64,000 bases of DNA from Lentzea sp. NBRC 105346 (GTDB lineage: Bacteria; Actinomycetota; Actinomycetes; Mycobacteriales; Pseudonocardiaceae). The first letter of the stretch is position 1. Each line of letters opens with the position of its first letter. The notes beneath the pieces were generated by a model. That model did no database searches. It was given only the letters and a program-made list of their open reading frames with translations, and had not been told where the DNA came from. Below are positions 1 to 64,000 of the stretch, piece after piece. Location of the stretch: the NCBI RefSeq assembly GCF_030269605.1, contig NZ_BSTQ01000001.1, positions 1,076,850 to 1,140,849 of the forward strand. The letters are read 5' to 3'. A program made the position numbers and the translations under genes.

Positions 1-95
1 GGGAAGAGCTCGACAAGCGGTTTGATCGGCGCGCGGTCCCGTTCCGCCGCGCGCAGCAGGTCCGCCGCCTCCGCCCGCTGCTCCGGGGTCAACAT
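1..95 (-). CDS. hsaE: 2-keto-4-pentenoate hydratase, N-terminal 31 residues only (runs off the window)
   Basis: Partial gene: only the first 31 codons lie in the window. The product opens MLTPEQRAEAADLLRAAERD and continues with RAPIKPLVELF, matching the N-terminus of the 2-hydroxypentadienoate hydratase family (HsaE/MhpD/TesE). In steroid degraders HsaE hydrates 2-hydroxyhexa-2,4-dienoate, the piece released from rings A and B by HsaD. The ATG start overlaps the stop of the upstream FAD-enzyme gene by seven bases (ATGTTGA), so the two are translationally coupled. Assignment rests on a short stretch plus the sterol gene context; in mycobacteria hsaE lies beside kstD. A generic MhpD-type hydratase cannot be excluded. 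Confidence 0.72.
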   Translation of the reverse strand, partial: MLTPEQRAEAADLLRAAERDRAPIKPLVELF

Positions 96-1579
96 CCGCT
101 CTCCTTCGCCACGTGCTGGCCCGCCCGTCGACCTGAGAAGACGCAGTCCGCCAACGACAATCCGCTCACGTAGGACTCCGAACACACGCCGACCGCCGAC
201 CGGCCGGCCGCATAAAGCCCCGGCACGCCGACGACCTGGCCGGTGTCCTCGTCCACCACCAGCCCGCCGAGCGTGAGAATCGGGGTCGGCCCTGCTTTCC
301 TGCTGCGGAACGACACGTCGATCAGCGAATATGGCGGTTTTCCGAACGACCCGGCGGTGTCCCGCAGCCCTGCGGCGTCGACGCCCGCGCGCGCGGCGAC
401 CTCGTCCAGCGTCGCGCCGCGCACCCGCCCGCGTCCCAGCCGGTTCAGCGCCGTCAGCCGCTGGAACCACAGCGTCTCCACCGGAATCTGCGCTCGCGCC
501 TCGCGCACGATGTCGTCGTCCACCAGCAGCCACGCCCTGCCGCCGTGGTCCCGCACGATCGCGTCGCCGATCGCCGCCCCGTACAGCCGGGCGTCGCAGA
601 CACCACGTCCGTTCGCGCCGACCAGGATGCCCTTCTGCAACGCGCTGGGCGGCGTGATGAACCGCCAGGCCGAGACGTTGTCCATCCGCGCTACCCGGCC
701 GCCGACGGACGCGCCGAGCTCGATCCCGCGACCGTCGTCGCCAGGCGTCCCGAGCGGGAGGCCACCGCGATATCCGGGCGCGTACAAGCGCATCATCTCG
801 CGGTTGTTGACGAACCCGCCCGCGCTGATCACGACCCCGCGCCGCGCCCGCACCTCGAGCGGGCGCCCGAACCGGCGTTCCAGCGCGGCGGCCATCGCGT
901 GTAGCTTCCGTCCGATCTTCGGCACATAAAGCCCCGGCTTGGCGGCATAGCGGGACAACACTCGGTGCACGGCCCGCGGCCACCCGCGCAGCACGCGACA
1001 CCGCACCCCGGCCACCCGGTCATCAGACATGATCAGCTCGCGTGCGTCCGTCTGGGTCAGCACGCGGACACCGTGGCGGCGCGCGGACTCGGCCAGCCGA
1101 GCGAAGAACACCTTGCCGGACGTGCCCGTGCCCTTGGCCCGGTGGCCCCGCGCGGCCGGCGGCGCGACCTCGCTTCGCACGATCTCGCTGCCGGAGTGGT
1201 AGAGGTAGTACTTGTTGCTGGGGTAAGAGGTCTTGTACGGACAGAGGCTCGCCTCGAACGGCACGCCCTGGTCCTCCAGCCAGGCCAGCATCTTCGCGCT
1301 GTCGTCGCAGAACCGCCGCAACGTCTCCTTCGACACGGCGCTGCCGACCTCGGTGAGCAGGTACCGGAACATCGCGTCCGTCGAGTCGGTCACGCCCGCG
1401 GCCACCTGCTGCCGCGTCCCACCACCCGCGTAGACGACGCCGCCGGACATCGCGGTCGCACCGCCACCGGCGAACCGGTCCAGGACCACTACGGACACGC
1501 CCGCCGAGGCCGCCTCGATCGCGGCGCAGACGCCCGCGGCGCCGTATCCCACGATCACCACGTCCGCCTCGACGTCCAC
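89..1579 (-). CDS. FAD-dependent steroid dehydrogenase/reductase-like protein (FAD_binding_2 family)
   Basis: A 496-residue flavoprotein of the fumarate reductase/KstD fold. It has an N-terminal Rossmann dinucleotide motif (VVIVGYGAAG, then a VVLDR strand end), a GGATAMSGGVVYAGGG flavin loop, and a C-terminal GLYAAGRSAVGVCSESYVSG segment closing the FAD site. It differs from the KstD encoded divergently next door and looks more like the 3-ketosteroid reductase/FAD-dehydrogenase branch (Rv1817- or Rv0785-like), so the exact substrate is uncertain. GTG at 1579 is chosen because GGAGG lies five bases upstream; a TTG one codon earlier is too close. A KstR-like half-palindrome lies directly upstream of the ribosome site. 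It is coupled to hsaE. A sterol-ring redox role is inferred from context. Confidence 0.75.
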   Translation of the reverse strand: MDVEADVVIVGYGAAGVCAAIEAASAGVSVVVLDRFAGGGATAMSGGVVYAGGGTRQQVAAGVTDSTDAMFRYLLTEVGSAVSKETLRRFCDDSAKMLAWLEDQGVPFEASLCPYKTSYPSNKYYLYHSGSEIVRSEVAPPAARGHRAKGTGTSGKVFFARLAESARRHGVRVLTQTDARELIMSDDRVAGVRCRVLRGWPRAVHRVLSRYAAKPGLYVPKIGRKLHAMAAALERRFGRPLEVRARRGVVISAGGFVNNREMMRLYAPGYRGGLPLGTPGDDGRGIELGASVGGRVARMDNVSAWRFITPPSALQKGILVGANGRGVCDARLYGAAIGDAIVRDHGGRAWLLVDDDIVREARAQIPVETLWFQRLTALNRLGRGRVRGATLDEVAARAGVDAAGLRDTAGSFGKPPYSLIDVSFRSRKAGPTPILTLGGLVVDEDTGQVVGVPGLYAAGRSAVGVCSESYVSGLSLADCVFSGRRAGQHVAKESGC

Positions 1580-1588
1580 CAAAGCCTC

Positions 1589-1602
1589 CGGAACACGTTC
1601 TC
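1589..1602. promoter_or_regulatory. kstR box: KstR-like operator, imperfect copy (left promoter)
   Basis: CGGAACACGTTCTC contains the GAAC-N2-GTTC core of KstR sites but lacks the outer T and A. It lies about 10 bases upstream of the GTG start of the leftward FAD-enzyme gene and probably overlaps its promoter. It is inferred to be a weaker site partnering the copy at 1646-1659. Confidence 0.5.
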
Positions 1603-1645
1603 GTTAGCCCGACATCCCCACCATAGCGCCAAACTGTTCCGGAAC

Positions 1646-1659
1646 TATAACCTGTTCTA
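1646..1659. promoter_or_regulatory. kstR box: KstR-like operator in the kstD promoter
   Basis: TATAACCTGTTCTA fits the family pattern T-N2-AAC-N2-GTT-N2-A and differs from the perfect palindrome beside kstR (14935-14948) by one base in the arms. It lies 22 bases upstream of the kstD GTG, between the divergent FAD-enzyme gene and kstD, so KstR bound here would repress at least kstD and probably both directions. Confidence 0.6.
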
Positions 1660-1681
1660 GTCTGGAACGCAGGGAGGTGCC

Positions 1682-3271
1682 GTGGGCAGCGAGTTCGACG
1701 TGGTGGTCGTGGGCAGCGGTGCTGCCGGCATGACCGCGGCACTGTGCGCGGCCCACCAGGGGCTGCGCACGGTCGTGATCGAGAAGGGCTCAGAGTTCGG
1801 CGGGTCGACCGCGCGGTCGGGCGGCGGGATCTGGATCCCGAACAACGCGGTCCTGCGCGCGGCCGGTGTCCCCGACTCACCCGAACAGGCCGCCACCTAT
1901 CTCGAACATCTCGCCGGCGACGTTCCCGCTGAACTGCGGGAAGCGTTCCTCCGGACGGGTCCGGCGATGCTGGAGTTCGTCCGTGCGCACACACCGCTGG
2001 ACTTCCGCTGGGTGCGCGACTACGCCGACTACTACCCCGAAGCGCCCGGCGGCCTGCGGCAGGGCCGTTCGGTCGAGCCGAAACCGCTCAGGGCGGCCGT
2101 GCTCGGCGCGGAACTGGCGAACCTGATCCCGCCGTACGTCCCGACACCGGCCAACATCGTCATCACCCAGATCGACTACCGGTGGCTCACGCTCATCACC
2201 CGGCATCCGCGCGGCGTGCTCACCGCGGTCAGGGTGTTCGCGCGGAAGTTCCTGCCCGGCAGGCGGTTGTCGATGGGCCAGGCCCTCGCGGCCGGCCTGC
2301 GGGCGGGACTGTTGCGCATGAACGTGCCCGTCCGGCTCAACACCCCGCTGACCGACCTGCACTTCGAGAACGGCCGGGTGGCCGGGGTGATCTCGAACGA
2401 CAAGGTCATCTGCGCACCCAATGTCGTCCTGGCCGCGGGCGGGTTCGAGCACAACGAACGCATGCGCAAGGAACACCAGCGCGCACCGATCAGCACCGAA
2501 TGGACCGTCGGCGCCAAGACCAACACCGGCGACGCCATCGAGGCGGGCATGCGGGCGGGTGCGTCGACCGCGCTGCTGGACGACGCGTGGTGGGGCCCGT
2601 CGGTCCCGTTGCCGCGCGGGCCGTTCTTCCTGCTGGCGGAACGCTCTCTGCCCGGTTGCATCCTGGTCAACGGCCGCGGCGCGCGGTTCGTCAACGAGGC
2701 GGCGCCCTACATCGACGTGGTGAACGCGATGTACGAGCAGAACATGCCGACGTGGCTGATCGCCGACCAGCGCTACCGCGACCGGTACCCCTTCATGGGC
2801 TTCCCGCCGCGCCGGCCGCTCCCCCGCCGCTGGCAGATCACGCGAGCCTCGAGCCTCGAAGAACTCGGCAAGGAAACAGAACTCCCTGGTCTCGTCGACA
2901 CCGTCCGGCGGTTCAACGAGCTGGCGGAATCGGGAGAGGACACCGACTTCCGCCGCGGCGACAGCTCGTACGACCGCTACTACGGCGACCCGACCAACCG
3001 GCCGAACCCCTGCCTGGCCGCGTTGGTCAAGCCGCCGTTCTACGCGGTGCGCATCGTGCCGGGCGACCTCGGCACCAAGGGCGGCCTGCGCACGGACGCC
3101 CGTGCGCGGGTGCTGCGCGACGACGGTTCCGTGATCCCCGGCCTGTACGCGGCCGGCAACACCAGCGCACCCGTGATGGGCCGCAGCTACGCGGGCGCGG
3201 GCTCCACCCTCGGTCCGGCCATGACCTTCGGCTACCTCGCCGGCCTGGACATCTCTGGAGGAACTCCATGA
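1682..3271 (+). CDS. kstD: 3-ketosteroid delta1-dehydrogenase
   Basis: KstD introduces the C1-C2 double bond into ring A of 3-ketosteroids such as androstenedione, using FAD. The 529-residue product has the FAD-binding VVVVGSGAAGMTAALCAAHQ start, GGSTARSGGGIWIPNN loop, the central VLAAGGFEHNERMR strand, the TEWTVGAKTNTGDA and DDAWWGPSVPLP catalytic-domain segments, and the C-terminal PGDLGTKGGL and GLYAAGNTSAPVMG motifs diagnostic of KstD. Length matches the family (about 510-565). The GTG start at 1682 has AGGGAGG four bases upstream. It heads a run of overlapping genes; its TGA overlaps the kshA start (ATGA). KstD and KshAB act together to open ring B. Confidence 0.95.
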   Translation: MGSEFDVVVVGSGAAGMTAALCAAHQGLRTVVIEKGSEFGGSTARSGGGIWIPNNAVLRAAGVPDSPEQAATYLEHLAGDVPAELREAFLRTGPAMLEFVRAHTPLDFRWVRDYADYYPEAPGGLRQGRSVEPKPLRAAVLGAELANLIPPYVPTPANIVITQIDYRWLTLITRHPRGVLTAVRVFARKFLPGRRLSMGQALAAGLRAGLLRMNVPVRLNTPLTDLHFENGRVAGVISNDKVICAPNVVLAAGGFEHNERMRKEHQRAPISTEWTVGAKTNTGDAIEAGMRAGASTALLDDAWWGPSVPLPRGPFFLLAERSLPGCILVNGRGARFVNEAAPYIDVVNAMYEQNMPTWLIADQRYRDRYPFMGFPPRRPLPRRWQITRASSLEELGKETELPGLVDTVRRFNELAESGEDTDFRRGDSSYDRYYGDPTNRPNPCLAALVKPPFYAVRIVPGDLGTKGGLRTDARARVLRDDGSVIPGLYAAGNTSAPVMGRSYAGAGSTLGPAMTFGYLAGLDISGGTP

Positions 3272-4398
3272 CGCAGGAAGCGTTCCGGACGATCGACACG
3301 AGCACGCCGCCCGCGCGGTTCGCCCGCGGCTGGCACTGCCTCGGTCTGGCCGACCACTTCCGCGACGGCCAGCCGCACGCGATCGAGGCGTTCGGCACGA
3401 AGCTCGTGGTGTTCCAGGGCGAGGACGGCAAGCTCAACGTGCTCGACGGCTACTGCCGGCACATGGGTGGCGACCTCACCCAGGGCACGGTCAAGGGCGA
3501 CACGATCGCGTGCCCGTTCCACGACTGGCGCTGGGCGGGCAACGGCCGCTGCGTCGCGATCCCTTACGCCAAGCGGGTTCCGCTGCGGGCGCGCACCCGG
3601 TCGTGGCTCACGCTGGAGGAGAACAAGCAGCTGTTCGTGTGGAACGACCCGCAGGGCAACCCGCCGCCGGCCAACGTGATCATCCCCAAAATCGACGCGG
3701 CGTTCAGCGACGAGTGGTCGAACTGGACCTGGGACTCGGTCGTCATCGAGGGCGCGAACTGCCGCGAGGTCATCGACAACGTCGTCGACATGGCGCACTT
3801 CTTCTACATCCACTTCGCGTTCCCGACCTACTTCAAGAACGTCCTGGAAGGCCATGTCGCCACGCAGTACCTGAACACGCGCGGGCGTCCGGACGTCACG
3901 GGTGCGGGCACCAACTACACCGGCGACACGGAAGTCCGATCGGAGGCGGCCTACTACGGGCCGTCGTACATGATCGACTACCTGTGGAACGACTACAAGG
4001 GCATCACCATCGAGACCGTGCTGATCAACTGCCACTACCCGATCACCGCCAACTCGTTCAAGCTGCAGTGGGGCGCGATCGTCAAGAAGCTGCCCGGTGT
4101 GTCGGACGAGCACGCGGACAAGATCGCGGCGAAGTTCGCCCGTGGCATCGGCAACGGTTTCCTGCAGGACGTGGAGATCTGGCAGAACAAGACGCGCATC
4201 GACAACCCGTTGCTGTGCGAGGAGGACGGCCCGGTCTACCAGCTGCGCCGGTGGTACGAGCAGTTCTACGTGGACGTCGAGGACGTCACCGACGAGATGG
4301 TGCGCCGGTTCGAGTTCGAGGTCGACACCAGCCGCGCGATCGAGGTGTGGGAGAAGGAAGTCGCGGAGAACCTGGCCAGGCAGCAGTCCCATGAGTGA
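3268..4398 (+). CDS. kshA: 3-ketosteroid-9alpha-monooxygenase, Rieske oxygenase component
   Basis: KshA hydroxylates C9 of 3-ketosteroids using electrons from KshB; with KstD this triggers ring B opening to 3-HSA. The 376-residue product has a Rieske [2Fe-2S] domain in its first ~110 residues (DGYCRHMGGDL and CPFHDWRW, the CxH and CxxH ligand pairs) and a catalytic domain with the mononuclear-iron region NVVDMAHFFYIHFAFP, where D and two histidines are the expected ligands. Mtb KshA is 386 residues. The open frame extends much further upstream, but ATG 3268 is preceded by GGAGGAA and forms an ATGA junction with kstD. Confidence 0.95.
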   Translation: MTQEAFRTIDTSTPPARFARGWHCLGLADHFRDGQPHAIEAFGTKLVVFQGEDGKLNVLDGYCRHMGGDLTQGTVKGDTIACPFHDWRWAGNGRCVAIPYAKRVPLRARTRSWLTLEENKQLFVWNDPQGNPPPANVIIPKIDAAFSDEWSNWTWDSVVIEGANCREVIDNVVDMAHFFYIHFAFPTYFKNVLEGHVATQYLNTRGRPDVTGAGTNYTGDTEVRSEAAYYGPSYMIDYLWNDYKGITIETVLINCHYPITANSFKLQWGAIVKKLPGVSDEHADKIAAKFARGIGNGFLQDVEIWQNKTRIDNPLLCEEDGPVYQLRRWYEQFYVDVEDVTDEMVRRFEFEVDTSRAIEVWEKEVAENLARQQSHE

Positions 4399-4630
4399 GG
4401 TTGACGAGTTCCTGTCGGGTGGCCTGCGCCCGGTGACGTGCGACTGCGGGAACCGGGTGCTGGTCAAGAAGAACAGCCTGCAGCACACCAGCGTGCAGTG
4501 GCTGTCGGACACGCGTTCCTGCCCCGAGCTCTGTGGTCCCGGCTCGGCGTTGGTGCCGACGTGCCTGCGGCTGCGCGACAGCATCGAGAAGGCCGTGCGC
4601 GAAGGGACGCTGGAGGTCGCCGATGACTGA
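4391..4630 (+). CDS. small cysteine-containing protein encoded between kshA and kshB
   Basis: A 79-residue protein starting MSEVDEFLSGG. Five cysteines are visible: a CDC pair near residue 20, then SCPELC around residues 44-48, and one in VPTCLR about ten residues later. This suggests a metal-binding knuckle, but no family is recognised. It starts at an ATG inside the last codons of kshA (8-base overlap) and its own stop overlaps the kshB start by eight bases, so it is locked into the ksh operon. Context suggests a role with the Rieske hydroxylase (assembly, stability or electron transfer); that is inference. It is in frame and has the same codon bias as its neighbours, so it is very likely a real gene. 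Confidence 0.8.
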   Translation: MSEVDEFLSGGLRPVTCDCGNRVLVKKNSLQHTSVQWLSDTRSCPELCGPGSALVPTCLRLRDSIEKAVREGTLEVADD

Positions 4631-5588
4631 GGTCCACCGCGTGCGCGTGGTCGAGGTGATCGACGAGACGCCGGACACCCGGTCGTTCGTGCTGGAAGGC
4701 GCTTCGTTCACCCCGCGGCCCGGCCAGTTCCTGACCGTGCGGATCGGCGACGCGGCCCGTTGCTACTCGTTGTCCAGCGCACCCCACGAGCCGTTGAAGA
4801 TCACGGTCAAGCGCACTCTCGACGGCTACGGATCAAACTGGATGTGCTCCGAAGTGTCCGCGGGCACCGAGCTCGACGTCCTGGCGCCCGCCGGCGTGTT
4901 CACTCCCGCTTCCCTCGACGGTTCCCTGCTGGCGTACGCGGGCGGCAGCGGCATCACCCCGGTCATGTCGATCATCCGGACTGTGCTGGCGTGCGGCCTC
5001 GGCCGGATCACGCTCGTCTACGCCAACCGCGACGAGCGCTCGGTGATCTTCGCCGCCGAGCTGGCCCGGCTGGCGGCGTCGTTCCCCGAACGGCTGACCG
5101 TCGTGCACTGGCTGGAATCGTTGCAGGGACTGCCTTCCGTCGAACAGCTGCGCGCGCTGGCCCGACCGTGCGACGAGGCGTTCATCTGCGGACCGGGTCC
5201 GTTCATGGACGCCGCCAGGGCCGCGCTGCGGGGTGTCCCACGGGTGCACGTCGAGAAGTTCGTGTCCCTGTCCGAGAACCCGTTCTCCCGGCCGGTCGAG
5301 GAGCCGGGTGCTGTTGTGGCGACGGTCGAGGTGGAGCTCGACGGCGCGCACCACACGTTCGACTGGCCGGCGCGCACCCGGCTGCTGGACCTCTTGCTGG
5401 ACAAGGGACTCGACGCCCCCTACTCGTGCCGCGAGGGCGCGTGCAGCGCGTGCGCGTGCCGCCTGGTCTCCGGCGAGGTCAAGATGCTCAACAACGACGT
5501 GCTCGACGAGGACGACCTCGCCGAGGGCATCGTCCTGGCGTGCCAGTCGGTCCCGGTCACCGACACGGTGAAGATCACCTACACCTGA
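4623..5588 (+). CDS. kshB: 3-ketosteroid-9alpha-monooxygenase, ferredoxin reductase component
   Basis: KshB passes electrons from NADH to KshA. Three domains can be read in the 321 residues. A flavin domain carries RCYSLSSAPHE (FAD-binding RxYS). An NAD domain follows with LAYAGGSGITPVMSIIRTVL and ends in EAFICGPGPFMDAA. A C-terminal plant-type [2Fe-2S] domain has ligands in CREGACSACAC plus a distal Cys in VLACQSVP. The open frame continues upstream, but ATG 4623 gives an ATGACTGA junction with the preceding small gene and starts exactly at the flavin domain. Length is close to known KshB (about 350). Confidence 0.93.
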   Translation: MTEVHRVRVVEVIDETPDTRSFVLEGASFTPRPGQFLTVRIGDAARCYSLSSAPHEPLKITVKRTLDGYGSNWMCSEVSAGTELDVLAPAGVFTPASLDGSLLAYAGGSGITPVMSIIRTVLACGLGRITLVYANRDERSVIFAAELARLAASFPERLTVVHWLESLQGLPSVEQLRALARPCDEAFICGPGPFMDAARAALRGVPRVHVEKFVSLSENPFSRPVEEPGAVVATVEVELDGAHHTFDWPARTRLLDLLLDKGLDAPYSCREGACSACACRLVSGEVKMLNNDVLDEDDLAEGIVLACQSVPVTDTVKITYT

Positions 5589-5598
5589 GAGGACCCGC

Positions 5599-6465
5599 AT
5601 GCCGATCGACCCCGCCATCGCCATCGGCGCCGAGCTGCCGGAGACGAAGTTCTCCTGGAGCACTTCGGACATCCTGCTCTACCACTTGGCACTGGGCGCC
5701 TCCGAGCTTCGCTACGTCTACGAGGAAGGTTTGCGGGTGCTGCCGACGTTCGGCATCGTCGCGCCGCGCTTCCACGAGACCGCGCGCCCGGTCGTGTCGT
5801 TCCCCGGCGTGGACATCGATCTGGCCCGCGTGCTGCACGGCACCCAGTCGATCACCATGCACCGGCCGCTGCCCGTGGCGGGTGAGGCCGTGCTGCGCAC
5901 CCGGATCGCCGACGTGTACGACAAGGGCACGGCCGCGGTGCTGGTGCAGGAGGCCACAGCGGTCGGGCTCGACGGCACGGCATTGTTCACGACGCGGTCG
6001 AGCATCTTCGCGCGCGGTGAGGGCGGGTTCGGCGGCTCGCGCGGCCCGTCGACCCGTGTGGAGGTGCCTTCCGGCGAGCCGGATGCCGTGATCGACACAC
6101 CGACCTTGCCGCAGCAGGCGTACCTCTACCGGCTGTGCGGTGACCGCAATCCGCTGCACGCGGACCCGGAGTTCGCTCTTCGCGCCGGCTTCGAGGCGCC
6201 GATCCTGCACGGCCTGTGCTCGTACGGCATGGTGTGCAAGGCGGTCATCGACGCGATCCTCGACGGACCGGAGCAGGTCGGCACGTTCAGCGCCCGGTTC
6301 GCCGGCGTCGTCTATCCCGGCGAAACCCTGCGCACCCGCGTGTGGCGCGACGGTGACCGGCTCGTGCTGACCACGATCGCGGTCGAACGTGACGCGCCGG
6401 TGCTGTCCGACGCCGTGCTGACCGCGTCCACTTCAGACGGACCAATGGATCATTCGACCGGGTGA
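5599..6465 (+). CDS. hsd4B: MaoC-family enoyl-CoA hydratase 2 of steroid side-chain degradation
   Basis: A 288-residue double hot-dog protein. The C-terminal half has the hydratase-2 signature YRLCGDRNPLHADPEFA, where the Asp and His are the catalytic pair, and an APILHGLCSYG segment typical of the active-site lid. The N-terminal half is a degenerate hot dog (FHETARPVVSFPGVDIDLAR). The family includes mycobacterial Rv3538, encoded next to kstD, which hydrates enoyl-CoA intermediates of the sterol side chain; FadE34 in this window would make such a substrate. It starts ten bases after kshB with GAGAGG upstream and ends the rightward ksh operon. Confidence 0.85.
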   Translation: MPIDPAIAIGAELPETKFSWSTSDILLYHLALGASELRYVYEEGLRVLPTFGIVAPRFHETARPVVSFPGVDIDLARVLHGTQSITMHRPLPVAGEAVLRTRIADVYDKGTAAVLVQEATAVGLDGTALFTTRSSIFARGEGGFGGSRGPSTRVEVPSGEPDAVIDTPTLPQQAYLYRLCGDRNPLHADPEFALRAGFEAPILHGLCSYGMVCKAVIDAILDGPEQVGTFSARFAGVVYPGETLRTRVWRDGDRLVLTTIAVERDAPVLSDAVLTASTSDGPMDHSTG

Positions 6466-6518
6466 ACAGGGCCAGACGGTTCCGCCTTCATACGCCCGTA
6501 CGGCATAGCCTGTGCCGT

Positions 6519-6538
6519 CTTCGCCGCGGAAGGCGAAG
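6519..6538. other. stem-loop upstream of the secreted-protein gene
   Basis: CTTCGCC and GGCGAAG (7-bp stem, six-base loop) lie in the gap between hsd4B and the secreted-protein gene, just before its ribosome site (GAAGGAAGA). It could be a weak terminator or a 5'-UTR hairpin. No T-run follows. Confidence 0.35.
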
Positions 6539-6558
6539 CGTCCGAAGGAAGAGCAACC

Positions 6559-7041
6559 ATGCGTCTACGCAACATCTTCGCCATGTTCGCAGCGGTCGTC
6601 GCCGCACTGCTCATGGTGACCTCACCCGCTGGGGCCGACGCCCCGAAGTTCCACACGGCCGGCAGCAGCGTGAACGGCTCTGGTGCACTCGCCGTCAGCT
6701 TCGACGAGAGAGGCCTCGGCAACGCGAACATCGACTACGTGCTCAGAGCCGACGCGACCGCGACGTACGCGTGCATCAACGGCGGCGGGAACCACCCGCA
6801 GGCCGCGAACAAGGAGACCTTCAACGCCGGCGTGTCCGGTGGCGGGTCGTTCGAGCCGAAGAACGGGCGCGTCACCGCGAGCCTGTCCGCCGGCCCGATC
6901 CCAGCCGGCTCGTTCAGCTGCCCGAACGGGCAACGCCTGGTACTGGCCGGCGTCTCCTACAGCAACGTCGTGCTGACCGACACGACGAACGGCGTCAGCA
7001 CCTCGGTCGCCGGTGTTTCGAGGACGTTCTTCAACGTCTGA
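6559..7041 (+). CDS. secreted protein of unknown function
   Basis: A 160-residue exported protein. A classical Sec signal peptide (MRLRNIFAMFAAVVAALLMV, with cleavage expected after SPAGA around residue 26) is followed by a Gly/Ser/Asn-rich, beta-rich mature part of about 130 residues with two cysteines (ATYACINGGG and GSFSCPNGQ) that could form a disulfide. No enzyme motif is seen and I do not recognise the family; small exported proteins of this kind are common in mycelial actinomycetes. ATG 6559 has a purine-rich site 7-10 bases upstream. It is not obviously part of the sterol operon, since a stem-loop precedes it and a hairpin follows. Confidence 0.8.
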   Translation: MRLRNIFAMFAAVVAALLMVTSPAGADAPKFHTAGSSVNGSGALAVSFDERGLGNANIDYVLRADATATYACINGGGNHPQAANKETFNAGVSGGGSFEPKNGRVTASLSAGPIPAGSFSCPNGQRLVLAGVSYSNVVLTDTTNGVSTSVAGVSRTFFNV

Positions 7042-7055
7042 CCCTTCGGCGACAC

Positions 7056-7081
7056 GGCGGGCGCTCGGGAGAGCGTCCGCC
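7056..7081. terminator. bidirectional hairpin terminator
   Basis: GGCGGGCGCTC, loop GGGA, GAGCGTCCGCC forms an 11-bp stem with one G-T pair. It sits exactly between two convergent genes, the secreted protein and the HTH protein, and touches the stop codon of the latter. No T-tract, as usual for high-GC actinobacteria. Confidence 0.65.
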
Positions 7082-7437
7082 TACCCACGCCGTTCGAGCG
7101 CCGCCAGCCGCATCTCCAGCTGGTCCACCCGGTGCCGCAACAACGCCACCTGGGCCTCCAAACTGACTTCGCGCTCCGCCCGCCGCTGGATCCGCGGCGA
7201 CTTCGCGGCCCGGTCGACCACGGCCTCCAACGGCACCAGGCGCTGGGGCCCGTTCGGACCGTCCACCAGCCGCGACTGGATCTCGCCGTTGCGGTACCAC
7301 GCGCGCAGCGCCGACCGTGACACCCCGGTCTCCGCCTCCGCCTGTGCCAGCGACACCCAGGCGGTGTCCTCCAGCTGCGCGAACAGCGCCAGCTCGTCCT
7401 GCCACTTCGCGAGCCGGTCGTCCCATTCGGCTGACAT
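7081..7437 (-). CDS. helix-turn-helix DNA-binding protein with coiled-coil tail
   Basis: A 118-residue protein (120 if the GTG two codons upstream is used). Residues ~30-75 form an excisionase/MerR-like helix-turn-helix, VSLAQAEAETGVSRSALRAW followed by a short wing (GEIQSRLVDGPNG). The C-terminal third (EVSLEAQVALLRHRVDQLEM) is a heptad-rich coiled coil likely used for dimerisation. It is divergent from the double-Clp_N gene with about 64 bases between starts, and that gap contains repeated TGTCA/TGACA elements. It probably controls its own promoter and the neighbour, by inference. The exact family is not identified. Confidence 0.75.
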   Translation of the reverse strand: MSAEWDDRLAKWQDELALFAQLEDTAWVSLAQAEAETGVSRSALRAWYRNGEIQSRLVDGPNGPQRLVPLEAVVDRAAKSPRIQRRAEREVSLEAQVALLRHRVDQLEMRLAALERRG

Positions 7438-7501
7438 TGACACCCCACCCTGTCAGTGACACTGCATTGACAGGGTTAATAGTACGGCGGACTCTGGAGA
7501 A

Positions 7502-8467
7502 ATGTTCGAGCGATTCACAGGGGAAGCCCGCCAGGTCGTGGTCAACGCCCAGGAAGCGGCTAGGGGAATGCAGCACGGCTACATCGGGACCGAGCACATC
7601 CTGCTCGGTCTGGTCGAGGCACCGGCCAGCGTCGCGACGCGGGTGCTCCGGCAGCTGGGGTTCACGCGGGAGTCGATCGTCGAGGGCGTCGAGATGATCG
7701 TCGGCCGCGGCGAGAAGCCCGTGAAGGGCGGGCACATCCCGTTCACCCCGCGGGCGAAGAAGGTGCTGGAGCTGGCGCTGCGCGAGGCGATGAACCTCAA
7801 GCACAACCACATCGGGACCGAGCACATCCTGCTGGCGCTGATCCGGGAGGGCGAGGGCGTCGCGGCGAAGGTGCTCTCGCAGCACATCGACGACCTGAAC
7901 AAGGTGCGCAAGATCGTGCTGGCCGAGATGAAGGCGCAACCCGAGGGCGAGGGCCGCGCACACAAGGCGACCAGCGCCGCGGGCGAGGTCTACACGGCCG
8001 CGGAGGCGTTGGCAGGTGGCGCGCCGGTCGGCAGCCACCACCTGCTGGAGGCGTTGGTGCGCACCGAGGGCAGCATGGCGGCGAAGGTGCTCGCCGAGCT
8101 CGGCGTCGACCCGAAGACGATCGCCGCCAAGATCGACGAGCTCGATCCGGAGACCACCACCGACGCCACGCCGGAGGAGACGGCCGCTCGCAAGATGGAA
8201 CTGCGCCTGGTGGAGGGAGAGGCGCAGCTCGTGTTCCGCGACGACCAGACCATCGAGCTGGTCGGCAAGATCGTGGAACTCACCGGTGGCCCGATCAAGG
8301 GAACCGGTCCGGTCGCGGGCGACTTCGTGCCGTTGTGGAGTTCCACCAACGACCTGTTGCTCAAGCTCCTCGAGTACCTCAAGACAGAGCCCGACGAGGA
8401 GACCACGGGACTCCTGCCGTTCATGCGCCGCGTCATGCGCGACCGGCTACGGCGCGCCCAGGACTAG
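7502..8467 (+). CDS. double Clp_N-domain protein without an AAA+ module
   Basis: A 321-residue protein with the opening MFERFTGEARQVVVNAQEAA of ClpC but no Walker motifs. Residues ~1-75 and ~80-145 are the two repeats of a Clp_N domain (GYIGTEHILLGLVE, then NHIGTEHILLALIREGEG). A third related segment at ~160-205 (GSHHLLEALVRTEGSMAAKV) has the same helical pattern. The last ~100 residues are acidic and of unknown fold. The Clp_N domain binds substrates and adaptors of ClpCP, so this may be an adaptor, decoy or anti-adaptor for ClpC; that is inference. GGAGA precedes ATG 7502. The 3' end overlaps convergent ltp2 by 21 bases. Confidence 0.85.
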   Translation: MFERFTGEARQVVVNAQEAARGMQHGYIGTEHILLGLVEAPASVATRVLRQLGFTRESIVEGVEMIVGRGEKPVKGGHIPFTPRAKKVLELALREAMNLKHNHIGTEHILLALIREGEGVAAKVLSQHIDDLNKVRKIVLAEMKAQPEGEGRAHKATSAAGEVYTAAEALAGGAPVGSHHLLEALVRTEGSMAAKVLAELGVDPKTIAAKIDELDPETTTDATPEETAARKMELRLVEGEAQLVFRDDQTIELVGKIVELTGGPIKGTGPVAGDFVPLWSSTNDLLLKLLEYLKTEPDEETTGLLPFMRRVMRDRLRRAQD

Positions 8468-9589
8468 GCCGCTCGTCGGCACACCGGTACCCGCGGTGAC
8501 CAGGACGTGCTCCACGTCGGCGACCTGGTTCACCGCGGTGCCGCGCACCTGACGAACCGCCTCGGCGATGCCGTTCATGCCGTGGATGTAGGCCTCGCCG
8601 AGCTGGCCGCCGTGCGGGTTCAGCGGCAACGACCCGTCGAGCTCCAGCGCACCCGAGGCGACGAACCCGCGAGCCTCACCGCGGCCACAGAATCCGAGTT
8701 CTTCCAGCTGCACCAGGACGAACGGCGTGAAGTGGTCGTACAGCACCGCGACGTCCACATCGGACGGTGTGATGCCGGACTGACGCCACAACCCCCGCGC
8801 CACTACGCCCATCTCGGGCAGCTGAGTGAGATCGTCACGGTAGTAGCTCGTCATGGTGAACTGGTCGCGGCCACTCCCCTGCGCCGCCGCCCTGATCACT
8901 ACGGGCGACTGCCGCAACGACCGCGCACGCTCCAGTGACGTGACCACGAGCGCGACCCCGCCATCGGACTCCTGACAGCAGTCGAGCAGCCGCAACGGTT
9001 CGGCGATCCACCTCGACGACTGGTGGTCGTCCAGGGTGATCGGCCGCTCGTGGAACCACGCGTGCGGGTTGGTGGCCGCGTGCTTGCGGTCGATCACGGC
9101 GATGCGGCCGAAGTCCTCGGACGTGGCGCCGTACTCGTACATGTACCGCTGCGCGAACATGGCGACCATCGCGGCCGGCGTGCCCAGGCCCATCGGGTAG
9201 GACCAGCTGTTGTCGACGTTCACCGCGGCGGCGGCCGACACCTGGCCGAACCGGTGGCCCGACCGTTCGTTGAACGCCCGGTAGCAGACCACGACGGAAG
9301 CCGCGCCGGTCGCCACGGCCATCGCGGCCTGCTGGACGGTCGCACACGCCGCGCCACCGCCGTAGTGCACGCGGCTGAAGAACGTCAGCTCGGGAATCCC
9401 CAGCTCACGTGCCACGGCGATCTCGGCGTTGGTGTCCATGGTGAAGCTGACCAGACCGTCCACATCGGACGGCTCCAGGCCGGCGTCCGCCAACGCGGCC
9501 CGCACGGCCTCGGCGGCCAGTTGCAGCTCGCTGCGCCCGGAGTCCTTGGAGAACTCCGTGGCCCCGATACCGACCAGAGCCGCCGTCAC
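8447..9589 (-). CDS. ltp2: steroid side-chain retro-aldolase, thiolase fold
   Basis: Ltp2, with the DUF35 domain of ChsH2, cleaves 17-hydroxy-3-oxo-4-pregnene-20-carboxyl-CoA to androstenedione and propionyl-CoA, the last step in removing the sterol side chain. The 380-residue product has thiolase/SCPx-like architecture: a MTAALVGIGATEFSKDSGRS start, HYGGGAACATVQQAAMAVAT where thiolases carry the nucleophile, VAVLYDHFTPFVLVQLEELG, and the C-terminal NPHGGQLGEAYIHGMNG loop. It is last in the six-gene igr-type unit and overlaps chsH1 by four bases (ATGA). The order chsH2-chsH1-ltp2 is the same as Rv3542c-Rv3540c. Confidence 0.93.
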   Translation of the reverse strand: MTAALVGIGATEFSKDSGRSELQLAAEAVRAALADAGLEPSDVDGLVSFTMDTNAEIAVARELGIPELTFFSRVHYGGGAACATVQQAAMAVATGAASVVVCYRAFNERSGHRFGQVSAAAAVNVDNSWSYPMGLGTPAAMVAMFAQRYMYEYGATSEDFGRIAVIDRKHAATNPHAWFHERPITLDDHQSSRWIAEPLRLLDCCQESDGGVALVVTSLERARSLRQSPVVIRAAAQGSGRDQFTMTSYYRDDLTQLPEMGVVARGLWRQSGITPSDVDVAVLYDHFTPFVLVQLEELGFCGRGEARGFVASGALELDGSLPLNPHGGQLGEAYIHGMNGIAEAVRQVRGTAVNQVADVEHVLVTAGTGVPTSGLVLGAP

Positions 9590-9969
9590 CCCGGTACCCC
9601 GATCCGAACCGTGCCCGTCACGTGGTCGCCGTGACCGGTTCGTCCGACGACCTCCACGACGAGGTCGTCTTCGACCCGCTCGATGACCTGACCGAAGAAC
9701 TTGAGTGTGTCATAGGCGTAACAGGGCGCCCCGAGACGGATGTTGACCTGTTTGACCTGGGCATCTTCACCCGCCCAGTCCGTTACGTAACGTTGCACCA
9801 ACCCGGTAGTGGTCAGGATGTTGATGAAGATGTCCTTCGACCCGCGCTTGATCGCCAGATCGCGGTCGTGGTGCACGTCCTGGAAGTCCCGCGTCGCGAG
9901 CGCGGTGCTGATCACGAACGTCGGCGTGGCCTCGACGTGCCACTCCGGCAACGAATCACCGATCCTCAC
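9586..9969 (-). CDS. chsH1: enoyl-CoA hydratase subunit ChsH1 (MaoC-like)
   Basis: A 127-residue single hot-dog protein. ChsH1 pairs with the N-terminal domain of ChsH2 to hydrate 3-oxo-4,17-pregnadiene-20-carboxyl-CoA. The segment ATRDFQDVHHDRDLAIKRGS is the MaoC catalytic loop with the Asp-x-x-His pair. The start is GTG 9969, inside the last codons of chsH2 (14-base overlap), and the stop overlaps ltp2, so stoichiometric coupled synthesis of the hydratase-aldolase complex is expected. Length is normal for ChsH1. Confidence 0.92.
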   Translation of the reverse strand: MRIGDSLPEWHVEATPTFVISTALATRDFQDVHHDRDLAIKRGSKDIFINILTTTGLVQRYVTDWAGEDAQVKQVNIRLGAPCYAYDTLKFFGQVIERVEDDLVVEVVGRTGHGDHVTGTVRIGVPG

Positions 9970-10849
9970 GGGGCCTCCAGGTGGGCATGGTCAGCTCGTC
10001 GTCGACCTTGGTGAACACGACCTGGACGGGCAGCCCGATCCGCGGCACCCCCGCCAGTTCGCCGAGCATCCGCACGCCCTCGTCCAGCTCGACCAGGGCG
10101 ATCACGAACGGAACCTCGCGGCCCGGCACGCGCGGGTGGTGGTGCACGACGTAGCTGTAGACCACGCCATACCCCTCCGAGACGAGGTACTTCGGCTTCG
10201 TGGCACCGCATTCCGGGCACATCGGGCCGGGCGGGTGACGCAGCAGGCCGCACTGTCCGCAGCGCTGGATGCGCAGCTCGCCCTGCTTCAGGCCTTCCCA
10301 GAAGTACTCGGTGTCGCGGTTGATCGCGGGCCGGATGACCTGCGTCCGCACAGGTTCGGCCTTCGGCTTCTCGGCGACCGCGGGCCGGAACTTCAGGATC
10401 CGGAACCGCATCTCGGCGACGATCTCGTCCTCGACGTACCAGGTGCTCCGGGTCGTCACGAACCAGCCTTCGCCCAGCGCGGTCTTCTTCGGCCCGGTCA
10501 CGTCCTCCAGCCGGGCCGTCACCGACACGTGCTCGCCGGGTTTGAGGTAGCGGTGGTAGGTCTGGTCGCTGTTGGTCGCCACGACGGACGTGAACCCCGC
10601 CTCGTCCAGCACGCGCACCATCGCACCGAGCGGATCGTCCGCGTCGCGCACGCCGTTCAGCCCGTACATCGTCCAGACCTGAACCATCGCCGGCGGCGCG
10701 ACCGCGTCCGGCCCGGTGTAGCGGGGGTTGGTGTCGCCGATCGCCTCGGTCCAGTTGTGGATCATCGGCAGGTTGACCGGGTCACGCGCGAACCGGCGCG
10801 CGCTCTCCCCCGCCTCCGCGATCCGCGCGGCCTCCTTCTCGACGTCCAT
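9956..10849 (-). CDS. chsH2: enoyl-CoA hydratase subunit ChsH2 with DUF35 zinc/OB domain
   Basis: A two-domain protein of 297 residues. The N-terminal ~160 residues form a MaoC-like hot dog (NWTEAIGDTNPRYTG, FTSVVATNSDQTYHRYLKPG) that pairs with ChsH1. The C-terminal ~130 form a DUF35 module with a rubredoxin-like zinc site (RCGQCGLLRHPPGPMCPECG, two CxxC pairs) followed by an OB fold; this module docks and activates Ltp2. ATG 10849 starts MDVEKEAARIAEAGE and forms a TGATG junction with fadE29, which decides the start although the frame is open further upstream. Confidence 0.93.
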   Translation of the reverse strand: MDVEKEAARIAEAGESARRFARDPVNLPMIHNWTEAIGDTNPRYTGPDAVAPPAMVQVWTMYGLNGVRDADDPLGAMVRVLDEAGFTSVVATNSDQTYHRYLKPGEHVSVTARLEDVTGPKKTALGEGWFVTTRSTWYVEDEIVAEMRFRILKFRPAVAEKPKAEPVRTQVIRPAINRDTEYFWEGLKQGELRIQRCGQCGLLRHPPGPMCPECGATKPKYLVSEGYGVVYSYVVHHHPRVPGREVPFVIALVELDEGVRMLGELAGVPRIGLPVQVVFTKVDDELTMPTWRPREDR

Positions 10850-11991
10850 CACCGCACCACCCTGGGCAGGCCGAGACCGATGGACGCCACGAGCTCGCGT
10901 TGTACCTCGTTGACCCCGCCGCCGAACGTCAGCACGAGGTTGCGCCGTGACTGCACGTCCAGCCACCGCACCAGTTCCGCGGTCTCCGGGTCCGACAGAT
11001 CCCCATGTCTGCCAACGACTTCTTCCAGCAACCGGCCGACCCGTTGCGTCCGGTCCGCGGCGAACACCTTGGTGGCGGAGGCGTCCGCGACCTCCACCGG
11101 CCCGGACGCCACCTGCCAGTTGAGCAGTTCGTTGACCCACAGCACGGCCCGGACCTCGGCGAACGCCCGCCGCACGTCCGCGTGCCGCAACAGCCCGCGC
11201 GGAACAGCCCACTCGTGTACGCGGTCCAGCAGCACGGCGATCCGACCGGCCGGGCCGAGCATGACGCGCTCGTGGTTGAGCTGCGTGGTGATCAGCCGCC
11301 AGCCGCCGTTCTCCTCACCGACCCGCATGCCGACCGGCACCCGCACATCGCTGTAATAGGTCGCGTTGACGTGATGCGCGCCGTCGCACGTGATGATCGG
11401 CGTCCACGAGTAGCCGGCGGCCGTCGTGTCGACGATCAGGATGGTGATCGCCTTGTGCCGCGCCTCCGCCGGCCCGGTGCGGCAGGCGAGCCACACGTAG
11501 TCGGCGTCGTGCCCGCCGGTCGTGAAGATCTTCTGCCCGTTGACGACGTAGTGCTCGCCGTCCAGAACCGCCTTGGTGCGCAACGAGGCCAGGTCCGTGC
11601 CCGCGTCCGGCTCGGTGTAGCCGATTGCGAAATGCAGGTCGCCGGCGAGGATGCGCGGGAGGAAGAACTCCTTCTGCTCCGCGGTGCCGAACCGCTGCAG
11701 CGTCGGCCCGACCGTCTGCAACGTCACGTACGGCAGCGGCACGTCCGCGCGTGCGGCCTCGTTGACGAAGATCTGCTGCTCGACCTGGCCGAACCCGCGC
11801 CCGCCGTACTCGACGGGCCAGCCGACGCCGAGCCACCCGTCGCTTCCCATCCGGCGCACGACCGCGCGATAGATCTCGCCGTGCCGATCGGTCAGCATCG
11901 CCTCGCGTTCGACCGGGGTGATCAGGCCGCCGAAGTACTCGCGCACCTCGTCGCGCAACCGGCGCTGCTCGGGCGTGAGGTCAACGAACAC
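10849..11991 (-). CDS. fadE29: acyl-CoA dehydrogenase subunit FadE29 (ChsE2)
   Basis: A 380-residue acyl-CoA dehydrogenase. FadE28 and FadE29 form the alpha2beta2 enzyme ChsE1-ChsE2 that dehydrogenates the three-carbon side chain of 3-oxo-4-pregnene-20-carboxyl-CoA. Visible family marks are the mid-domain FAIGYTEPDAGTDLASLRTK flavin-contact stretch, VVNGQKIFTTGGHDADYVWL, and the helical C-domain with TQLNHERVMLGPAG. The start is GTG 11991, 11 bases inside fadE28. The order fadE28-fadE29-chsH2-chsH1-ltp2 equals Rv3544c-Rv3540c. Confidence 0.93.
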   Translation of the reverse strand: MFVDLTPEQRRLRDEVREYFGGLITPVEREAMLTDRHGEIYRAVVRRMGSDGWLGVGWPVEYGGRGFGQVEQQIFVNEAARADVPLPYVTLQTVGPTLQRFGTAEQKEFFLPRILAGDLHFAIGYTEPDAGTDLASLRTKAVLDGEHYVVNGQKIFTTGGHDADYVWLACRTGPAEARHKAITILIVDTTAAGYSWTPIITCDGAHHVNATYYSDVRVPVGMRVGEENGGWRLITTQLNHERVMLGPAGRIAVLLDRVHEWAVPRGLLRHADVRRAFAEVRAVLWVNELLNWQVASGPVEVADASATKVFAADRTQRVGRLLEEVVGRHGDLSDPETAELVRWLDVQSRRNLVLTFGGGVNEVQRELVASIGLGLPRVVR

Positions 11992-12946
11992 GGTGTTCCT
12001 CCTCCGCGAGCACGGAAAGCCGATGGTCCACGCCGCCGACGAACCGCGTGAGCTCCTTCGCCATGCCGTAGAACCGGTGCATCGGATACGTGATGTCCAG
12101 GCCCAGCCCGCCGTGCAGGTGGTGGCACGTGTGCACGGCCGGAAGCACCTCGGCCGCCAGCCAGTAGGCCGCCGTGCTCAGGTCCGCGGGATCCAGACAG
12201 CCGGCGATCGTGGCCAGGTGCAACGTGCGCGAGGCGATGTAGACGTCCGCGACGTGACACGCCACGGATTGAAAGGCCGACAACGGCTTGCCGAACTGGT
12301 GGCGTGTGCCGACATGCTTCACGGTCAGGTCCAGCGCACCCGCGAGCACGCCGTCGCCCAGCGCGCACGCAGCCGCCAAGGCGTGCAGGTACAACGCTCC
12401 GGATGTCACGTCCCCGAGCAACCGTCCCGGTGTCTCCGCCAGCCGGACCGTGCTACCGGAGATCCGGGCGTCCGCCGCGTCGACCACGAACACACCGCGG
12501 TCGGCGGTCACCAGAATCCGGTCCGCCTTGGTCGCGGACGGCACGCAGATCTTCGTGCCGGACAACAGGAATCGCTCGCCGTCCGGCCGGGCCGTCGTGC
12601 GCGGGGCACTCGGCAGCGGCGCGGACGGCTCGCTCAGCGCGACCGTGACCAGGAGGTCGCCGGTCAGCAGCTCGTCCTGCTGCTCGGGCGTGCCGAACCG
12701 CGCGATCGGCAGCACGCTCGACGCCCATGCCAGCGCGGGCACGTCGGCGGCGCGGCGGCCGATCTCGGTGAGCACAACGGCGACCTCGAGCACGCCCAGG
12801 CCGTCGCCGCCGAGCCGTTCGGGGACGGGCAACGCGAGCAGACCCGCCTCCCGCAAGGCCTTCCACGGGGTGCCGGCCTCCCGGTCGAGCACCTGGGCGG
12901 TGAGCCGGGCGATCTCCCGCTGTGTGTCGTCCAGGGTGAAGTCCAT
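11981..12946 (-). CDS. fadE28: acyl-CoA dehydrogenase subunit FadE28 (ChsE1)
   Basis: A 321-residue partner of FadE29. It shows a short acyl-CoA dehydrogenase: N-helical domain (FTLDDTQREIARLTAQVLDR), a shrunken beta domain (LLVTVALSEPSAPLPSA, GTKICVPSATKADRILV) and a complete C-helical domain (TVKHVGTRHQFGKPLSAFQS, then LHGGLGLDITYPMHRFYGMA). Such shortened subunits occur only in heteromeric steroid acyl-CoA dehydrogenases. The likely start is ATG 12946, forming TGATG with fadE34, rather than the TTG one codon upstream. Confidence 0.92.
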   Translation of the reverse strand: MDFTLDDTQREIARLTAQVLDREAGTPWKALREAGLLALPVPERLGGDGLGVLEVAVVLTEIGRRAADVPALAWASSVLPIARFGTPEQQDELLTGDLLVTVALSEPSAPLPSAPRTTARPDGERFLLSGTKICVPSATKADRILVTADRGVFVVDAADARISGSTVRLAETPGRLLGDVTSGALYLHALAAACALGDGVLAGALDLTVKHVGTRHQFGKPLSAFQSVACHVADVYIASRTLHLATIAGCLDPADLSTAAYWLAAEVLPAVHTCHHLHGGLGLDITYPMHRFYGMAKELTRFVGGVDHRLSVLAEEEHRVR

Positions 12947-14904
12947 CAACTCTCCCTCGGGAGTCCGAGAATCCGTTCCCCGGCCAGGTTCAGCAGCACC
13001 TGCGTGGTGCCGCCCGCGATGCTCAGACAGCGGGTGAGCAGGAACTCGTGCACCAGCGGGTGATCCGCCGTCGCCTCGAGCCCGAGCAACTCGACCCCGA
13101 ACTCCGCCACGGCCTGCCGATGCCGCACGCCGACGAGCTTCCGCACACTCGACTCCGCACCGGGATCCTGACCGCTCAGCGCGCGCAGCCCGGCGCGCAG
13201 TTCGAGTACCGACCCGGCCAGTCCCTCCGCGACGAGCGCGCCGATCCGTTCGCTGGTGTCCGGATCACGCGCCGCTTCGAGCTCCAGCACCCGTTCCAGT
13301 CCCTCGCCCAGCGACGACCCGCGGCCCATAGCCACGCGTTCGTTCGCCAGCGTCGTGCGGGCCAGCCGCCAGCCGCCGTTCACCTCGCCGACCACGCACT
13401 CGTCGGGCACGAACACGTTGTCCAGGAAGACCTCGTTGAACCGGGCCTCGCCGGTGATCTCCCGCAACGGCCGCACGTCGATGCCGGCGGTGCGCATGTC
13501 CACGAGGAAGTACGTGATGCCCTTGTGCTTCGGCGCTTCCGGATCGGTCCGCGCCAGGCAGATCGCCCAGTCGGCCTCGTGGGCGAGCGACGTCCACACC
13601 TTCTGCCCGGTGAGCAGCCAGCCGCCCTCGGTTTTCGTGGCTTTCGTCCGCAACGATGCGAGATCCGATCCCGCCTCGGGTTCGCTGAACAGCTGGCACC
13701 AGGTGATCTCACCGCGCAGCGTCGGCCGCACGAACCGTTCCTGCTGCTCGGGTGTGCCGTGGTTGAGGATGGTCGGCGCCGCCCACGCCCCGATGATCAG
13801 GTCCGGCCGGTGCACGTCCGCGAGCTCGTCGTCGATCACCAACTGGTGTGCCGGTGAGGCATCCAGCCCGTACGGCTTCGGCCAGTGCGGCACCAGGTAA
13901 CCGCTCTCCGCCAGCCTGATCCGCTGTTCCTTCTTGGGGAGTCTCGTGATCTCCTCGGCGAACTCCCTTGCCGCGGCGCGTTCCGCGTCGTGACCGTCAA
14001 TCTCGACCCGCAGCGACCGGCGCGCGCCGGCCAGGGTCAGCTCGGCGACCCGCCTGCGCCACTTCGCGCTGCCGCCCGCGTGCTGCCGCAACGCCAGCGC
14101 CCGGCGCAGGTAGCGGTGGGCGTCGTGTTCCCAGGTGAACCCGATGCCGCCGAGCACCTGGATGCAGTCCTTCGCGTTCTCCACCGCGGCGTCCAACGCG
14201 ACGGCGGCGGCGACCGCGGCCGCCAGCGGAAGTTCATTGGAACTCTCGTCGGCGGCCCGCGCGGCGGCCCACGCGACGGCGCTCGCCTGCTCGACACGGC
14301 ACAGCATCTCGACGCACAGGTGCTTGACCGCCTGGAACGACCCGATCGGCCGCCCGAACTGCACGCGGTGCCGCGCGTACTCGGTCGCCGTGTGCAGGCA
14401 CCACGCGGCGATTCCGCTGGCCTCGGCGGCGAACAGTGTCATCGCCAGGTCCGTGGGGTCGGCGATCTCATGGTCGGTCACGACTTCGCCGACATGCGTG
14501 AGTGGACGGGTCAGGTCGACGGCGTCCAGCGGCGTCGGCGTCGCACGTGCGAGGAACCAGCCGTCGTCGGTGCGCAGCAATACGTGCGGCGCGTCGCCCA
14601 GCACGTACCGGGGACCGTTCAGCCCCAGCCCGACGGTCACGCTGCCGTCCGCGATCTGCTCCGCTATCGGATGATCGGCCAGCACCACGCCGGCCAGCGC
14701 GGTCGTCAGCACGGGACCGGGGACGAGGTCGGTCGCGGTCTGCTCGAGCATCGCGGCGAGGTCGGTGATCGTGCCGCCGTCCCTGGTGACCGAGAAGATC
14801 CCGAGCCGGGCCAGATCAGGCCAGTGCACCGGATCCGCCTTCGCCGCCCACTCGCGGAGACTGGACTGGGCCGCGCGTTGCTCGTCGGTCGTGGCAATCG
14901 GCAT
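12946..14904 (-). CDS. fadE34: fused two-domain acyl-CoA dehydrogenase FadE34 (ChsE3)
   Basis: A 652-residue fusion of two acyl-CoA dehydrogenase halves. The first ~300 residues are a short FadE28-type unit (TATEYARHRVQFGRPIGSFQ, QVLGGIGFTWEHDAHRYLRR). The second ~340 are a full unit (WCQLFSEPEAGSDLASLRTK, LLTGQKVWTSLAHEADWAIC). This architecture is that of FadE34/ChsE3, which acts on five-carbon sterol or cholate side chains, and the gene lies divergent from kstR as in mycobacteria. ATG 14904 has GGGAGGAG upstream. It heads the six-gene unit and is separated from kstR by a perfect KstR palindrome. Mtb FadE34 is slightly longer (about 711). Confidence 0.92.
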   Translation of the reverse strand: MPIATTDEQRAAQSSLREWAAKADPVHWPDLARLGIFSVTRDGGTITDLAAMLEQTATDLVPGPVLTTALAGVVLADHPIAEQIADGSVTVGLGLNGPRYVLGDAPHVLLRTDDGWFLARATPTPLDAVDLTRPLTHVGEVVTDHEIADPTDLAMTLFAAEASGIAAWCLHTATEYARHRVQFGRPIGSFQAVKHLCVEMLCRVEQASAVAWAAARAADESSNELPLAAAVAAAVALDAAVENAKDCIQVLGGIGFTWEHDAHRYLRRALALRQHAGGSAKWRRRVAELTLAGARRSLRVEIDGHDAERAAAREFAEEITRLPKKEQRIRLAESGYLVPHWPKPYGLDASPAHQLVIDDELADVHRPDLIIGAWAAPTILNHGTPEQQERFVRPTLRGEITWCQLFSEPEAGSDLASLRTKATKTEGGWLLTGQKVWTSLAHEADWAICLARTDPEAPKHKGITYFLVDMRTAGIDVRPLREITGEARFNEVFLDNVFVPDECVVGEVNGGWRLARTTLANERVAMGRGSSLGEGLERVLELEAARDPDTSERIGALVAEGLAGSVLELRAGLRALSGQDPGAESSVRKLVGVRHRQAVAEFGVELLGLEATADHPLVHEFLLTRCLSIAGGTTQVLLNLAGERILGLPRES

Positions 14905-14934
14905 TCGAACTCCTCCCGGACATGAAGAAGTTTA

Positions 14935-14948
14935 TAGAACGTGTTCTA
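14935..14948. promoter_or_regulatory. kstR box: KstR operator, perfect palindrome
   Basis: TAGAACGTGTTCTA is a perfect 14-bp palindrome matching T-N2-AAC-N2-GTT-N2-A. It lies 31 bases upstream of fadE34 ATG and 93 upstream of kstR GTG, in the only gap between these divergent genes, where KstR auto-represses and controls fadE34 in mycobacteria. Confidence 0.85.
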
Positions 14949-15040
14949 CTTCTATCAAGATCCGGGAACGGATCACTCCCGCAACAGCGGTCAGGTAACA
15001 TGAAGCCGCCGCTGAAACAGGTTCCAGGAGGGTCAGCTCC

Positions 15041-15655
15041 GTGACAGCATCGAAGCCTCGCGCGGACGCACTGAACGTGCTGTCCGGTGAGGAACTCAGC
15101 TCGGCCGCCCAGCGCGAACGGCGCAAGCGGATCGTGGACGCGACGATCGCGCTCGCGTCCAAGGGCGGGTTCGACGCCGTGCAGATGCGAGCGGTCGCGG
15201 AGCGCGCGGACGTCGCGCTCGGCACCCTCTACCGCTACTTCCCGTCCAAGGTGCACCTGCTGGTGTCCAGCCTCGCCGTCGAGCTGGAGCGCGCCCAGGA
15301 GAAGATGGATCGCGGCAGCATCCCCGGCGAGAACGCCTACGAGCGCGTGCTGTTCGTGCTCGGCCGGATCACCCGCGGCCTGCAGCGCAACCCGCACCTC
15401 ACCGAGGCGATGACCCGCGCGTTCACCTTCGCCGACGCCTCCGCGGGCACCGAGGTCGACAACGTCGCCCACTTGATGGAGCGCATGTTCACCAGGGCGA
15501 TGAGCGACGAGGAACCGACGGACGAGCAGAAGGCCATCGCCAGGGTCATCGGTGACGTCTGGCTGGCCAACCTGGTCGCCTGGGTGACGCGCCGCGCCAC
15601 CGCCACCGACGTCGCGACGCGCCTGGAGCTCACCGTCCGGCTGCTGCTGGCCTGA
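15041..15655 (+). CDS. kstR: TetR-family repressor of sterol catabolism KstR
   Basis: A 204-residue TetR protein. The DNA-binding domain (QRERRKRIVDATIALASKGG, VQMRAVAERADVALGTLYRY, FPSKVHLLVSSLA) and the ligand-domain stretch LTEAMTRAFTFADAS are very close to mycobacterial KstR as I remember it. KstR represses the sterol regulon until a 3-oxo-4-cholestenoyl-CoA-type thioester binds. Its gene is divergent from fadE34 with a perfect operator between, as in Mtb. The GTG start has AGGAGGG eight bases upstream. The 3' end overlaps the convergent MBL gene by 26 bases. Confidence 0.95.
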   Translation: MTASKPRADALNVLSGEELSSAAQRERRKRIVDATIALASKGGFDAVQMRAVAERADVALGTLYRYFPSKVHLLVSSLAVELERAQEKMDRGSIPGENAYERVLFVLGRITRGLQRNPHLTEAMTRAFTFADASAGTEVDNVAHLMERMFTRAMSDEEPTDEQKAIARVIGDVWLANLVAWVTRRATATDVATRLELTVRLLLA

Positions 15656-16667
15656 CCACCTCGTACTGCAGCACTCCGTCCACCAGCGACGATGCGAGTT
15701 CACCGCGGACGACGAGCACATCGAGGTGCGCGTTCGTCTCGCCCACAGCGAGGATCCGGTCGAACAGGTTCAGGTCCTTGTACGCCCGCTGCCTGCTGGT
15801 CCACCCCAGCTTCTCGGCCACCTCGCGCGCCGTGTGCTCGCCACCCTGAACCGCCGCCAGCGTCGCACCGAGCCGGTCCTCGTGGTGCTGCAACAGCTCG
15901 TCGACCCGGTGGTGCACGCTCGGCGCGACCGGGCCGTGTGCCGGCAGCAGCCGCATGTCCGGGAAGGACCGCACCAGCCGCAACGAGTCCAGGTAGTCGC
16001 CGAGCGGCAACTCGGCCCGCGCGGTCTCGAACCCGATCGACGGCGTGATGTGCGGCAGCACGTGGTCGCCCGCGAACATCAGCTGTTCGGCCGCGTCGAC
16101 GTACACGACGTGCCCGTTGGTGTGTCCTGGCGTTGGCACCGCACGCAGCACGCGTTCGTGCAAGGCGATGTCGGTCGTGCCCTCGAGCCACTCGTCCGGC
16201 TGGTCGTACAGGCGCAGCGACTCCGCCGCATCCTGGCCTCGGTACGCACCGCGCAGCTCGTCGGCGAGATCCGCCGCACCCCACCGGACGAGGTCGGCGA
16301 GGTGCCGCTCGCCCTCGCCGTTGAGGATCGCGTTCAGCGTGGGCTGTTCGCCAATTCCGAGGGAGACCTTGGCGCCGAACAGCTTCCGCAGCACGACCGC
16401 CATCGTGTAGTGGTCGCGATGCAGGTGCGTCACCAGGAACCGGTGCACCTGCTCCAACCCGAACCCGATGTCATCGAGCGCTTTCTCCAGCTGTTTGCGC
16501 GCTTCGTCGAGCGCCCACCCGGAGTCGATCAGCACCAGCCCGTCGCCGTCCTCGACCGCGTAGACGTTCACCGCGCGCAGCCCGTCCATGGGCAGCGGCA
16601 GCGGGATCCGGTGCACGCCCGGCGCGACCTCGAAGGCTCCCGGTTCGATCCAGGCGTGCTTACTCAT
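15630..16667 (-). CDS. metallo-beta-lactamase-fold hydrolase
   Basis: A 345-residue MBL-fold protein. The metal motif THLHRDHY (HxHxDH) sits near residue 85, then TPGHTNGHVVYVD supplies the next His and FAGDHVLP the bridging Asp; a further His lies in LPAHGPV. The C-terminal ~80 residues form a helical/winged segment (REVAEKLGWTSRQRAYKDLN) found in glyoxalase-II-like and LACTB2-like hydrolases. Thioester or lactone hydrolysis is likely; the substrate is unknown. ATG 16667 forms an ATGAGTAA overlap with the upstream DUF4185-type gene, which fixes the start. It sits beside kstR, but no KstR site was seen in front of its operon. Confidence 0.8.
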   Translation of the reverse strand: MSKHAWIEPGAFEVAPGVHRIPLPLPMDGLRAVNVYAVEDGDGLVLIDSGWALDEARKQLEKALDDIGFGLEQVHRFLVTHLHRDHYTMAVVLRKLFGAKVSLGIGEQPTLNAILNGEGERHLADLVRWGAADLADELRGAYRGQDAAESLRLYDQPDEWLEGTTDIALHERVLRAVPTPGHTNGHVVYVDAAEQLMFAGDHVLPHITPSIGFETARAELPLGDYLDSLRLVRSFPDMRLLPAHGPVAPSVHHRVDELLQHHEDRLGATLAAVQGGEHTAREVAEKLGWTSRQRAYKDLNLFDRILAVGETNAHLDVLVVRGELASSLVDGVLQYEVVRPAAAGR

Positions 16668-17748
16668 CAGCGCCACCGTTCAGTTCTAGGTCGAGGAACC
16701 GCGGCCGGTAGATCCGCGCGTCCGCGAGGTTGTCGGCCAGGTCGAGGCTGTTGACGTTGTAGGACAGTACGTTCAGCTGCGGGTGCGTCGTCGCGTCGTA
16801 CACGATGATCCGCCGCTCCGGCGTGGCCCCTTCCGGCGCCTCGTAAAGTACGCGCGGTGCGCCGAACGGACCGGTCGGCGAGGTGGCCGGGTAGGCGAGG
16901 ATCTTGCGGCTGAACGGAGTCGTGCCGTCCACGGTCACCAGCACGAACCCGGTTCCCGCGCGGGTCACCGAGAACGCCGTGCCGATCCCTGACAGCGCGG
17001 GCGCCGCGTCCGACTCGTGCGGCGACCAGCCGGCGCCGGTCCAGAACTCCCACGCTTTGCTCAGGTCGTGCGTCCTCGCGATCAGCAACTGTTTCGGCTC
17101 GTGCCCCCGATGTTCGGCGCCGTACACGTACGTGAACTCGCCGTCGTCGAGGATCTCCGATCCCCACGCGACATCCGGGCTCAGCGGCAGCGGCGTGACG
17201 GTGTCGAGCTTGAGGTCCGGCAACGCGAACGTGGCCAATGACGTTCCGGTGCTCCGCACGTCCAGCGCGCCGTTGCCGGTCTTCTCGTACCGGTTGTAGA
17301 GCACGCTCAAGGCGCCATTCACGACAGTTCCGTCAGCCACCCACAGGTGCTCGTTGCTCGTCCCCTCCACCAGCGCCCGCGGATGCTCGGGCGTACCGCC
17401 GTGCAACGTCGCGCCGAGCGTGCCGTCCTTTTCCTGCACGACCATCGTGTTGCGCGGCATCGGACTGCCCGGCGGCCTGCTGTGGTCGGGGTTGACCGTG
17501 CCGAGGAACGTGTCCGAGAACAGCCACGCGGTGCGCCCGTCCGGCAGCGGGATCGAGGTTGTGCGGTCACCGCCCGTCCAATGACCGCCCTGGTCGCCGT
17601 AGGTGTTCCATAGGGCGTTGAGCACGCCGGACGGCGAGGCGATCATCGGAGCCTGCTGGCTCGCGGTCATCGCCATCGACGTCAGCACGACCCACGGCAC
17701 CCGCCACACGCGCCACGTGTACCGCATGAAACCACTGGCGCACAACAT
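16660..17748 (-). CDS. exported DUF4185/DUF5005-type beta-propeller protein
   Basis: A 362-residue secreted or membrane-anchored protein. The N-terminus is hydrophobic (YTWRVWRVPWVVLTSMAMTA) and acts as a signal or anchor. The rest resembles five-bladed propeller hydrolase-like proteins of the DUF4185/DUF5005 group: GGDRTTSIPLPDGRTAWLFS, DTFLGTVNPDHSRP, MPRNTMVVQEKDG and DVAWGSEILDDGEFTYVYGA are characteristic. Some relatives are endo-arabinofuranosidases, so a glycan substrate is plausible but unproven. ATG 17748 has GGAG upstream; an internal ATG at 17727 is an alternative. It is coupled to the following MBL gene. Confidence 0.75.
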   Translation of the reverse strand: MLCASGFMRYTWRVWRVPWVVLTSMAMTASQQAPMIASPSGVLNALWNTYGDQGGHWTGGDRTTSIPLPDGRTAWLFSDTFLGTVNPDHSRPPGSPMPRNTMVVQEKDGTLGATLHGGTPEHPRALVEGTSNEHLWVADGTVVNGALSVLYNRYEKTGNGALDVRSTGTSLATFALPDLKLDTVTPLPLSPDVAWGSEILDDGEFTYVYGAEHRGHEPKQLLIARTHDLSKAWEFWTGAGWSPHESDAAPALSGIGTAFSVTRAGTGFVLVTVDGTTPFSRKILAYPATSPTGPFGAPRVLYEAPEGATPERRIIVYDATTHPQLNVLSYNVNSLDLADNLADARIYRPRFLDLELNGGADE

Positions 17749-17778
17749 CGTGCTCCACTGTGGACGGGTCCATATGCG

Positions 17779-17825
17779 ATGAGGGGACCCTTCATGGCGG
17801 TCAGCGCTTGCAAAGCTCCCCTCAT
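17779..17825. repeat. imperfect palindromic intergenic element upstream of trpF
   Basis: ATGAGGGGA (17779-17787) and TCCCCTCAT (17817-17825) are perfect 9-bp arms around a 29-base centre containing CTTCATGGC and CTTGCAAAG. It fills most of the short gap between divergent genes. I recall similar ATGAGGGG...CCTTCATGG units scattered in Amycolatopsis-type genomes, but only this copy is seen here. Confidence 0.5.
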
Positions 17826-17846
17826 GGCACCTCTAGAGTTGGGGGC

Positions 17847-18437
17847 ATGTTCGTGAAGCTGTGCGGTCTGCGGACCCCGGAGGACGTCGCGGTCGCCGTC
17901 GAGGCCGGCGCCGACGCGGTCGGGTTCGTCTTCACCACGAGCCCGCGCCAGGTCTCCCCCGACGCGGTCCGCCGCCTGCTCGCGGGCGTCCCGACGCACG
18001 TGCTCAGCGTCGGCGTCGTGCACGGCATCACGGCGGCCGAAGCCCGTGAACTGGCCCACGCAGCCGGCGTCGACGCACTCCAGCTGCACGGCGCGTACCC
18101 GCGTGAGGCGTTCGACGAGCTCAAGGACCTGCGACTCCTGCGCGCCACGTCCCTGACCGCCGACACCGACGTCGTGACCGGAGCGTTCGGCGAGGAGTGG
18201 CTGCTGCTCGACTCGCCGGTCGCCGGGTCGGGCGAACGCTGGGACCTCACCGCGCTCAACGCCACCCGCCCGTCCGGACATTGGCTGCTGGCAGGCGGCC
18301 TGTCCCCGGACAACGTCGCGGAGGCCATCGCCACGGCCCAGCCCTGGGGTGTCGACGTATCCAGCGGCGTCGAGTCCAGCCGCGGCGTGAAGGACCACGG
18401 CCGCATGCGGGCGTTCGTGGCAGCGGCCCGCCACTGA
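17847..18437 (+). CDS. trpF: phosphoribosylanthranilate isomerase
   Basis: TrpF converts N-(5-phosphoribosyl)anthranilate to CdRP in tryptophan synthesis. The 196-residue TIM barrel has all key marks: VKLCGLRTPED with the catalytic Cys at residue 6, DALQLHG, EEWLLLDSPV with the catalytic Asp, LLAGGLSPDNV, and GVDVSSGVESSRGVKD closing the phosphate site. ATG 17847 has a GGGGG-rich site immediately upstream and follows a palindromic repeat. No other trp gene is nearby. Most actinobacteria lack TrpF because PriA does both the HisA and TrpF reactions, so a stand-alone copy is noteworthy. Confidence 0.93.
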   Translation: MFVKLCGLRTPEDVAVAVEAGADAVGFVFTTSPRQVSPDAVRRLLAGVPTHVLSVGVVHGITAAEARELAHAAGVDALQLHGAYPREAFDELKDLRLLRATSLTADTDVVTGAFGEEWLLLDSPVAGSGERWDLTALNATRPSGHWLLAGGLSPDNVAEAIATAQPWGVDVSSGVESSRGVKDHGRMRAFVAAARH

Positions 18438-18441
18438 GGCG

Positions 18442-19176
18442 ATGATGTCCGGCATGACCGCGACCGGACGTTTGGAGCTCGTCGCCTTCGACGCGACGGA
18501 CATCGAGGGACTGGCGTCGTTCTACGCCGACCTGACCGGCTGGGAGACCGTCCGCAACGTGGGGGGCTGGATCACGCTGCGCGCCGACGACGGGCAGGAG
18601 GTCGCCTTCCAACAGGTCGCCGAGCACAATCCCCCGCGGTGGCCGGGCCAGGAACGCCCCCAGCAGTTCCACCTCGACCTGCTGGTCGACGGGCACGAGG
18701 AGGCGGCCCAGCGCGCGGTCGCGCTCGGTGCCACCCGGCTCGCCGATGGCGCCACCTGGATCACGCTCGCCGACCCGGCCGGCCATCCGTTCGACCTGTG
18801 CCAGCGGGACGGCGTCGGGCCGCAGATGCAGCTGTTCGCCGTGACCATCGACGCTCCCGACGCCTCGGCGCTGGCCCGCTTCTACGGCAGCCTGCTCGGG
18901 ATGGAGCTGGCCTACGACGGCCCCGAGGGCGCGCTCATCTCGGAGGGCGGCAAGAGTCTGATGTTCCAGCAGGTCAGCGACTACACGCCGCCGCGGTGGC
19001 CGGATCCGGCGCACCCGCAGCAGGCGCACCTCGACATCATCGTCGACGACGCCGATCACCTGAAGGCGGTCGGGGCGAGGGCCGAGGAGCTCGGGGCCAC
19101 CCGGCTCGCCGGCGGCACCAGCTGGATCACGCTGGCCGACCCCGCGGGGCACCCGTTCGACCTGTCGGTTCCCTGA
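18442..19176 (+). CDS. tandem VOC (glyoxalase/bleomycin-resistance) domain protein
   Basis: A 244-residue protein of two homologous VOC domains, residues ~8-118 and ~128-244. Each repeats the same marks: FQQV followed by PPRWP, a HLDLLV or HLDIIV strand carrying the metal His, and a closing WITLADPAGHPFDL. The double module matches glyoxalase-like or metal-dependent dioxygenase/isomerase proteins of actinomycetes, many of unknown substrate. The start may be ATG 18442, 18445 or 18454. It follows trpF by four bases and may be co-transcribed, without an obvious biochemical link. Confidence 0.8.
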   Translation: MMSGMTATGRLELVAFDATDIEGLASFYADLTGWETVRNVGGWITLRADDGQEVAFQQVAEHNPPRWPGQERPQQFHLDLLVDGHEEAAQRAVALGATRLADGATWITLADPAGHPFDLCQRDGVGPQMQLFAVTIDAPDASALARFYGSLLGMELAYDGPEGALISEGGKSLMFQQVSDYTPPRWPDPAHPQQAHLDIIVDDADHLKAVGARAEELGATRLAGGTSWITLADPAGHPFDLSVP

Positions 19177-19284
19177 CCTGCGCTTCCCTCACCCGTGCGC
19201 GTCCCTGGCCATCGCCTCCCTGACCCGCGCGCCCTCCTCCCCTGACACCACCAGCCGGAAAATGAGTTGCGACTCATTTCACGT

Positions 19285-19309
19285 CGTGCAAACTTGCACG
19301 TCGTGCAGA
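19285..19309. promoter_or_regulatory. TetR operator upstream of the tetR-MFS pair (two overlapping palindromes)
   Basis: CGTGCAA-AC-TTGCACG (19285-19300, perfect 7-bp arms) overlaps CTTGCAC-GTC-GTGCAGA (19293-19309). The second has the same arms and 3-bp spacing as the palindrome in front of the P450 gene (23378-23394). It lies 20-45 bases before the TetR GTG. Confidence 0.65.
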
Positions 19310-19329
19310 AATGCTCGTACCTTGGTCTG

Positions 19330-19935
19330 GTGACCGAGACCCTCCGCGACCGCAAGAAGCGGCAGACGCGCCAAGCACTGGTGCGCGCGACGCTGCGCCT
19401 TGCCGCCGAGAAGGGCCTCGACCACGTCACCGTCGAGGAGATCAGCACGGCCGCGGACGTCTCGACGCGCACGTTCTTCAACTACTTCCAGGGCAAGGAC
19501 GAGGCCGTGGCCAGCTCGGACCCGGAAGCGGGTCCCCGGCTGCGCGACCGGATCCGCAACCAGCCCGCGCAACACACTCCGTTCGAGGCGCTCAAAAAAG
19601 CATTGCTCGACGAGGTGGCCGACGAGCTGACCGAGGACCGGGACCTCTGGCTGCTGCGCAAGCAGGTGATCGGCCAGCACCCGGAGCTGCTCGCGAAGGT
19701 GTTCGCGAGCGGTGAGCTCGCCGAGCGGCACCTCGTCGCCGCCATCGCCGAACGGTCCGGGCTCGCCGAGACCGACACGTACCCGATGATGCTGACCGCC
19801 GCGACCGGCGCGGCGTTCCGCGTCGCGATGGCCCGCTGGGCCTGCGTCGAACGACCGCTGGGCGAGCTGCTCGGCGAGGCGCTCGACGTGCTCGGCGCCG
19901 GACTGTCCGAAGTTCCAACGCAAGGGGGATCATGA
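19330..19935 (+). CDS. TetR-family regulator of the adjacent efflux pump
   Basis: A 201-residue TetR protein. The HTH reads LRDRKKRQTRQALVRATLRL, VTVEEISTAADVSTRTFFNY, FQGKDEAVASSD, the common actinobacterial AcrR-like form. GTG 19330 (VTETLRDRKK) is the best start; the frame is open 21 codons further, but that stretch contains the operator. Its stop overlaps the start of the MFS gene (ATGA), so pump and regulator form one operon that it probably represses. A matching operator in front of the P450 gene suggests it also controls that gene. Confidence 0.88.
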   Translation: MTETLRDRKKRQTRQALVRATLRLAAEKGLDHVTVEEISTAADVSTRTFFNYFQGKDEAVASSDPEAGPRLRDRIRNQPAQHTPFEALKKALLDEVADELTEDRDLWLLRKQVIGQHPELLAKVFASGELAERHLVAAIAERSGLAETDTYPMMLTAATGAAFRVAMARWACVERPLGELLGEALDVLGAGLSEVPTQGGS

Positions 19936-21473
19936 CCACGCCAACCCACTCCAGACGCGACATCGTGCAGGCGATGTCAGGCCTGATGCTCGGCATGTTC
20001 GTGTCGATCCTGGCGTCGACGATCGTGTCGAACGCCCTGCCGCGCATCATCTCCGACCTGAACGGCTCGCAGTCGGTCTACACGTGGGTCGTCACCACCG
20101 AGCTGCTCGCGATGACGGCGACCGTGCCGCTGTGGGGCAAGCTCGCCGACCTGTACAGCCGCAAGCTGCTCATCCAGTCGTCGCTGGGCCTGTTCGTCGT
20201 GGGCTCGCTGATCGCCGGGTCCGCGCAGAACGTCGAGGTGCTCATCGCGAGCCGCGTCGTGCAGGGTCTCGGCGCGGGCGGCATGACCGCGCTCGCGACG
20301 ATCGTGATGGCCGCGATGATCCCGCCGCGTGAACTCGGCCGGTACTCGGGGCTGTTCGGCGCCGTGTTCGGCGTCGGCACGGTCGCGGGTCCGCTGATCG
20401 GTGGCCTGCTGGTCGACACGTCGTGGCTCGGCTGGCGCTGGTGCTTCTTCATCGGCGTGCCGTTCTCGCTGGCCGCGATCTACCTGCTGCAGAAGACGCT
20501 GCACCTGCCGTTGGTGCGCAAGGAGAACGTCCAGATCGACTACCTGGGCGCCGCGCTCATCGTCGGCGGCGTGTCGACGCTGCTGGTGTGGTCGACGCTG
20601 GCGGGCAACAAGTTCGACTGGTGGTCGGCGTGGACGGCCGTGCTCGTCGCGACCGGACTGGCGCTGCTCGTGCTGGCCGTGTGGGTCGAGTCGCGGGCGA
20701 AGGACCCGATCGTGCCGTTGACGATCTTCCGCAACCGGACGGTCGCGCTCACCACGATCGCCAGCGCGCTGGTCGGTGTCGCGATGTTCGGTGGCACGGT
20801 GTTCCTGTCGCAGTACTTCCAGATCGCGCTCGGCAAGACGCCGACCCAGGCCGGTCTGCTCAGCCTGCCGCTGATCTTCGGCCTGCTCGTGTCGTCGACC
20901 CTCGCCGGTCAGCTGATCACCCGGTTCGGCCGCTGGAAGGCGTTCCTGGTCTCCGGTGGCGCGATCACGGTCGGCGGCATGCTGCTGCTGAGCACGATCG
21001 ACGCGAAGACGACCGTGTTCAACGTCAGCGTGTTCATGGCGGTGCTCGGCGCCGGGCTCGGCCTGCTGATGCAGAACCTGGTGCTGGCGGCGCAGAACGA
21101 CGTGGCGGCCAAGGACCTCGGCGCCACCACGTCCACGCTCACGTTCTTCCGCAGCCTCGGCGGCGCGATCGGCGTGAGCGCACTGGGTGCGGTGCTGGCG
21201 AACAAGGTCACCTCGCTGATGACCGAGAAGTTCGGCCCGATGGCCACCTCCGGTGGCGGCAGCAAGGTGCCCGACCTGTCGGTGCTGCCGGCGCCGGTGC
21301 GCGAGATCATCGCGGACATCTACGCGACGGCGACCGCCGAGCTGTTCCTCGTCGCCGCACCGATCGCGGCACTGGCGCTGCTCGCGGTCATGTTCATCAA
21401 GGAGAAGCCGCTGAAGACGCAGAGCGGTGACGACCGGCTCAAGGCCGAGGCGGAGCTCGCCGCGACCCACTGA
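19932..21473 (+). CDS. MFS drug:H+ antiporter, DHA2 (EmrB/QacA) family
   Basis: A 513-residue integral membrane exporter with the 14-helix DHA2 layout. TM1 carries MFVSILASTIVSNALPRIIS (family motif LDxTIVNVALP variant), motif A is LWGKLADLYSRKLL in the loop between TM2 and TM3, and motif C is VFGVGTVAGPLIGGLLVD in TM5. The cytosolic C-terminus is short. Such pumps export hydrophobic drugs, dyes or the cell's own products. It is translationally coupled to its TetR regulator, and a strong hairpin terminator follows. Confidence 0.92.
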   Translation: MTTPTHSRRDIVQAMSGLMLGMFVSILASTIVSNALPRIISDLNGSQSVYTWVVTTELLAMTATVPLWGKLADLYSRKLLIQSSLGLFVVGSLIAGSAQNVEVLIASRVVQGLGAGGMTALATIVMAAMIPPRELGRYSGLFGAVFGVGTVAGPLIGGLLVDTSWLGWRWCFFIGVPFSLAAIYLLQKTLHLPLVRKENVQIDYLGAALIVGGVSTLLVWSTLAGNKFDWWSAWTAVLVATGLALLVLAVWVESRAKDPIVPLTIFRNRTVALTTIASALVGVAMFGGTVFLSQYFQIALGKTPTQAGLLSLPLIFGLLVSSTLAGQLITRFGRWKAFLVSGGAITVGGMLLLSTIDAKTTVFNVSVFMAVLGAGLGLLMQNLVLAAQNDVAAKDLGATTSTLTFFRSLGGAIGVSALGAVLANKVTSLMTEKFGPMATSGGGSKVPDLSVLPAPVREIIADIYATATAELFLVAAPIAALALLAVMFIKEKPLKTQSGDDRLKAEAELAATH

Positions 21474-21484
21474 GACACCGGTTG

Positions 21485-21521
21485 AGTGCGGTGATCGCCG
21501 GTTTTCGGCGGTCACCGCACT
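21485..21521. terminator. hairpin after the MFS gene
   Basis: AGTGCGGTGATCGCCG and CGGCGGTCACCGCACT form a 16-bp stem with one mismatch around a GTTTT loop. It lies 12 bases after the MFS stop and 13 before the next TetR ATG, so it may end the efflux operon or double as an operator for the second TetR. Confidence 0.65.
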
Positions 21522-21533
21522 ACTGTGTCCGCC

Positions 21534-22121
21534 ATGACCGGGCTGCGTGAGCGGAAGAAGGCGGCGACGCGTGCCGCGCTCGCGGACGCGGCGCTGACCC
21601 TGTGCGCGGAACACGGCGTGGACGTGGTGACCGTCGAGCAGATCGCCACCGCGGCCGGCGTGTCGCTGCGGACGTTCTTCAACTACTTCCCCTCCAAGGA
21701 GGAGGCGGTCGTCGCCGGCGACATGGCCACGGCCGAGGCGTTCGTCCACGCGTTCACCGAACGACCCGCGTCCGAACCCGTGCTGGTCGCTCTGGGCGCC
21801 GCGTTGCACGAGACCATCCCGGAGCAGATCGAGCTCGGACGGCTGAAGCAGCTGCGGGCGTTGCGCCACACGCCGTCCCTGCTGCCGCACCTGATGGCGG
21901 CGTATGCCGTGCGGGAACGCGAGCTCGCGGACGCGGTGGCCGCGCGGGCCGGGATCGACGCGGACGCCGATCCCTACCCCCAGATGACGGCCGCCGCCGT
22001 GATGGCGACGTTGCGCGCGATCGTGCAGTGGTGGTTCGACAAACCCGACACGCACACGACCGGGCAGTTGATCGACCGGCTGATCGCTCAGCTCGGCGCG
22101 GGGTTCACGCGTCCCAGCTGA
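21534..22121 (+). CDS. TetR-family regulator
   Basis: A 195-residue TetR protein paralogous to the regulator at 19330. The HTH is GLRERKKAATRAALADAALT, VVTVEQIATAAGVSLRTFFN, YFPSKEEAVVAGD. The C-terminal domain has the same helical plan (LKQLRALRHTPSLLPHLMAA, then VMATLRAIVQWWFDK). ATG 21534 is preferred over GTG 21525. The 3' end overlaps the convergent P450 gene by 17 bases. The target is unknown; the hairpin immediately upstream is a candidate operator. Two paralogous TetR genes flanking one pump suggest a local duplication. Confidence 0.85.
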   Translation: MTGLRERKKAATRAALADAALTLCAEHGVDVVTVEQIATAAGVSLRTFFNYFPSKEEAVVAGDMATAEAFVHAFTERPASEPVLVALGAALHETIPEQIELGRLKQLRALRHTPSLLPHLMAAYAVRERELADAVAARAGIDADADPYPQMTAAAVMATLRAIVQWWFDKPDTHTTGQLIDRLIAQLGAGFTRPS

Positions 22122-23358
22122 CCGGTAGCGCGTGCACGCCGTAGATCGCCATCGTGTCGCGCGTCGGCACCTCGTTCGCGGGCACCGCGAGTCGCAGCCC
22201 CGGCAACCGCCGCAGCAGCTCGCTGAACCCGACCGCCATCTCGACCCGCGCCAGCTGCTGCCCCAGGCACTGGTGAATCCCGTACCCGAACGCGATGTGG
22301 TGCCCGCGCTGACGGTCGAGTGTGAGCCGGTCCGGTTCCGGGTACTGACCGGCGTCGCGGTTCACCGCGGCCACCGAGATCAGCACCGTCGTGCCCGCCG
22401 GGATCGTTGTGCCACCGACTTCCAGCTCGGTGCGGGTGTACCGCGGGATTCCGATGTGGATGATCGACAGATAGCGCAGCAGCTCCTCGACCGCGCCGTC
22501 GATCAGGCTCGGGTCGTCGCGCAGTTTCGCCAGTTCGTCCGGGTGTTCCAGGAGCGCGAACGTGCCGAGCGCCAACATGTTCGCCGTCGTCTCGTGCCCC
22601 GCGACGAGCAACAGGTTCGCGACGCCGACGAGCTCGTCGTCGGTGAGGTCGCCCTCGACGATGAGCCCCGAGACCAGGTCGTCGGCCGGCCGGGCCCGCT
22701 TCTGCCGCACGAGCCGGTGCATGAATTCGCGGAACCCGTCGCGCACCTCGACGATCTCCTCGAACGACGTCTTCAGGTCGAGCAGCTTCGCGGTGCGGTG
22801 CTGGAACGACGCGCGGTCGTCGTACGGCACACCGAGCAGCTCGCAGATCACCAGTGACGGCACCGGCAGCGCGAAGTCCCGCACGAGATCGGCGGGCGGC
22901 CCGGCGGCGATCATCGCGTCGATGTGCTCGGTGACGATCTCGTGGATGCGCGGCGTGAGCTGGCGCATGCGGCGCACGGTGAACTGGCCGGTCAGCAGTT
23001 TGCGGAACCGAGTGTGCTCGGGAGCGTCCATCGCGATGAACGACCCCGCGCGCGCCTTCGGATCCAGCAGCTTCTCGCGAACCTCCTCGCTCGCCTGGGC
23101 GAACAGCCGCGGGTCGGCGAACCGGTCGGAACTCAGCCGCGGGTCGGTCAGCAGGGCGCGAGCCTCCTCGTGGCCGGTGACGAGCCACATCGAGTCGCCC
23201 ACATCGGTGGTCACCTGGTGGACGGGGCCGTCGGCGCTGAGGTCGCGCAGCCCCGCGGCGGGATCAAACGGGCAGCCGGATCGGTCCATCAGCTCGGCCG
23301 GGAGCTGGAGACGCAGACCGGCCCGACTGGGTGTAGCCGTCTTGTTGCTGGGCGTCAT
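22105..23358 (-). CDS. cytochrome P450 monooxygenase (CYP105/107-like)
   Basis: A 417-residue soluble bacterial P450. Marks in order: the C-helix region IAMDAPEHTRFRKLLTGQFT, the I-helix oxygen-activation motif LLVAGHETTANML, the K-helix EELLRYLS (ExxR), PRYTRTELEVGGTTIPAGTT, and the heme loop FGYGIHQCLGQQLARVE with the ligand Cys. The frame is open far upstream through mcrB antisense, but ATG 23358 (MTPSNKTATPS) is the natural start; GTG 23367 is possible. A palindrome matching the tetR-MFS operator lies 20 bases upstream. The substrate cannot be predicted; it may be detoxifying and co-regulated with the pump. Confidence 0.92.
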   Translation of the reverse strand: MTPSNKTATPSRAGLRLQLPAELMDRSGCPFDPAAGLRDLSADGPVHQVTTDVGDSMWLVTGHEEARALLTDPRLSSDRFADPRLFAQASEEVREKLLDPKARAGSFIAMDAPEHTRFRKLLTGQFTVRRMRQLTPRIHEIVTEHIDAMIAAGPPADLVRDFALPVPSLVICELLGVPYDDRASFQHRTAKLLDLKTSFEEIVEVRDGFREFMHRLVRQKRARPADDLVSGLIVEGDLTDDELVGVANLLLVAGHETTANMLALGTFALLEHPDELAKLRDDPSLIDGAVEELLRYLSIIHIGIPRYTRTELEVGGTTIPAGTTVLISVAAVNRDAGQYPEPDRLTLDRQRGHHIAFGYGIHQCLGQQLARVEMAVGFSELLRRLPGLRLAVPANEVPTRDTMAIYGVHALPVSWDA

Positions 23359-23377
23359 GAAGTCCACGGTACCGAAA

Positions 23378-23394
23378 CTTGCACAGCGTGCAAG
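23378..23394. promoter_or_regulatory. TetR operator upstream of the P450 gene
   Basis: CTTGCAC-AGC-GTGCAAG is a perfect palindrome with 7-bp arms and a 3-bp spacer. The same arms recur at 19285-19309 in front of the tetR-MFS operon. It lies 20 bases upstream of the P450 start in the 72-base gap to mcrB. Confidence 0.65.
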
Positions 23395-23430
23395 ATTTCC
23401 AGGTGACGGCGGTCCTGGGATGCTGATGGC

Positions 23431-25470
23431 ATGCGACTGAAGCAGGTCGAGCTGCCCGCTCGGCGGATCATCGATCTGGGCCTCGGCCAGAGCCGCTCGG
23501 CGATCGAACCCGACGTGCTCGCCTGGGACGCGCCGGTCGCCCGCGACCTGGCCGGCCGGGTCGTCGACGCCGCCGACAAGGGCAGCGGCACGTTCCTGGA
23601 GAAGCTCCGGAACGAGATGTCCGGCGCGCCACGGGAGTCGCTCCTGCTCCTCGCCGAACTGCTGACGCTGCACGCGTTGCCGCTCACGAACCTGAGCCCC
23701 GCGGCGAAGCTCGGCCGCGTCACCACCGTGCTGTCGTGGCTCACGCCGCCCGCCGAACTGCCCGCCGATCTGCGCGACGGCCTGCAGGCGCGCGGCGTGT
23801 TCAACGGCGGGGTCGGCTTCAACGTCCAGATCTGGCAGCAGGTCGGGTGGCTGCTGTCGTTCCTGGAAGAGTGGCACGAGCTGCGCGCGAGCGAACGCGA
23901 GGCCGCTCTCGCGGAACCGTGGCGGTTCCGCAGTTTCGTGCACCAGGTCGACACCGGTCAGCAGGCCATCCGCAACTCGTTGCTGTACCTGGCTTTCCCG
24001 GACGTGTTCCTGCCGATCGTGCGCCAGGCCGACAAGGTCGCCATCCGCGACGCCTTCGCCGAGGAGCCGAGCGGCACCGACCCGGTGTCGATCGACCGCG
24101 ACCTGTACGAGCTCCAGGACAAACCGGTCGACTACTACACCCCCGAGTGGGCTTCGCGGTGGCAACGGCGAAAGCCCAAGCGTGCCGACAAGGCCGCACG
24201 CGCGTGGCTCGTCTCCGGGACCGACGACGAGTCCGTGTTCATCGACGCCGAACACCTGGGCGAGCTGAGCCCGGACTCCACCCGCGAGCAGGTCGCGGCC
24301 CTGGTCGACGCCGGCTACGAGCACCTCGACTACGCCCGCCGCGACACGCTGGCCACCAGCTACTTCAACTTCCTGTCGACGATGAAGGTCGACGACCTGG
24401 TCGCCCGCATCACCGACGGCAGGCTCTACACCGGAGTGATCACCGGCGAGGCGGAACGGGTGGACGACCGCCTGCGCCGGTCCGTCACCTGGACGTCCAC
24501 CGCCGCGGGCCGCGTCGAGGAACCGGAGCTGGCCGCTTTGCTGTCCGGCCGGCAGGGCGCCGTCGTGGACATCACGGCCGCCCTGCCCACCCTGACCGCC
24601 GAGGCACCCGAGGAACCGACCGGCCTCGAGCTCCCCGGCGCCACCCGCGAGTTCGCCGAGTCCCTGCACTTCGACCAGAAGTGGCTGCAGAAGCTGATCA
24701 CGCTGCTGCACCACCGCAAGCAGATCGTCCTGTACGGCCCGCCCGGCACCGGCAAGACCTACCTGGCGCGCGAGCTGGCCCGCCACATCGCCGCGCCGAC
24801 GGCGATCCGGCTCGTGCAGTTCCACCCGTCGTACGCCTACGAGGACTTCTTCGAGGGTTTCCGCCCGCGCGCCAAGGGCGACACCGCCACGTTCGAGCTG
24901 GTGCCCGGACCACTGCGCCAGCTGGCGGCCGCCGCCGAGGCCGATCCAGGCCGGCCGTACGTGCTGATCATCGACGAGATCAACCGCGCCAACCTGTCGA
25001 AGGTGTTCGGCGAGCTGTACTTCCTGCTGGAGTACCGCGACGAGACGATCGACCTGCAGTACTCCCCCGGTGACCGCTTCAAGCTGCCCGCCAACGTCTT
25101 CGTCATCGGCACGATGAACACCGCCGACCGCTCCATCGCCCTGGTGGACGCCGCGATGCGCCGCCGCTTCGCGTTCGTCGAGCTGCACCCCGACCACCCG
25201 CCGGTGCGCGATCTGCTGTCCCGCTGGTGCAGGGCCAACGGCAAGACCGACGGCCGCGCCGACCTGCTCGCCCGGCTCAACCGGGAGATCGACGACCACG
25301 AGTTCAAGATCGGCCCGTCGTACCTGATGAAGCCGGACGCCGACCACGGCCTGGAAGTCGTGTGGGAGCACTCGATCCTGCCGCTGCTGGAGGAGCACTA
25401 CTACGACCGCATGTCGCGGCAGAAGCTGCACGACACGTTCGGCCTCGACGCCATCCGCCGACTGCCGTGA
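23431..25470 (+). CDS. mcrB: McrB-type AAA+ GTPase of a type IV restriction system
   Basis: A 679-residue motor subunit. The C-terminal ~250 residues form the McrB AAA+ module: Walker A GPPGTGKTYLARELA near residue 436, Walker B YVLIIDEINRANLSKVFGEL near 510, and the sensor segment GTMNTADRSIALVDAAMRRR. In E. coli McrB is a GTPase that assembles on McrC. The N-terminal ~400 residues do not show the E. coli DNA-binding domain; they include an unrecognised helical region (SLLYLAFPDVFLPIVRQADK), likely the modified-DNA recognition part. The mcrC GTG overlaps its stop (GTGA). ATG 23431 has no strong ribosome site. Function: cleavage of modified, for example methylated, phage DNA. Confidence 0.88.
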   Translation: MRLKQVELPARRIIDLGLGQSRSAIEPDVLAWDAPVARDLAGRVVDAADKGSGTFLEKLRNEMSGAPRESLLLLAELLTLHALPLTNLSPAAKLGRVTTVLSWLTPPAELPADLRDGLQARGVFNGGVGFNVQIWQQVGWLLSFLEEWHELRASEREAALAEPWRFRSFVHQVDTGQQAIRNSLLYLAFPDVFLPIVRQADKVAIRDAFAEEPSGTDPVSIDRDLYELQDKPVDYYTPEWASRWQRRKPKRADKAARAWLVSGTDDESVFIDAEHLGELSPDSTREQVAALVDAGYEHLDYARRDTLATSYFNFLSTMKVDDLVARITDGRLYTGVITGEAERVDDRLRRSVTWTSTAAGRVEEPELAALLSGRQGAVVDITAALPTLTAEAPEEPTGLELPGATREFAESLHFDQKWLQKLITLLHHRKQIVLYGPPGTGKTYLARELARHIAAPTAIRLVQFHPSYAYEDFFEGFRPRAKGDTATFELVPGPLRQLAAAAEADPGRPYVLIIDEINRANLSKVFGELYFLLEYRDETIDLQYSPGDRFKLPANVFVIGTMNTADRSIALVDAAMRRRFAFVELHPDHPPVRDLLSRWCRANGKTDGRADLLARLNREIDDHEFKIGPSYLMKPDADHGLEVVWEHSILPLLEEHYYDRMSRQKLHDTFGLDAIRRLP

Positions 25471-26603
25471 TCACCCTGCGGGAGAACTCGACCACGGGCG
25501 CGGTGACGGAGTTGACCGCGCCGCAGCTGGCGTTCCTCCGCTCGTGTCCGCTGGTCTCGGTCCGGGCCGCCGGTTCGGGCTACCGCCTGGTGCCCAGGCC
25601 ACGTCAGGTCGGCGCTGTTCACGCCCACGGCCTCGACGTGGTCGTGTCGCCCAAGGTCAGCATTCCGCGCCTGCTGTTCATGATCGGTTACGCGAACAAT
25701 CCCAGGTTCCTCCCGGAGAACGTCGAGGGCGTGTCGGCGTCCGGCCTGTGGGCCATCGTGGCGGAGACGTTGTGTCGCAACGCCGAACGCGCCCTGGCCG
25801 GTGGTGTGTTGCAGGGTTACACGACGACTTCCTCGGCGAGCACCGTGCTGCGTGGCCGGATCCGCGTTGGCGACCAGATCACGCGGCGACCGGGTCGCTC
25901 TCTGCCGGTGGAGATCACGCACGACGAGTACACCGTGGACATTCCGGAGAACCGAACTCTGCGCGCCGCGATCCGTCGCATGCGTACGGTTCCGCGCCTC
26001 TCGCCTCTCCTGCTGGCGCGCTTGCGGCACCTGGACAATCGGCTTCCTGATGTTTCGCCTGTTGTTTCGCCTTGGCGGCCGAACCGGTTGAACGCTCGCT
26101 ACCAGCCGGCGTTGCGGATCGCCGACCTCGTGCTCGACACGATGTCCTTCGAGGTTGGTGCTTCCGGGCTGTCCATTGCCTCGTTCGTCGTGAACATGGA
26201 TCGGGTGTTCGAGGCCTTCGTCACCACCGCTTTGCGGGAGGCCTGGAGTTCGTTCCCCGGCCGGACTGTCGATCAGTTTCGTACCAGCCTGGACGAGGAC
26301 GGCTCTCTCGCCATGCGCCCTGATGTCGTGCACCTGGTGGACGGCCGGCCTCGGTTCGTCGTCGATGCCAAGTACAAGCTGGAGTCGCCCAATACCGATC
26401 ACTACCAGGTTCTTGCCTACTGCACCGCCTTACAGGTCACCTCTGCCTGGCTCGTTTACGCCAGTGGCACGGGGTCTGTGCGGCGTCGGCGGGTTCGGAA
26501 CTCGCCGATCACCATCACCGAGTACCCGCTGCGGCTTGATGTCCCGCCTGCGGATCTGCTGGCTCAGATCTCGGATCTGGCTCACTCGGCTTGGGCTTCC
26601 TGA
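25467..26603 (+). CDS. mcrC: McrC-type nuclease subunit of a type IV restriction system
   Basis: A 378-residue partner of McrB. The N-terminal half is a beta-rich domain typical of McrC (SIPRLLFMIGYANNPRFLPE, AERALAGGVLQGYTTTSSAS, LRGRIRVGDQITRRPGRSLP). The C-terminal half carries a PD-(D/E)xK nuclease core: AMRPDVVHLV and RFVVDAKYKLE supply the acidic and lysine residues, and HYQVLAYCTAL the following helix. GTG 25467 in a GTGA overlap with mcrB is the start. Codon use becomes noticeably less GC-rich at third positions in the last ~500 bases, continuing into the next genes. Confidence 0.88.
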   Translation: MITLRENSTTGAVTELTAPQLAFLRSCPLVSVRAAGSGYRLVPRPRQVGAVHAHGLDVVVSPKVSIPRLLFMIGYANNPRFLPENVEGVSASGLWAIVAETLCRNAERALAGGVLQGYTTTSSASTVLRGRIRVGDQITRRPGRSLPVEITHDEYTVDIPENRTLRAAIRRMRTVPRLSPLLLARLRHLDNRLPDVSPVVSPWRPNRLNARYQPALRIADLVLDTMSFEVGASGLSIASFVVNMDRVFEAFVTTALREAWSSFPGRTVDQFRTSLDEDGSLAMRPDVVHLVDGRPRFVVDAKYKLESPNTDHYQVLAYCTALQVTSAWLVYASGTGSVRRRRVRNSPITITEYPLRLDVPPADLLAQISDLAHSAWAS

Positions 26604-26616
26604 ATAGCATCGGTCC

Positions 26617-26907
26617 ATGACCTATGGTTCGCCTCGTCCTCAGGGTCCTTGGTTCGGGCTCGCCGCTGTGGTCCTTGGGCTGCTTGGATGTGTGGTGCCG
26701 TTGCTGCCGATCGATCTGACGAACATTCGGTTCTTCATCGCTCTTCCGTTTGCGGCTGCTGGGTTCGTTTTCGCGATCGTCGGGCTTACTGGGCGGCGGC
26801 GGGGGAAGGCGTTGGCTGCTGTTGGTGTGGTGCTGTCGCTTCTGGCTTTGACGCTCGGCATGATCATGTCTGGTAATCGGATCGTGCATGAGGTGCTTGG
26901 TCTTTAG
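26617..26907 (+). CDS. small membrane protein (DUF4190-like)
   Basis: A 96-residue protein with a short Pro-rich N-terminus and three predicted membrane spans (WFGLAAVVLGLLGCVVPLLP, FFIALPFAAAGFVFAIVGL, ALAAVGVVLSLLALTLGMIM) separated by a basic TGRRRGK loop. This is the pattern of DUF4190-type small membrane proteins. It follows mcrC by 13 bases and may be co-transcribed. Third codon positions are T/G-rich compared with the rest of the window. The role is unknown; a membrane effector for the restriction system is possible, but these proteins are common in actinobacteria. Confidence 0.65.
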   Translation: MTYGSPRPQGPWFGLAAVVLGLLGCVVPLLPIDLTNIRFFIALPFAAAGFVFAIVGLTGRRRGKALAAVGVVLSLLALTLGMIMSGNRIVHEVLGL

Positions 26908-26931
26908 GTTTGGACGCGGCTGCGCCGCGAC

Positions 26932-26993
26932 ACGTTGGCATTTTCGTGCGGGCCAGGCGCTAGGGCGCCTGGCCCGCACGAAAATGCCAACGT
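26932..26993. repeat. left terminal hairpin, perfect 29-bp arms
   Basis: Arms 26932-26960 and 26965-26993 are perfectly complementary around the loop TAGG. The outer part reads ACGTTGGCATTTTCGTGCGG. It lies just after the small membrane gene and could also terminate it. Confidence 0.85.
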
Positions 26994-27114
26994 ACCGAGA
27001 CGGTGGTTGGCCGCCGTCGTGGTCCCGATCCTGTCCAGACCTGCGTTCGTTCGGTGCGGTTGCGGGCGTGGTTGGGATGAGGTGGCTGGAGTTGGCACCG
27101 TTTGTTCCCATGCG

Positions 27115-28341
27115 TCAGCTCACCATGTGCAGCGGGTTGCGTCTCGGCTGCCGTAGCGGATCGAGGAAGGCCGGTGGGATGAAGTACGGGATTCCGTTGC
27201 GGAGCTTCACTTCCCAGTCGCTGTGGTGGATCAGGTCGTGATGTCGTCGGCAGAGTAGGACGCCGTTGTGCAGGCTCGTCTTGCCGCCCTCGACCCACGG
27301 TTTGATGTGGTGGCCTTCGCAGTGCCGTGGTGGCCGGTTGCAGCCCGGGAAGGCGCAGCCTTTGTCCCTGGCGACCAGCGCTCGGCGTAGGCCGCTATTG
27401 AACAGCCGCGCCTTGCGGCCGACGTTGAGCGGTTGCGAGCGGCTGCCCATCACGATCGGGATGACGCCTGCCTCGCAGGCGAGTTTCCGGAGTTGCTTGA
27501 CCGGGATGTGTTCCTGGTTGTCCAGCAGCGCATGACCGGTCTTGGCGGCCAGGTCGTCGTAGGAGACGGTGACGGCCAGGGTGACGGTTTCGCCGCCGTG
27601 CTCGGGCAGCACGTCGGCGCGCAGCACCAGGTTGATCAGCTCGACGAAGGCGTCGCCCTGCCGTTCGGCATAGGTGCGCGTGTCGGGGCCGTCCGGGCCG
27701 GTGGGACGGGGCTTGGCCAGCGGGTCCAGCGCGCCCAGGAATTTAGCGCCGATCTCCGGGCCGAGATCGAAGCTGCCGCGGCAGCGGCCGCGTTCCCAGC
27801 GGGCGATCAGCTGGTCACTCGGTGGCGCCGGATCCTTCTCGTCGGGTTCCTCGTCGTTCTGGAACATCCGGTAGATGATCTTCTTGCCGAAGTCGCGGAT
27901 CGCGCCCGGCTCGAACGTCCGGCCGAACTCGGCCAGCTGCTGCTCGACGAACGCCGTCTTGTCGGGCGTGGCATCGGCAGGCATGTTCTTCATCGCCCTG
28001 GCGATCGCGTCGACATGCTCCTCGGTCAACTCGCCCTCGGCCATCGCCTCGGCGGTCGCGGGCAGCTCCGGTGCGATCTCCGCACCGGACGGGCCGAGTT
28101 GATGTGTCAGCAGCCGCGCGCGGCGCAGCTTCCCCTTCGCCACGCTCGGATCCCAATGCACCTGATCCTTCAACACCCCGACCAGGTCCTTGTAGCCCAA
28201 CTCTGCCGCCAGGCCACGCCGATCCATCTCGGCAATCCAGCGCAGCAGCCGCTCATGACGCGCACGGATCTCACGCTCCATCTCGGCGAAGCCGTCAAGC
28301 AGCTCACCGCTGGAGAGAAGGGACAGATCCGTGTCGACCAT
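27115..28341 (-). CDS. DUF222-HNH endonuclease-like protein (13E12 family)
   Basis: A 408-residue protein. Residues ~1-290 are DUF222, mostly helical (LLDGFAEMEREIRARHERLL, AELGYKDLVGVLKDQVHWDP, GELTEEHVDAIARAMKNMPA). The C-terminus is an HNH nuclease: CAFPGCNRPPRHCEGHHIKP with the zinc Cys pair and the catalytic HH, then SLHNGVLLCRRHHDLIHHSD with the N and final H. All HNH residues appear intact. The family is multi-copy in mycobacteria (13E12 repeats) and frequently associated with repeats or prophage sites. Here it is the only gene between long inverted repeats, suggesting it acts on or moves that unit. ATG 28341 starts MVDTDLSLLSSGE. Confidence 0.9.
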   Translation of the reverse strand: MVDTDLSLLSSGELLDGFAEMEREIRARHERLLRWIAEMDRRGLAAELGYKDLVGVLKDQVHWDPSVAKGKLRRARLLTHQLGPSGAEIAPELPATAEAMAEGELTEEHVDAIARAMKNMPADATPDKTAFVEQQLAEFGRTFEPGAIRDFGKKIIYRMFQNDEEPDEKDPAPPSDQLIARWERGRCRGSFDLGPEIGAKFLGALDPLAKPRPTGPDGPDTRTYAERQGDAFVELINLVLRADVLPEHGGETVTLAVTVSYDDLAAKTGHALLDNQEHIPVKQLRKLACEAGVIPIVMGSRSQPLNVGRKARLFNSGLRRALVARDKGCAFPGCNRPPRHCEGHHIKPWVEGGKTSLHNGVLLCRRHHDLIHHSDWEVKLRNGIPYFIPPAFLDPLRQPRRNPLHMVS

Positions 28342-28531
28342 GCGTTCGACTCTACCGCAAGATCACGACCAGATAACGCGTTTACCAGCGAAAACATGTG
28401 ACCCGATCGGGTGAATCAAATAAACGATCAAAACGCAAGCCACCTCATCCCAGCCACGCCCGCAACCGCACAACACAACGCAACCCAGCCAACGGATCGG
28501 GACCACGACGGCAGCCAACCACCTTCTCGGT

Positions 28532-28593
28532 ACGTTGGCATTTTCGCGCGGACGCGGCGCCCTAGCGCCGTGGCCGCGCGAAAATGCCAACGT
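28532..28593. repeat. right terminal hairpin, 29-bp arms with two mismatches
   Basis: Arms 28532-28560 and 28565-28593 pair around CCTA. The outer 19 bases of each arm match the left hairpin except for one C/T change. It may also serve as a terminator for the glycosidase gene that ends at 28621. Confidence 0.85.
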
Positions 28594-28620
28594 GGCGGCC
28601 GAAGGCCGAAACACCCCGGA

Positions 28621-30948
28621 TCAGACCGCCACAAGCTCCCACTGCTGACTGTCCCCACCGTTGGCCCGAGCCTGCACCACGGCCGCACCATCCCCCGAGC
28701 CAACAACATCCGCAACCAGTCCACTGTAGACAGAGGTCAGCGTGCCTGAGACAGTCCACTGCTGATTGGCCCCACCGTTGGGCTCCCACTGAATCAACTG
28801 CGTCCCGGGAGTAGTAGAGAACCCAGGCACATCCAAAGCCTTACCACTGGCCACATTCAGCAAGGCAGCCCCACTACGCACCCACTGCTGATCAGCAGAC
28901 CCGTTGTCAGTCCACTGGACGATCTGAGAACCAGAGGTGGCGAGCACCTTCCCAGTCCCCCGATTAACGATCTTGACCTTCGACGAAGACCCACCACCAC
29001 TCAAGGCAAGGTTGTCGAACTGAACGTTCCGCCAACCCCCAACCTGCAACCCACCAGGCCCAGACCGGTAAGTGCCATCAACCGCACTACCAACCACAGC
29101 CCCGTCAACCCGAGCCGTAATAGTGCTCCCAGCGAACGACACGGAGAGGTTGTGCCAAGTCCCGACCCCAAGGCGAGCACGCGTACCGCTGGCCAACGTG
29201 TCCAAAGCCCCGTTGGTACGCCCACGCAGGAGAGCCCAAGCCCCGGTATCCGAAACCCGGAAGTAGTAGGCGTTGATACGCCCAACCTCCCAGTAGTCAC
29301 GATCACCGTGCCGACCGAGCAAGGAGACGGACCCAGCCTGCTCGAACAGCACGTCAGAGGAGATCGTGTAGTCCGACAAACTGTTATCCCCGATCAACGC
29401 ATACGGCGTAGCGGAGTTCTGCTGCCAGGGAATCACCTTGATCGGAGCCATCTGCCGCACACACTTCCCAGTCCGGCCAGTACAGGGAACGACCTCGAAC
29501 GACCCGTGCTGATCAGCCAGGTAACGCGCAGGCCGAGCCACGTCATAGGACTCGAAGTCATCCCGATGCGGCAACGGGAAGGGCCGCGAACCAGGTGACA
29601 CCGCAGTCCCTTTACCCTGTCCACCAACGGAACTGATCGTGTAGATGTACCCAGGCTGCAACGACAACGCGGTCCCCGGCCGATAGTCGGCCTGCCGCAC
29701 GAACCAGTCACCGGGCGAGTTGGACCGCAGGTTGGTGGCATAAACCCGCGCCGCCCCACCAGGCAACCCACGCACGTCCAACGTCACCGACTGCGCCGAA
29801 GACGCACGCGTAGTCTCGATCACCGTCGAATAGGCGGAGTGGTCCGCAGCCTGCAGGCTGATGTAACTACCGTTGACCCGGTTCCCGGAGAGCAGCCCAG
29901 ACCCGGAGTCGATGAACTTCCAGCCGATCTGCGTGAACTGCGTGAGGTGGGCCATCGTCCAGGCCTGCTTACCGATCTCGTACGCACCAGACCAGGGCTG
30001 AGCGGCCACTGCAAGCCCCGTGGTCTGGAACGGCAACCCAGGCGGCAACGCGGCGATCAACGGCCAGTTGATGTACGCGGTCATGCGCGCGTCGACGTAC
30101 CCGAGCGTGAGCTGCCGAGCCATCCGATCCGCCCCGCGATGGAAGTCCAAGGACCCGTTCTCACTGGCCCACAACGGTTTCCCGATGTTTCGCGCGGTAG
30201 CCGTGGAGTGACAAGAGTAGGCGGTAGCGTCATCACCGTTGGCCCCGTCGCACGGATAGTGCGTGCCCAGAACGTCGACCGCGTCGTGGAACGACGCATC
30301 GCTGACCATGTCATCGGCGACACCCCACCCGGTGGAGTCCGCGCCGACCACAAGCGTGGGCAGGCCGTTGTCCCGCAAGGCCCGCTTCAACCGGACGAAC
30401 CACCCGCGGTCCCAGCCGTTCTCGTTCCAACCACCGATGTAGTCGATGGTCAAACCGTGCGAATCACGCGCACCCTTCAGCCACTTGACCAGGTAGTCGA
30501 TCATGTCGTCGGACCAGAACTCGCCGCCACCGATCCAACCGGGCGCGCCCCACGCCAGGCCGGCGAGCTTGATCGACGGGTTGCGCGCCTTCGCCTGCTC
30601 CATCAGCCACCACTCGTAGCCGCGCTGGTAGTTCTCGTCGTCGCGGCTGTGCATGTGGCTCGGCTCGGCGCCGTCGGTGGAGTTCATGTCCCCGCCGACC
30701 TCGACCTTGAACAGCTGGATCGACGCGCCGTAGCCCGGTTTGAACAGGTAGTCGAGGATCCGGCTGCGTTGCGGCTCGGGATAGTCGAGCAGCAGTTTGC
30801 TGTTGCCACCGCCGCCGCTCACCGCGCCGACGCCGTCGTATGTGCGACCGCCCTGTGCGCCGTCGACCATGATCGTCGTGGCCGCGGCGGCCGGGGTGAC
30901 GACCACCGAGCCCGCCAGCAACGCGAGCACCGCCAGGAGTTTCCGCAT
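28621..30948 (-). CDS. secreted GH59-like (galactocerebrosidase-type) glycosidase with ricin-type lectin domain
   Basis: A 775-residue exported enzyme. A signal peptide (MRKLLAVLALLAGSVVVTPA, cleavage near AAA) leads into a TIM-barrel glycosidase of the GH59/GH30 type: DGAQGGRTYDGVGAVSGGGG opens the domain, DYIGGWNENGWD carries the acid/base Glu and KPLWASENGSLDF the nucleophile Glu. A beta-sandwich/lectin-like region follows (DDFESYDVARPARYLADQHG), then a C-terminal ricin beta-trefoil with QQW repeats (NGSADQQWV, NGGANQQWTV, GGDSQQWEL). Galactosyl or related sugars are the likely substrates. ATG 30948 is selected for the signal peptide. Third positions are AT-richer in the 3' half than in the 5' third. 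Confidence 0.85.
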   Translation of the reverse strand: MRKLLAVLALLAGSVVVTPAAAATTIMVDGAQGGRTYDGVGAVSGGGGNSKLLLDYPEPQRSRILDYLFKPGYGASIQLFKVEVGGDMNSTDGAEPSHMHSRDDENYQRGYEWWLMEQAKARNPSIKLAGLAWGAPGWIGGGEFWSDDMIDYLVKWLKGARDSHGLTIDYIGGWNENGWDRGWFVRLKRALRDNGLPTLVVGADSTGWGVADDMVSDASFHDAVDVLGTHYPCDGANGDDATAYSCHSTATARNIGKPLWASENGSLDFHRGADRMARQLTLGYVDARMTAYINWPLIAALPPGLPFQTTGLAVAAQPWSGAYEIGKQAWTMAHLTQFTQIGWKFIDSGSGLLSGNRVNGSYISLQAADHSAYSTVIETTRASSAQSVTLDVRGLPGGAARVYATNLRSNSPGDWFVRQADYRPGTALSLQPGYIYTISSVGGQGKGTAVSPGSRPFPLPHRDDFESYDVARPARYLADQHGSFEVVPCTGRTGKCVRQMAPIKVIPWQQNSATPYALIGDNSLSDYTISSDVLFEQAGSVSLLGRHGDRDYWEVGRINAYYFRVSDTGAWALLRGRTNGALDTLASGTRARLGVGTWHNLSVSFAGSTITARVDGAVVGSAVDGTYRSGPGGLQVGGWRNVQFDNLALSGGGSSSKVKIVNRGTGKVLATSGSQIVQWTDNGSADQQWVRSGAALLNVASGKALDVPGFSTTPGTQLIQWEPNGGANQQWTVSGTLTSVYSGLVADVVGSGDGAAVVQARANGGDSQQWELVAV

Positions 30949-30991
30949 ACTCCGCGACGCTAGGGCGATCGGGCGAACCCGAGACCGAACT

Positions 30992-31008
30992 CTGTCCAGT
31001 CGGGACAG
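30992..31008. other. small stem-loop between the glycosidase and propeller genes
   Basis: CTGTCC-AGTCG-GGACAG, a 6-bp perfect stem, lies 44 bases upstream of the glycosidase start and after the stop of the preceding gene on the same strand. It could be a terminator or an operator; nothing else is seen in this 80-base gap. Confidence 0.3.
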
Positions 31009-31028
31009 CAGCATTGCCCGTTCGGGCG

Positions 31029-32027
31029 TCACCCCGCCGGTTCAGGCCGATCGTCGTAGTCCGACGGGGAAACCGTAACTCCCGTAACGGAGGGGGACGA
31101 AGCGTGCGGGACGAGGAGGCGGGGCGCGCCCGACCCGTCGGCGCGCACCGCCCAGATGCCCTCGCCGGGCAGGCCGTAGGCGATGGTGGAGTCGTCCAGC
31201 CACACCATCTGGTCATCGACGCCGCGGGTCTCGGCGAGCGCCGTCTCGGTCATGGTCGCGAGATCGAGCACGTAGGCCCGCCAGGGCCGCGCGCCGTCCG
31301 AGGCCACGCGTTTCTTGAACGCCACGCGCCGGCCGTCCGGGGACAACGAGGGGCACTCGGCGTTCTCCCGCAGCACCGTCGCCTCCCACGTGTCGTAGGA
31401 AGCCCGGACCAGGTACGTCCGGCCGCCTGCCCCGACCGTGGCGAAGAACGTCTTGTCATCGGCAGAGAACGTAACGCCCCAGATGTTCGTGTCAGGCGAC
31501 TGAGACACTCCTTCCACCCGCAGGTCCTCGATGTTGCTGGACAACTGGTCGTCTCGCAGGTCTCGAATCGCCGTGCGAGTCGAGAAGCTGCCGGGCGCGG
31601 TGTAGGAGTCGCCGGTGACGAACGTCGTCCACGACGCCATCCGGCCGTCCGCGGACAGCTTCACCCGGTTCGGCACCCCCGCGACCTCCACGCGTGACCG
31701 CTCGGTCAACGACGAGTCGACCGACACCGCCACCGCGCTCGGCAACGGCCCCGACGCCGTCGCGAGGCATAGCCCCGTCCCCGCAGCCACATAGAACCGT
31801 TGGCATGACAGGGAACTGAGCCGACGAGCCCCACCCGGATCCAAGAGGGACACCGAAGCCACGCGACCGCTCACCTCGTCACGGAACACCAGCCGCCCAG
31901 GCTCGGACAGGTCCACCGGACCGGGCTCCACCGCCACCGAGGGCGCGGGCGCAGCCCGCATCGCGTAGAACACCCCGGCGGCAGCGAGCACCACCGCACA
32001 CCCAAAAGCGATCAGGACGCGAGCCAT
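31029..32027 (-). CDS. membrane-anchored TolB-like beta-propeller protein
   Basis: A 332-residue protein with an N-terminal membrane anchor (MARVLIAFGCAVVLAAAGVF) and an extracellular propeller. Blades of the WD40-like/PD40 type can be seen: VKLSADGRMASWTTF, GVTFSADDKTFFATV, PSLSPDGRRVAFKK, VWLDDSTIAYGLPGEGIWAV. No enzyme residues are apparent; a periplasm-like scaffold or sensor is likely. ATG 32027 overlaps the end of the upstream MFS gene by 16 bases, so these are co-translated. The frame continues upstream inside the MFS gene but without sense. Confidence 0.8.
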   Translation of the reverse strand: MARVLIAFGCAVVLAAAGVFYAMRAAPAPSVAVEPGPVDLSEPGRLVFRDEVSGRVASVSLLDPGGARRLSSLSCQRFYVAAGTGLCLATASGPLPSAVAVSVDSSLTERSRVEVAGVPNRVKLSADGRMASWTTFVTGDSYTAPGSFSTRTAIRDLRDDQLSSNIEDLRVEGVSQSPDTNIWGVTFSADDKTFFATVGAGGRTYLVRASYDTWEATVLRENAECPSLSPDGRRVAFKKRVASDGARPWRAYVLDLATMTETALAETRGVDDQMVWLDDSTIAYGLPGEGIWAVRADGSGAPRLLVPHASSPSVTGVTVSPSDYDDRPEPAG

Positions 32028-33133
32028 GTCCACACCGCCCCCACGAGCAACGACGAGCACATCCGTGCGAGCGCCTGCGCGGTCTGCAACACCGCGAGCC
32101 CACTGGTCCGTGAAGCGGCAGGCACGAGCGGGCCCGCCGCCGCCATCAGCACCCCGTCGGTCGCGGCGTAGAACACGCCGTGTGCCACCAGAACGCACAC
32201 GAGCAGCACGACCCCCGAAGCACTGAACAGCAACACGTACATGCACAACAGGGCGACGTGCCCGGCCACGAACATCCGCCACCGCCCGACCCGGTCCGCG
32301 AGCCCGCCGAGCGGCACGGCCAGCAGCAGGTACACCCCGGCCGTGCCGAGCGGCAGCAACGCCACATAAGCCGCGTCGAGTCCCAACCGCTTCTGCAGCA
32401 ACAGGAAGACGAACCCGTCGCCGAGCGTCAGCAGCCCGAGCCCGACCGCGAGCAGGCAGAGCCGCCGGAACGGCCGGGAGCGCAGCAGTCCGAACGACAC
32501 CGGAGCCGAGACCACCGGGCCGCGCCGGTCCCGCACGAACAGGATCAGCAGCACCACGCCGAACAAGGCGAACAGGAAGCTGACGACGAACACCGTGTCG
32601 TACCGGCCCGGCAGCGTCCACAACAGACAGAACGCGACGAGCGGTCCGAGGAACGCACCGACGGTGTCCATCGCCCGGTGAACGCCGAACGACCGGCCGA
32701 GCGCCGAAGGCGTGCTGCTCAACGAGATCAGCGCGTCCCGGGGCGCGGTCCGGATGCCCTTGCCGGTCCGGTCCAGGACGAGCACAGCACCCATCCCGAA
32801 CGCGGACCCGCCCGATGCAAGCAGCCCGAGCTTGGCGGCACAGGACAGCCCGTACCCGAAGCCCGCCACCAGTTTCCGGCGCTGCCACCGGTCCGCGAGG
32901 CCGCCGCCGACCACGCGGACCAGTGCGCCGACCCCGGTGTACAGGCCGTCGAGCAGGCCGAACTGCAGTGGGGAGAACCCGAGCCCGAGCACCAGGTAGA
33001 GCGGCAGGACCGCGGTCACCATCTCCGACGAGATGTCCGTGACGAGGCTGACCGAGCCCAGGGCCAGCACGTTCGCCGCGATCCGTCCCGCGGATCCGGT
33101 GACCGGGGCCTGCCTTGCCGACGCGATGTACAT
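32012..33133 (-). CDS. MFS transporter
   Basis: A 373-residue, 12-helix major facilitator protein. LPLYLVLGLGFSPLQFGLLD is in TM2, the motif-A-like loop is GGLADRWQRRKLVAG, and GRSFGVHRAMDTVGAFLGPL lies around TM5 (motif C-like). A second internal motif A, GGLADRVGRWRMFVA, marks the C-half. This matches the bacterial MFS_1 proteins often annotated as YhjX/NreB-like, with no substrate assigned. ATG 33133 forms TGATG with the upstream phosphatase gene, and its 3' end overlaps the propeller gene. The three genes make one leftward operon. Confidence 0.85.
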   Translation of the reverse strand: MYIASARQAPVTGSAGRIAANVLALGSVSLVTDISSEMVTAVLPLYLVLGLGFSPLQFGLLDGLYTGVGALVRVVGGGLADRWQRRKLVAGFGYGLSCAAKLGLLASGGSAFGMGAVLVLDRTGKGIRTAPRDALISLSSTPSALGRSFGVHRAMDTVGAFLGPLVAFCLLWTLPGRYDTVFVVSFLFALFGVVLLILFVRDRRGPVVSAPVSFGLLRSRPFRRLCLLAVGLGLLTLGDGFVFLLLQKRLGLDAAYVALLPLGTAGVYLLLAVPLGGLADRVGRWRMFVAGHVALLCMYVLLFSASGVVLLVCVLVAHGVFYAATDGVLMAAAGPLVPAASRTSGLAVLQTAQALARMCSSLLVGAVWTWLAS

Positions 33134-34668
33134 CAGCGGCAGGTGTAGGGGCCGGCCTTGTCGAGCACCTTGCCGTCCAGGCCGATGATCTCCCACGAGT
33201 AGGAGCGGCCGGACAGGGTCAGCTTCATGACCCCGTGCTTGGCGAACGACCTCTCCACGCCGACCCGCGGCTTGATGTCCTTGTACAGGTTGTCACCGCC
33301 GATGCCGACGATCGCCGAGCGCAGCCCGTTCGCCTCGTCGACCTTGCCGCTGGAGTTCAACGGCTTGAGCCGCTCGTAGTGGTGGTCGTGGCCGCTGAAC
33401 ACCACGTCCGCGCGCGCCTTGACCAGCTCGTCCCAGAACGGCGCCATCTTCTTGAGATCGCCGTACTCGCCGGAGTTGAACCGCGGGTGATGCCAGTACC
33501 CCGCGACACACGGCTTCTTGTTGTCCTGGAGGTCCTGCCGCAGCCAGTTGATCTCGTCGCCCGGCTTGCCCTCGTACACCGGGGTGGAGTCCAGCGCGAG
33601 GAAGTGCCAGTCACCGACTTCCCAGCTGTAGTAAGGCTTTCCCTGTGGTGTGGCGATGGCGGCGCCGAAGTAGGACTTGTACCCGTTGAGCTGGTTGTAC
33701 CACTCGTGGTTGCCGGGCGTGGGCTTGGTGATGTTCTTGAACTTGCCCCACGTCTTGGCGTAGTACGCCTGGTACTCGGCGAGCGTGCCGTTGTCGTACT
33801 GGTTGTCGCCGACGGTCAGCACGTACGCGGGCTTGATGCCCTCCACGAGCTTCGCGGTCTGGCTGTGCTCGGCGGGCAGCTGGGCCTTCGCGATGTCGCC
33901 CGCGACGACGAGGACGATCCCCTCGCCCGCGGTCGTCCCGGCCTGCACCGGCGCACTGGCCGGCGAGACGTTGCCCGCCGCGTCGCGCGCCCGCACGGTG
34001 TAGGTGAACGTCGTGCCCGACGCGAGACCGGTGTCGGTGAACGCCGACGAGGCCGACGTGCCGACCACGTTTCCGTTGCGCAGCACGTCGTAGGACGTCA
34101 CGGCCACGTCGTCCTGCGCGGCGTTCCACGCGAGCGAGACGGAGTCGCTGGTCGAGCCGGTGGCCTTCAGCCCGCCCGGTGCGGTCGGCGGCGTGACGTC
34201 ACCGCCGGAGCGGGAGCCGTAGACCTCCAGCTCCCACAACGAGTAGCCGTACGTCGTGGCGCGCTTCGTGCCGTAGACGCGCACGTAACGGCCGGTGGCG
34301 CCGATGCTGACCTCGTCGGTGCCACCGTCGCCACTGGTGACGGTCTTGGCCGACGTCCAGGACGTGCCGTCGGCGCTCGTCTCGACGCGGTACTCCTTGG
34401 CGTAGGCGGCCTCCCAGGTCAGCTTGACCGTGGTGATCGTGGCCGGGGCACCGAGGTCGACCGCGATCCACTGGGGATCGGAGCCCTCGGCGCTGGCCCA
34501 TCGGGTGGTCGCGGAGCCGTCGACGGCGTTGCCGCCGTTGAGGCTCGCGTCCTCGACGGACGAGGTGGTGGTCGGTTTGTCATGGGACAGCAGCGTGTCC
34601 GCAGCGCTCGCCGGAACGGGTGGGGCGAGCAGCGTCAGCAACGCCAGCAGGATGGCTGTTCGGTTCAC
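33133..34668 (-). CDS. secreted metallophosphatase with discoidin and fibronectin-III domains
   Basis: A 511-residue exported enzyme. After a signal peptide (RTAILLALLTLLAPPVPASA) come an F5/8-type-C (discoidin) domain (ATTRWASAEGSDPQWIAVDL, GRYVRVYGTKRATTYGYSLW), an FN3 domain (PPTAPGGLKATGSTSDSVSL) and a calcineurin-like phosphoesterase. The metal motifs are VVAGDIAKAQ, LTVGDNQYDNG, PGNHEWYN, GYWHHPRFNS and VFSGHDHHYERL. It probably releases phosphate from organic esters outside the cell while bound to glycan or cell surface. GTG 34668 with AGGAGAG upstream is chosen; the frame is open 27 codons further without a signal peptide. It heads the operon. Confidence 0.88.
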   Translation of the reverse strand: MNRTAILLALLTLLAPPVPASAADTLLSHDKPTTTSSVEDASLNGGNAVDGSATTRWASAEGSDPQWIAVDLGAPATITTVKLTWEAAYAKEYRVETSADGTSWTSAKTVTSGDGGTDEVSIGATGRYVRVYGTKRATTYGYSLWELEVYGSRSGGDVTPPTAPGGLKATGSTSDSVSLAWNAAQDDVAVTSYDVLRNGNVVGTSASSAFTDTGLASGTTFTYTVRARDAAGNVSPASAPVQAGTTAGEGIVLVVAGDIAKAQLPAEHSQTAKLVEGIKPAYVLTVGDNQYDNGTLAEYQAYYAKTWGKFKNITKPTPGNHEWYNQLNGYKSYFGAAIATPQGKPYYSWEVGDWHFLALDSTPVYEGKPGDEINWLRQDLQDNKKPCVAGYWHHPRFNSGEYGDLKKMAPFWDELVKARADVVFSGHDHHYERLKPLNSSGKVDEANGLRSAIVGIGGDNLYKDIKPRVGVERSFAKHGVMKLTLSGRSYSWEIIGLDGKVLDKAGPYTCR

Positions 34669-34777
34669 TTCTCTCCTCGACAGACAGGGGCGGCGTCGAA
34701 GTATTCGTAAAGAAGCTTTCCTATTGAGCCGGAGGTTAACGGCAGGCAAACGCGCACGTCAAGACGTGTTTCAGTCC

Positions 34778-34799
34778 ACAGTGGTCAGTCAACCACTGT
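34778..34799. terminator. hairpin downstream of the YggT gene
   Basis: ACAGTGGT-CAGTCA-ACCACTGT, a perfect 8-bp stem, lies about 29 bases after the YggT stop on the minus strand and upstream of the phosphatase promoter. A smaller GACCTG/CAGGTC palindrome sits between it and the gene. Confidence 0.55.
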
Positions 34800-34827
34800 C
34801 ATGATCCGGTCAAGACCTGTCAGGTCG

Positions 34828-35100
34828 TCAGAAGATCGCGAGCACGATCGAGCGCAGGATGATGGCTCCGATCAGCACGACCGTGAATGCCAGATCGATG
34901 CCAACGGCACCGAACCGGACGGGCGGCAGGACCCGTCGAACGGGCGCAAGAACGGGTTCGGTGGCGCCGTGCGTGACGCGTCGCGCGGTGTACAACCAGG
35001 CGCCGCTCGCGCCCGCCACCGAGATCCAGTCGACGATCATCCTGGCGATCAGCACGAAGATGAACAGCGAGATCAGGGCCCCGAGCAGAAAACCGATCAC
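34828..35100 (-). CDS. YggT-family membrane protein
   Basis: A 90-residue protein with two membrane spans (LLGALISLFIFVLIARMIVD at the N-terminus and GIDLAFTVVLIGAIILRSIV at the C-terminus) joined by a basic amphipathic loop ending in the family signature EPVLAPVRRVLPPV. YggT proteins are small envelope proteins; in actinobacteria one lies in the division cluster, and this looks like a second, shorter copy. GTG 35100 overlaps the upstream phosphatase-like gene by four bases (GTGA). The function here is unknown. Confidence 0.85.
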   Translation of the reverse strand: MIGFLLGALISLFIFVLIARMIVDWISVAGASGAWLYTARRVTHGATEPVLAPVRRVLPPVRFGAVGIDLAFTVVLIGAIILRSIVLAIF

Positions 35101-35723
35101 TGGTTCCTCCCGACCACGAGCGCCGTGGCGTTGTCGGTACCGCCCGCGTGCAGCGCCGCGCGCACGAGTCGTGCGGCCGCGTCTCCCCCGCCCGCGATGG
35201 CGGCGATCTCGGCGTGTGACAGCACGCCGTGGACCCCGTCCGACGTGAGCACGAGCGTGCCGGAACCCACTGAGGCGCGCCCGATGTTGTCGGGCGTGCA
35301 GTGGCGGACCGTGTTCGTCACGACGTGCTCCATGCGTGGTGCGGGGACCGCCCCTCGGCTGCGGAAGTACTCGGCGACCGTCTGGTCGCGCGTGAGCAGC
35401 GAGAGGGTGTCACCGTCCCAATGGTAGGCGCGCGCGTCGCCGACCCAGGCGACGTCGTAGCCGTCGTGTCGCGCGGCGGCCACGACCAGCACCGCGTCAC
35501 CGGCCGCGGAGCCCAGCGCGGCGGACGCGGCCAGCACGCCGGCGACCGGGTCGCCCGCCAGTACGGCGGCGTCCGCGGCGAGGCGGGCGGCGTGGGCCGC
35601 GGCCGGGTTGTCGCCGATGCCGTCGGCGAGCGCGAACACGGGATCCCCCGACGCCACGGCGTCGGCGTTGCACTGGCGCAGTCCGAGGGACGACGCCGTG
35701 TCCACGGTCCGTTGCATCAGCAT
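35097..35723 (-). CDS. PP2C-type serine/threonine phosphatase
   Basis: A 208-residue compact PP2C. Metal-binding motifs are present: FALADGIGDNP (DGxG), AWVGDARAYHW (GD), LTSDGVHGVL (DG) and GGTDNATALVV (DN). An N-terminal segment (SSLGLRQCNADAV) resembles the RxxNED region in degenerate form. It is cytosolic and lacks sensor domains. It probably dephosphorylates Ser/Thr kinase targets; no kinase gene is seen nearby. AGGAGG precedes ATG 35723. It is coupled to the YggT gene, suggesting a membrane-linked role. Confidence 0.82.
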   Translation of the reverse strand: MLMQRTVDTASSLGLRQCNADAVASGDPVFALADGIGDNPAAAHAARLAADAAVLAGDPVAGVLAASAALGSAAGDAVLVVAAARHDGYDVAWVGDARAYHWDGDTLSLLTRDQTVAEYFRSRGAVPAPRMEHVVTNTVRHCTPDNIGRASVGSGTLVLTSDGVHGVLSHAEIAAIAGGGDAAARLVRAALHAGGTDNATALVVGRNQ

Positions 35724-35816
35724 GGTGACCTCCTACACCTCCATGAGGCCACGCATAGCGAAGAATTCGCTGTCAAATCCCTGAGAACATCCCTTAAGGC
35801 GAGAACGAAATGAGAC

Positions 35817-36890
35817 TCAGCGCAGAGCCACCGACCACCCGTACATCAGCGGAATGAGCGACTCCGGCGTCCCGCCCCGCGCCCCGAGCGCCGCGTGCGA
35901 CACGATCACCCGCTGCGGGTGCTCCGAGGTGTCATAGCTCAGGTACGCGGGCGAGTCCGGCCACAGCCGCGACACGCGCTCGGCGTCGGTGACGTTCGGT
36001 GCGAACTCCCCCTCCTCGATCGCGGTCACGATCAGCCGCGCCCGCGAGTCCGTCAGCAGGAACTCGATGCGCGACTCCTCCTGGTACGGGTCGATCGGCA
36101 GGAACGCCGCCCCCGCCTTCAGCACGGCCAGCTGCGCGATGATCATGTCGATCGACCGGGGCAGCACGAGCGCGACCACGTCGTCGGGTCCGATGCCGCG
36201 CCGGATCAACGACCGGGCGAACCGGTTCGCTCGATCGTTCAGGTCCACATAGGACAGCTCGGCGAGACCGGCGATGACCGCGATCCCGGACGGGTTGCGC
36301 CGCACCTGCGCCTCGAACTGTTCCGCGACGAACCGGCCGGCGTGCGGGTACGGCAGCACGGTCCACTCCGGAGACGGCTGCCGCTGTGCGTAGGCCGAGG
36401 CGAGCTCCGCGGCGAACGACTGGAGGGACCAGCCGTCGACCGCGATCTCGTGCACGGCCAGCACCAGCGCGTGCTCGGCCGGGTTGACCGAGAACAGCGT
36501 CGCCCGCAGCGGGATCTCGCGGACGAGGTCGAACCCGGTGAGCGCGACGCGCTTCACCTCGTCGTGCAGCTCGTACTCGGACACCTCCACGACGGTGAGT
36601 TCGGGGAAGTGGTCGAGCACGACCCGCGCGGGGCCGTCCACGGTGTCCGGGTACACCGTGCGCAGGCTCTCGTGGCGCTCGGCCACCTCGCCGAGCGCGT
36701 CCTCGACCGCCTGCCAGTCGAGGGCGCCGTCGAGCCGCAGGGTCAGCGAGATCGTGCACGCCGAGTCGAGCGGATCTCGCTGGTTGGTGTGCCACAGGCA
36801 TTCCTGGTCGAGGGACAACGGCTCGAAGGGCGGCTCGGGTGGTGGTCCCGCCGCCGGGATTTCCAGGTGCTCCAGCATCAAGAAGCGCAT
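35817..36890 (-). CDS. degenerate NRPS fragment: inactive condensation domain plus N-terminal part of an adenylation domain
   Basis: A 357-residue protein. Residues ~20-190 look like the N-terminal half of an NRPS condensation domain (EPLSLDQECLWHTNQRDPLD, then ALVLAVHEIAVDGWSLQSFA). The catalytic HHxxxDG reads HEIAVDG, so the second His is lost. Residues ~210-330 match A1-A2 of an adenylation domain (SYVDLNDRANRFARSLIRRG, LAVLKAGAAFLPIDPYQEES), but the A3 phosphate loop is replaced by DTSEHPQRVIVSH and the rest of A is missing. No T domain is present. The reading frame is intact, so it may be a repurposed binding protein or a decaying relic. ATG 36890 follows a GGGGGCG site. It lies beside LAL/SARP regulators. 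Confidence 0.75.
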   Translation of the reverse strand: MRFLMLEHLEIPAAGPPPEPPFEPLSLDQECLWHTNQRDPLDSACTISLTLRLDGALDWQAVEDALGEVAERHESLRTVYPDTVDGPARVVLDHFPELTVVEVSEYELHDEVKRVALTGFDLVREIPLRATLFSVNPAEHALVLAVHEIAVDGWSLQSFAAELASAYAQRQPSPEWTVLPYPHAGRFVAEQFEAQVRRNPSGIAVIAGLAELSYVDLNDRANRFARSLIRRGIGPDDVVALVLPRSIDMIIAQLAVLKAGAAFLPIDPYQEESRIEFLLTDSRARLIVTAIEEGEFAPNVTDAERVSRLWPDSPAYLSYDTSEHPQRVIVSHAALGARGGTPESLIPLMYGWSVALR

Positions 36891-37046
36891 CACGCCCCCA
36901 CAACGTCGGACCGGAGAGTTGTGATCAGCAAACCGTCGCGCGCGGGGTGTCGACCATCGGGAGAACGTGCGGCGTGACACATCCCGGAGAGCAAATGGCC
37001 TGCTCTGACACAACAAGCCGTCCCAGATGGTGCGTCCCAACTGGCG

Positions 37047-39410
37047 TCAGGCCTGCTGGCGCAGGTACCAGCGCACGATCTGCCCACGTGAGTCGAGGGC
37101 GAGCTTGGCGCGGATCCGTCCCAAATGGTGTGCCACGGTCCGGACGGACGCGGGCAGCCTGCGCGCGATCTGCGCACTGGTGTTGCCCTCCGCCAGCAAC
37201 TCCACGACCCGGTACTCCTGTTCGGTCAGCACCCCGGCCGGCTCCTGCGCCGACTCACCGCGCAGGCACATCAGCAGCTCGGCGTCGGACATCGCGTCCG
37301 CCCGCCGCCGGGCCGACAACAGCGCGCGCGGTGACAACGCCGCCTCGGCCGACGCGCGGACATGGCGCATCAGCTCGTGCCACACGCGGGTGAGCCGCGG
37401 CTGGCTGTCCTCGCGCAGCGGTTGTGCGGCGGCGAACAGGGTCGCCGCGCGGCCCGCCTCGCCCTCGTGCCATGCCAGCACGGCGAAGCCCTCCAACAGG
37501 AACGGCCACAGGTAGCGCTGGTGGCGGCTCGCCAGCCGCAGGCTCTCCGGCAGCGCGGCGCTCAGGTCGCGGTGCGCGGCCTCGACGTCACCGGCGACGA
37601 AGCTGACCGCGGCGGAGGTGTGCAACGCCAGCGCCACCTCGTCCGGGGTGCCGTCCCTGCGGAAGACCGGCATGCCGGAGTCCACCAGCTCGCGCGCCCT
37701 GATGAAGCCGTCGGGCAGCAGGGACCACGCCAGGAAGTTCTGGCAGATCGCGGCGTCGAGTGGCCGGCCGAACGCGCTGGTCTCGGCGATGGCGCGTTCG
37801 TAGTAGTAGTCGAACAGGACGGCGTGATCGAGCTCGTAGAGCACGCCGGCGACGGTCCGCAGCGCCCGTGCGCGGATTCCCGGCGAGGAGTCCGCGCGGG
37901 CGACCGCCGCCATCGCCACCCGGAGCGCGGCGAGATGATCCCCGCGCTGGTTGAGCAACGCGGCGTGCAGCACGAGGGCGGCCGGGTGGTGCAACTCCGG
38001 CGAGACCTCGTCAAGCATGTTCTCCAGCAGCCGCAACGCCGCCTCGCGCCGGCCGCGCAGCCGCCACGCGCGGGCGAGCGCGACGGTCAGCACCACGCGG
38101 TCCGCGGCCCGCCCGCCGTGCCGTTCCAGGTGCGTGACCGCGACCTCCAGCGTGTCGCGGTGCGCGTCGAGCAGCTCGGTCAGCTCGGTGCCGGGCAGCA
38201 CCTGTTCCGCGAGCGGCGTGGTGATGCCCACGGCCCAGTCGACGACTCGGCTCTTGGTCCACTCCACCTCGAACGCGGCGGTCAGCCGTTCCCACGCGTA
38301 CCAGCGGACCGGGTGCAGCAGGCGGTACCACCGCGGATCCGGCAGCCGCTGGATCAGTGACTTCGCGGCGAGCGCGCGCACCAGCGCGGGCACGGCCTCC
38401 GGGCCGACCTCGCCGCCGCGGCACACGCTGGTCGCGAGGTCGATGTCGAACCTGCCGGGGCAGACCGCGAGGCGCCGCAACGCCTGCTGCTCGGCCGGTG
38501 ACAGCAGCCGGTAGCTCCACTCGATCGTCGTGCGCAGGTTGAGGTGCCGCAACGGCACGCCGCGCATGTCCTGGGTGAGCAGCCGCAGCCGGTCGCCGAG
38601 CAGCTCGTGGATCTCGTGCACGGACAACGCGTGCGCCTGCCGGGCGGCCAGCTCGATGGCCAGCGGGATGCCGTCCAGCCGGTGGCAGATCCGCGCGACG
38701 ACGCGCAGTTCGTCCTCGCCGGGCGTGAAACCCGGCGCCACCTCACGGGCCCGCACCACGAAGAGCCGCACGGCGTCCAGCGCCTGCAGCTGATCACGCG
38801 GCACGTCGGGGATGTCGGACGTGGGCACCTCGAGCGGGTCGAGCCGCACGGCCTGTTCCCCGTCCAGCCCCAGCGGTTCCCGGCTCGTCGCGACCACGCG
38901 CAACCGCGGGCAGTGCGCCAGCAAGCGGTCGACAAGCGCGGCGCACCCGGCCAGCAGGTGCTCGCAGTTGTCCACCACCAGTACCAGCGCGCCGGCCGCC
39001 CGCACCCGTTCCACCAGGGTATCCACAGTGGACTGTGTGGTTTCCTTCAACGACAACGCGCTCGCGAACACCTCGGCGAGCCGCCGGGCGTCGTGCACCG
39101 ATGCCAGCTCGACCAGCCGTGCGGACCGGTCGCCGCGGAACAGCACCTCGCCCGCGAGCCGCGTCTTGCCGACTCCCGCGGGCCCGGTCACGGTGACCAG
39201 CCGGTGCGCCCGGACCAGCGCGCGCAGCTCCCCGGACTCCTCCTGCCGCCCGACGAACGCGTCGAGCGGCTCCCACACCGGACGGACCGGCTCCGGCGGG
39301 ACCGCGGTGTCGCGAGCCCGTTTCCGGTAGGCGCGCTGGCGGCACGCCTGGGAACAGTAGGACGCCCGGCTGCTCGCGGTGTCGCCACCGCAGAAGCCGC
39401 ATTTCGTCAT
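37047..39410 (-). CDS. LAL-type LuxR regulator with N-terminal zinc-finger-like motif
   Basis: A 787-residue STAND ATPase regulator. The first 30 residues hold a CxxC...CxxxC knuckle (KCGFCGG, YCSQACRQRAYRKR). An NB-ARC/ATPase module follows: Walker A TVTGPAGVGKTRLAGEVLF, Walker B LVLVVDNCEHLL, sensor VVATSREPLG, and GIPLAIELAARQAHAL. Then come a winged-helix stretch, TPR-like repeats (residues ~430-680) and a C-terminal LuxR HTH (YRVVELLAEGNTSAQIARRL, SVRTVAHHLGRIRAKL). Such regulators typically switch on specialised-metabolite genes. ATG 39410 overlaps the preceding paralogue's stop (ATGA), fixing the start and linking the two regulators. Confidence 0.88.
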   Translation of the reverse strand: MTKCGFCGGDTASSRASYCSQACRQRAYRKRARDTAVPPEPVRPVWEPLDAFVGRQEESGELRALVRAHRLVTVTGPAGVGKTRLAGEVLFRGDRSARLVELASVHDARRLAEVFASALSLKETTQSTVDTLVERVRAAGALVLVVDNCEHLLAGCAALVDRLLAHCPRLRVVATSREPLGLDGEQAVRLDPLEVPTSDIPDVPRDQLQALDAVRLFVVRAREVAPGFTPGEDELRVVARICHRLDGIPLAIELAARQAHALSVHEIHELLGDRLRLLTQDMRGVPLRHLNLRTTIEWSYRLLSPAEQQALRRLAVCPGRFDIDLATSVCRGGEVGPEAVPALVRALAAKSLIQRLPDPRWYRLLHPVRWYAWERLTAAFEVEWTKSRVVDWAVGITTPLAEQVLPGTELTELLDAHRDTLEVAVTHLERHGGRAADRVVLTVALARAWRLRGRREAALRLLENMLDEVSPELHHPAALVLHAALLNQRGDHLAALRVAMAAVARADSSPGIRARALRTVAGVLYELDHAVLFDYYYERAIAETSAFGRPLDAAICQNFLAWSLLPDGFIRARELVDSGMPVFRRDGTPDEVALALHTSAAVSFVAGDVEAAHRDLSAALPESLRLASRHQRYLWPFLLEGFAVLAWHEGEAGRAATLFAAAQPLREDSQPRLTRVWHELMRHVRASAEAALSPRALLSARRRADAMSDAELLMCLRGESAQEPAGVLTEQEYRVVELLAEGNTSAQIARRLPASVRTVAHHLGRIRAKLALDSRGQIVRWYLRQQA

Positions 39411-41515
39411 CCGTGTTCCACCAGGTACCACTGCTGCAGGCTCGTCCGGTCGTAGATGCCGAGCTTCTCCTTGACGCGCTCGAGGTGGCTGCTCACCGTG
39501 CGCGCGGCCATGCCGAGGTTGCGGGCGATCTCCTGGTTGCCGTCACCGTCGGCGAGGCAGCGCACGACCTCCAGCTCGCGCGTGGTCAGCGTGCGGTCCC
39601 CGGTGTCCGCGACGAGGTAGGCGCGCAGCGCGTCCTCGCTCATCCGGCGGCCGCGGCGCTGCGCGGCCAGACAGTCCTTTCTGGACACCTGTGCCTGCGC
39701 CCTGGCCGCGCTGTCCTGGATCCGCTTGCCCCAGCCGGTCGCGTGCACGCGCTGCATCCGCGTGCGGAAGGCGTCGGCCGCGGCGAACAGGACGAGCGCC
39801 CGCCTCGGGTCGCCCTCGTGCTCGGCGATGTAACCGAGGCCCTCCACGACGTTCGGGAACGCCATCCGGTTGTCCCCCGCCACCCGCAGCGTCTCCAGCA
39901 GCCATTCCCGTGCCTCGGCGAACCGGCCGAGGCCCAGGTCGACCGCCGCGGCGGTGTGCAGCGGGTGCGCGAGATCCCGGTCGGGCAGGTGCTCGCGGTA
40001 CACCGGAAGCGCCAGCTCCAGCAGCTCCGCCGCCCGCTCGTGGTCGCCCGCCGAGGACAGCAGCCACGCGCAGTTGTGCCGCAGCATCGCCACCGCCATG
40101 GGCGACAACGGCTTCGCGAGCCGGATGGCCCGGCGGTACACCGCCTCACCGGTGACGAACCGACCCTCGCCGATCAACGCGCACCCGACCTGGTTCAACG
40201 CGCGCAGCTGCACGACGAGGTGGCCGTGTTCCCCGGCGAGCCGCACGGCCCGCGCGGCCACCTCGACCGCCGCGGTCCGGCGGCCGGTGTTGCACAGCCC
40301 CCAGGAGAGCGGGATCAGCGCCACCGCGAGGTACGGCGAGTCCGGCACCTCGGCGAGGACCTGCTCCAGCATGTGCAGCGACGCGGTGACGCGGCCGAAG
40401 AGCTGCAGGCTGCGTGCCAGCGCGGCGCTGAGCAGCACCCGGTCGTCCGGCCGCTCACCGGTCGCGGACATCCACTGCGTCGCCGCGAACAGGTTGTCGC
40501 GTTCGGCGTCGAGTGTTCGGTTGAGGCCGCCCGGTGTGTGCACCTCGTTGAGCAACGGCGGTGTCAGGCCGACGAGCCAGTCGAGCGTGCGGTGCCACAC
40601 GCCCAGTTCCTCACCGGCCGCGCGCAGCTTCTCGCGGGCGAACACCCGGATCGGCTCGGGCATCCGGAACCGGATCGAGTCGTCGGCAGACCCGGTGCGC
40701 TCGATCAGCGATTTCGCCGCGAGCCGAAGCAGAATGGGCAGCGTCTCGTCCGGCGACACCGAGCTGATGGCCGTGGCGGCGTTGAGGCTGAACCCGTTGA
40801 CCAGCAACGACACCCGCCGCAGCACCGTGCGTTCCGCATCGGACAGCAGCTGGTAGCTCCACTCGATGGTGGCCGCCAGGTCGTGGTGCAGCAGATCGGA
40901 CAGTCCGACCGCGACCTCGCGCACGCACGTCGCGCGCGCCCGGCGCGCCGCCAGCTCGACCGCGAGCGGCAGGCCCTCGACGTTCTCGCAGATCCGGGAG
41001 ATGACGGCGCGTTCGTGCTCGGTCAGCTCGGTCAGGCCGGCGCGTTCGGTGAACAGCCGCACGGCCACGTCGGTGGGCAGCGGTCCGAGCCGGACGACGA
41101 CCTCGCCGGGCACGGACAGCGGCTCGCGGCTGGTGACGACCACGTGCAGCTTGCGGCACCGCCGCAGCAGTTCACCCACGAGGACGCTGCACTCCTCGGC
41201 GAGATGTTCACAGTTGTCGAGCACCAGGACGAACCGCCGGCGCTCGATCTCGGCCACGATCGCGGAAAGCGCGGTTTCCCCGGCCTTTTCCGGAAGACCC
41301 AGTGTGGCGGCCACGAAGTCGGGCAGGACTTTTCCACTCCGGATCGGGTGCAGCTCGACGATGCGAATGTCCTGAGTGGATCGCGCCACCAACTCCCGAG
41401 CAATCCTCGTCTTCCCGACTCCACCCGGTCCCACCAGCGACGTCAGCCTGCTGTTCCGCATTGTGGACCGCAACAGGGAGATCTCGTGCTCACGACCGAC
41501 GAACGTATTCGTCAC
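39407..41515 (-). CDS. LAL-type LuxR regulator (STAND ATPase)
   Basis: A 702-residue paralogue of the downstream regulator. FVGREHEISLLRSTMRNSRL leads into Walker A SLVGPGGVGKTRIARELVAR, Walker B RFVLVLDNCEHLAEECS, sensor VVVTSREPLSVPGEVVV and GLPLAVELAARRARAT. TPR-like helices fill residues ~400-620, and the LuxR HTH is at the C-terminus (TTRELEVVRCLADGDGNQEI, ARNLGMAARTVSSHLERVKE). GTG 41515 places the start just before the first conserved residues; GTG 41557 would add 14 residues with no better ribosome site. It is divergent from the SARP gene across an AT-richer ~205-base gap. No zinc knuckle here. Confidence 0.87.
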   Translation of the reverse strand: MTNTFVGREHEISLLRSTMRNSRLTSLVGPGGVGKTRIARELVARSTQDIRIVELHPIRSGKVLPDFVAATLGLPEKAGETALSAIVAEIERRRFVLVLDNCEHLAEECSVLVGELLRRCRKLHVVVTSREPLSVPGEVVVRLGPLPTDVAVRLFTERAGLTELTEHERAVISRICENVEGLPLAVELAARRARATCVREVAVGLSDLLHHDLAATIEWSYQLLSDAERTVLRRVSLLVNGFSLNAATAISSVSPDETLPILLRLAAKSLIERTGSADDSIRFRMPEPIRVFAREKLRAAGEELGVWHRTLDWLVGLTPPLLNEVHTPGGLNRTLDAERDNLFAATQWMSATGERPDDRVLLSAALARSLQLFGRVTASLHMLEQVLAEVPDSPYLAVALIPLSWGLCNTGRRTAAVEVAARAVRLAGEHGHLVVQLRALNQVGCALIGEGRFVTGEAVYRRAIRLAKPLSPMAVAMLRHNCAWLLSSAGDHERAAELLELALPVYREHLPDRDLAHPLHTAAAVDLGLGRFAEAREWLLETLRVAGDNRMAFPNVVEGLGYIAEHEGDPRRALVLFAAADAFRTRMQRVHATGWGKRIQDSAARAQAQVSRKDCLAAQRRGRRMSEDALRAYLVADTGDRTLTTRELEVVRCLADGDGNQEIARNLGMAARTVSSHLERVKEKLGIYDRTSLQQWYLVEHG

Positions 41516-41720
41516 CGCACGTCCGGAGTTCGCAAACAATGCCGACCCCCACCACACTTCGGATCATCAGATTACGCATCATTACACCGAACGTGGCGAT
41601 ATGGCAACCCTGAGTGACTTTCCGACATAAACTGAATAGCAGAATCATTTGTTTACTATTGAAGTCTTCTCAATTGGCGGGTCAGAAACGCAACACCCCT
41701 CCGATGTATGGTCATCGGCG
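41516..41720. promoter_or_regulatory. divergent promoter region between LAL and SARP genes
   Basis: This 205-base gap is much AT-richer than the surrounding genes, with runs such as CATCAGATTACGCATCATTA and GAATCATTTGTTTACTATTG. A TATGGT hexamer (41707-41712) lies eight bases before the SARP ATG, which lacks a Shine-Dalgarno site, suggesting a leaderless transcript. No clear SARP heptad repeats were seen. Confidence 0.5.
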
Positions 41721-44700
41721 ATGTCAGCCGCCGAGTTCAACCTCCTGGGGCCGTTGGAGATCCGCGCGGACGGCAGGGAGGTCCCCATCGCGGGCTTCAC
41801 CCGCCGCGCCGTTCTCGGGTTTCTGTTGCTCAACACCAATCGCGTCGTCTCGATTGGTGAGCTCACCTCGGCCCTGTGGACCAGCGAGCATCCGCCGACC
41901 GCGCGCGGGATCGTGTTGAACGTCGTGTCGGCGTTGCGCAAGGTGCTGCACACCGGACCGGCGGAGCTGCTCACGCAGAAACCCGGCTACGTACTGCGGC
42001 TCGACCCAGGACTGGTCGATCTCTACCGCTTCCGCACGCTCGCGGCGTCCCTGCGCTCGGATCCGGCCGACATCGCGGCGAACCTGCGCAGCGCGCTCGG
42101 CCTGTGGCGCGGTCCGGCGCTGGCCGACCTGGTGGCCGACGGGGTCGCGTGGCCCGCGCTGGCCGAGATCGAGAACTCGCGCAGCGTCGTCCTCGAGGAC
42201 TGCCTCGACGCGGAGCTGGCGTGCGGCCGGCACCGCGAGGTGCTGCCCGAGCTGGAGACCCTCGTCCGGGAGCAGCCGCTGCGGGAACGGCTGCGCGGCC
42301 AGCTGATGCTCGCCCTCTACCGATCCGGGCGGCAGGCCGACGCGCTGGCCGCCTACCGGGCCGCACGCGAGCACTTCATCGACGAGCTGGGCATCGAACC
42401 GGGCCTGGAGCTGCGCGAACTCGAACGCGCGATCCTCGCGCACGACCCGGCGCTGCGGCCGCCGCGCATGTCCGAGCCGCTGCTGACGGTCGAGCGCAAG
42501 CGGGTCAGCGTGCTGGCCGTCCGGCTGACCGTGTCGTCTGACGAGGCGTTGGACGCAGCGCTCGACCGCGTACGCAAGGACGTGGCCCGGTTCGGTGGCG
42601 TGGTGACGAGCGTTCTCGGTTCGACGGTGTGTGCCGCGTTCGGAGTGCCGCGCAGCCGGGAGGACGACGCCCGGCGAGCCGTCGCCGCGGCCGAGGCGGT
42701 GGTTCGGCCACACCAGCACCGGGGCTGCTCCCCCACCGCGAAGCTCGTGGACACCGCCCGTGCCGCGGTGGTCACCGGTCCCGCGCTGGTCGGATCCGGC
42801 AACCGTGAGCTGACCGGGCGGTTGCTCGACGAGGCACTGCGGCTGGTCGCGTCGGCGCCGGACGGTGGGGTCGAGCTCTGCGACGTCACCCGTGCCGCGT
42901 GCGCGACCGACGACCTGCCGCTCGCCCCATTCGTGGGGCGGACCGCGGAGCTGGGGCGGCTGCGGGACGGGCGGGGACCGCGACTGGTGACCGTGATCGG
43001 CACGCCCGGCGTGGGCAAGAGCCGGTTGATCCGGGAGTTCAGCCGCGAAGCGCGGTGCCTGATCGGCCGCACCCCGACGTTCGGCCGCGACGCGCCCTTC
43101 CAGCCGCTGGCCGACATCGTCCGCGCGCACGCCGGGGTCCTCGACAGCGACTCCCCCGAGGTGGCCGCGGAGAAACTGCGTACCGTCACGGACGATCCCT
43201 GGCTGTACAACCATCTCAGCGCGTTGCTGGGCCTCGGCCAGGCCGGTCCGAACGTGCTCGCCGCGTTCCGCCGGTTCGCCGAGCAGGTGGCGCCTGCGGC
43301 GGTGATCATCGAGGACGTGCACTGGGCGGACGACGCGCTGCTCGACTTCGTCCGGTCGCTCGCGGAGTCCGTGCCGGTGATCGCGACGGCCAGGCCGGAG
43401 CTGCTGGACCGCAGGCCCGGCTGGGACGCGATCACGTTGGCACCACTGGGTCCCGGCGAGTCGGAGAGCCTGCTGCGGTCGTTGCTCGAACGCCATGGTG
43501 TCACCGTGCCCTCGCTGGGGCCGCTGCTGGACCTGACCGCGGGCAACCCGCTGTTCACCGTGGAGTACGTGCGGATGCTGCGCGACGGTTCGCCGGCTTC
43601 CACGACGTCACCGGACACCGTGCAGACGGTGATCGCCGCGCGCCTGGATACGTTGCCGCCGGTGGAAAAGGCCGTGCTGCGGGACGCGTCCGTGGTGGGC
43701 GGCGTGGTGTGGACGGGTGCCGTCGCGGCCATCTCCGAACGTCCGGTCAGCGAGGTCGCACATGCGTTGGAAGCGTTGCGGCGCAAGGAGTTTCTCCGCC
43801 GCTCGGAGTCCAGCACGGTCGCGGGCGAGACCGAGTACGCGTTCACGCACGTGCTGGTCCGCGATGTCGCGTACGGCCAGATTCCGTTGGGCCAGAAGCA
43901 GATGATGCACTACCACGCCGCGGTGTGGGTGCGGGCGTTGCCGGTGGAGCATGTCGAACTGCTCGGTCACCACTTCCGTGAGGCGGTGCTGATCGCCGAG
44001 GCGACCGGCAACCAGTGCGAGATCCTCGGCGCGAACGCCCGCGCGGCGCTGATGGAGGCAGGGCATCGCGCGACCTCGCTGGCGGCGCGCGAGACGGCCG
44101 TGCGGTGCTATCGGTTCGCGCTGGAGGTGTGCCCGGAGGACCACGAGGATCGGCCGAACCTGTTGCTGCGCCTGGGCACCGCGCTGGTCTGGGAGGGGTC
44201 CGGCGAGGACGTGCTGACCGAGGCGGCCGAGGCGCTGGTCGTCGCGGGCGACGTGGCCGGTGCCGCCGAGGCGGAGCTGGCGCTGTGGCGGTTGAGCCGC
44301 GGCCGCCACGACGAGCCCGCGGCCCGCGGCCACCTCGACCGGGTGCTGGCGCTGGTCACCGAGGCGCCGCCGTCCGATCGGCTGACCGGCGTACAGAGCG
44401 ACCTCACGAAGACGCTCGCGCTGCTGGGCCGGTGCGAGGAGGTCTTCGCCGTCGCCGCGGCCGTGGAGCGCACCGGCACGCCGGCGCAGCGCGCGCAGGC
44501 GGTGGAGGCGCGCGGCATGGCGCGGGTGAAGCTCGGTGACGCCGGTGGTCTCGCCGACATCGAGTCCGCGATCGCCGCGATGCGCCGCAACGGCATGTGT
44601 CCCGCACTGGCGCTGTACAACTTCGGCACCGCGCTCGGTCTGGCCGGGGACCTGGGACGGCGGCACACCGTGCGGCTGGAGGCGCGGAGCACGGCCGAGC

Positions 44701-45311
44701 GGTTCGGTGACAGCTACACGCTGGGCTGGCTGGACCGGACCGCCTACATCGACCACTACTGGTCGGGCGACCTGGTCGCCGCCGAGGCCGCAGTGGACGC
44801 GGTGATCGCGGCCGAGCCGTCGATCTCCAACCACCTCGCGATGCGGGCGCGCATCCGGCTGTTCCAGGACGACCTGGCCGGCGCTCATGACGACGCGGTG
44901 AATGCGTTCTCATTGGGCGTGGCCATGCTGAACGCCGACGCGATGCAGGACCTGGTCGCGGTCCGCGCGCGGCTCGCGCTGGCGTACGGCGACATCGACC
45001 TGGCCCGCTCCCTGGCGCACCGGCTGCTCGGCATGCTCGACGGGCGGTGCGTGCGGGCCGTGGTCGGCGCCGACCTGCCGATCGTGCTGGCCGCGACCGG
45101 GTACGGCGTCGACGCGCTGGACCGGGTGGCGCCTTCCCGCTGGCTGGACGCCGCGCGGGCGTACCTGCGCGGGGACCGGGCCGGTGCGGCGAAGATCTAC
45201 ACGGAGATCGGCTCGCGGCCCGACGCGATGAGCGTTCAGTTATCGGACGCTCCTACCGTGCCGCCATGCCCTCCGCCGTCCCCCGCTACTACGAGGCGCG
45301 CTCCAGGCTGA
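41721..45311 (+). CDS. large SARP-family regulator with degenerate cyclase domain, AAA/STAND ATPase and TPR region
   Basis: A 1196-residue activator. Residues ~1-95 are an OmpR-like winged helix (FNLLGPLEIRADGREVPIAG, LLLNTNRVVSIGELTSALW), and ~96-245 the BTAD (YRFRTLAASLRSDPADIAAN, RAAREHFIDELGIEPGLELR). Residues ~255-400 look like a class III nucleotide cyclase (RKRVSVLAVRLTV, FGGVVTSVLGSTVCAAFGVP) lacking both metal aspartates. Next is an ATPase (Walker A TVIGTPGVGKSRLIREFSRE near 427, Walker B VIIEDVHWADDALLDF), then ~500 residues of TPR-like helices. It resembles AfsR-type pathway regulators. The last 46 bases overlap the next gene in another frame. Confidence 0.88.
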   Translation: MSAAEFNLLGPLEIRADGREVPIAGFTRRAVLGFLLLNTNRVVSIGELTSALWTSEHPPTARGIVLNVVSALRKVLHTGPAELLTQKPGYVLRLDPGLVDLYRFRTLAASLRSDPADIAANLRSALGLWRGPALADLVADGVAWPALAEIENSRSVVLEDCLDAELACGRHREVLPELETLVREQPLRERLRGQLMLALYRSGRQADALAAYRAAREHFIDELGIEPGLELRELERAILAHDPALRPPRMSEPLLTVERKRVSVLAVRLTVSSDEALDAALDRVRKDVARFGGVVTSVLGSTVCAAFGVPRSREDDARRAVAAAEAVVRPHQHRGCSPTAKLVDTARAAVVTGPALVGSGNRELTGRLLDEALRLVASAPDGGVELCDVTRAACATDDLPLAPFVGRTAELGRLRDGRGPRLVTVIGTPGVGKSRLIREFSREARCLIGRTPTFGRDAPFQPLADIVRAHAGVLDSDSPEVAAEKLRTVTDDPWLYNHLSALLGLGQAGPNVLAAFRRFAEQVAPAAVIIEDVHWADDALLDFVRSLAESVPVIATARPELLDRRPGWDAITLAPLGPGESESLLRSLLERHGVTVPSLGPLLDLTAGNPLFTVEYVRMLRDGSPASTTSPDTVQTVIAARLDTLPPVEKAVLRDASVVGGVVWTGAVAAISERPVSEVAHALEALRRKEFLRRSESSTVAGETEYAFTHVLVRDVAYGQIPLGQKQMMHYHAAVWVRALPVEHVELLGHHFREAVLIAEATGNQCEILGANARAALMEAGHRATSLAARETAVRCYRFALEVCPEDHEDRPNLLLRLGTALVWEGSGEDVLTEAAEALVVAGDVAGAAEAELALWRLSRGRHDEPAARGHLDRVLALVTEAPPSDRLTGVQSDLTKTLALLGRCEEVFAVAAAVERTGTPAQRAQAVEARGMARVKLGDAGGLADIESAIAAMRRNGMCPALALYNFGTALGLAGDLGRRHTVRLEARSTAERFGDSYTLGWLDRTAYIDHYWSGDLVAAEAAVDAVIAAEPSISNHLAMRARIRLFQDDLAGAHDDAVNAFSLGVAMLNADAMQDLVAVRARLALAYGDIDLARSLAHRLLGMLDGRCVRAVVGADLPIVLAATGYGVDALDRVAPSRWLDAARAYLRGDRAGAAKIYTEIGSRPDAMSVQLSDAPTVPPCPPPSPATTRRAPG

Positions 45312-45934
45312 CGGAACTGGCGAACGGCATCCCGGACGGGGCGCCGTTCCCGTCGGAGCGCGAGCTCGCCGACCTGCTCGGCATGTCCCGCACGACGATC
45401 CGCAAGGCGCTGGACGACCTCGTCTTACAGGGCAAGCTGATCCGTGGCGCGGGCCGCCAGGGCACCGTCGTAGCGTCGCGGGCGCAGACGCGGCGGCTGA
45501 GCGTGACGGCGCTGGTCAACGACCTGGTGCCGCGGCGGACCGTGTCGTTCAAGCACGTCGGGGACACGCACGACCTGGTGCACGTCGAGTGGGTGCTGCA
45601 CGCCGACGACGACCAGCCGATCGGGCTGAAGTCGTCCTACCTGCCGGCCGCCCGGTTCCGCGACTTCGTGGAGCGCTACGACCCGGCCACGCCGTTGCGC
45701 CGGTTCCTGCGTGATCACTACAGCATTCGGTTCGCCGAGACCCACCCGTGGTGCACGACCGTGCTGGCGACGCCGCGGGTCGCGCGGCTGCTCGACACCC
45801 GCCCGACCACGCCGATGATGTCGCTGGCCTGGGTCTCCCGGGACACGGCAGGCGTGCCGGTCGAACGCTCGTGGACGGCGTTGCGTGGTGATCGCACCCA
45901 TTTGACCATGCACATTCCAGGTGGCGCGGAATGA
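45266..45934 (+). CDS. GntR-family (HutC/UTRA) transcriptional regulator
   Basis: A 222-residue GntR repressor. The winged helix reads PFPSERELADLLGMSRTTIR followed by KALDDLVLQGKLIRGAGRQG. The C-terminal UTRA ligand domain starts around residue 75 (VSFKHVGDTHDLVHVEWVLH) and ends AGVPVERSWTALRGDRTHLT. UTRA regulators commonly bind phosphosugars or amino-acid derivatives. ATG 45266 lies 46 bases inside the SARP gene; upstream sequence TATCGGACGCTCCTACCG looks promoter-like. Its stop overlaps the next gene (ATGA), so it likely controls that glycosidase-like gene. Confidence 0.88.
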   Translation: MPSAVPRYYEARSRLTELANGIPDGAPFPSERELADLLGMSRTTIRKALDDLVLQGKLIRGAGRQGTVVASRAQTRRLSVTALVNDLVPRRTVSFKHVGDTHDLVHVEWVLHADDDQPIGLKSSYLPAARFRDFVERYDPATPLRRFLRDHYSIRFAETHPWCTTVLATPRVARLLDTRPTTPMMSLAWVSRDTAGVPVERSWTALRGDRTHLTMHIPGGAE

Positions 45935-47115
45935 CCGTGGCCATGCGCTCCCTCAACTGGGCCGACTTCTTGTCCTCGATGGACCCGATGTGGCGCGGCC
46001 TGCCGGTCCAGGGGCCGTTGCTCGGCAACGGCAGGCGGACGGTCATCGCCTCGGCTTCATCAACTGGCGTCCGAATCGGTGATGTGTTCTTGGAGTCGCT
46101 CGGCGCTGTGACCGATGTGGACTGGCGCCTGTCCCTGTGGGACGCGGAGCTGCGCGGCACCGTCACCACCACGCGCGGCGGGTTCTTCCTGCGGGCGTTC
46201 ATGCACTGGACGCGGTCCGACCTGGTGGTCTCCGTGATCCCGTTCGGCGGCGAGCTGCTGCGACGCGACGTCCCCGACCTGCGGCTGCTGGAACTCACGC
46301 ACCGTGCGTGGTGGCACCGTTTCTACCGGCGCAGCTTCGTGTCTGCTTCTTCGAGCGACGTGTACTGGCGTGCCCTGTACGAGGCCGCCTCGACGCCGTT
46401 CGACTCGTCGTTGATCTTCGCGTCGAACCACCTGGAGCTCGACGTCGTGGACGTGTCGACGCCGTGCGGGCTGTACCGCGCGTGGCAGACGTTCGAGCAC
46501 ACGATGGACCTGGTCCTGTTGCGCCGCACGGTGTTCCCGGCACTGCGCCGCGCGGTCAACGACCATCTCGACTTCCTCGCCCTCGGCGAGGACGGCAGGC
46601 TGCACCTCACCTCCGACTCACTACAGCCGGCGTTCGTCCGGTGGGGGTGCGGCGCGCTGCTGTACGCGGCCAGGAGGCTGGGCCGCGACGACCCGCTGTT
46701 GTCGCTCTGGCAGACCGTGCTGTGGGATCTCGCCCCCTGTCCGGATCTCGCGGCCCTGCCGGCGGGCGACGAGGCACAGGGACTCCTGGACTCCCTGTGC
46801 CGCAGCGGGGACGGCGTGATCACCGCGTTTCCCGGCGGTGGTGACGGTGTGTTCGACAAGCTTTTGATGCCGGGGGCGTTCGCGGTCAGCGGCGTGCGGC
46901 GTTCCTCGGTCACGCACTGGGTGTCGGTCCGCAGTCTCGCCGGGACGCCGCTGCGGGTACGGCACGGCATCCCGGGGTTCGCGGTGTCCACACCGGAGGG
47001 CAAGCCACTGCCGTGGCGGGGCGACTCCATCGTGGAGGTCGATCTCGGGGTCGGCGAGACCGCGGTGATCCACCCGGCCGGACCAGTGCCGGAGCGGGTG
47101 ATCGAGCCGCTCTAG
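45931..47115 (+). CDS. GH95-like (alpha/alpha) glycosidase-family protein, uncertain
   Basis: A 394-residue cytosolic protein without a signal peptide. GLPVQGPLLGNGRRTVIASA and SLWDAELRGTVTT near the N-terminus, a helical middle (LRRAVNDHLDFLALGEDGRL), and a C-terminal beta domain (SVRSLAGTPLRVRHGIPGFA) follow the layout of GH95-type fucosidase-like or DUF5703-type proteins, but it is about half their length and I cannot place the catalytic acids. Coupling to a GntR/UTRA regulator supports a carbohydrate role. It could be a divergent or truncated glycoside hydrolase. The stop overlaps a short convergent gene by four bases. Confidence 0.6.
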   Translation: MTVAMRSLNWADFLSSMDPMWRGLPVQGPLLGNGRRTVIASASSTGVRIGDVFLESLGAVTDVDWRLSLWDAELRGTVTTTRGGFFLRAFMHWTRSDLVVSVIPFGGELLRRDVPDLRLLELTHRAWWHRFYRRSFVSASSSDVYWRALYEAASTPFDSSLIFASNHLELDVVDVSTPCGLYRAWQTFEHTMDLVLLRRTVFPALRRAVNDHLDFLALGEDGRLHLTSDSLQPAFVRWGCGALLYAARRLGRDDPLLSLWQTVLWDLAPCPDLAALPAGDEAQGLLDSLCRSGDGVITAFPGGGDGVFDKLLMPGAFAVSGVRRSSVTHWVSVRSLAGTPLRVRHGIPGFAVSTPEGKPLPWRGDSIVEVDLGVGETAVIHPAGPVPERVIEPL

Positions 47116-47267
47116 CGCCCTTCGGCCTCGGCGAGCCGTGCGTGCAACCGCTCCCGGATCTGGTCCGGTGTGTACGCCGCGCGCTTGCGCTGAGCCCGCG
47201 CGACCATCACCCCACTGGCGGCAACACCGACGAACGCGGCCACGCCAAGCACCTTCCACCACCGCAT
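47112..47267 (-). CDS. 51-residue single-span membrane protein
   Basis: A short gene: ATG 47267 encodes MRWWKVLGVAAFVGVAASGV, then MVARAQRKRAAYTPDQIRER and a short LHARLAEAEGR tail. One N-terminal membrane span is followed by a basic, helical cytosolic tail. Such YtxH-like/small actinobacterial membrane proteins (often annotated DLW-39-like or hypothetical) are frequent. It is convergent with the glycosidase-like gene (4-base overlap) and divergent from the YiiX-type gene 19 bases away. Its function is unknown. Confidence 0.7.
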   Translation of the reverse strand: MRWWKVLGVAAFVGVAASGVMVARAQRKRAAYTPDQIRERLHARLAEAEGR

Positions 47268-47286
47268 GTGCCTAGGCTACGGGTCC

Positions 47287-47925
47287 ATGGCGATCACACT
47301 GGACGAGGCCGTCGACCTGACCCGGACGGGCGACGTGTGGATCTTCCGAGGCCGCAGTGCGGCGGACCGCGCCATCCAGGCCATGACCAACAGTCCGGTC
47401 AACCACGTGGGCATGGCGGTGGTCCTCGACGACCTGCCCCCGTTGATGTGGCACGCCGAGCTGGGCCGGTCCCTCACGGACATGTGGACCGGCACACGTC
47501 AGCGCGGCGTGCAGCTGCACGACCTGCGTTCGGCCGTCGTCACGTGGTCACAGAAGTACGGCCAGCGGGCGTGGCTGCGCCAGCTCGACCACCCCGTCAC
47601 GCGCGAGATGGAGGACGCCGTCCTGCGCACCATCGCCCGCCTCGACGGCACACCGTTCCCGACCACCGCGCGCCTCGCCTCCCGGTGGCTGCGCGGCCGC
47701 CTTCCCATCAAGCACCGCGAGGGCGCACCGCTGGAAACCGCGTTCTGCGCCGAGGTAGTAGCAGTCACCTACGAGGCCATGGGCCTGCTCCCGAAGCGCC
47801 GCCCCAACTGGTACGACCCAGGCCGCTTCTGGAGCGGCGACGACCTGGACCTCCTGAACAACGCCAAACTAGGCGGCGAGATCGCGGTCGACGTCCCAAA
47901 CGAACGTAAAACTCAGGGGTCGTGA
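47287..47925 (+). CDS. YiiX/YebB-type permuted NlpC/P60 cysteine peptidase-like protein
   Basis: A 212-residue protein of the circularly permuted papain-like NlpC/P60 group. GDVWIFRGRSAADRAIQAMT leads to SPVNHVGMAVVLDD carrying the catalytic His. LETAFCAEVVAVTYEAMGLL carries the nucleophile Cys on the helix. No signal peptide, so it is cytosolic or non-classical. Family members act on peptidoglycan peptides or acyl groups. ATG 47287 is the start. The last seven codons (ERKTQGS) are written inside the first unit of the 118-bp palindrome that follows. Confidence 0.8.
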   Translation: MAITLDEAVDLTRTGDVWIFRGRSAADRAIQAMTNSPVNHVGMAVVLDDLPPLMWHAELGRSLTDMWTGTRQRGVQLHDLRSAVVTWSQKYGQRAWLRQLDHPVTREMEDAVLRTIARLDGTPFPTTARLASRWLRGRLPIKHREGAPLETAFCAEVVAVTYEAMGLLPKRRPNWYDPGRFWSGDDLDLLNNAKLGGEIAVDVPNERKTQGS

Positions 47926-48019
47926 GCGTAAGACTCAGGGGGCCGGAGCGTAAGACTCGCGCGTGTCTTACGCTCCCGCCCCGCGTGTCTTACGTTCCGG
48001 ACCCCTGAGTTTTACGTTC
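47902..48019. repeat. 118-bp palindrome of six 13-bp units phased at 22 bp
   Basis: Three direct units start at 47902 (GAACGTAAAACTC), 47924 and 47946 (GAGCGTAAGACTC), exactly 22 bases apart. Three inverted units start at 47963 (GTGTCTTACGCTC), 47985 (GTGTCTTACGTTC) and 48007 (GAGTTTTACGTTC), again 22 apart. A GCGC core separates the halves, and GGGGTC/GACCCC spacers also pair. The two ends overlap the stop codons of the convergent peptidase and amidase genes. It could form a large cruciform or RNA hairpin and serve as bidirectional terminator or protein array site. Confidence 0.9.
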
Positions 48020-49154
48020 AGGCCACTGCGGTTCCGTAGGTTCGGTCTCGTTCTTCTTCGATCAGGCGGGCCACTGAGAGCAGTGCGCCTTCTGCGGATG
48101 GGACCGCGACGAGGGTTACCGGTAGCGGGAAGCCGTCCGGGTCCCAGCCCGCCAGCACGGACACTGCCGGGTAGCCGCTGACTCGCCACAGGGGTGAGAA
48201 CGGCGTGGTGGCGCCGTTGCGCACGAGGACCGCGCCCGGCAGGGACGTCGACTCCGCCGGCCCGGTGTAGCCGGGCGTCACCAGCACGTCGATCCCGCCG
48301 AACATCGAGTCGAGCATCGTGCGCTCGGCCGACACCAGGGCACGGCACAGGCCGCGCAACGGTGACGGCACGAGCTTGCCGAGCAGCTCCAGTTCCCGCG
48401 GGCTCGCGGTGAGGTGCGGCGCGAGCAGCAACCGGGCGTGTTCGGCCAGCACCGGGTCGTGATCGACAACCTCGTTGGCGTGCAACGAGAGCAGCGCCGC
48501 GACGTCCTCGACGACGCGCCGCATCGACGGACGCGTACGCGCGGTCATTGATACGCCACGCAGCGAAATGCCGATCCGGAGTGGACGGTCGGGCCCGGAA
48601 ACACCCCAACCCAGTCCGGAAAGGACATGCGCGACATCGGAGACATCGCGCGCCAGCACGCCGGATCTGCCGGACGTCTGGTAGCCAACAACCCCGACGG
48701 CGCCCGCCGGAACCTGGCCCGCGCCAGGGGCTTTCCGAGCGAGGACCGCAGGCACGACCCCTGATGCCACCGCGACCGCGGTGCCGCTGACCAGCGGATC
48801 CAGTGCCGTGGCGGGGAGATCGGGTGCCGGGTTGCGGTGCCGTTCCAGGGCCGAGGTCCGGCCCACGACGACGGCGCCGGCCGCTTGCAGGACGCTGATC
48901 GCGTTGCGCGGCAAAGAATCTTCGACGGCCATGGGCACGCCGAGCAACGGGCCGCGGTCGCCCGACCGCAGCCTCCGATCGGCGTCCTCAGCGCTACGAC
49001 GAGCGCCGGAGGCGTCCACCTCCGAGAAGCCGTACCGGTGCGGGTCGAGCTTCTTCAGAACCGCCGCAAGGAGTTCTGCTGCGGTGGTCGCACCGTTTGT
49101 GAGCAACCGGGCTTGGGCGGCTGCTCCGGGATAGCACATCGGTGTTTCGTCCAC
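48018..49154 (-). CDS. amidase-signature family protein lacking the catalytic triad
   Basis: A 378-residue member of the amidase-signature fold. The scaffold is recognisable: RGPLLGVPMAVEDSLP where the catalytic Lys should be has Glu, VLQAAGAVVVGRTSALERHR follows, the Ser-rich loop GGSSGG is replaced by DPLVSGTAVAVASGVV, and the nucleophile loop by APGAGQVPAGAVGVVG. The C-terminal FSPLWRVSGYPAVSVLAGWD and GFPLPVTLVAVPSAEGALL segments are typical. With Lys, cis-Ser and Ser all missing it is probably a non-catalytic pseudoenzyme. GTG 49154 has AGGAA upstream. It ends inside the phased palindrome. Confidence 0.8.
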   Translation of the reverse strand: MDETPMCYPGAAAQARLLTNGATTAAELLAAVLKKLDPHRYGFSEVDASGARRSAEDADRRLRSGDRGPLLGVPMAVEDSLPRNAISVLQAAGAVVVGRTSALERHRNPAPDLPATALDPLVSGTAVAVASGVVPAVLARKAPGAGQVPAGAVGVVGYQTSGRSGVLARDVSDVAHVLSGLGWGVSGPDRPLRIGISLRGVSMTARTRPSMRRVVEDVAALLSLHANEVVDHDPVLAEHARLLLAPHLTASPRELELLGKLVPSPLRGLCRALVSAERTMLDSMFGGIDVLVTPGYTGPAESTSLPGAVLVRNGATTPFSPLWRVSGYPAVSVLAGWDPDGFPLPVTLVAVPSAEGALLSVARLIEEERDRTYGTAVA

Positions 49155-49322
49155 GTGTCTCGTTCCTGCCGGGATGCTCCTGGTTGGTCCCTTCGGCCGC
49201 CACCCGAGTCACAGCGGGCATGCCGCCGAACGGCGGGCTGTACCTACCGCCGAGTAGGGCCTTTCTCCACGCGGACCGATCAAGATGACTTGCGTCACCC
49301 CGATGGGAGGGTTGCGCAGAGG

Positions 49323-49336
49323 TTACTGTCCGGTAG
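49323..49336. promoter_or_regulatory. 14-bp palindromic motif, copy 1 (DUF3068 promoter)
   Basis: TTACTGTCCGGTAG, reverse complement CTACCGGACAGTAA. It lies 47 bases upstream of the DUF3068 start and matches the copies at 51117, 53455 and 55052 at 11 invariant positions. The arms are near-complementary (CTACYG/CRGTAR), as in TetR-type operators. Confidence 0.6.
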
Positions 49337-49382
49337 TTTGCTCGCCACTGTGACGTCCATCTCACGCCTAGAAGGAGGAAGG

Positions 49383-50342
49383 TTGCGACGTGTCGCGAGC
49401 CTGGTGCTGGTCGGCCTGGGCATCTTCACGCTGACGCTCGGAGCAGTGCTCCGGTTCTACGTCTACCCCGAGCTCGCCGTCGTGCCGCTCGACCAGAAGA
49501 CGGAATCGGTTGCTCAGGGTGCCGCGCGGGTCTTCTACCCGAAGGACCTCGTGGTGAAGGATGCTCAGCTCACCGCCACGCGCAAGGTCGAGAGCAACCG
49601 CGCTCGCCCCGAGGTCGAACGCAACGGTTCCGTGATGGTGTGGGATCAAGGCCTGCTCGTCACCGATTCCAACAACACGATCGTGTCCGCGGTCAAGCAT
49701 CAGGTCTGCCTCGACCGGCACACGAACATGGCTGTGCCGAAGTGCAGTGAGCAGTACGTGACGGACAACAAGGACGGCCCCACCGACGACGACCGCGCGG
49801 TCAAACAGGAGGGCCTGAACTACAAGTTCCCGTTCGGCACCGAACAGACGGACTACCCGTACTTCGACCTCACGGTGCGCAAGGCGACCACGGCGCGTTT
49901 CCAGGGCACGGAGACGCTCGGCGGTCTCGAGGTCTACAAGTTCGTGCAGGAGATCCCGCGCACGAAGCTGCGCGAACAGGAGGTGCCCGGCTCGCTGGTC
50001 AACAGCACCGAGGCCTCCGTGACGGCGAGCCGGTACTACCAGAACACCCGTACGTTCTGGGTCGAACCGCTCAGCGGGATCATCGTCAAGGGCTCGGAAA
50101 AACAGAAGCAATTGCTCGTCGGACCGGACGGCAAGGACGGCACCGTCCTGCTCGACGGAACGCTGACGTTTACCGACCAAACCGTCAACGAATCGGTTCA
50201 GCGCGCCACCGAGGCGCACGACAAACTGAAACTGATCAGTTCGACCGGACCGTTGGTTCTCGGCGGTCTAGGTTTGGTCATGTTGCTCGGCGGAATTCTT
50301 CTCGGCGTTACCGGAAAGCGGTCGGCTAGGCACGTCGCCTGA
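49383..50342 (+). CDS. DUF3068 (PorA-family) membrane-anchored protein
   Basis: A 319-residue envelope protein with a membrane span at each end (VASLVLVGLGIFTLTLGAVL and STGPLVLGGLGLVMLLGGIL) and a ~250-residue outside domain (TDSNNTIVSAVKHQVCLDRH, TDYPYFDLTVRKATTARFQG, YYQNTRTFWVEPLSGIIVKG). This is the DUF3068 pattern, found in mycobacterial Rv0227c beside a methyltransferase, GT and large membrane protein, as here. TTG 49383 with AAGGAGG four bases upstream is chosen over a GTG 33 bases earlier. Function unknown; an envelope polymer role is inferred. It is convergent with the methyltransferase gene (17-base overlap). Confidence 0.83.
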   Translation: MRRVASLVLVGLGIFTLTLGAVLRFYVYPELAVVPLDQKTESVAQGAARVFYPKDLVVKDAQLTATRKVESNRARPEVERNGSVMVWDQGLLVTDSNNTIVSAVKHQVCLDRHTNMAVPKCSEQYVTDNKDGPTDDDRAVKQEGLNYKFPFGTEQTDYPYFDLTVRKATTARFQGTETLGGLEVYKFVQEIPRTKLREQEVPGSLVNSTEASVTASRYYQNTRTFWVEPLSGIIVKGSEKQKQLLVGPDGKDGTVLLDGTLTFTDQTVNESVQRATEAHDKLKLISSTGPLVLGGLGLVMLLGGILLGVTGKRSARHVA

Positions 50343-51102
50343 GCACGACCACGAAGTTCCACGAGGCGAACTCCCGGACCACCGGTACGTGGGCGATCCA
50401 TTTCGCCCACCACGGGTGGTACCGGGGGAACGTCTCGACCACGTCGGCGTCGGCACATCGGTACGCCCATTTCCGCACCGACCCGACGCTCACCGCGAAG
50501 AGGCTCGTGCCGAACTTGTTCTTCGGCGGCTTGCCCATCTTCTTCTCGTAACGACGTCGCGCAAAGTGACCGCCAAGGAAGTGCCACGGCGCGGTCTCGT
50601 GGCCGCCCCACGGCGAGAACCACGGCGTGTAGGACATGAAGACGATGCCTCCGGGCCTGGTCACACGGACCATCTCGGACAGCATCAGCCACGGGTCGTC
50701 GACGTGCTCCAGCACGTTGGACGAGTAGCAGACGTTGACACTGCGTGACCGGACCGGCAGCGCAGTACCGCTCGCCCTGATCATTCCGGGGTCGGGTTCA
50801 CCGCGTGCTGACAGTTCGCCGACGTCCGGGTCGAGCCCGAGATAGACGGCGCCCGCGGCACGGAACGCCTCCGCGAAGTAGCCCGGCCCGCCACCCACGT
50901 CGAGCACGGTCGCGCCTTTCAACGGCGCATATGCGCCAAGTTGACTGACTGAGTCGTCAGCCAGAATCCGATAAAAATAGTTTGGGTCCGTTTGCTCTTT
51001 CAAGAAAGCCCGGAAAAGGCGCACGGAACGACTGAAGGTTGGCCTGTGGTAACTTTCCCGGCCACCAACTGAATCGATCTCGACCATTGCCACTTCCCGC
51101 AT
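50326..51102 (-). CDS. class I SAM-dependent methyltransferase of the envelope cluster
   Basis: A 258-residue methyltransferase. Motif I is ATVLDVGGGPGYFAEAFRAA, the acidic residue ending beta2 is YLGLDPDVGEL, and motif IV/post-I is VCYSSNVLEHVDDPWLMLSE. A long C-terminal region (APWHFLGGHFARRRYEKKMG, FPRYHPWWAKWIAHVPVVRE) is conserved in the Rv0224c-like group, which lies next to the same GT, DUF3068 and membrane genes in mycobacteria. The acceptor is unknown, possibly a glycolipid. The start is ATG 51102 or, with a better GGGAAG site, ATG 51087. It diverges from the GT gene across motif copy 2. Confidence 0.85.
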   Translation of the reverse strand: MREVAMVEIDSVGGRESYHRPTFSRSVRLFRAFLKEQTDPNYFYRILADDSVSQLGAYAPLKGATVLDVGGGPGYFAEAFRAAGAVYLGLDPDVGELSARGEPDPGMIRASGTALPVRSRSVNVCYSSNVLEHVDDPWLMLSEMVRVTRPGGIVFMSYTPWFSPWGGHETAPWHFLGGHFARRRYEKKMGKPPKNKFGTSLFAVSVGSVRKWAYRCADADVVETFPRYHPWWAKWIAHVPVVREFASWNFVVVLRRRA

Positions 51103-51116
51103 TCCGTCTAATATGG

Positions 51117-51130
51117 CTACCTAGCAGTAA
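51117..51130. promoter_or_regulatory. 14-bp palindromic motif, copy 2 (methyltransferase/GT divergent promoter)
   Basis: CTACCTAGCAGTAA lies in the 49-base gap between the divergent methyltransferase and glycosyltransferase starts, so a bound protein would affect both. It shares CTACC and CAGTAA with the other three copies. Confidence 0.55.
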
Positions 51131-51151
51131 CCTAGCATCCAGGAGACACTG

Positions 51152-52351
51152 ATGTCGCGATGCCCGGATAACCGTCCGAGCGTTCTGCTGGTGAATTGGC
51201 GCGACACCAGACACCCCGAGGGCGGCGGCTCCGAACGGTACGTGGAGCGCATCGCGGAGGGGCTGGCTCAGCTCGGCTACCGGGTCGCCATTCAGTGTGC
51301 GGACCACGGGCGCGCGCCGCTGGGCAACTGGGTCGCGGGCGTCCGCTTCCGCAGACGCGGCAACAAGTTCACCGTCTACCTGCACGCGCTGCTGGCCATC
51401 CTGCGGTCGGACGCGGATGTGATCGTCGACGTGCAGAACGGCATGCCCTTCTTCAGCCGGCTCGTGGCGCGCTGCCCGGTCCTCGTCCTGGTGCACCACG
51501 TGCACCGCGAGCAGTGGCACAGCGCGCTCGGCCCGTTCTTCGGGCGGATCGGCTGGTGGATCGAGTCGTGGCTCGCGCCGCGGCTGTACCGCAAGTGCCG
51601 GTACATCACCGTGTCCAACGTGACGCGCAACGAACTGGCGGCGCTCGGGATCGAGCTGCGCCGCACGGTCGTCGTGCCGAACGGCCTGGACGCCCCGCCC
51701 GCGGTCGTCGCGCGCCCGGCCCAGGAGCCGGTGCTCGTCGCGGTCAGCAGGCTGGTGCCGCACAAGCGGCTGGAGCACGCGATCGACCTCGTCGCGCGAC
51801 TGGCCCCGGTGTGGCCGAAGCTGCGGCTGGAGCTGGTCGGCGAGGGCCCGTGGAAGGAAGTGCTGCGGCAGCACGCGATCGACCGCGGCGTCGCTGACCG
51901 CGTGGTGATCCACGGGTGGGTCGACGAACACCGCAAGCACGAGATCCTGGCCGGCTCCTGGGTACACCTGTGCCCGTCGGTGAAGGAGGGCTGGGGCATC
52001 GTGATCATGGAGGCGGCGGCGCACGGCGTGCCGACCGTCGCATACCGGTCCGCGGGCGGCGTCGCCGAGGCGATCGTCGAAGGCGAGACCGGCTTGCTGG
52101 CAGGAGACTTCGACGACTTCACCAAGCACGTCGACGCCCTGCTGCGCGACCACCCGCGCCGCAAGGCCATGGGTGCGGCGGGCCGGGAGCGGGCGCAGAA
52201 GTTCAGCTGGGAAGAGAGCCTGGACGCGTTCGAAAGCGTCCTGCACAGTGTTTTTGCCGACCCCCTGTCGGGGGCCCGCCCCCTCCGACCATCAGGTCAG
52301 TCTGGGCGGCCCATCCTCGACAACAGCCGCGTCGCACAACAGGTCGAGTAG
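51152..52351 (+). CDS. GT4-family glycosyltransferase
   Basis: A 399-residue GT-B glycosyltransferase of family 4. The N-domain begins SVLLVNWRDTRHPEGGGSER; the C-domain has LVAVSRLVPHKRLEHAIDLV, LELVGEGPWKEVLRQH, and the donor-binding CPSVKEGWGIVIMEAAAHGV with the EX7E glutamates. It is related to Rv0225, which sits between the same methyltransferase and membrane genes in mycobacteria. Product unknown; probably cell-envelope glycan or glycolipid. The last ~20 codons past the GT fold overlap the convergent acyltransferase gene by 60 bases. ATG 51152 has CAGGAGA upstream. Confidence 0.88.
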   Translation: MSRCPDNRPSVLLVNWRDTRHPEGGGSERYVERIAEGLAQLGYRVAIQCADHGRAPLGNWVAGVRFRRRGNKFTVYLHALLAILRSDADVIVDVQNGMPFFSRLVARCPVLVLVHHVHREQWHSALGPFFGRIGWWIESWLAPRLYRKCRYITVSNVTRNELAALGIELRRTVVVPNGLDAPPAVVARPAQEPVLVAVSRLVPHKRLEHAIDLVARLAPVWPKLRLELVGEGPWKEVLRQHAIDRGVADRVVIHGWVDEHRKHEILAGSWVHLCPSVKEGWGIVIMEAAAHGVPTVAYRSAGGVAEAIVEGETGLLAGDFDDFTKHVDALLRDHPRRKAMGAAGRERAQKFSWEESLDAFESVLHSVFADPLSGARPLRPSGQSGRPILDNSRVAQQVE

Positions 52352-53272
52352 CTCACCGGCCGAGCCGGCACTGAAGTCGCGCCTGCGGGCGCGCACGGTC
52401 ACCGTGGTGACCTCCCCTGCCGTCACCACGCCGAACGCGACACCCGAGCGCCCGCTGGCGCTCGGGTAGAAGCGCAGCGCGCGCACGCCGGCGTCGGCCA
52501 CGCCGAGGTTCGACACGAGGAACGTCGAGCCGAGTCTGGATGACAGCAGCCGCATCCCGAGCTGTGCCAACGGGTTCGTCGCCTTCGGAAAACCCGCCTC
52601 CGGCGTCGCTGCGGCCAGCAGACCGCGCACGGTGTCCTCGTCCGCGCCGGACGGCAGACGGAGCCTCAGCAGCGCGCTGGCGGCCTCAGCCTTCAGATCC
52701 TCGCCACCACGCCACGACGCGCCGATCGCGGCCACCACGCGGTCGCTGCGGGCGTTCCAGCGCCGCACGGCGTGCAGTGCCGCCCAGGTGAGCCTGGTGC
52801 TGCCCAGCTTGGTGCGGTGCAGCTCCCTGCTGACGAGATGGTCGCCGGCCTCAGAGGCTCGCTGAGTCGGCTGAATGCGCGTCGGCGGCGCGAAAACGGC
52901 CTCGCGCAGGCGATCGGCCGTGTTGAGGAGAAAAGACCGCGTGGGAACCCGTTGCGCCACACCGGTCGCGGAGCTGCGCACACGTTCGTCCAACGCCGTA
53001 CCGAGGAGCGCGAGCAGGCCGAGCCCGTCGACGGCACCGTGGTGCGCGGCGATCATCAGCCGCTTGTCGTCCACGGCGACCCGGATCAACGGTTCGCCCT
53101 CGCGGTAATGGGAATCGGCGAACTCTGCGCGCGTTTCGTCCCAGTTGGACGGTTCGCTGACGGCGAGCCCCAAGCGCCGGGACACGGCGCCGGGGTCGAG
53201 CGCGTCGGAGAGGTCCGCCTCCAGCAGGATGCTCCAGGAGGCCTCCGGGTCACCGGAGAACCTCACCGTCAC
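52292..53272 (-). CDS. condensation-fold acyltransferase (PapA/WS-DGAT-like superfamily)
   Basis: A 326-residue protein of the CoA-dependent acyltransferase/condensation superfamily. The active-site motif HHxxxDG is intact as IAAHHGAVDGLGLLALLGTA. The C-terminal half has LGSTFLVSNLGVADAGVRAL, with the conserved SNLG-type segment. The N-domain is short (VRFSGDPEASWSILLEADLS). It could acylate a cell-wall or lipid glycan made by neighbours. The start is GTG 53272, making a GTGA overlap with the preceding DUF2613 gene; GTG 53266 is also possible. A longer open frame upstream is not coding. Confidence 0.75.
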   Translation of the reverse strand: MTVRFSGDPEASWSILLEADLSDALDPGAVSRRLGLAVSEPSNWDETRAEFADSHYREGEPLIRVAVDDKRLMIAAHHGAVDGLGLLALLGTALDERVRSSATGVAQRVPTRSFLLNTADRLREAVFAPPTRIQPTQRASEAGDHLVSRELHRTKLGSTRLTWAALHAVRRWNARSDRVVAAIGASWRGGEDLKAEAASALLRLRLPSGADEDTVRGLLAAATPEAGFPKATNPLAQLGMRLLSSRLGSTFLVSNLGVADAGVRALRFYPSASGRSGVAFGVVTAGEVTTVTVRARRRDFSAGSAGELLDLLCDAAVVEDGPPRLT

Positions 53273-53424
53273 CTCGAGCCGTAGTCGATGACCTCCGGCT
53301 CCGCCGCCTGCTGCTGGAGCTCGACGACCTTGTCGGGGTGCTGCGTGTTCACCACGATCGCCCCGACACCACCCGCGATGCCCGCGCCCGCGAGCACCAC
53401 GAGCAGGGTTACCACCACGCCCAC
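53269..53424 (-). CDS. DUF2613 small membrane protein
   Basis: A 51-residue protein: VGVVVTLLVVLAGAGIAGGV forms one membrane span, then IVVNTQHPDKVVELQQQ and the end PEVIDYGSR. The tail resembles that of the DUF2613 microprotein Rv0236A (ending in YGNR-like residues), which is encoded next to aftD in mycobacteria. GTG 53424 has GAGGAG six bases upstream and lies three bases after the large membrane gene. The stop overlaps the acyltransferase start. It probably associates with envelope glycosylation complexes, by context only. Confidence 0.75.
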   Translation of the reverse strand: MGVVVTLLVVLAGAGIAGGVGAIVVNTQHPDKVVELQQQAAEPEVIDYGSR

Positions 53425-53426
53425 GA

Positions 53427-55010
53427 CTACTCCTCACTTTGGGGTGGCAGGAATCTACCGACCAGTAACCATCTCCACAACAGGCTGGCGCAGATCAGTG
53501 ACCCAGCTGCGATCCAGGCGAGCACAACGGGCGCAACGGGTGGTCCGTCCGGAGCATTCGGCGCTCCTCCGGGAACCCGGTACAGCGCGAGCTCCGGTCC
53601 GTCGTGGACCTTCTCCAACCGGGCCAGCAGGTTCGGATCGACGCGACCGGGCGTGCCGTACTCGACGAGCACCCAGCCGAATCCGTCGAGCGTGGCGAGG
53701 TCGCGCGCCCGCGGATCCTCACCGCTGATTCGTTTCCCGCCGACCTGCAGGGAGTCCTCGACAACCGTCGTGCCGGGCAGGAACCGCGGCGCGGGGTCGA
53801 GCTGCGTGCGCCGGTCGTTCCAGTCGAACCTGCGGAACGCCTGCGCCGGCAGCACGGCCACGTCGCCCGGCTGATCGACGAGGAGATCCCGCACCTCGGA
53901 CCATTCGGCCGGATAGTCGACCGGTTCGAGGCGCCCGAACCCGCCCCACGCCAGGTCCGGCAGCAGCGCGATGAGCAGGACCGGAACGACCAGCTTGGCC
54001 TTCAGTCGCTCCGCCGCCATCGCGAGACCGAGCGCGAACGGCAGCGCCCACCACGCCACCCACTTCTGCGAGTCCCGCAGCAGACCCGCGCCCGGCACGT
54101 GGTCGATCAGATAGCCCAGCAGTGCCGTGCCGCCGGGCAGGTTCGCCGCCACCGCGATGACGAACCCGAAGGCGCCCAAGGCGATCAACGGTTTGGCGAA
54201 CGGCACCCGGCGCAGCCCGATGAGCGCGATCGCGGTGAGCACGACCGTGATGACGGGCAGCACCGGGTTGGCGCGGCTGTCCGGCACCACCTCGGCGTTC
54301 CACACGCCGCCGAGCCCGAGCACGCTGAGCAGCGGCCCGCCCCAGTTCTCCCCCCGCGCGCTGAACGCCGCGACGCCGGCCGGGTCGCTGAGTCCGTTGT
54401 GGAGCAACGATGGCACCCACCAGGGCGCGTTGAGCACGATGCCGATCGCCAGCACATGCGGAATCTTCTTGCGGCCCGCAGTGGCCAGTGCCGTGCCGAG
54501 CGCCAGGATCCCGCCGGGCGCGGACAGCACCGCGGGGAGGCTGGCGAGCACCAACCCGGTCCAGTCGCCGGTCTTCTTGAGCTTGAGGCCCGCTTTCGCG
54601 ACCCACGGCAGGGCCGCGTAGCCGAGCAGCAACGTCCAGTGGCCCAGGAAGAGGCGTTCGGCGACGTAGGCGTTCCACACGTACGCGACGGCCGCGACGA
54701 TCTTCACGGTCGTACTCTCGGACGGCACGAGCTTCGCCGCGCCCAGGGCACCGCCGAACAGGATGGCCATCAACGCCAGTTTCTGGACGATCTGACCGGG
54801 CACGACCGTGGTCGTCATCGCCACCAGCGCGTCGACCGGAACCGCTCGGGGGATCGCGCTGCCCAGGCCGAACGCCTCGGCGTTGAGCGGCTGGCGGGGC
54901 GTGAACACCATGTCGTAGACGAGGACGTAGCCGGGCAGCAGCACGGGCGCGAGCACCGCGAGGGTGATCGCGGCGCACGTGGCGTAGAGCTTGAGTCCGT
55001 TCGGACGCAC
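53427..55010 (-). CDS. multi-span membrane protein of the envelope cluster (Rv0226c-like)
   Basis: A 527-residue integral membrane protein. About ten spans are visible (LYATCAAITLAVLAPVLLPG, NPVLPVITVVLTAIALIGLR, KLVVPVLLIALLPDLAWGGF). A soluble region follows near the end (GDVAVLPAQAFRRFDWNDRR), then a final span (APVVLAWIAAGSLICASLLW). An acidic segment after TM1 (YDMVFTPRQPLNAEAFGLG) may be the active site of a GT-C-like enzyme, but this is not proven. The mycobacterial homologue by position is Rv0226c. GTG 55010 with an AGGGCGG site is preferred; ATG 55079 would leave no room for the divergent promoter. Confidence 0.75.
   Translation of the reverse strand: MRPNGLKLYATCAAITLAVLAPVLLPGYVLVYDMVFTPRQPLNAEAFGLGSAIPRAVPVDALVAMTTTVVPGQIVQKLALMAILFGGALGAAKLVPSESTTVKIVAAVAYVWNAYVAERLFLGHWTLLLGYAALPWVAKAGLKLKKTGDWTGLVLASLPAVLSAPGGILALGTALATAGRKKIPHVLAIGIVLNAPWWVPSLLHNGLSDPAGVAAFSARGENWGGPLLSVLGLGGVWNAEVVPDSRANPVLPVITVVLTAIALIGLRRVPFAKPLIALGAFGFVIAVAANLPGGTALLGYLIDHVPGAGLLRDSQKWVAWWALPFALGLAMAAERLKAKLVVPVLLIALLPDLAWGGFGRLEPVDYPAEWSEVRDLLVDQPGDVAVLPAQAFRRFDWNDRRTQLDPAPRFLPGTTVVEDSLQVGGKRISGEDPRARDLATLDGFGWVLVEYGTPGRVDPNLLARLEKVHDGPELALYRVPGGAPNAPDGPPVAPVVLAWIAAGSLICASLLWRWLLVGRFLPPQSEE
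53455..53468. promoter_or_regulatory. 14-bp palindromic motif, copy 3 (before DUF2613)
   Basis: CTACCGACCAGTAA lies within the last codons of the large membrane gene, 31 bases upstream of the DUF2613 start on the same strand, and may mark an internal promoter for the DUF2613-acyltransferase pair. Confidence 0.45.
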
Positions 55011-55051
55011 TTCCGCCCTCTCCGGTCGTCCTGCCGTTACAGTCGCCGAAA

Positions 55052-55065
55052 CTACCGGCCAGTAA
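55052..55065. promoter_or_regulatory. 14-bp palindromic motif, copy 4 (membrane protein/flippase divergent promoter)
   Basis: CTACCGGCCAGTAA lies in the 72-base gap between the large membrane gene (GTG 55010) and the flippase (GTG 55083). With copy 1 it shares a 17-base stretch, AAACTACCGGMCAGTAA, at 16 of 17 positions. Confidence 0.6.
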
Positions 55066-55082
55066 TAGCGGAAGGACATGGC

Positions 55083-56279
55083 GTGGCCGCTCCGGCTTCG
55101 ACCACCGCTCGCCTGGACGCTCTACTCATCACCGGTGCCCTCCTGGGTGCCAACGCGGCGAGCTACGTGCTGACCATCGCCGCCGCGCGCGCTCTGGCGC
55201 CCGCGGTGTTCGGCGAGCTCAGCGCGCTGCTGGCGCTCGTCGTGATCGGTGTGGTTCCCGCGATGAGTCTGCAGACCGTGGCGGCTCTTCGCGTGACGAC
55301 ACTCGGACCACGTCCCCTGTTCGGGCTGGGTTTGAGCGTCAGCGCGGGCATGACGGTCCTGACCTTGCTGCTGACCCCGCTTCTGACGAGCCTGCTGCAC
55401 CTCAACGGCCCGTGGCCCGGCGTGTGGCTGGCGTTGTCGCTCGCCCCCATGACCGTGCTCGGCGTGTGTCACGGCCTGTTGCAGGGCAACCGCCGGTTCG
55501 GCGCACTGGCCCTGCTGGTCGCCCTGGAGGGCCTCGGCAAGGTCGGCGGCGGTCTGGTCGGGTTGTTTGTTTCCCCAACGTCGACGTCCGTGCTGGCGGG
55601 CACGGCGGTCGGCTCCCTGCTCGTCGTCTTCACGGGCTGGACGCTGTGCGGCCGGCCGTTGCCGCTGCGCCCTCTTGGTGGCGCGGAGGTGTTGCACACG
55701 GTCCAGGCGATGCTCGCGCTGGTGTTGCTCGTGAACCTCGATCTCGTGCTGGCCCGGCACCAGCTCGCCCCGAACGAGGCCGGCGAGTACGCGGTCGGCG
55801 CGGTCGTCACGAAGATCGCGTACTGGCTGCCCCAGGCCGTCGGCGTGCTCCTGTTGCCCCGCATGGCGGACGCCGACGAACGCCGCCGCACGCTCCCCCG
55901 CGCCCTCGCGGTGTGCGCCGGGCTCGACGCCCTCGTGGTCGCCGGGACCGCGCTTTTCGCACCGCTGGGCGTCTCGCTGATCGGTGGCGCGTCGTACCGG
56001 GCGCACGCCGTGCCGCTGTGGGAGTTCGCTTTGGTGGGCTCGTGTCTGGCTCTCGTACAGCTGTTGCTGTTCGCGCGTATCGCCAGTGGTGACCGGCGGT
56101 CGACCGGTGCGGTGTGGATCGCCGTGGCGGTCGAGGTCGCGCTGATCACCCTGTGGCTGCACGGTTCCACGGGTCAGGTGGTGACGGGGGCGTTGATCGC
56201 CACCGGGTCCCTGGTCGTCGCCGGCTTCGTGATCGAACGCCGGAACACGCTTGAACCGGTTGCGGCGCAGACCCGTTGA
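55083..56279 (+). CDS. polysaccharide flippase/oligosaccharide exporter (MATE/Wzx-like)
   Basis: A 398-residue protein of about 12 spans in the MVF/Wzx exporter fold. LDALLITGALLGANAASYVL is TM1, LAPAVFGELSALLALVVIGV TM2, and TVQAMLALVLLVNLDLVLAR carries the family's conserved Asp in the second half (NLDLVLAR). LPQAVGVLLLPRMADADERR follows. Such proteins flip lipid-linked glycans across the membrane, fitting the GT, acyltransferase and AftD neighbours. GTG 55083 with GGAAGGA seven bases upstream is the start. The long open frame upstream, through the opposite gene, is not coding. Confidence 0.83.
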   Translation: MAAPASTTARLDALLITGALLGANAASYVLTIAAARALAPAVFGELSALLALVVIGVVPAMSLQTVAALRVTTLGPRPLFGLGLSVSAGMTVLTLLLTPLLTSLLHLNGPWPGVWLALSLAPMTVLGVCHGLLQGNRRFGALALLVALEGLGKVGGGLVGLFVSPTSTSVLAGTAVGSLLVVFTGWTLCGRPLPLRPLGGAEVLHTVQAMLALVLLVNLDLVLARHQLAPNEAGEYAVGAVVTKIAYWLPQAVGVLLLPRMADADERRRTLPRALAVCAGLDALVVAGTALFAPLGVSLIGGASYRAHAVPLWEFALVGSCLALVQLLLFARIASGDRRSTGAVWIAVAVEVALITLWLHGSTGQVVTGALIATGSLVVAGFVIERRNTLEPVAAQTR

Positions 56280-56288
56280 GACTCCTGT

Positions 56289-56308
56289 GCGCCGTACGAA
56301 CGCGGCGC
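56289..56308. terminator. short hairpin after the flippase gene
   Basis: GCGCCG and CGGCGC form a 6-bp stem around an 8-base loop, ten bases after the flippase stop and before the ribosome site (AGGGGAGAA) of the next gene. A weak terminator candidate. Confidence 0.4.
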
Positions 56309-56333
56309 CGGGGGAACCAAGGGGAGAACAGAA

Positions 56334-56861
56334 ATGCGCAAGTACATCGGGGTCTTCGCTGCCATCGCCGGCTGCACGCTCGCACTGACGAGCCCGGCCA
56401 GCGCTGCGACGAACTTCTTTCGTATCAACCAGTTCGACAGCAAGCTGCCGCTCACGGCCGAGTCGGCTTCCGAAGGCGCGCGCGTCGTGCTGTCGGGGAT
56501 CAACCAGTTCAACTTCCGCCAGCAGTGGAGCATCAAGACAAATGCGGGCACAGCGGCGCTGACCTACGTGTTACGGCAGAAGATCTCGTCGAACGGCCAG
56601 CTGGTCGACGGCTGCCTCGACCTGCCCAGAGACGTGAACCGCGACCAGCAGCAGCCGGGTGAGGTGCTCGTCGTGCGCAAGTGCGACGGCTCGAACTCGC
56701 AGAAGTGGTTGGACGTCAACACGAACTCGTCCACCGGCACTGTCAACCTGGAAAACTCGCTGAGCCTCATGAAGCTCGACGTCGTGAACAACGTGGCGGT
56801 ACAGAAGTTCGTGTCGTCACCCAGCCAGCGGGTCTTCAAGGTGTTCGTCACGTCGGCCTGA
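56334..56861 (+). CDS. secreted ricin-type beta-trefoil protein
   Basis: A 175-residue exported protein. The signal peptide is MRKYIGVFAAIAGCTLALTS with cleavage after ASA near residue 25. The mature ~150 residues form one beta-trefoil (RICIN-like) unit: LTAESASEGARVVLSG, FRQQWSIKTN, VDGCLDLPRDVN, VRKCDGSNSQKWLDVN. Two cysteines probably pair. QxW-type motifs are present (QQW, QKW). It probably binds carbohydrate or acts as an inhibitor; no enzyme motif. It overlaps the convergent GNAT gene by 14 bases. Confidence 0.75.
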   Translation: MRKYIGVFAAIAGCTLALTSPASAATNFFRINQFDSKLPLTAESASEGARVVLSGINQFNFRQQWSIKTNAGTAALTYVLRQKISSNGQLVDGCLDLPRDVNRDQQQPGEVLVVRKCDGSNSQKWLDVNTNSSTGTVNLENSLSLMKLDVVNNVAVQKFVSSPSQRVFKVFVTSA

Positions 56862-57375
56862 GCCGGGCGGCGCGCTCGTACACGATCTCCAGACCGTCCT
56901 CGTCGTCCCACTGCTCACCGACCTCGGCGAACCCGTACTGCGCGGCCAGCCGGTACGACGCGACGTTGTCGGGGCTGATGGTCACCCGGACGGTACGTAC
57001 GTCGGGCTCTTCGCTCGCGCGGTGCAGCAACGCTTCCAGCGCCGCGCGGGCGTAGCCGCGCCGCCGGTGCGCGGGGTCGACGGCGTAACCGATCTCCACC
57101 ATGCCTGCCGCGTCGGGCGGCCCGTGGTAACCGGCCCTTCCGACGGCGAGCCGCCGCTCGGCGTCCCAGATGACACCGGTGACCCACGCGGCGCTCGCAG
57201 GGTCCTCGTCGGCCTGCGCCGCGCGCATCCGCCACACCCCACGTGCCTCGGGCCGGGCGAGGTAGCTGGACAGCAGCACGGGACTCGCCGCGTTGGCCGC
57301 CTCCAGATCGCCGACGGCGAGCGCGTGGAAGACCGGGCCGGTCAGGTGAACGATGGTGATCACAGCAGCCACCAT
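56848..57375 (-). CDS. GNAT-family N-acetyltransferase
   Basis: A 175-residue acetyltransferase. The acetyl-CoA motif A is IGYAVDPAHRRRGYARAALE (R/QxxGxG/A form: RRRGYA), followed by VRTVRVTISPDNVASYRLAA and YGFAEVGEQWDDEDG, the RimJ/RimL-like end. The N-terminal acceptor part is VFHALAVGDLEAANAASPVL. The substrate is unknown. The start is ATG 57375, or GTG 57363 which begins right before the conserved part. The frame is open upstream across the divergent gene's promoter but is not coding there. Confidence 0.82.
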   Translation of the reverse strand: MVAAVITIVHLTGPVFHALAVGDLEAANAASPVLLSSYLARPEARGVWRMRAAQADEDPASAAWVTGVIWDAERRLAVGRAGYHGPPDAAGMVEIGYAVDPAHRRRGYARAALEALLHRASEEPDVRTVRVTISPDNVASYRLAAQYGFAEVGEQWDDEDGLEIVYERAARLRPT

Positions 57376-57448
57376 ATGCAGCGCCGCAACCGGCTTTCCC
57401 GGGCATATTCGGATGCGACGTGGACATCCGGCTGCCACTCTCGGCACC

Positions 57449-58186
57449 ATGTTCGACGACCTGGTAGCCGAAGCCGAGTCCGTGCCCACCGAAGGCTGGG
57501 ACTTCTCGTGGTTCGACGGACGGGCCACTGAGGACCGTCCGTCCTGGGGCTACCAGAAGATCCTCGCCGACCGCATGGCGAAGGCCGAGTCCGCATTGGA
57601 CCTCCAGACCGGCGGCGGCGAGGTGCTCGCGGGCATCCCGGTGAAACCCCGCACGCTCAAGGCGACGGAGTCGTGGCCGCCCAACCTGGAGATCGCCAAA
57701 GCCAACCTCCCGACCGCCGAGATCGTCCTGCTGGAGAACGACGCCGACCTGCCGTTCCCGGACGAGCAGTTCGACCTGGTGAGCAGCAGGCACCCGGTGC
57801 ACGTCCGCTGGGACGAGGTCCATCGGGTCCTGAAAAGGAACGGCACCTACCTCAGCCAAGACGTCGGCGCGGGCTCCGTCCGCGAGCTCACGGACTTCAT
57901 GATGGGACCGCAACCCGTGCATCCGGCCCGCAGCCCGATGACGGCGGTCAGGAACGCCGAGGCCAGCAACCTCGAAGTCGTCACCATCAAGCAGGAGGCG
58001 ACCAGGATGGAGTTCCACGACATCGCGGCCGTCATCGTCTTCCTGCGCAAGGTGATCTGGATCGTCCCCGGCTTCACGGTCGAGGCCTATCGCGACAAGC
58101 TCAGGGAGCTGCACGACTTCATCGAACGGCACGGCCCGTTCGTCGCGTACAGCCAGCGGTTCCTCATCGAGGCGCGGAAGCGGTGA
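57449..58186 (+). CDS. SAM-dependent methyltransferase-like protein
   Basis: A 245-residue class I methyltransferase-like protein. SALDLQTGGGEVLAG is a motif I variant (LDxxTGGG), LPTAEIVLLENDADLPFPDE the post-I region, and FDLVSSRHPVHVRWDEVHRV motif IV with His in place of the usual aromatic. The C-terminal domain (FHDIAAVIVFLRKVIWIVPG, YRDKLRELHDFIERHGPFVA) is typical of bacterial YcgJ/UbiE-like small-molecule methyltransferases of actinomycetes. ATG 57449 starts MFDDLVAEAESVPTEGWDFS. It overlaps the convergent patatin gene by 23 bases. Confidence 0.8.
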   Translation: MFDDLVAEAESVPTEGWDFSWFDGRATEDRPSWGYQKILADRMAKAESALDLQTGGGEVLAGIPVKPRTLKATESWPPNLEIAKANLPTAEIVLLENDADLPFPDEQFDLVSSRHPVHVRWDEVHRVLKRNGTYLSQDVGAGSVRELTDFMMGPQPVHPARSPMTAVRNAEASNLEVVTIKQEATRMEFHDIAAVIVFLRKVIWIVPGFTVEAYRDKLRELHDFIERHGPFVAYSQRFLIEARKR

Positions 58187-61100
58187 GCATCAACTCGATC
58201 TCGTCGGCGATTCGCCTGCCCGTGTGGCACAAGACCAGCACTTGGCGGTCCGACACGGTCTGTGGTTCCACCAGGTAACTGCACAACAGCCCGCATGCCT
58301 CGAGCCGGGCGAGCAACTTCAGGGCGTAGTCGCCGTCGGGGTAGAGGACCCGAGTCGCCTCAGCGACCAGGGTCCGCCGGATCTTGCTACGCGCCTTGAC
58401 CGGCACCAGCCACGTCGTAACCAGCAACAGGACCGCGGCCATGACGAACGCCGAGGCGGCGATACCGTGCTTCAGCCAGCCCGACCGGTCGACCTGCGAC
58501 GAGAACTCCAGCCGCGCGACGAAGATGCCGATCGCCAGATACACACCTCCGTAGACCGCGGCCCAACCGGCGACCGCCGCGGCGGGGTGTTCAGCCCGGC
58601 TCAGGATCCACGTGTCTTCCTTGGCGGACCACAACTTCAGGGTTCTCCCCTGCCACCGGGCGACGAACAACGCGGGCACGACCACGATCAGCAGCCACCA
58701 CGGGTTGAACGAGATCGTCCGCAATCCGTCGTAGACGTCCGGGAGCATCCCGCCGGAAACCGCGGCCACGCCGAAGACCCCGACAACGACGATCCACACC
58801 GTCGTCAGCGGCCGGCGTCCGATCGCTTTGCCGAGACGTCCGGACGCGTCGAAAAGCAACGCCAACGGTGTCTTGCGAACCGCGGGGATGCTGCCGAGCA
58901 CGACGAGTACGATCGCCATTACGAGGATGCCGGCCAGGCTGACCGTCGCGGTGGACGCCTTCTGCGCCGTTTCGGGGTCGTCGTAGTGGTGCCGCCAACG
59001 GTCGGCGGCATAGATCCCGAGGGGGATCATCGGGCTCAGGAGCACGAGCCCGTGCAACATCGTGCCGGACCGCAGCGCCTCGTAACCGAACATCCCCAGC
59101 AGCAGCGCCGCACCTGCCGTCGCGGCCGGAGCGATGGCCCACACCGGCAGCAGCGTGAACATTGCGAGCACGAGCATCGCAACGCCGAGCGTCCCGGCCA
59201 GCACGGCGAGACCGTTCGCGACCCGGCTGCCCTTCGTCAGGCCGATGACCATCCAGTACGGCAGCAACGCACCACCCCGGATCGCCCTGGTCACGGGCTT
59301 CACGACGGCCAACCCGGACCGGTCGCTGTCCAGGACCGTCACGGCCGTGGCGGCCGCAGTGGCCGCCGTGCGGATCATCTGGTCGCTGCCCGCCTCGGCC
59401 TTGAGCGGCTCCCGGCCGATGCCCGCCCGGTCGAACGCCTGGAGGGCGTCGAGTCCCTTTTGGACGTTGGTGGCAAGGTCGTTGTCGAACGTGCGTGGCG
59501 TCGGCAGGTCGTCCAGCAGTTTCGCGTACTGAGTCACGAACAGCTCACCACGCGACCGTGAATTCGCACCATCGTTGGCGTCCGCGAGGATCGCGGCCCT
59601 CAGCGCCGGGAGCTCCTCGACGATGATGCGGACGTGCAGGCCCCACGCGGCCAGCTCGGCCAACGCGAGTGCGGAGGGTTCCAGGTCCTGGGCCGAGCTC
59701 GCCGCGTAGATCCTCGTCACCTCCGCCGTGGCCTTGTCGATCAACACGCGCAGTTCGGGGTCGTTGGGCGTTCCGCCGAACATCGTGCGGACCAAGCCGT
59801 CCACCAGATCCGCGGCACTGCCCTGCGGGTTGAGCTCGTGCCGCCGCCACAACCGTTCCGGGTCGAACACGATCTTGCACAGCATCGTGGCGGCGTCCAG
59901 CCTGCCCCAGATCCAGTCGTTCACCCGCCACGATCGCTTGAGGAACCCCGAGAACCGAGCCAGTGAGGCACCGCCGGCCTTGTCGTCCGGGGTCACCGAC
60001 AGCTTGGCGAACGCGTTCTTCGTCTGCAGGCTCACCTGGGCGAGCTCGACGGGCTGGTCGAGCCCCTTCGGTGCCTCGTCGCCGAGACACGTCGCGGCGA
60101 TCTCCAGCGCCAGCAGCCGCGACACCCACCCGAGCTTGCCATCGAGTTTCTTCTCGGCGTCGGTCAGATCCTGAAGAAGCAGCTTGTGCCACGGCTGCAG
60201 GTCGGCCATCTTCAGCTTCGGCTCGTCCAGTCTGATCAGCACGGATCTGGCCCGCTCGACGACGTCGCCGATCCGGTTGATGTCGACATGCAGCTTGTTT
60301 CCCTCGTCAGCGTCCGGTCCCACCATTCGCTGGGCGAAGTACGTCAGCCGGTCGGTCCAGTACACCGAGTCGAGCCTCGTCGACGTGGATCCGGTGAAGC
60401 CCGCATCCACCTGCTCGCGCAGGTTCCGGATGTTGCAGCGAGACATGTGGAGGTCCCTGCGCGCCTCCTTGATCTCCAAGTAGTCAGCATCCGACGTCAC
60501 CCAGACGAGCCGCTTGAGCAGATCCAGCGCGGCGGACGCCAACCGTTCGGCCATGGTGAACCCCCACGGCCAGCCCTGGTCGTAGACGCATGTCGGCGGC
60601 ACATCAGCAGGTACGTACGGCAACACCTTGGGGGACTTGAGGTAGGCGCGTTGTGCCTTCTCTGCGGTGAGGCGGACGCGCTCGAACGACCATCCCTCCT
60701 TGTTCGCCCCCGGAGTGTCGATCTGCTGCGTTGTGACCTCACGCGCCACGTACCGGATCATCAAGTCCTCGTAGTGGCTGCGCAGCCCCTTCGCGAGGTC
60801 GTAGATCTCCTTGACGAAGTCCGGCCCCTGCAGGCGTTCGAGCAGGTCGTTGCGTCCGCCACGCCGCGAGGCCGCCGCCCGGTTGTGGTCCTCCACCTTG
60901 TCGACGTACGTCCGGCCGCTCTGGCTGTAGAGGGCGGTCAGCAGGCGTCCGCCCGCGCCGACGATGGTGGGTGGTTTCTCAGTCGTGTCAGCGCGCGGCT
61001 CGTCGTTGGACACGGGTGCATGCGGGAACACGAGCAGCATGACGCGCCGCACGAGACCGTTCGCGGGCATCCGGTCGATCGCCTCGAGCGCCTCCTTCGT

Positions 61101-61913
61101 GGGCGTGTTCACCAGCACGCCGCCGTCGACGGCGAACCGCGACCGGTCGGTGCCGGCGGCGAACCAACTGGCCGCTTCGCCCATGTCGTCGTCGTCGCGC
61201 ACCTGGACGAAGGAGGGCTCGAACGCGAACGGGAACGACGCCGTCGACCGCGCGGCGAGCGCGAGCCGATCGATGGTCTTCTCCAGGTCGCCGGTGAAGT
61301 CGGTGTTCTCGCCGTCTGTCCTCTTGTAGAAGTCGTCGGTCCAGCGACCGTTCGGTGGCTTGGCCCACTTGGCCGGGTCTCGCCGGAAGTTGAACACGCC
61401 CTGGTGCACGGTCTGGACGAGCGGTTGACCGAGGTCGTCGAAGGTCACCTTCGGCACACCGTTGAGCAGGGTGGTCGTGATGCGCAGGTCGATGGGCCGC
61501 TCGGAAGCGGGGCGCGGGACGAAGTCCTTGGTCAGCGCGGTGAACGCGGTGCGCAGCTTCGGCAGGAAGAACTCGTCGCCCTGCAGCAACGACATCGGTT
61601 GGCCGCTGAACGGTGGCCGCAGCAACTGTTCGAACGCACCCTGCTCCACCCACAGGTCACGCAGGCTGCTCAGGTCGGCCTTTTCGTTGACCTGGGACAG
61701 CGCGAGTGCCGCGCCGTTGATCCCACCGGCCGACGTGCCGGTGATGACATCGACCCGCGCGACGCTGCCGACTTCGTTCAGGAAGTGCTCGTACAGCCCG
61801 GCCCGGTTCGTCAGGCGGTCGAGTTCCAGGGCCACGCCGCCCATCCAGACCGCCAGGCTCACGCCGCCGTTCAGCACGACCGCGAACCGGATCTCCTCTG
61901 GCGCGACTTCCAT
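58164..61913 (-). CDS. patatin-like phospholipase with DUF3376 and C-terminal membrane domain
   Basis: A 1249-residue protein. The N-terminal ~330 residues are a patatin hydrolase: oxyanion loop VVLNGGVSLAVWMGGVALEL, nucleophile elbow VITGTSAGGINGAALAL (Ser61), and the catalytic Asp in RSRFAVDGGVLVNTP near residue 260. A long helical region (residues ~400-900) corresponds to DUF3376. The last ~350 residues contain eight or so spans (LAVLAGTLGVAMLVLAMFTL, VSLAGILVMAIVLVVLGSIP) and a short cytosolic end. The Ser-Asp dyad is intact, so a lipid acyl-hydrolase at the membrane is expected. It probably shares regulation with aftD upstream (39-base gap). Confidence 0.88.
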   Translation of the reverse strand: MEVAPEEIRFAVVLNGGVSLAVWMGGVALELDRLTNRAGLYEHFLNEVGSVARVDVITGTSAGGINGAALALSQVNEKADLSSLRDLWVEQGAFEQLLRPPFSGQPMSLLQGDEFFLPKLRTAFTALTKDFVPRPASERPIDLRITTTLLNGVPKVTFDDLGQPLVQTVHQGVFNFRRDPAKWAKPPNGRWTDDFYKRTDGENTDFTGDLEKTIDRLALAARSTASFPFAFEPSFVQVRDDDDMGEAASWFAAGTDRSRFAVDGGVLVNTPTKEALEAIDRMPANGLVRRVMLLVFPHAPVSNDEPRADTTEKPPTIVGAGGRLLTALYSQSGRTYVDKVEDHNRAAASRRGGRNDLLERLQGPDFVKEIYDLAKGLRSHYEDLMIRYVAREVTTQQIDTPGANKEGWSFERVRLTAEKAQRAYLKSPKVLPYVPADVPPTCVYDQGWPWGFTMAERLASAALDLLKRLVWVTSDADYLEIKEARRDLHMSRCNIRNLREQVDAGFTGSTSTRLDSVYWTDRLTYFAQRMVGPDADEGNKLHVDINRIGDVVERARSVLIRLDEPKLKMADLQPWHKLLLQDLTDAEKKLDGKLGWVSRLLALEIAATCLGDEAPKGLDQPVELAQVSLQTKNAFAKLSVTPDDKAGGASLARFSGFLKRSWRVNDWIWGRLDAATMLCKIVFDPERLWRRHELNPQGSAADLVDGLVRTMFGGTPNDPELRVLIDKATAEVTRIYAASSAQDLEPSALALAELAAWGLHVRIIVEELPALRAAILADANDGANSRSRGELFVTQYAKLLDDLPTPRTFDNDLATNVQKGLDALQAFDRAGIGREPLKAEAGSDQMIRTAATAAATAVTVLDSDRSGLAVVKPVTRAIRGGALLPYWMVIGLTKGSRVANGLAVLAGTLGVAMLVLAMFTLLPVWAIAPAATAGAALLLGMFGYEALRSGTMLHGLVLLSPMIPLGIYAADRWRHHYDDPETAQKASTATVSLAGILVMAIVLVVLGSIPAVRKTPLALLFDASGRLGKAIGRRPLTTVWIVVVGVFGVAAVSGGMLPDVYDGLRTISFNPWWLLIVVVPALFVARWQGRTLKLWSAKEDTWILSRAEHPAAAVAGWAAVYGGVYLAIGIFVARLEFSSQVDRSGWLKHGIAASAFVMAAVLLLVTTWLVPVKARSKIRRTLVAEATRVLYPDGDYALKLLARLEACGLLCSYLVEPQTVSDRQVLVLCHTGRRIADEIELMLTASAPR

Positions 61914-61952
61914 GCCCCTAGATCGCCGATCAGCGGACCAGGGTTACCGCAT

Positions 61953-64000
61953 TCAGCCCAATGGCGCAACCGTCCGGATAGGCTCCGTCAATGCGTCCTG
62001 CTGGCGCTTTCGTGAGCCGAACGGACGGAACGCCGCCGCCACAACGGCCGACACGGCGAACAGCAACGCGGCCTGCACGACCGGCGAGTACGCCCACTCC
62101 TGGCCGTGCCCGAACAGCCGGCCCAAAACAGCGACACCGCCACCGACCGCCACACCGGAGAGAGCGATCACCTTGGGAGCCGGAGCCCACAGCTCGCGCG
62201 CCAACAGGCATGCGATCAGCGCAACGATCGGCAGCATCCCGCCGAGCACCCCGAGCAGCACGATCATCACCACGACGGGCCAGCGTCCGCGAGACGGTTC
62301 CACGAACGTCACGAGACGCCGAGACCGTCGCACCGCGAGGAACACCACCAGAAGCACCGACAGGACACCGATCAGCAGGCCGAACCGGTACTGCGTGTCC
62401 GGCGTGAACGACAGCTCGACCTCACCGCCCGCGCCCTCGGGCAGGATCCACGCCTGCTGCCACCCGTCGACCCGCGTGCGCTCCAGCACGGCACCATTCA
62501 ACGTGGCACGCCAGCCCTCGTTCACGTTCTCCGGCACGACGAGCAACGCCGCAGCACCAGCACCGACCTGCACCGAACGCGAAGTGCTGTCCCACGACGA
62601 CACGGAGACGGTGCGATGCGTCGCGGCCGGCGCCTTGGCGTCGAGATGCTTCAGCGACACGTCCTGCACGACGAACGAGTCGGACCGGCTGGTCACCAGC
62701 ACGTGATCACCGGCGGGCAACTCCAATGCCGAAGCCAGGTCGTCGTCACACAACGTCAGCTTCAGCGGCCGGTGACCGACGACGTCACCGACGGTTCCGC
62801 TCACGGAACTGTTGATGCGCTTGCCGTCCACGTCGATCGGGGGGCCCTGGCCGCACGGCACGGTGAACTGCGTCGTCGGCGCGGTGCCGCGCAGCACGTC
62901 GTCCAGCGCGGGCACGTGCAGCTCGCCGATCTCCGCCGGGCCGCCGCCAGACCCGCTGGTCTCGCGGATGACCAGCTCCAGCTTGTCCGTCTTGACGGGG
63001 TTGAACTTGGCCACTCCAGACGGATCGACGCGCACGACCTCGCTGCCCGCGGCCGTCCGCACCTCCAACTCGGCCGGGCGTCGTGCGCCCTTGGGCCACT
63101 CGATGCGGAACTCGGACACCTCACGGGCGCCGCTCCACGACAGCGCCAACGACGGCCGCAGGTCCGTCACGTCCGGCACCCACGACGTGCCCGGATCACC
63201 GTCCACAGCGGACAGTGGACCGGCCGCGACGTCACCCGCCAGCGAGGTCGACGACAGTACCGAGAAACCGTTGGGTGCCAGCGGGTTGCGGCCACCTGCC
63301 GCGGGGACTGCCGTGGCGTTCACGACGAACTTACCGTCAGCTGATGTCCGGAAGAGGCGCGTCAGGCCGTTCGTCTCCTCGCCCAGCCGCGCCAGTCCGG
63401 CGTCGCAGCGGACGAAGTCACCGGCCTTGTAGCAGGCCGAACGCGCCTGGCTGCCCCTGGTGAACGAGAACGAGGCCTTCGGCGACGACACGTCGTGCGG
63501 CACCCGCAGCGCGCGCTGCGCGGACGTGCCCGGCACGGTCAGCTCCTTGATGCCGACGTTGCCGTCCTGCCGGTCCGCGGCCACGCCGAGGATCGTCACG
63601 CGCACTGTCGACGTCAGGCCGGACTTCACCTGGAACTTCTTCACCCCGGCGCCCGGCGGCACCTCGGTCTCGATCGACCCCGCGTCGGTCGTCAGCCGGA
63701 TCCGGTTGACCGTCCACCCGACGCGCAGGTCGTCCAGCAGGTCGAGGCTGACCTCCGACACCTGCCGCGGCGTGTCCAGCTCGATCTCCAGCCACTGCCC
63801 GACCGGCCCGGTGAACGACGACGAGTGCCACGCCGATCCCGGATTCCCGTCCACGGCGGCAAAAGGCGAGTCCGCCGGGTCGATCGCGCCGGCCGCGTCC
63901 GCGTAGGCGGTGGACGTCGAGGCCCGCACCTCGCGGATGCCGCGGTACTCGGCGACGGTCTGGTGCGACACGTCCTGGAACGGCGACACGTCCAGCGCCA
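61953..64000 (-). CDS. aftD: alpha-(1->3)-arabinofuranosyltransferase AftD, C-terminal part (5' end outside window)
   Basis: Partial: 682 codons of the C-terminal portion; the frame is open at the window edge (ALDVSPFQDVSHQTVAEYRG). It contains two carbohydrate-binding beta-sandwich modules of the discoidin type (SPFAAVDGNPGSAWHSSSFT; AVDGDPGTSWVPDVTDLRPS), then a domain ending ENVNEGWRATLNGAVLERTR, and four C-terminal spans (FGLLIGVLSVLLVVFLAVRR, WPVVVMIVLLGVLGGMLPIV). This is the layout of AftD (DUF3367), a ~1400-residue GT-C enzyme that branches arabinan in arabinogalactan. The N-terminal catalytic membrane domain is outside. Its presence indicates a chemotype IV cell wall. Confidence 0.85.
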   Translation of the reverse strand, partial: ALDVSPFQDVSHQTVAEYRGIREVRASTSTAYADAAGAIDPADSPFAAVDGNPGSAWHSSSFTGPVGQWLEIELDTPRQVSEVSLDLLDDLRVGWTVNRIRLTTDAGSIETEVPPGAGVKKFQVKSGLTSTVRVTILGVAADRQDGNVGIKELTVPGTSAQRALRVPHDVSSPKASFSFTRGSQARSACYKAGDFVRCDAGLARLGEETNGLTRLFRTSADGKFVVNATAVPAAGGRNPLAPNGFSVLSSTSLAGDVAAGPLSAVDGDPGTSWVPDVTDLRPSLALSWSGAREVSEFRIEWPKGARRPAELEVRTAAGSEVVRVDPSGVAKFNPVKTDKLELVIRETSGSGGGPAEIGELHVPALDDVLRGTAPTTQFTVPCGQGPPIDVDGKRINSSVSGTVGDVVGHRPLKLTLCDDDLASALELPAGDHVLVTSRSDSFVVQDVSLKHLDAKAPAATHRTVSVSSWDSTSRSVQVGAGAAALLVVPENVNEGWRATLNGAVLERTRVDGWQQAWILPEGAGGEVELSFTPDTQYRFGLLIGVLSVLLVVFLAVRRSRRLVTFVEPSRGRWPVVVMIVLLGVLGGMLPIVALIACLLARELWAPAPKVIALSGVAVGGGVAVLGRLFGHGQEWAYSPVVQAALLFAVSAVVAAAFRPFGSRKRQQDALTEPIRTVAPLG

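Follow-up and report, generated by a model that had tools for sequence, protein, structure and literature searches.

What is a 118-bp palindrome doing between two convergent genes when it overlaps the stop codons of both? The element in question lies at positions 47902-48019 of the 64,000-nt stretch of the Lentzea sp. NBRC 105346 genome that we analysed (the window), and a sequence-only reading had described it as six 13-bp units set at exact 22-bp steps within the halves of a dyad. Both the units and the steps were confirmed at the coordinates given. By sequence and fold, each half of the palindrome is a polar array of three units, and the two halves are inverted so that their units point inwards. 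Unit 1 (47902-47914, GAACGTAAAACTC), the head of the left arm, lies within the coding sequence of the + strand gene and is followed on the + strand by unit 2 (47924-47936, GAGCGTAAGACTC) and unit 3 (47946-47958, GAGCGTAAGACTC); unit 4 (47963-47975, GAGCGTAAGACAC), unit 5 (47985-47997, GAACGTAAGACAC) and unit 6 (48007-48019, GAACGTAAAACTC), the head of the right arm, lie on the - strand. Units are spaced by 22 inside each half and by 17 over the dyad, and at positions 7-9 both outer units carry AAA while the four inner units carry AAG. The mean unit proposed earlier needs a small correction: two of the six units end in ACAC, so that the consensus becomes GARCGTAARACWC. The equation of 22 bp with two helical turns is true only roughly for B-DNA, whose helix has about 10.5 bp per turn, such that units spaced by 22 bp would drift about 35 degrees per step.

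The overlap with the two stop codons is exact. The TGA of the + strand gene (47923-47925) consists of a T and the GA of unit 2, and that of the - strand gene (48018-48020, read on the - strand) consists of a T and the GA of unit 6. The arms (47902-47960 and 47961-48019, 59 nt each) are 86% complementary without gaps, and the predicted RNA fold, with an 8-nt loop, reaches -94.3 kcal/mol (z -14.2) for the + strand and -90.2 kcal/mol (z -11.6) for the - strand, values equalled by none of 200 shuffles for either strand. Within the window no second copy of the palindrome was detected above chance, and the 10 matches to the unit with up to 3 mismatches, six of them inside the palindrome, compare with a chance expectation of 16.5.

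The upstream gene (47266-47925, + strand) encodes 219 aa without a Pfam match, and the convergent gene (48018-49154, - strand) has a longest ORF of 378 aa with a partial Amidase match (PF01425, residues 278-359). Beyond this amidase-like gene lies a gene that matches Pfam PorA (PF11271, E 1.5e-85; 49404-50342), and elsewhere in the window, at 26001-30000, GC content drops to 0.645 and 0.625 and AT skew moves from -0.313 to +0.228. The upstream gene was found in all 24 genomes of the genus. Its protein finishes near one residue in all 23 congeners (IAVTV, IEIVVM and similar), and an array after its stop codon is absent from 23 of 23. The NBRC 105346 protein ends in PNERKTQGS, a C-terminus that reaches beyond the congeners' protein ends and is mostly encoded by the repeat. 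By this comparison, the upstream gene of NBRC 105346 owes its new C-terminal end to the repeat.

The sequence-only reading had proposed a genome-wide search, in which numerous intergenic copies that differ in unit number but keep the 22-bp step would point to a new repeat family, and a lack of other copies with simple terminator behaviour would speak against one. The 9.39-Mb NBRC 105346 genome contains 39 copies of the strict unit GARYGTAARACTC (reversed control, 0) and 183 units under a wider pattern with up to 1 mismatch (control, 12). Pairs of units 22 bp apart number 49 with the general pattern (control, 0) and 188 with up to 3 mismatches (control, 3). At least 76 arrays were present in 67 NBRC 105346 stretches fetched from among the matches listed, and unit positions 7-9 vary among AAR, ACG, AGG, GGG and CAR forms. 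The search thus returned many gene-end copies of variable unit number and constant 22-bp step, with intergenic copies in relatives as well as in NBRC 105346; the opposite outcome did not occur, as copies are abundant and a canonical U tract is missing. The palindrome belongs to a repeat family of variable length whose copies are scattered over gene 3' ends in some soil actinobacteria.

The same genome holds a dispersed repeat of ~0.9 kb (L219, 3619-4521, with relatives in L194, L209, L226, L206, L210, L220 and L255) that contains degenerate 22-mers along with another tandem repeat, of about 31 bp, and the gene caller placed no gene in its L219 stretch. This repeat is possibly a source of direct arrays.

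Beyond NBRC 105346, at least 116 stretches of other genomes, taken from among the matches listed in a named-genome scan, held 131 arrays. Same-strand steps equal 22 in 156 of the 178 listed in NBRC 105346 and 466 of the 476 listed in the other genomes, a result favoured by the acceptance of weak units only at set distances (20-24 bp included) from a good unit. Among runs of at least 3 units, 19/25 in NBRC 105346 and 125/145 in the others begin with a unit that carries A at position 9, compared with 6/39 and 11/310 middle units that do so (Fisher p 2e-6 and 7e-76, respectively), and later units usually have G there. This head-unit polarity was weak in 11 further genomes (9/19 vs 13/60, p 0.04). 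Palindromic copies come in two types, with units facing inward (centre step 17) or outward (33). In the two closest syntenic pairs, whose flanks are about 94-95% identical, a 44-bp gap corresponding to two units occurs beside other gaps; the idea that all syntenic pairs differ by clean 22-bp steps was rejected, since the remainder of the 10 printed comparisons had mixed gaps.

Gene calls around arrays were composition-based and made in this analysis rather than taken from annotation. By these calls, the 76 NBRC 105346 arrays comprise 39 between convergent genes, 15 plus 14 between co-directional genes, 6 between divergent genes and 2 at an edge. None of the 76 was classed inside a gene, and neither were all but two of the 116 arrays from other genomes that were left for gene-context classes once those near locus ends had been excluded from the 131. 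At the NBRC 105346 loci, all of them selected for holding arrays, an array occupies 33/81 convergent, 27/275 co-directional and 6/75 divergent gene pairs, and at the 116 other loci, selected in the same way, 60/155, 50/472 and 5/153; convergent vs divergent occupancy differs at p 2e-6 and 1e-15, respectively. Arrays often start 2 bases inside the stop codon or 4-9 bases past it: among edges no more than 60 nt from a stop codon, 24/52 in NBRC 105346 and 90/156 in the others fall at -2 or +4 to +9.

Placement was also scored separately for mixed and direct arrays. When any unit, even a weak one, on the opposite strand makes an array mixed, 70 other-genome arrays qualify; a stricter unit definition gives 49 mixed and 72 direct. 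Mixed arrays lie near a 3' end in 23/25 cases in NBRC 105346 and 46/49 in the others, and direct arrays in 12/51 and 56/72, while 5' ends are approached by 4 and 2 mixed and by 1 and 4 direct arrays, respectively. The 30 loci from 11 further genomes hold 38 arrays, of which 22 lie close to a 3' end and 3 to a 5' end; since loci overlap, some arrays enter these counts more than once. Taken together, the family is placed at gene ends, with convergent pairs preferred.

Its distribution is patchy. Of the 24 genomes searched in the window's genus, one has the tandem pattern; in the family Pseudonocardiaceae 32 of 390 genomes have it, spread over 11 of 46 genera, the richest genome holding 398 tandem pairs, and the control gave no hits. 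Saccharothrix, Actinophytocola and Amycolatopsis are the repeat-bearing names among the 80 matches listed. Since the search patterns fix most positions, genomes without a match may carry altered forms, and conservation of the core between genomes is partly built in. The two central bases of the unit are often uniform inside one genome and different among genomes.

Comparison of syntenic sites indicates what stands in place of an array. Between a convergent ABC-F and DivIVA-like pair, named from sequence, 22 congener loci are without the 22-bp array and one congener gave no close match; two species have one other palindrome at this site, two have a second, and several have nearly no intergenic DNA. 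The palindrome found there in two congeners as GAAGGG...CCCTTC (L295, L297) is a third kind beside the 22-bp family and a second dispersed palindrome, which has the core GCAAGTACYACCAACT plus its inverse and stands at gene ends in congeners G002, G011, G012 and four others (L343-L360). The GCAAGTACYACCAACT palindrome, itself one of those at the ABC-F and DivIVA-like site, matches 7 of the 24 genus genomes and none of its matches is in NBRC 105346; 11 of its 18 fetched loci lie between convergent genes.

A comparison of 207 arrays gave 30 pairs whose flanks match on both sides, of which 6 are copies of one NBRC 105346 repeat and 6 link NBRC 105346 loci (L216, L237, L254, L256) to occupied foreign sites. 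Five sites were inspected from 40 array-free candidates, many of which were copies of one NBRC 105346 repeat or had odd gaps: two of these possibly array-free sites have a different palindrome, one has nothing obvious, and two have altered or displaced units. Long palindromes without 22-bp units also occur at syntenic gene ends in L184 (near 2933-2949) and L216 (near 2270-2281). When filled and array-free sites at the five places were compared for the marks of a MITE (terminal inverted repeats, a duplicated target and a mobilising transposase), no target duplication was readable at such divergence and no transposase was identified. Because at least one syntenic site is palindrome-free and several congener pairs have nearly no intergenic DNA, a given locus can do without the element.

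We then consider the level at which the arms pair. Mixed arrays fold strongly, with a median z of -7.95 (26 in NBRC 105346) and -8.13 (70 in the others), and direct arrays fold approximately as their shuffles do (-0.34 for 50 and -1.07 for 53), all of these z values being rough at 12 shuffles per array. An ungapped palindrome score of at least 14 is reached by 27/76 NBRC 105346 arrays and 52/122 others, compared with 9/76 and 6/121 control gene ends, and a score of at least 25 by 16/76 and 36/122, compared with 0/76 and 0/121. In the inner 74 bp of the 15 inward NBRC 105346 copies, 89.9% of cells are paired and 8 of 33 pairs have two-sided changes, a number equalled by 90 of 500 shuffles; shuffles matched the copies in cells paired in 21/500 cases, in covariation score in 13/500 and in pair types in 451/500. 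These alignments suggest moderate covariation support for arm pairing.

Arm mismatches were also counted by gene context, with arrays near locus ends again excluded (122 of 131 other-genome arrays kept). In one-sense contexts, G-T outnumbers A-C by 62 to 34 in 21 other arrays (p 0.006) and by 12 to 9 in 11 NBRC 105346 arrays; between convergent genes the G-T/A-C counts are 66/71 (29 others) and 21/11 (16 in NBRC 105346). The one-sense excess leans to pairing at the RNA level, although strand-biased C-to-T change could also produce it and sister loci are not independent. Given the strong fold, the moderate paired changes in the arms and the one-sense G-T excess, palindromic copies lean to an RNA hairpin, and a palindromic copy probably forms a large hairpin at message ends.

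No U tract follows the arms: the mean is 1.87 T per 10 nt at 54 NBRC 105346 ends and 1.98 at 104 other ends, so that termination at palindromic arrays, if any, is non-canonical. The stable hairpin right after a stop codon that characterises a canonical terminator is found at palindromic copies only. Some Saccharothrix units are able to pair with their own spacers; direct arrays as rows of small hairpins were nevertheless not supported, since shuffles fold alike. As the direct arrays of NBRC 105346 are mostly off 3' ends and direct arrays do not fold, the hairpin is not the family's common denominator.

On balance, the odds slightly favour reading the palindrome as a REP/BIME-like dispersed 3'-end repeat, modular at 22 bp, that acts as an RNA hairpin at mRNA ends. 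The building block is a polar array, in which a head unit with A at position 9 is followed by 13-bp units every 22 bp, and two such arrays set in opposite directions yield a palindrome, in the window with units facing inwards and the heads at the outer ends. The mRNA of either convergent gene would then finish in a hairpin of some 55 pairs that begins from the stop codon. Acting on RNA, such a hairpin could be a two-way 3'-end element that terminates or caps transcripts and limits antisense read-through; arrays may expand and contract by entire units, with some factor carrying them to new gene ends.

The first reading had put forward, as conjectures, a cooperative protein array on one DNA face and extrusion of the dyad as a cruciform. 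Direct arrays keep the unit and the step without folding, which argues for recognition of the unit as such by some factor, and it is a real, if minority, possibility that the family is a DNA-level array, the 22-bp unit being a site for a sequence-specific protein (for a barrier, the nucleoid or mobility) that loads along gene-end arrays, with inversion incidental. The sharing of the unit core by 11 of 46 genera and the genome-specific central bases fit such a site. However, that sharing is partly a product of the search pattern, no candidate protein was found, and arrays are palindromic far more often than control gene ends are, with convergent pairs favoured. More speculatively, Pseudonocardiaceae could have an undescribed system of polar, head-capped 22-bp arrays, which a sequence-specific factor would recognise at gene ends and copy to new stops, unit by unit, as two-way 3'-end elements, the two central bases preferred by that factor varying by genome.

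We consider it unlikely that the repeat is selfish or neutral, spreading because gene ends tolerate insertions, owing its arm likeness to copying within palindromes and having no host function. Simple tolerance would not account for how close arrays lie to stop codons or for their preference for convergent pairs, given that divergent regions, which are intergenic too, are rarely occupied, and the sense-strand G-T excess suggests a constraint at the RNA level; this is set against a patchy presence (1/24 in the genus), an upstream gene without an array in every congener, several unrelated palindrome families in the same niche, and NBRC 105346 direct arrays that are often away from gene ends. An ordinary intrinsic terminator, repetitive by chance, would account for a palindrome at both stop codons and a strong hairpin on either strand, but it would have a U tract and would leave aside a modular unit common to many loci and genomes and the many arrays that form no hairpin, such that we hold it to be very improbable. 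For the REP/BIME-like 3'-end repeat that we prefer, the unrelated palindrome families at the same convergent sites in sister species make it directly testable why and how one gene-end hairpin replaces another, and the constant 22-bp module, together with the head unit, points to a factor that recognises the repeat and can be sought.

Several comparisons with known elements were made. The unit words had no occurrence in the literature searched, the coverage of which was limited, and a word search of the S. espanaensis genome paper gave no word starting repeat, palindrom or terminator. Seven weak Rfam matches (E up to 1), mainly to microRNA hairpins, were all below gathering scores, and membership of a known Rfam family was rejected. 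A promoter-like TTGTCRGACCCC motif, which we take to resemble a DNA-damage promoter, lies within about 250 bp of arrays at L192, L251 and L253; we judged it incidental, as it accompanies 3/76 NBRC 105346 and 0/131 other arrays.

The first reading knew no named element of this design. The family does resemble REP/BIME elements, which form GTAG and CGTC super-families (PMC3733652, PMC2817692). In the parts of the literature consulted, REPs are described as dispersed and extragenic, forming inverted pairs of head-head or tail-tail type; most lie between convergent or co-directional genes, often <20 bp from 3' ends, and their termini can provide the stop codon (PMC3733652). The likeness therefore extends to dispersal, extragenic copies, inverted pairs, nearness to stop codons and repeat-supplied stops (PMC3733652), and the inward (17) and outward (33) pairs parallel the two REP dimer types. 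The construction differs: a single REP unit is a palindrome of 20-40 bp, whereas here a 13-mer that does not fold on itself stands in direct 22-bp tandem, polar and with a head unit. By eye, none of the 15 aligned NBRC 105346 copies has a GTAG/CGTC tag at its ends. No RAYT (Y1 transposase, PF01797) was found in NBRC 105346, and PF01797 is present in 6/29 repeat-bearing and 8/33 repeat-free searched genomes, so that it is not linked to the repeat and membership of the tagged REPs through RAYT was rejected. By the features tested, a family with REP-like working but a 22-bp tandem, a head unit and neither tag nor RAYT is not a tagged-REP member.

Also comparable are the untagged REP-like stem-loop families, including those of M. 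tuberculosis (PMC3733652; surveyed in PMC2267715), which are likewise dispersed, without a known tag and present in an actinobacterium; the portions of these sources that we compared, by description rather than sequence, describe no 22-bp modular tandem. DNA uptake sequences of Neisseria and Pasteurellaceae, as partly covered here, also are short repeated words whose inverted pairs lie between convergent genes and serve as terminators, but these are about 9-11 nt long with generally at least 1,000 copies (PMC1852404), compared with 183 units (up to 1 mismatch; 39 strict) in 22-bp tandems here. Finally, Streptomyces terminators combine long stable hairpins with a low U count (3-4 within the first 10 nt), and the sections consulted describe no repeat family (PMC12207403); T is fewer still at our palindromic ends, about 1.9. 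The arrays add a modular, lineage-specific 3'-end repeat family in the actinobacteria, where few-U termination is still being worked out.
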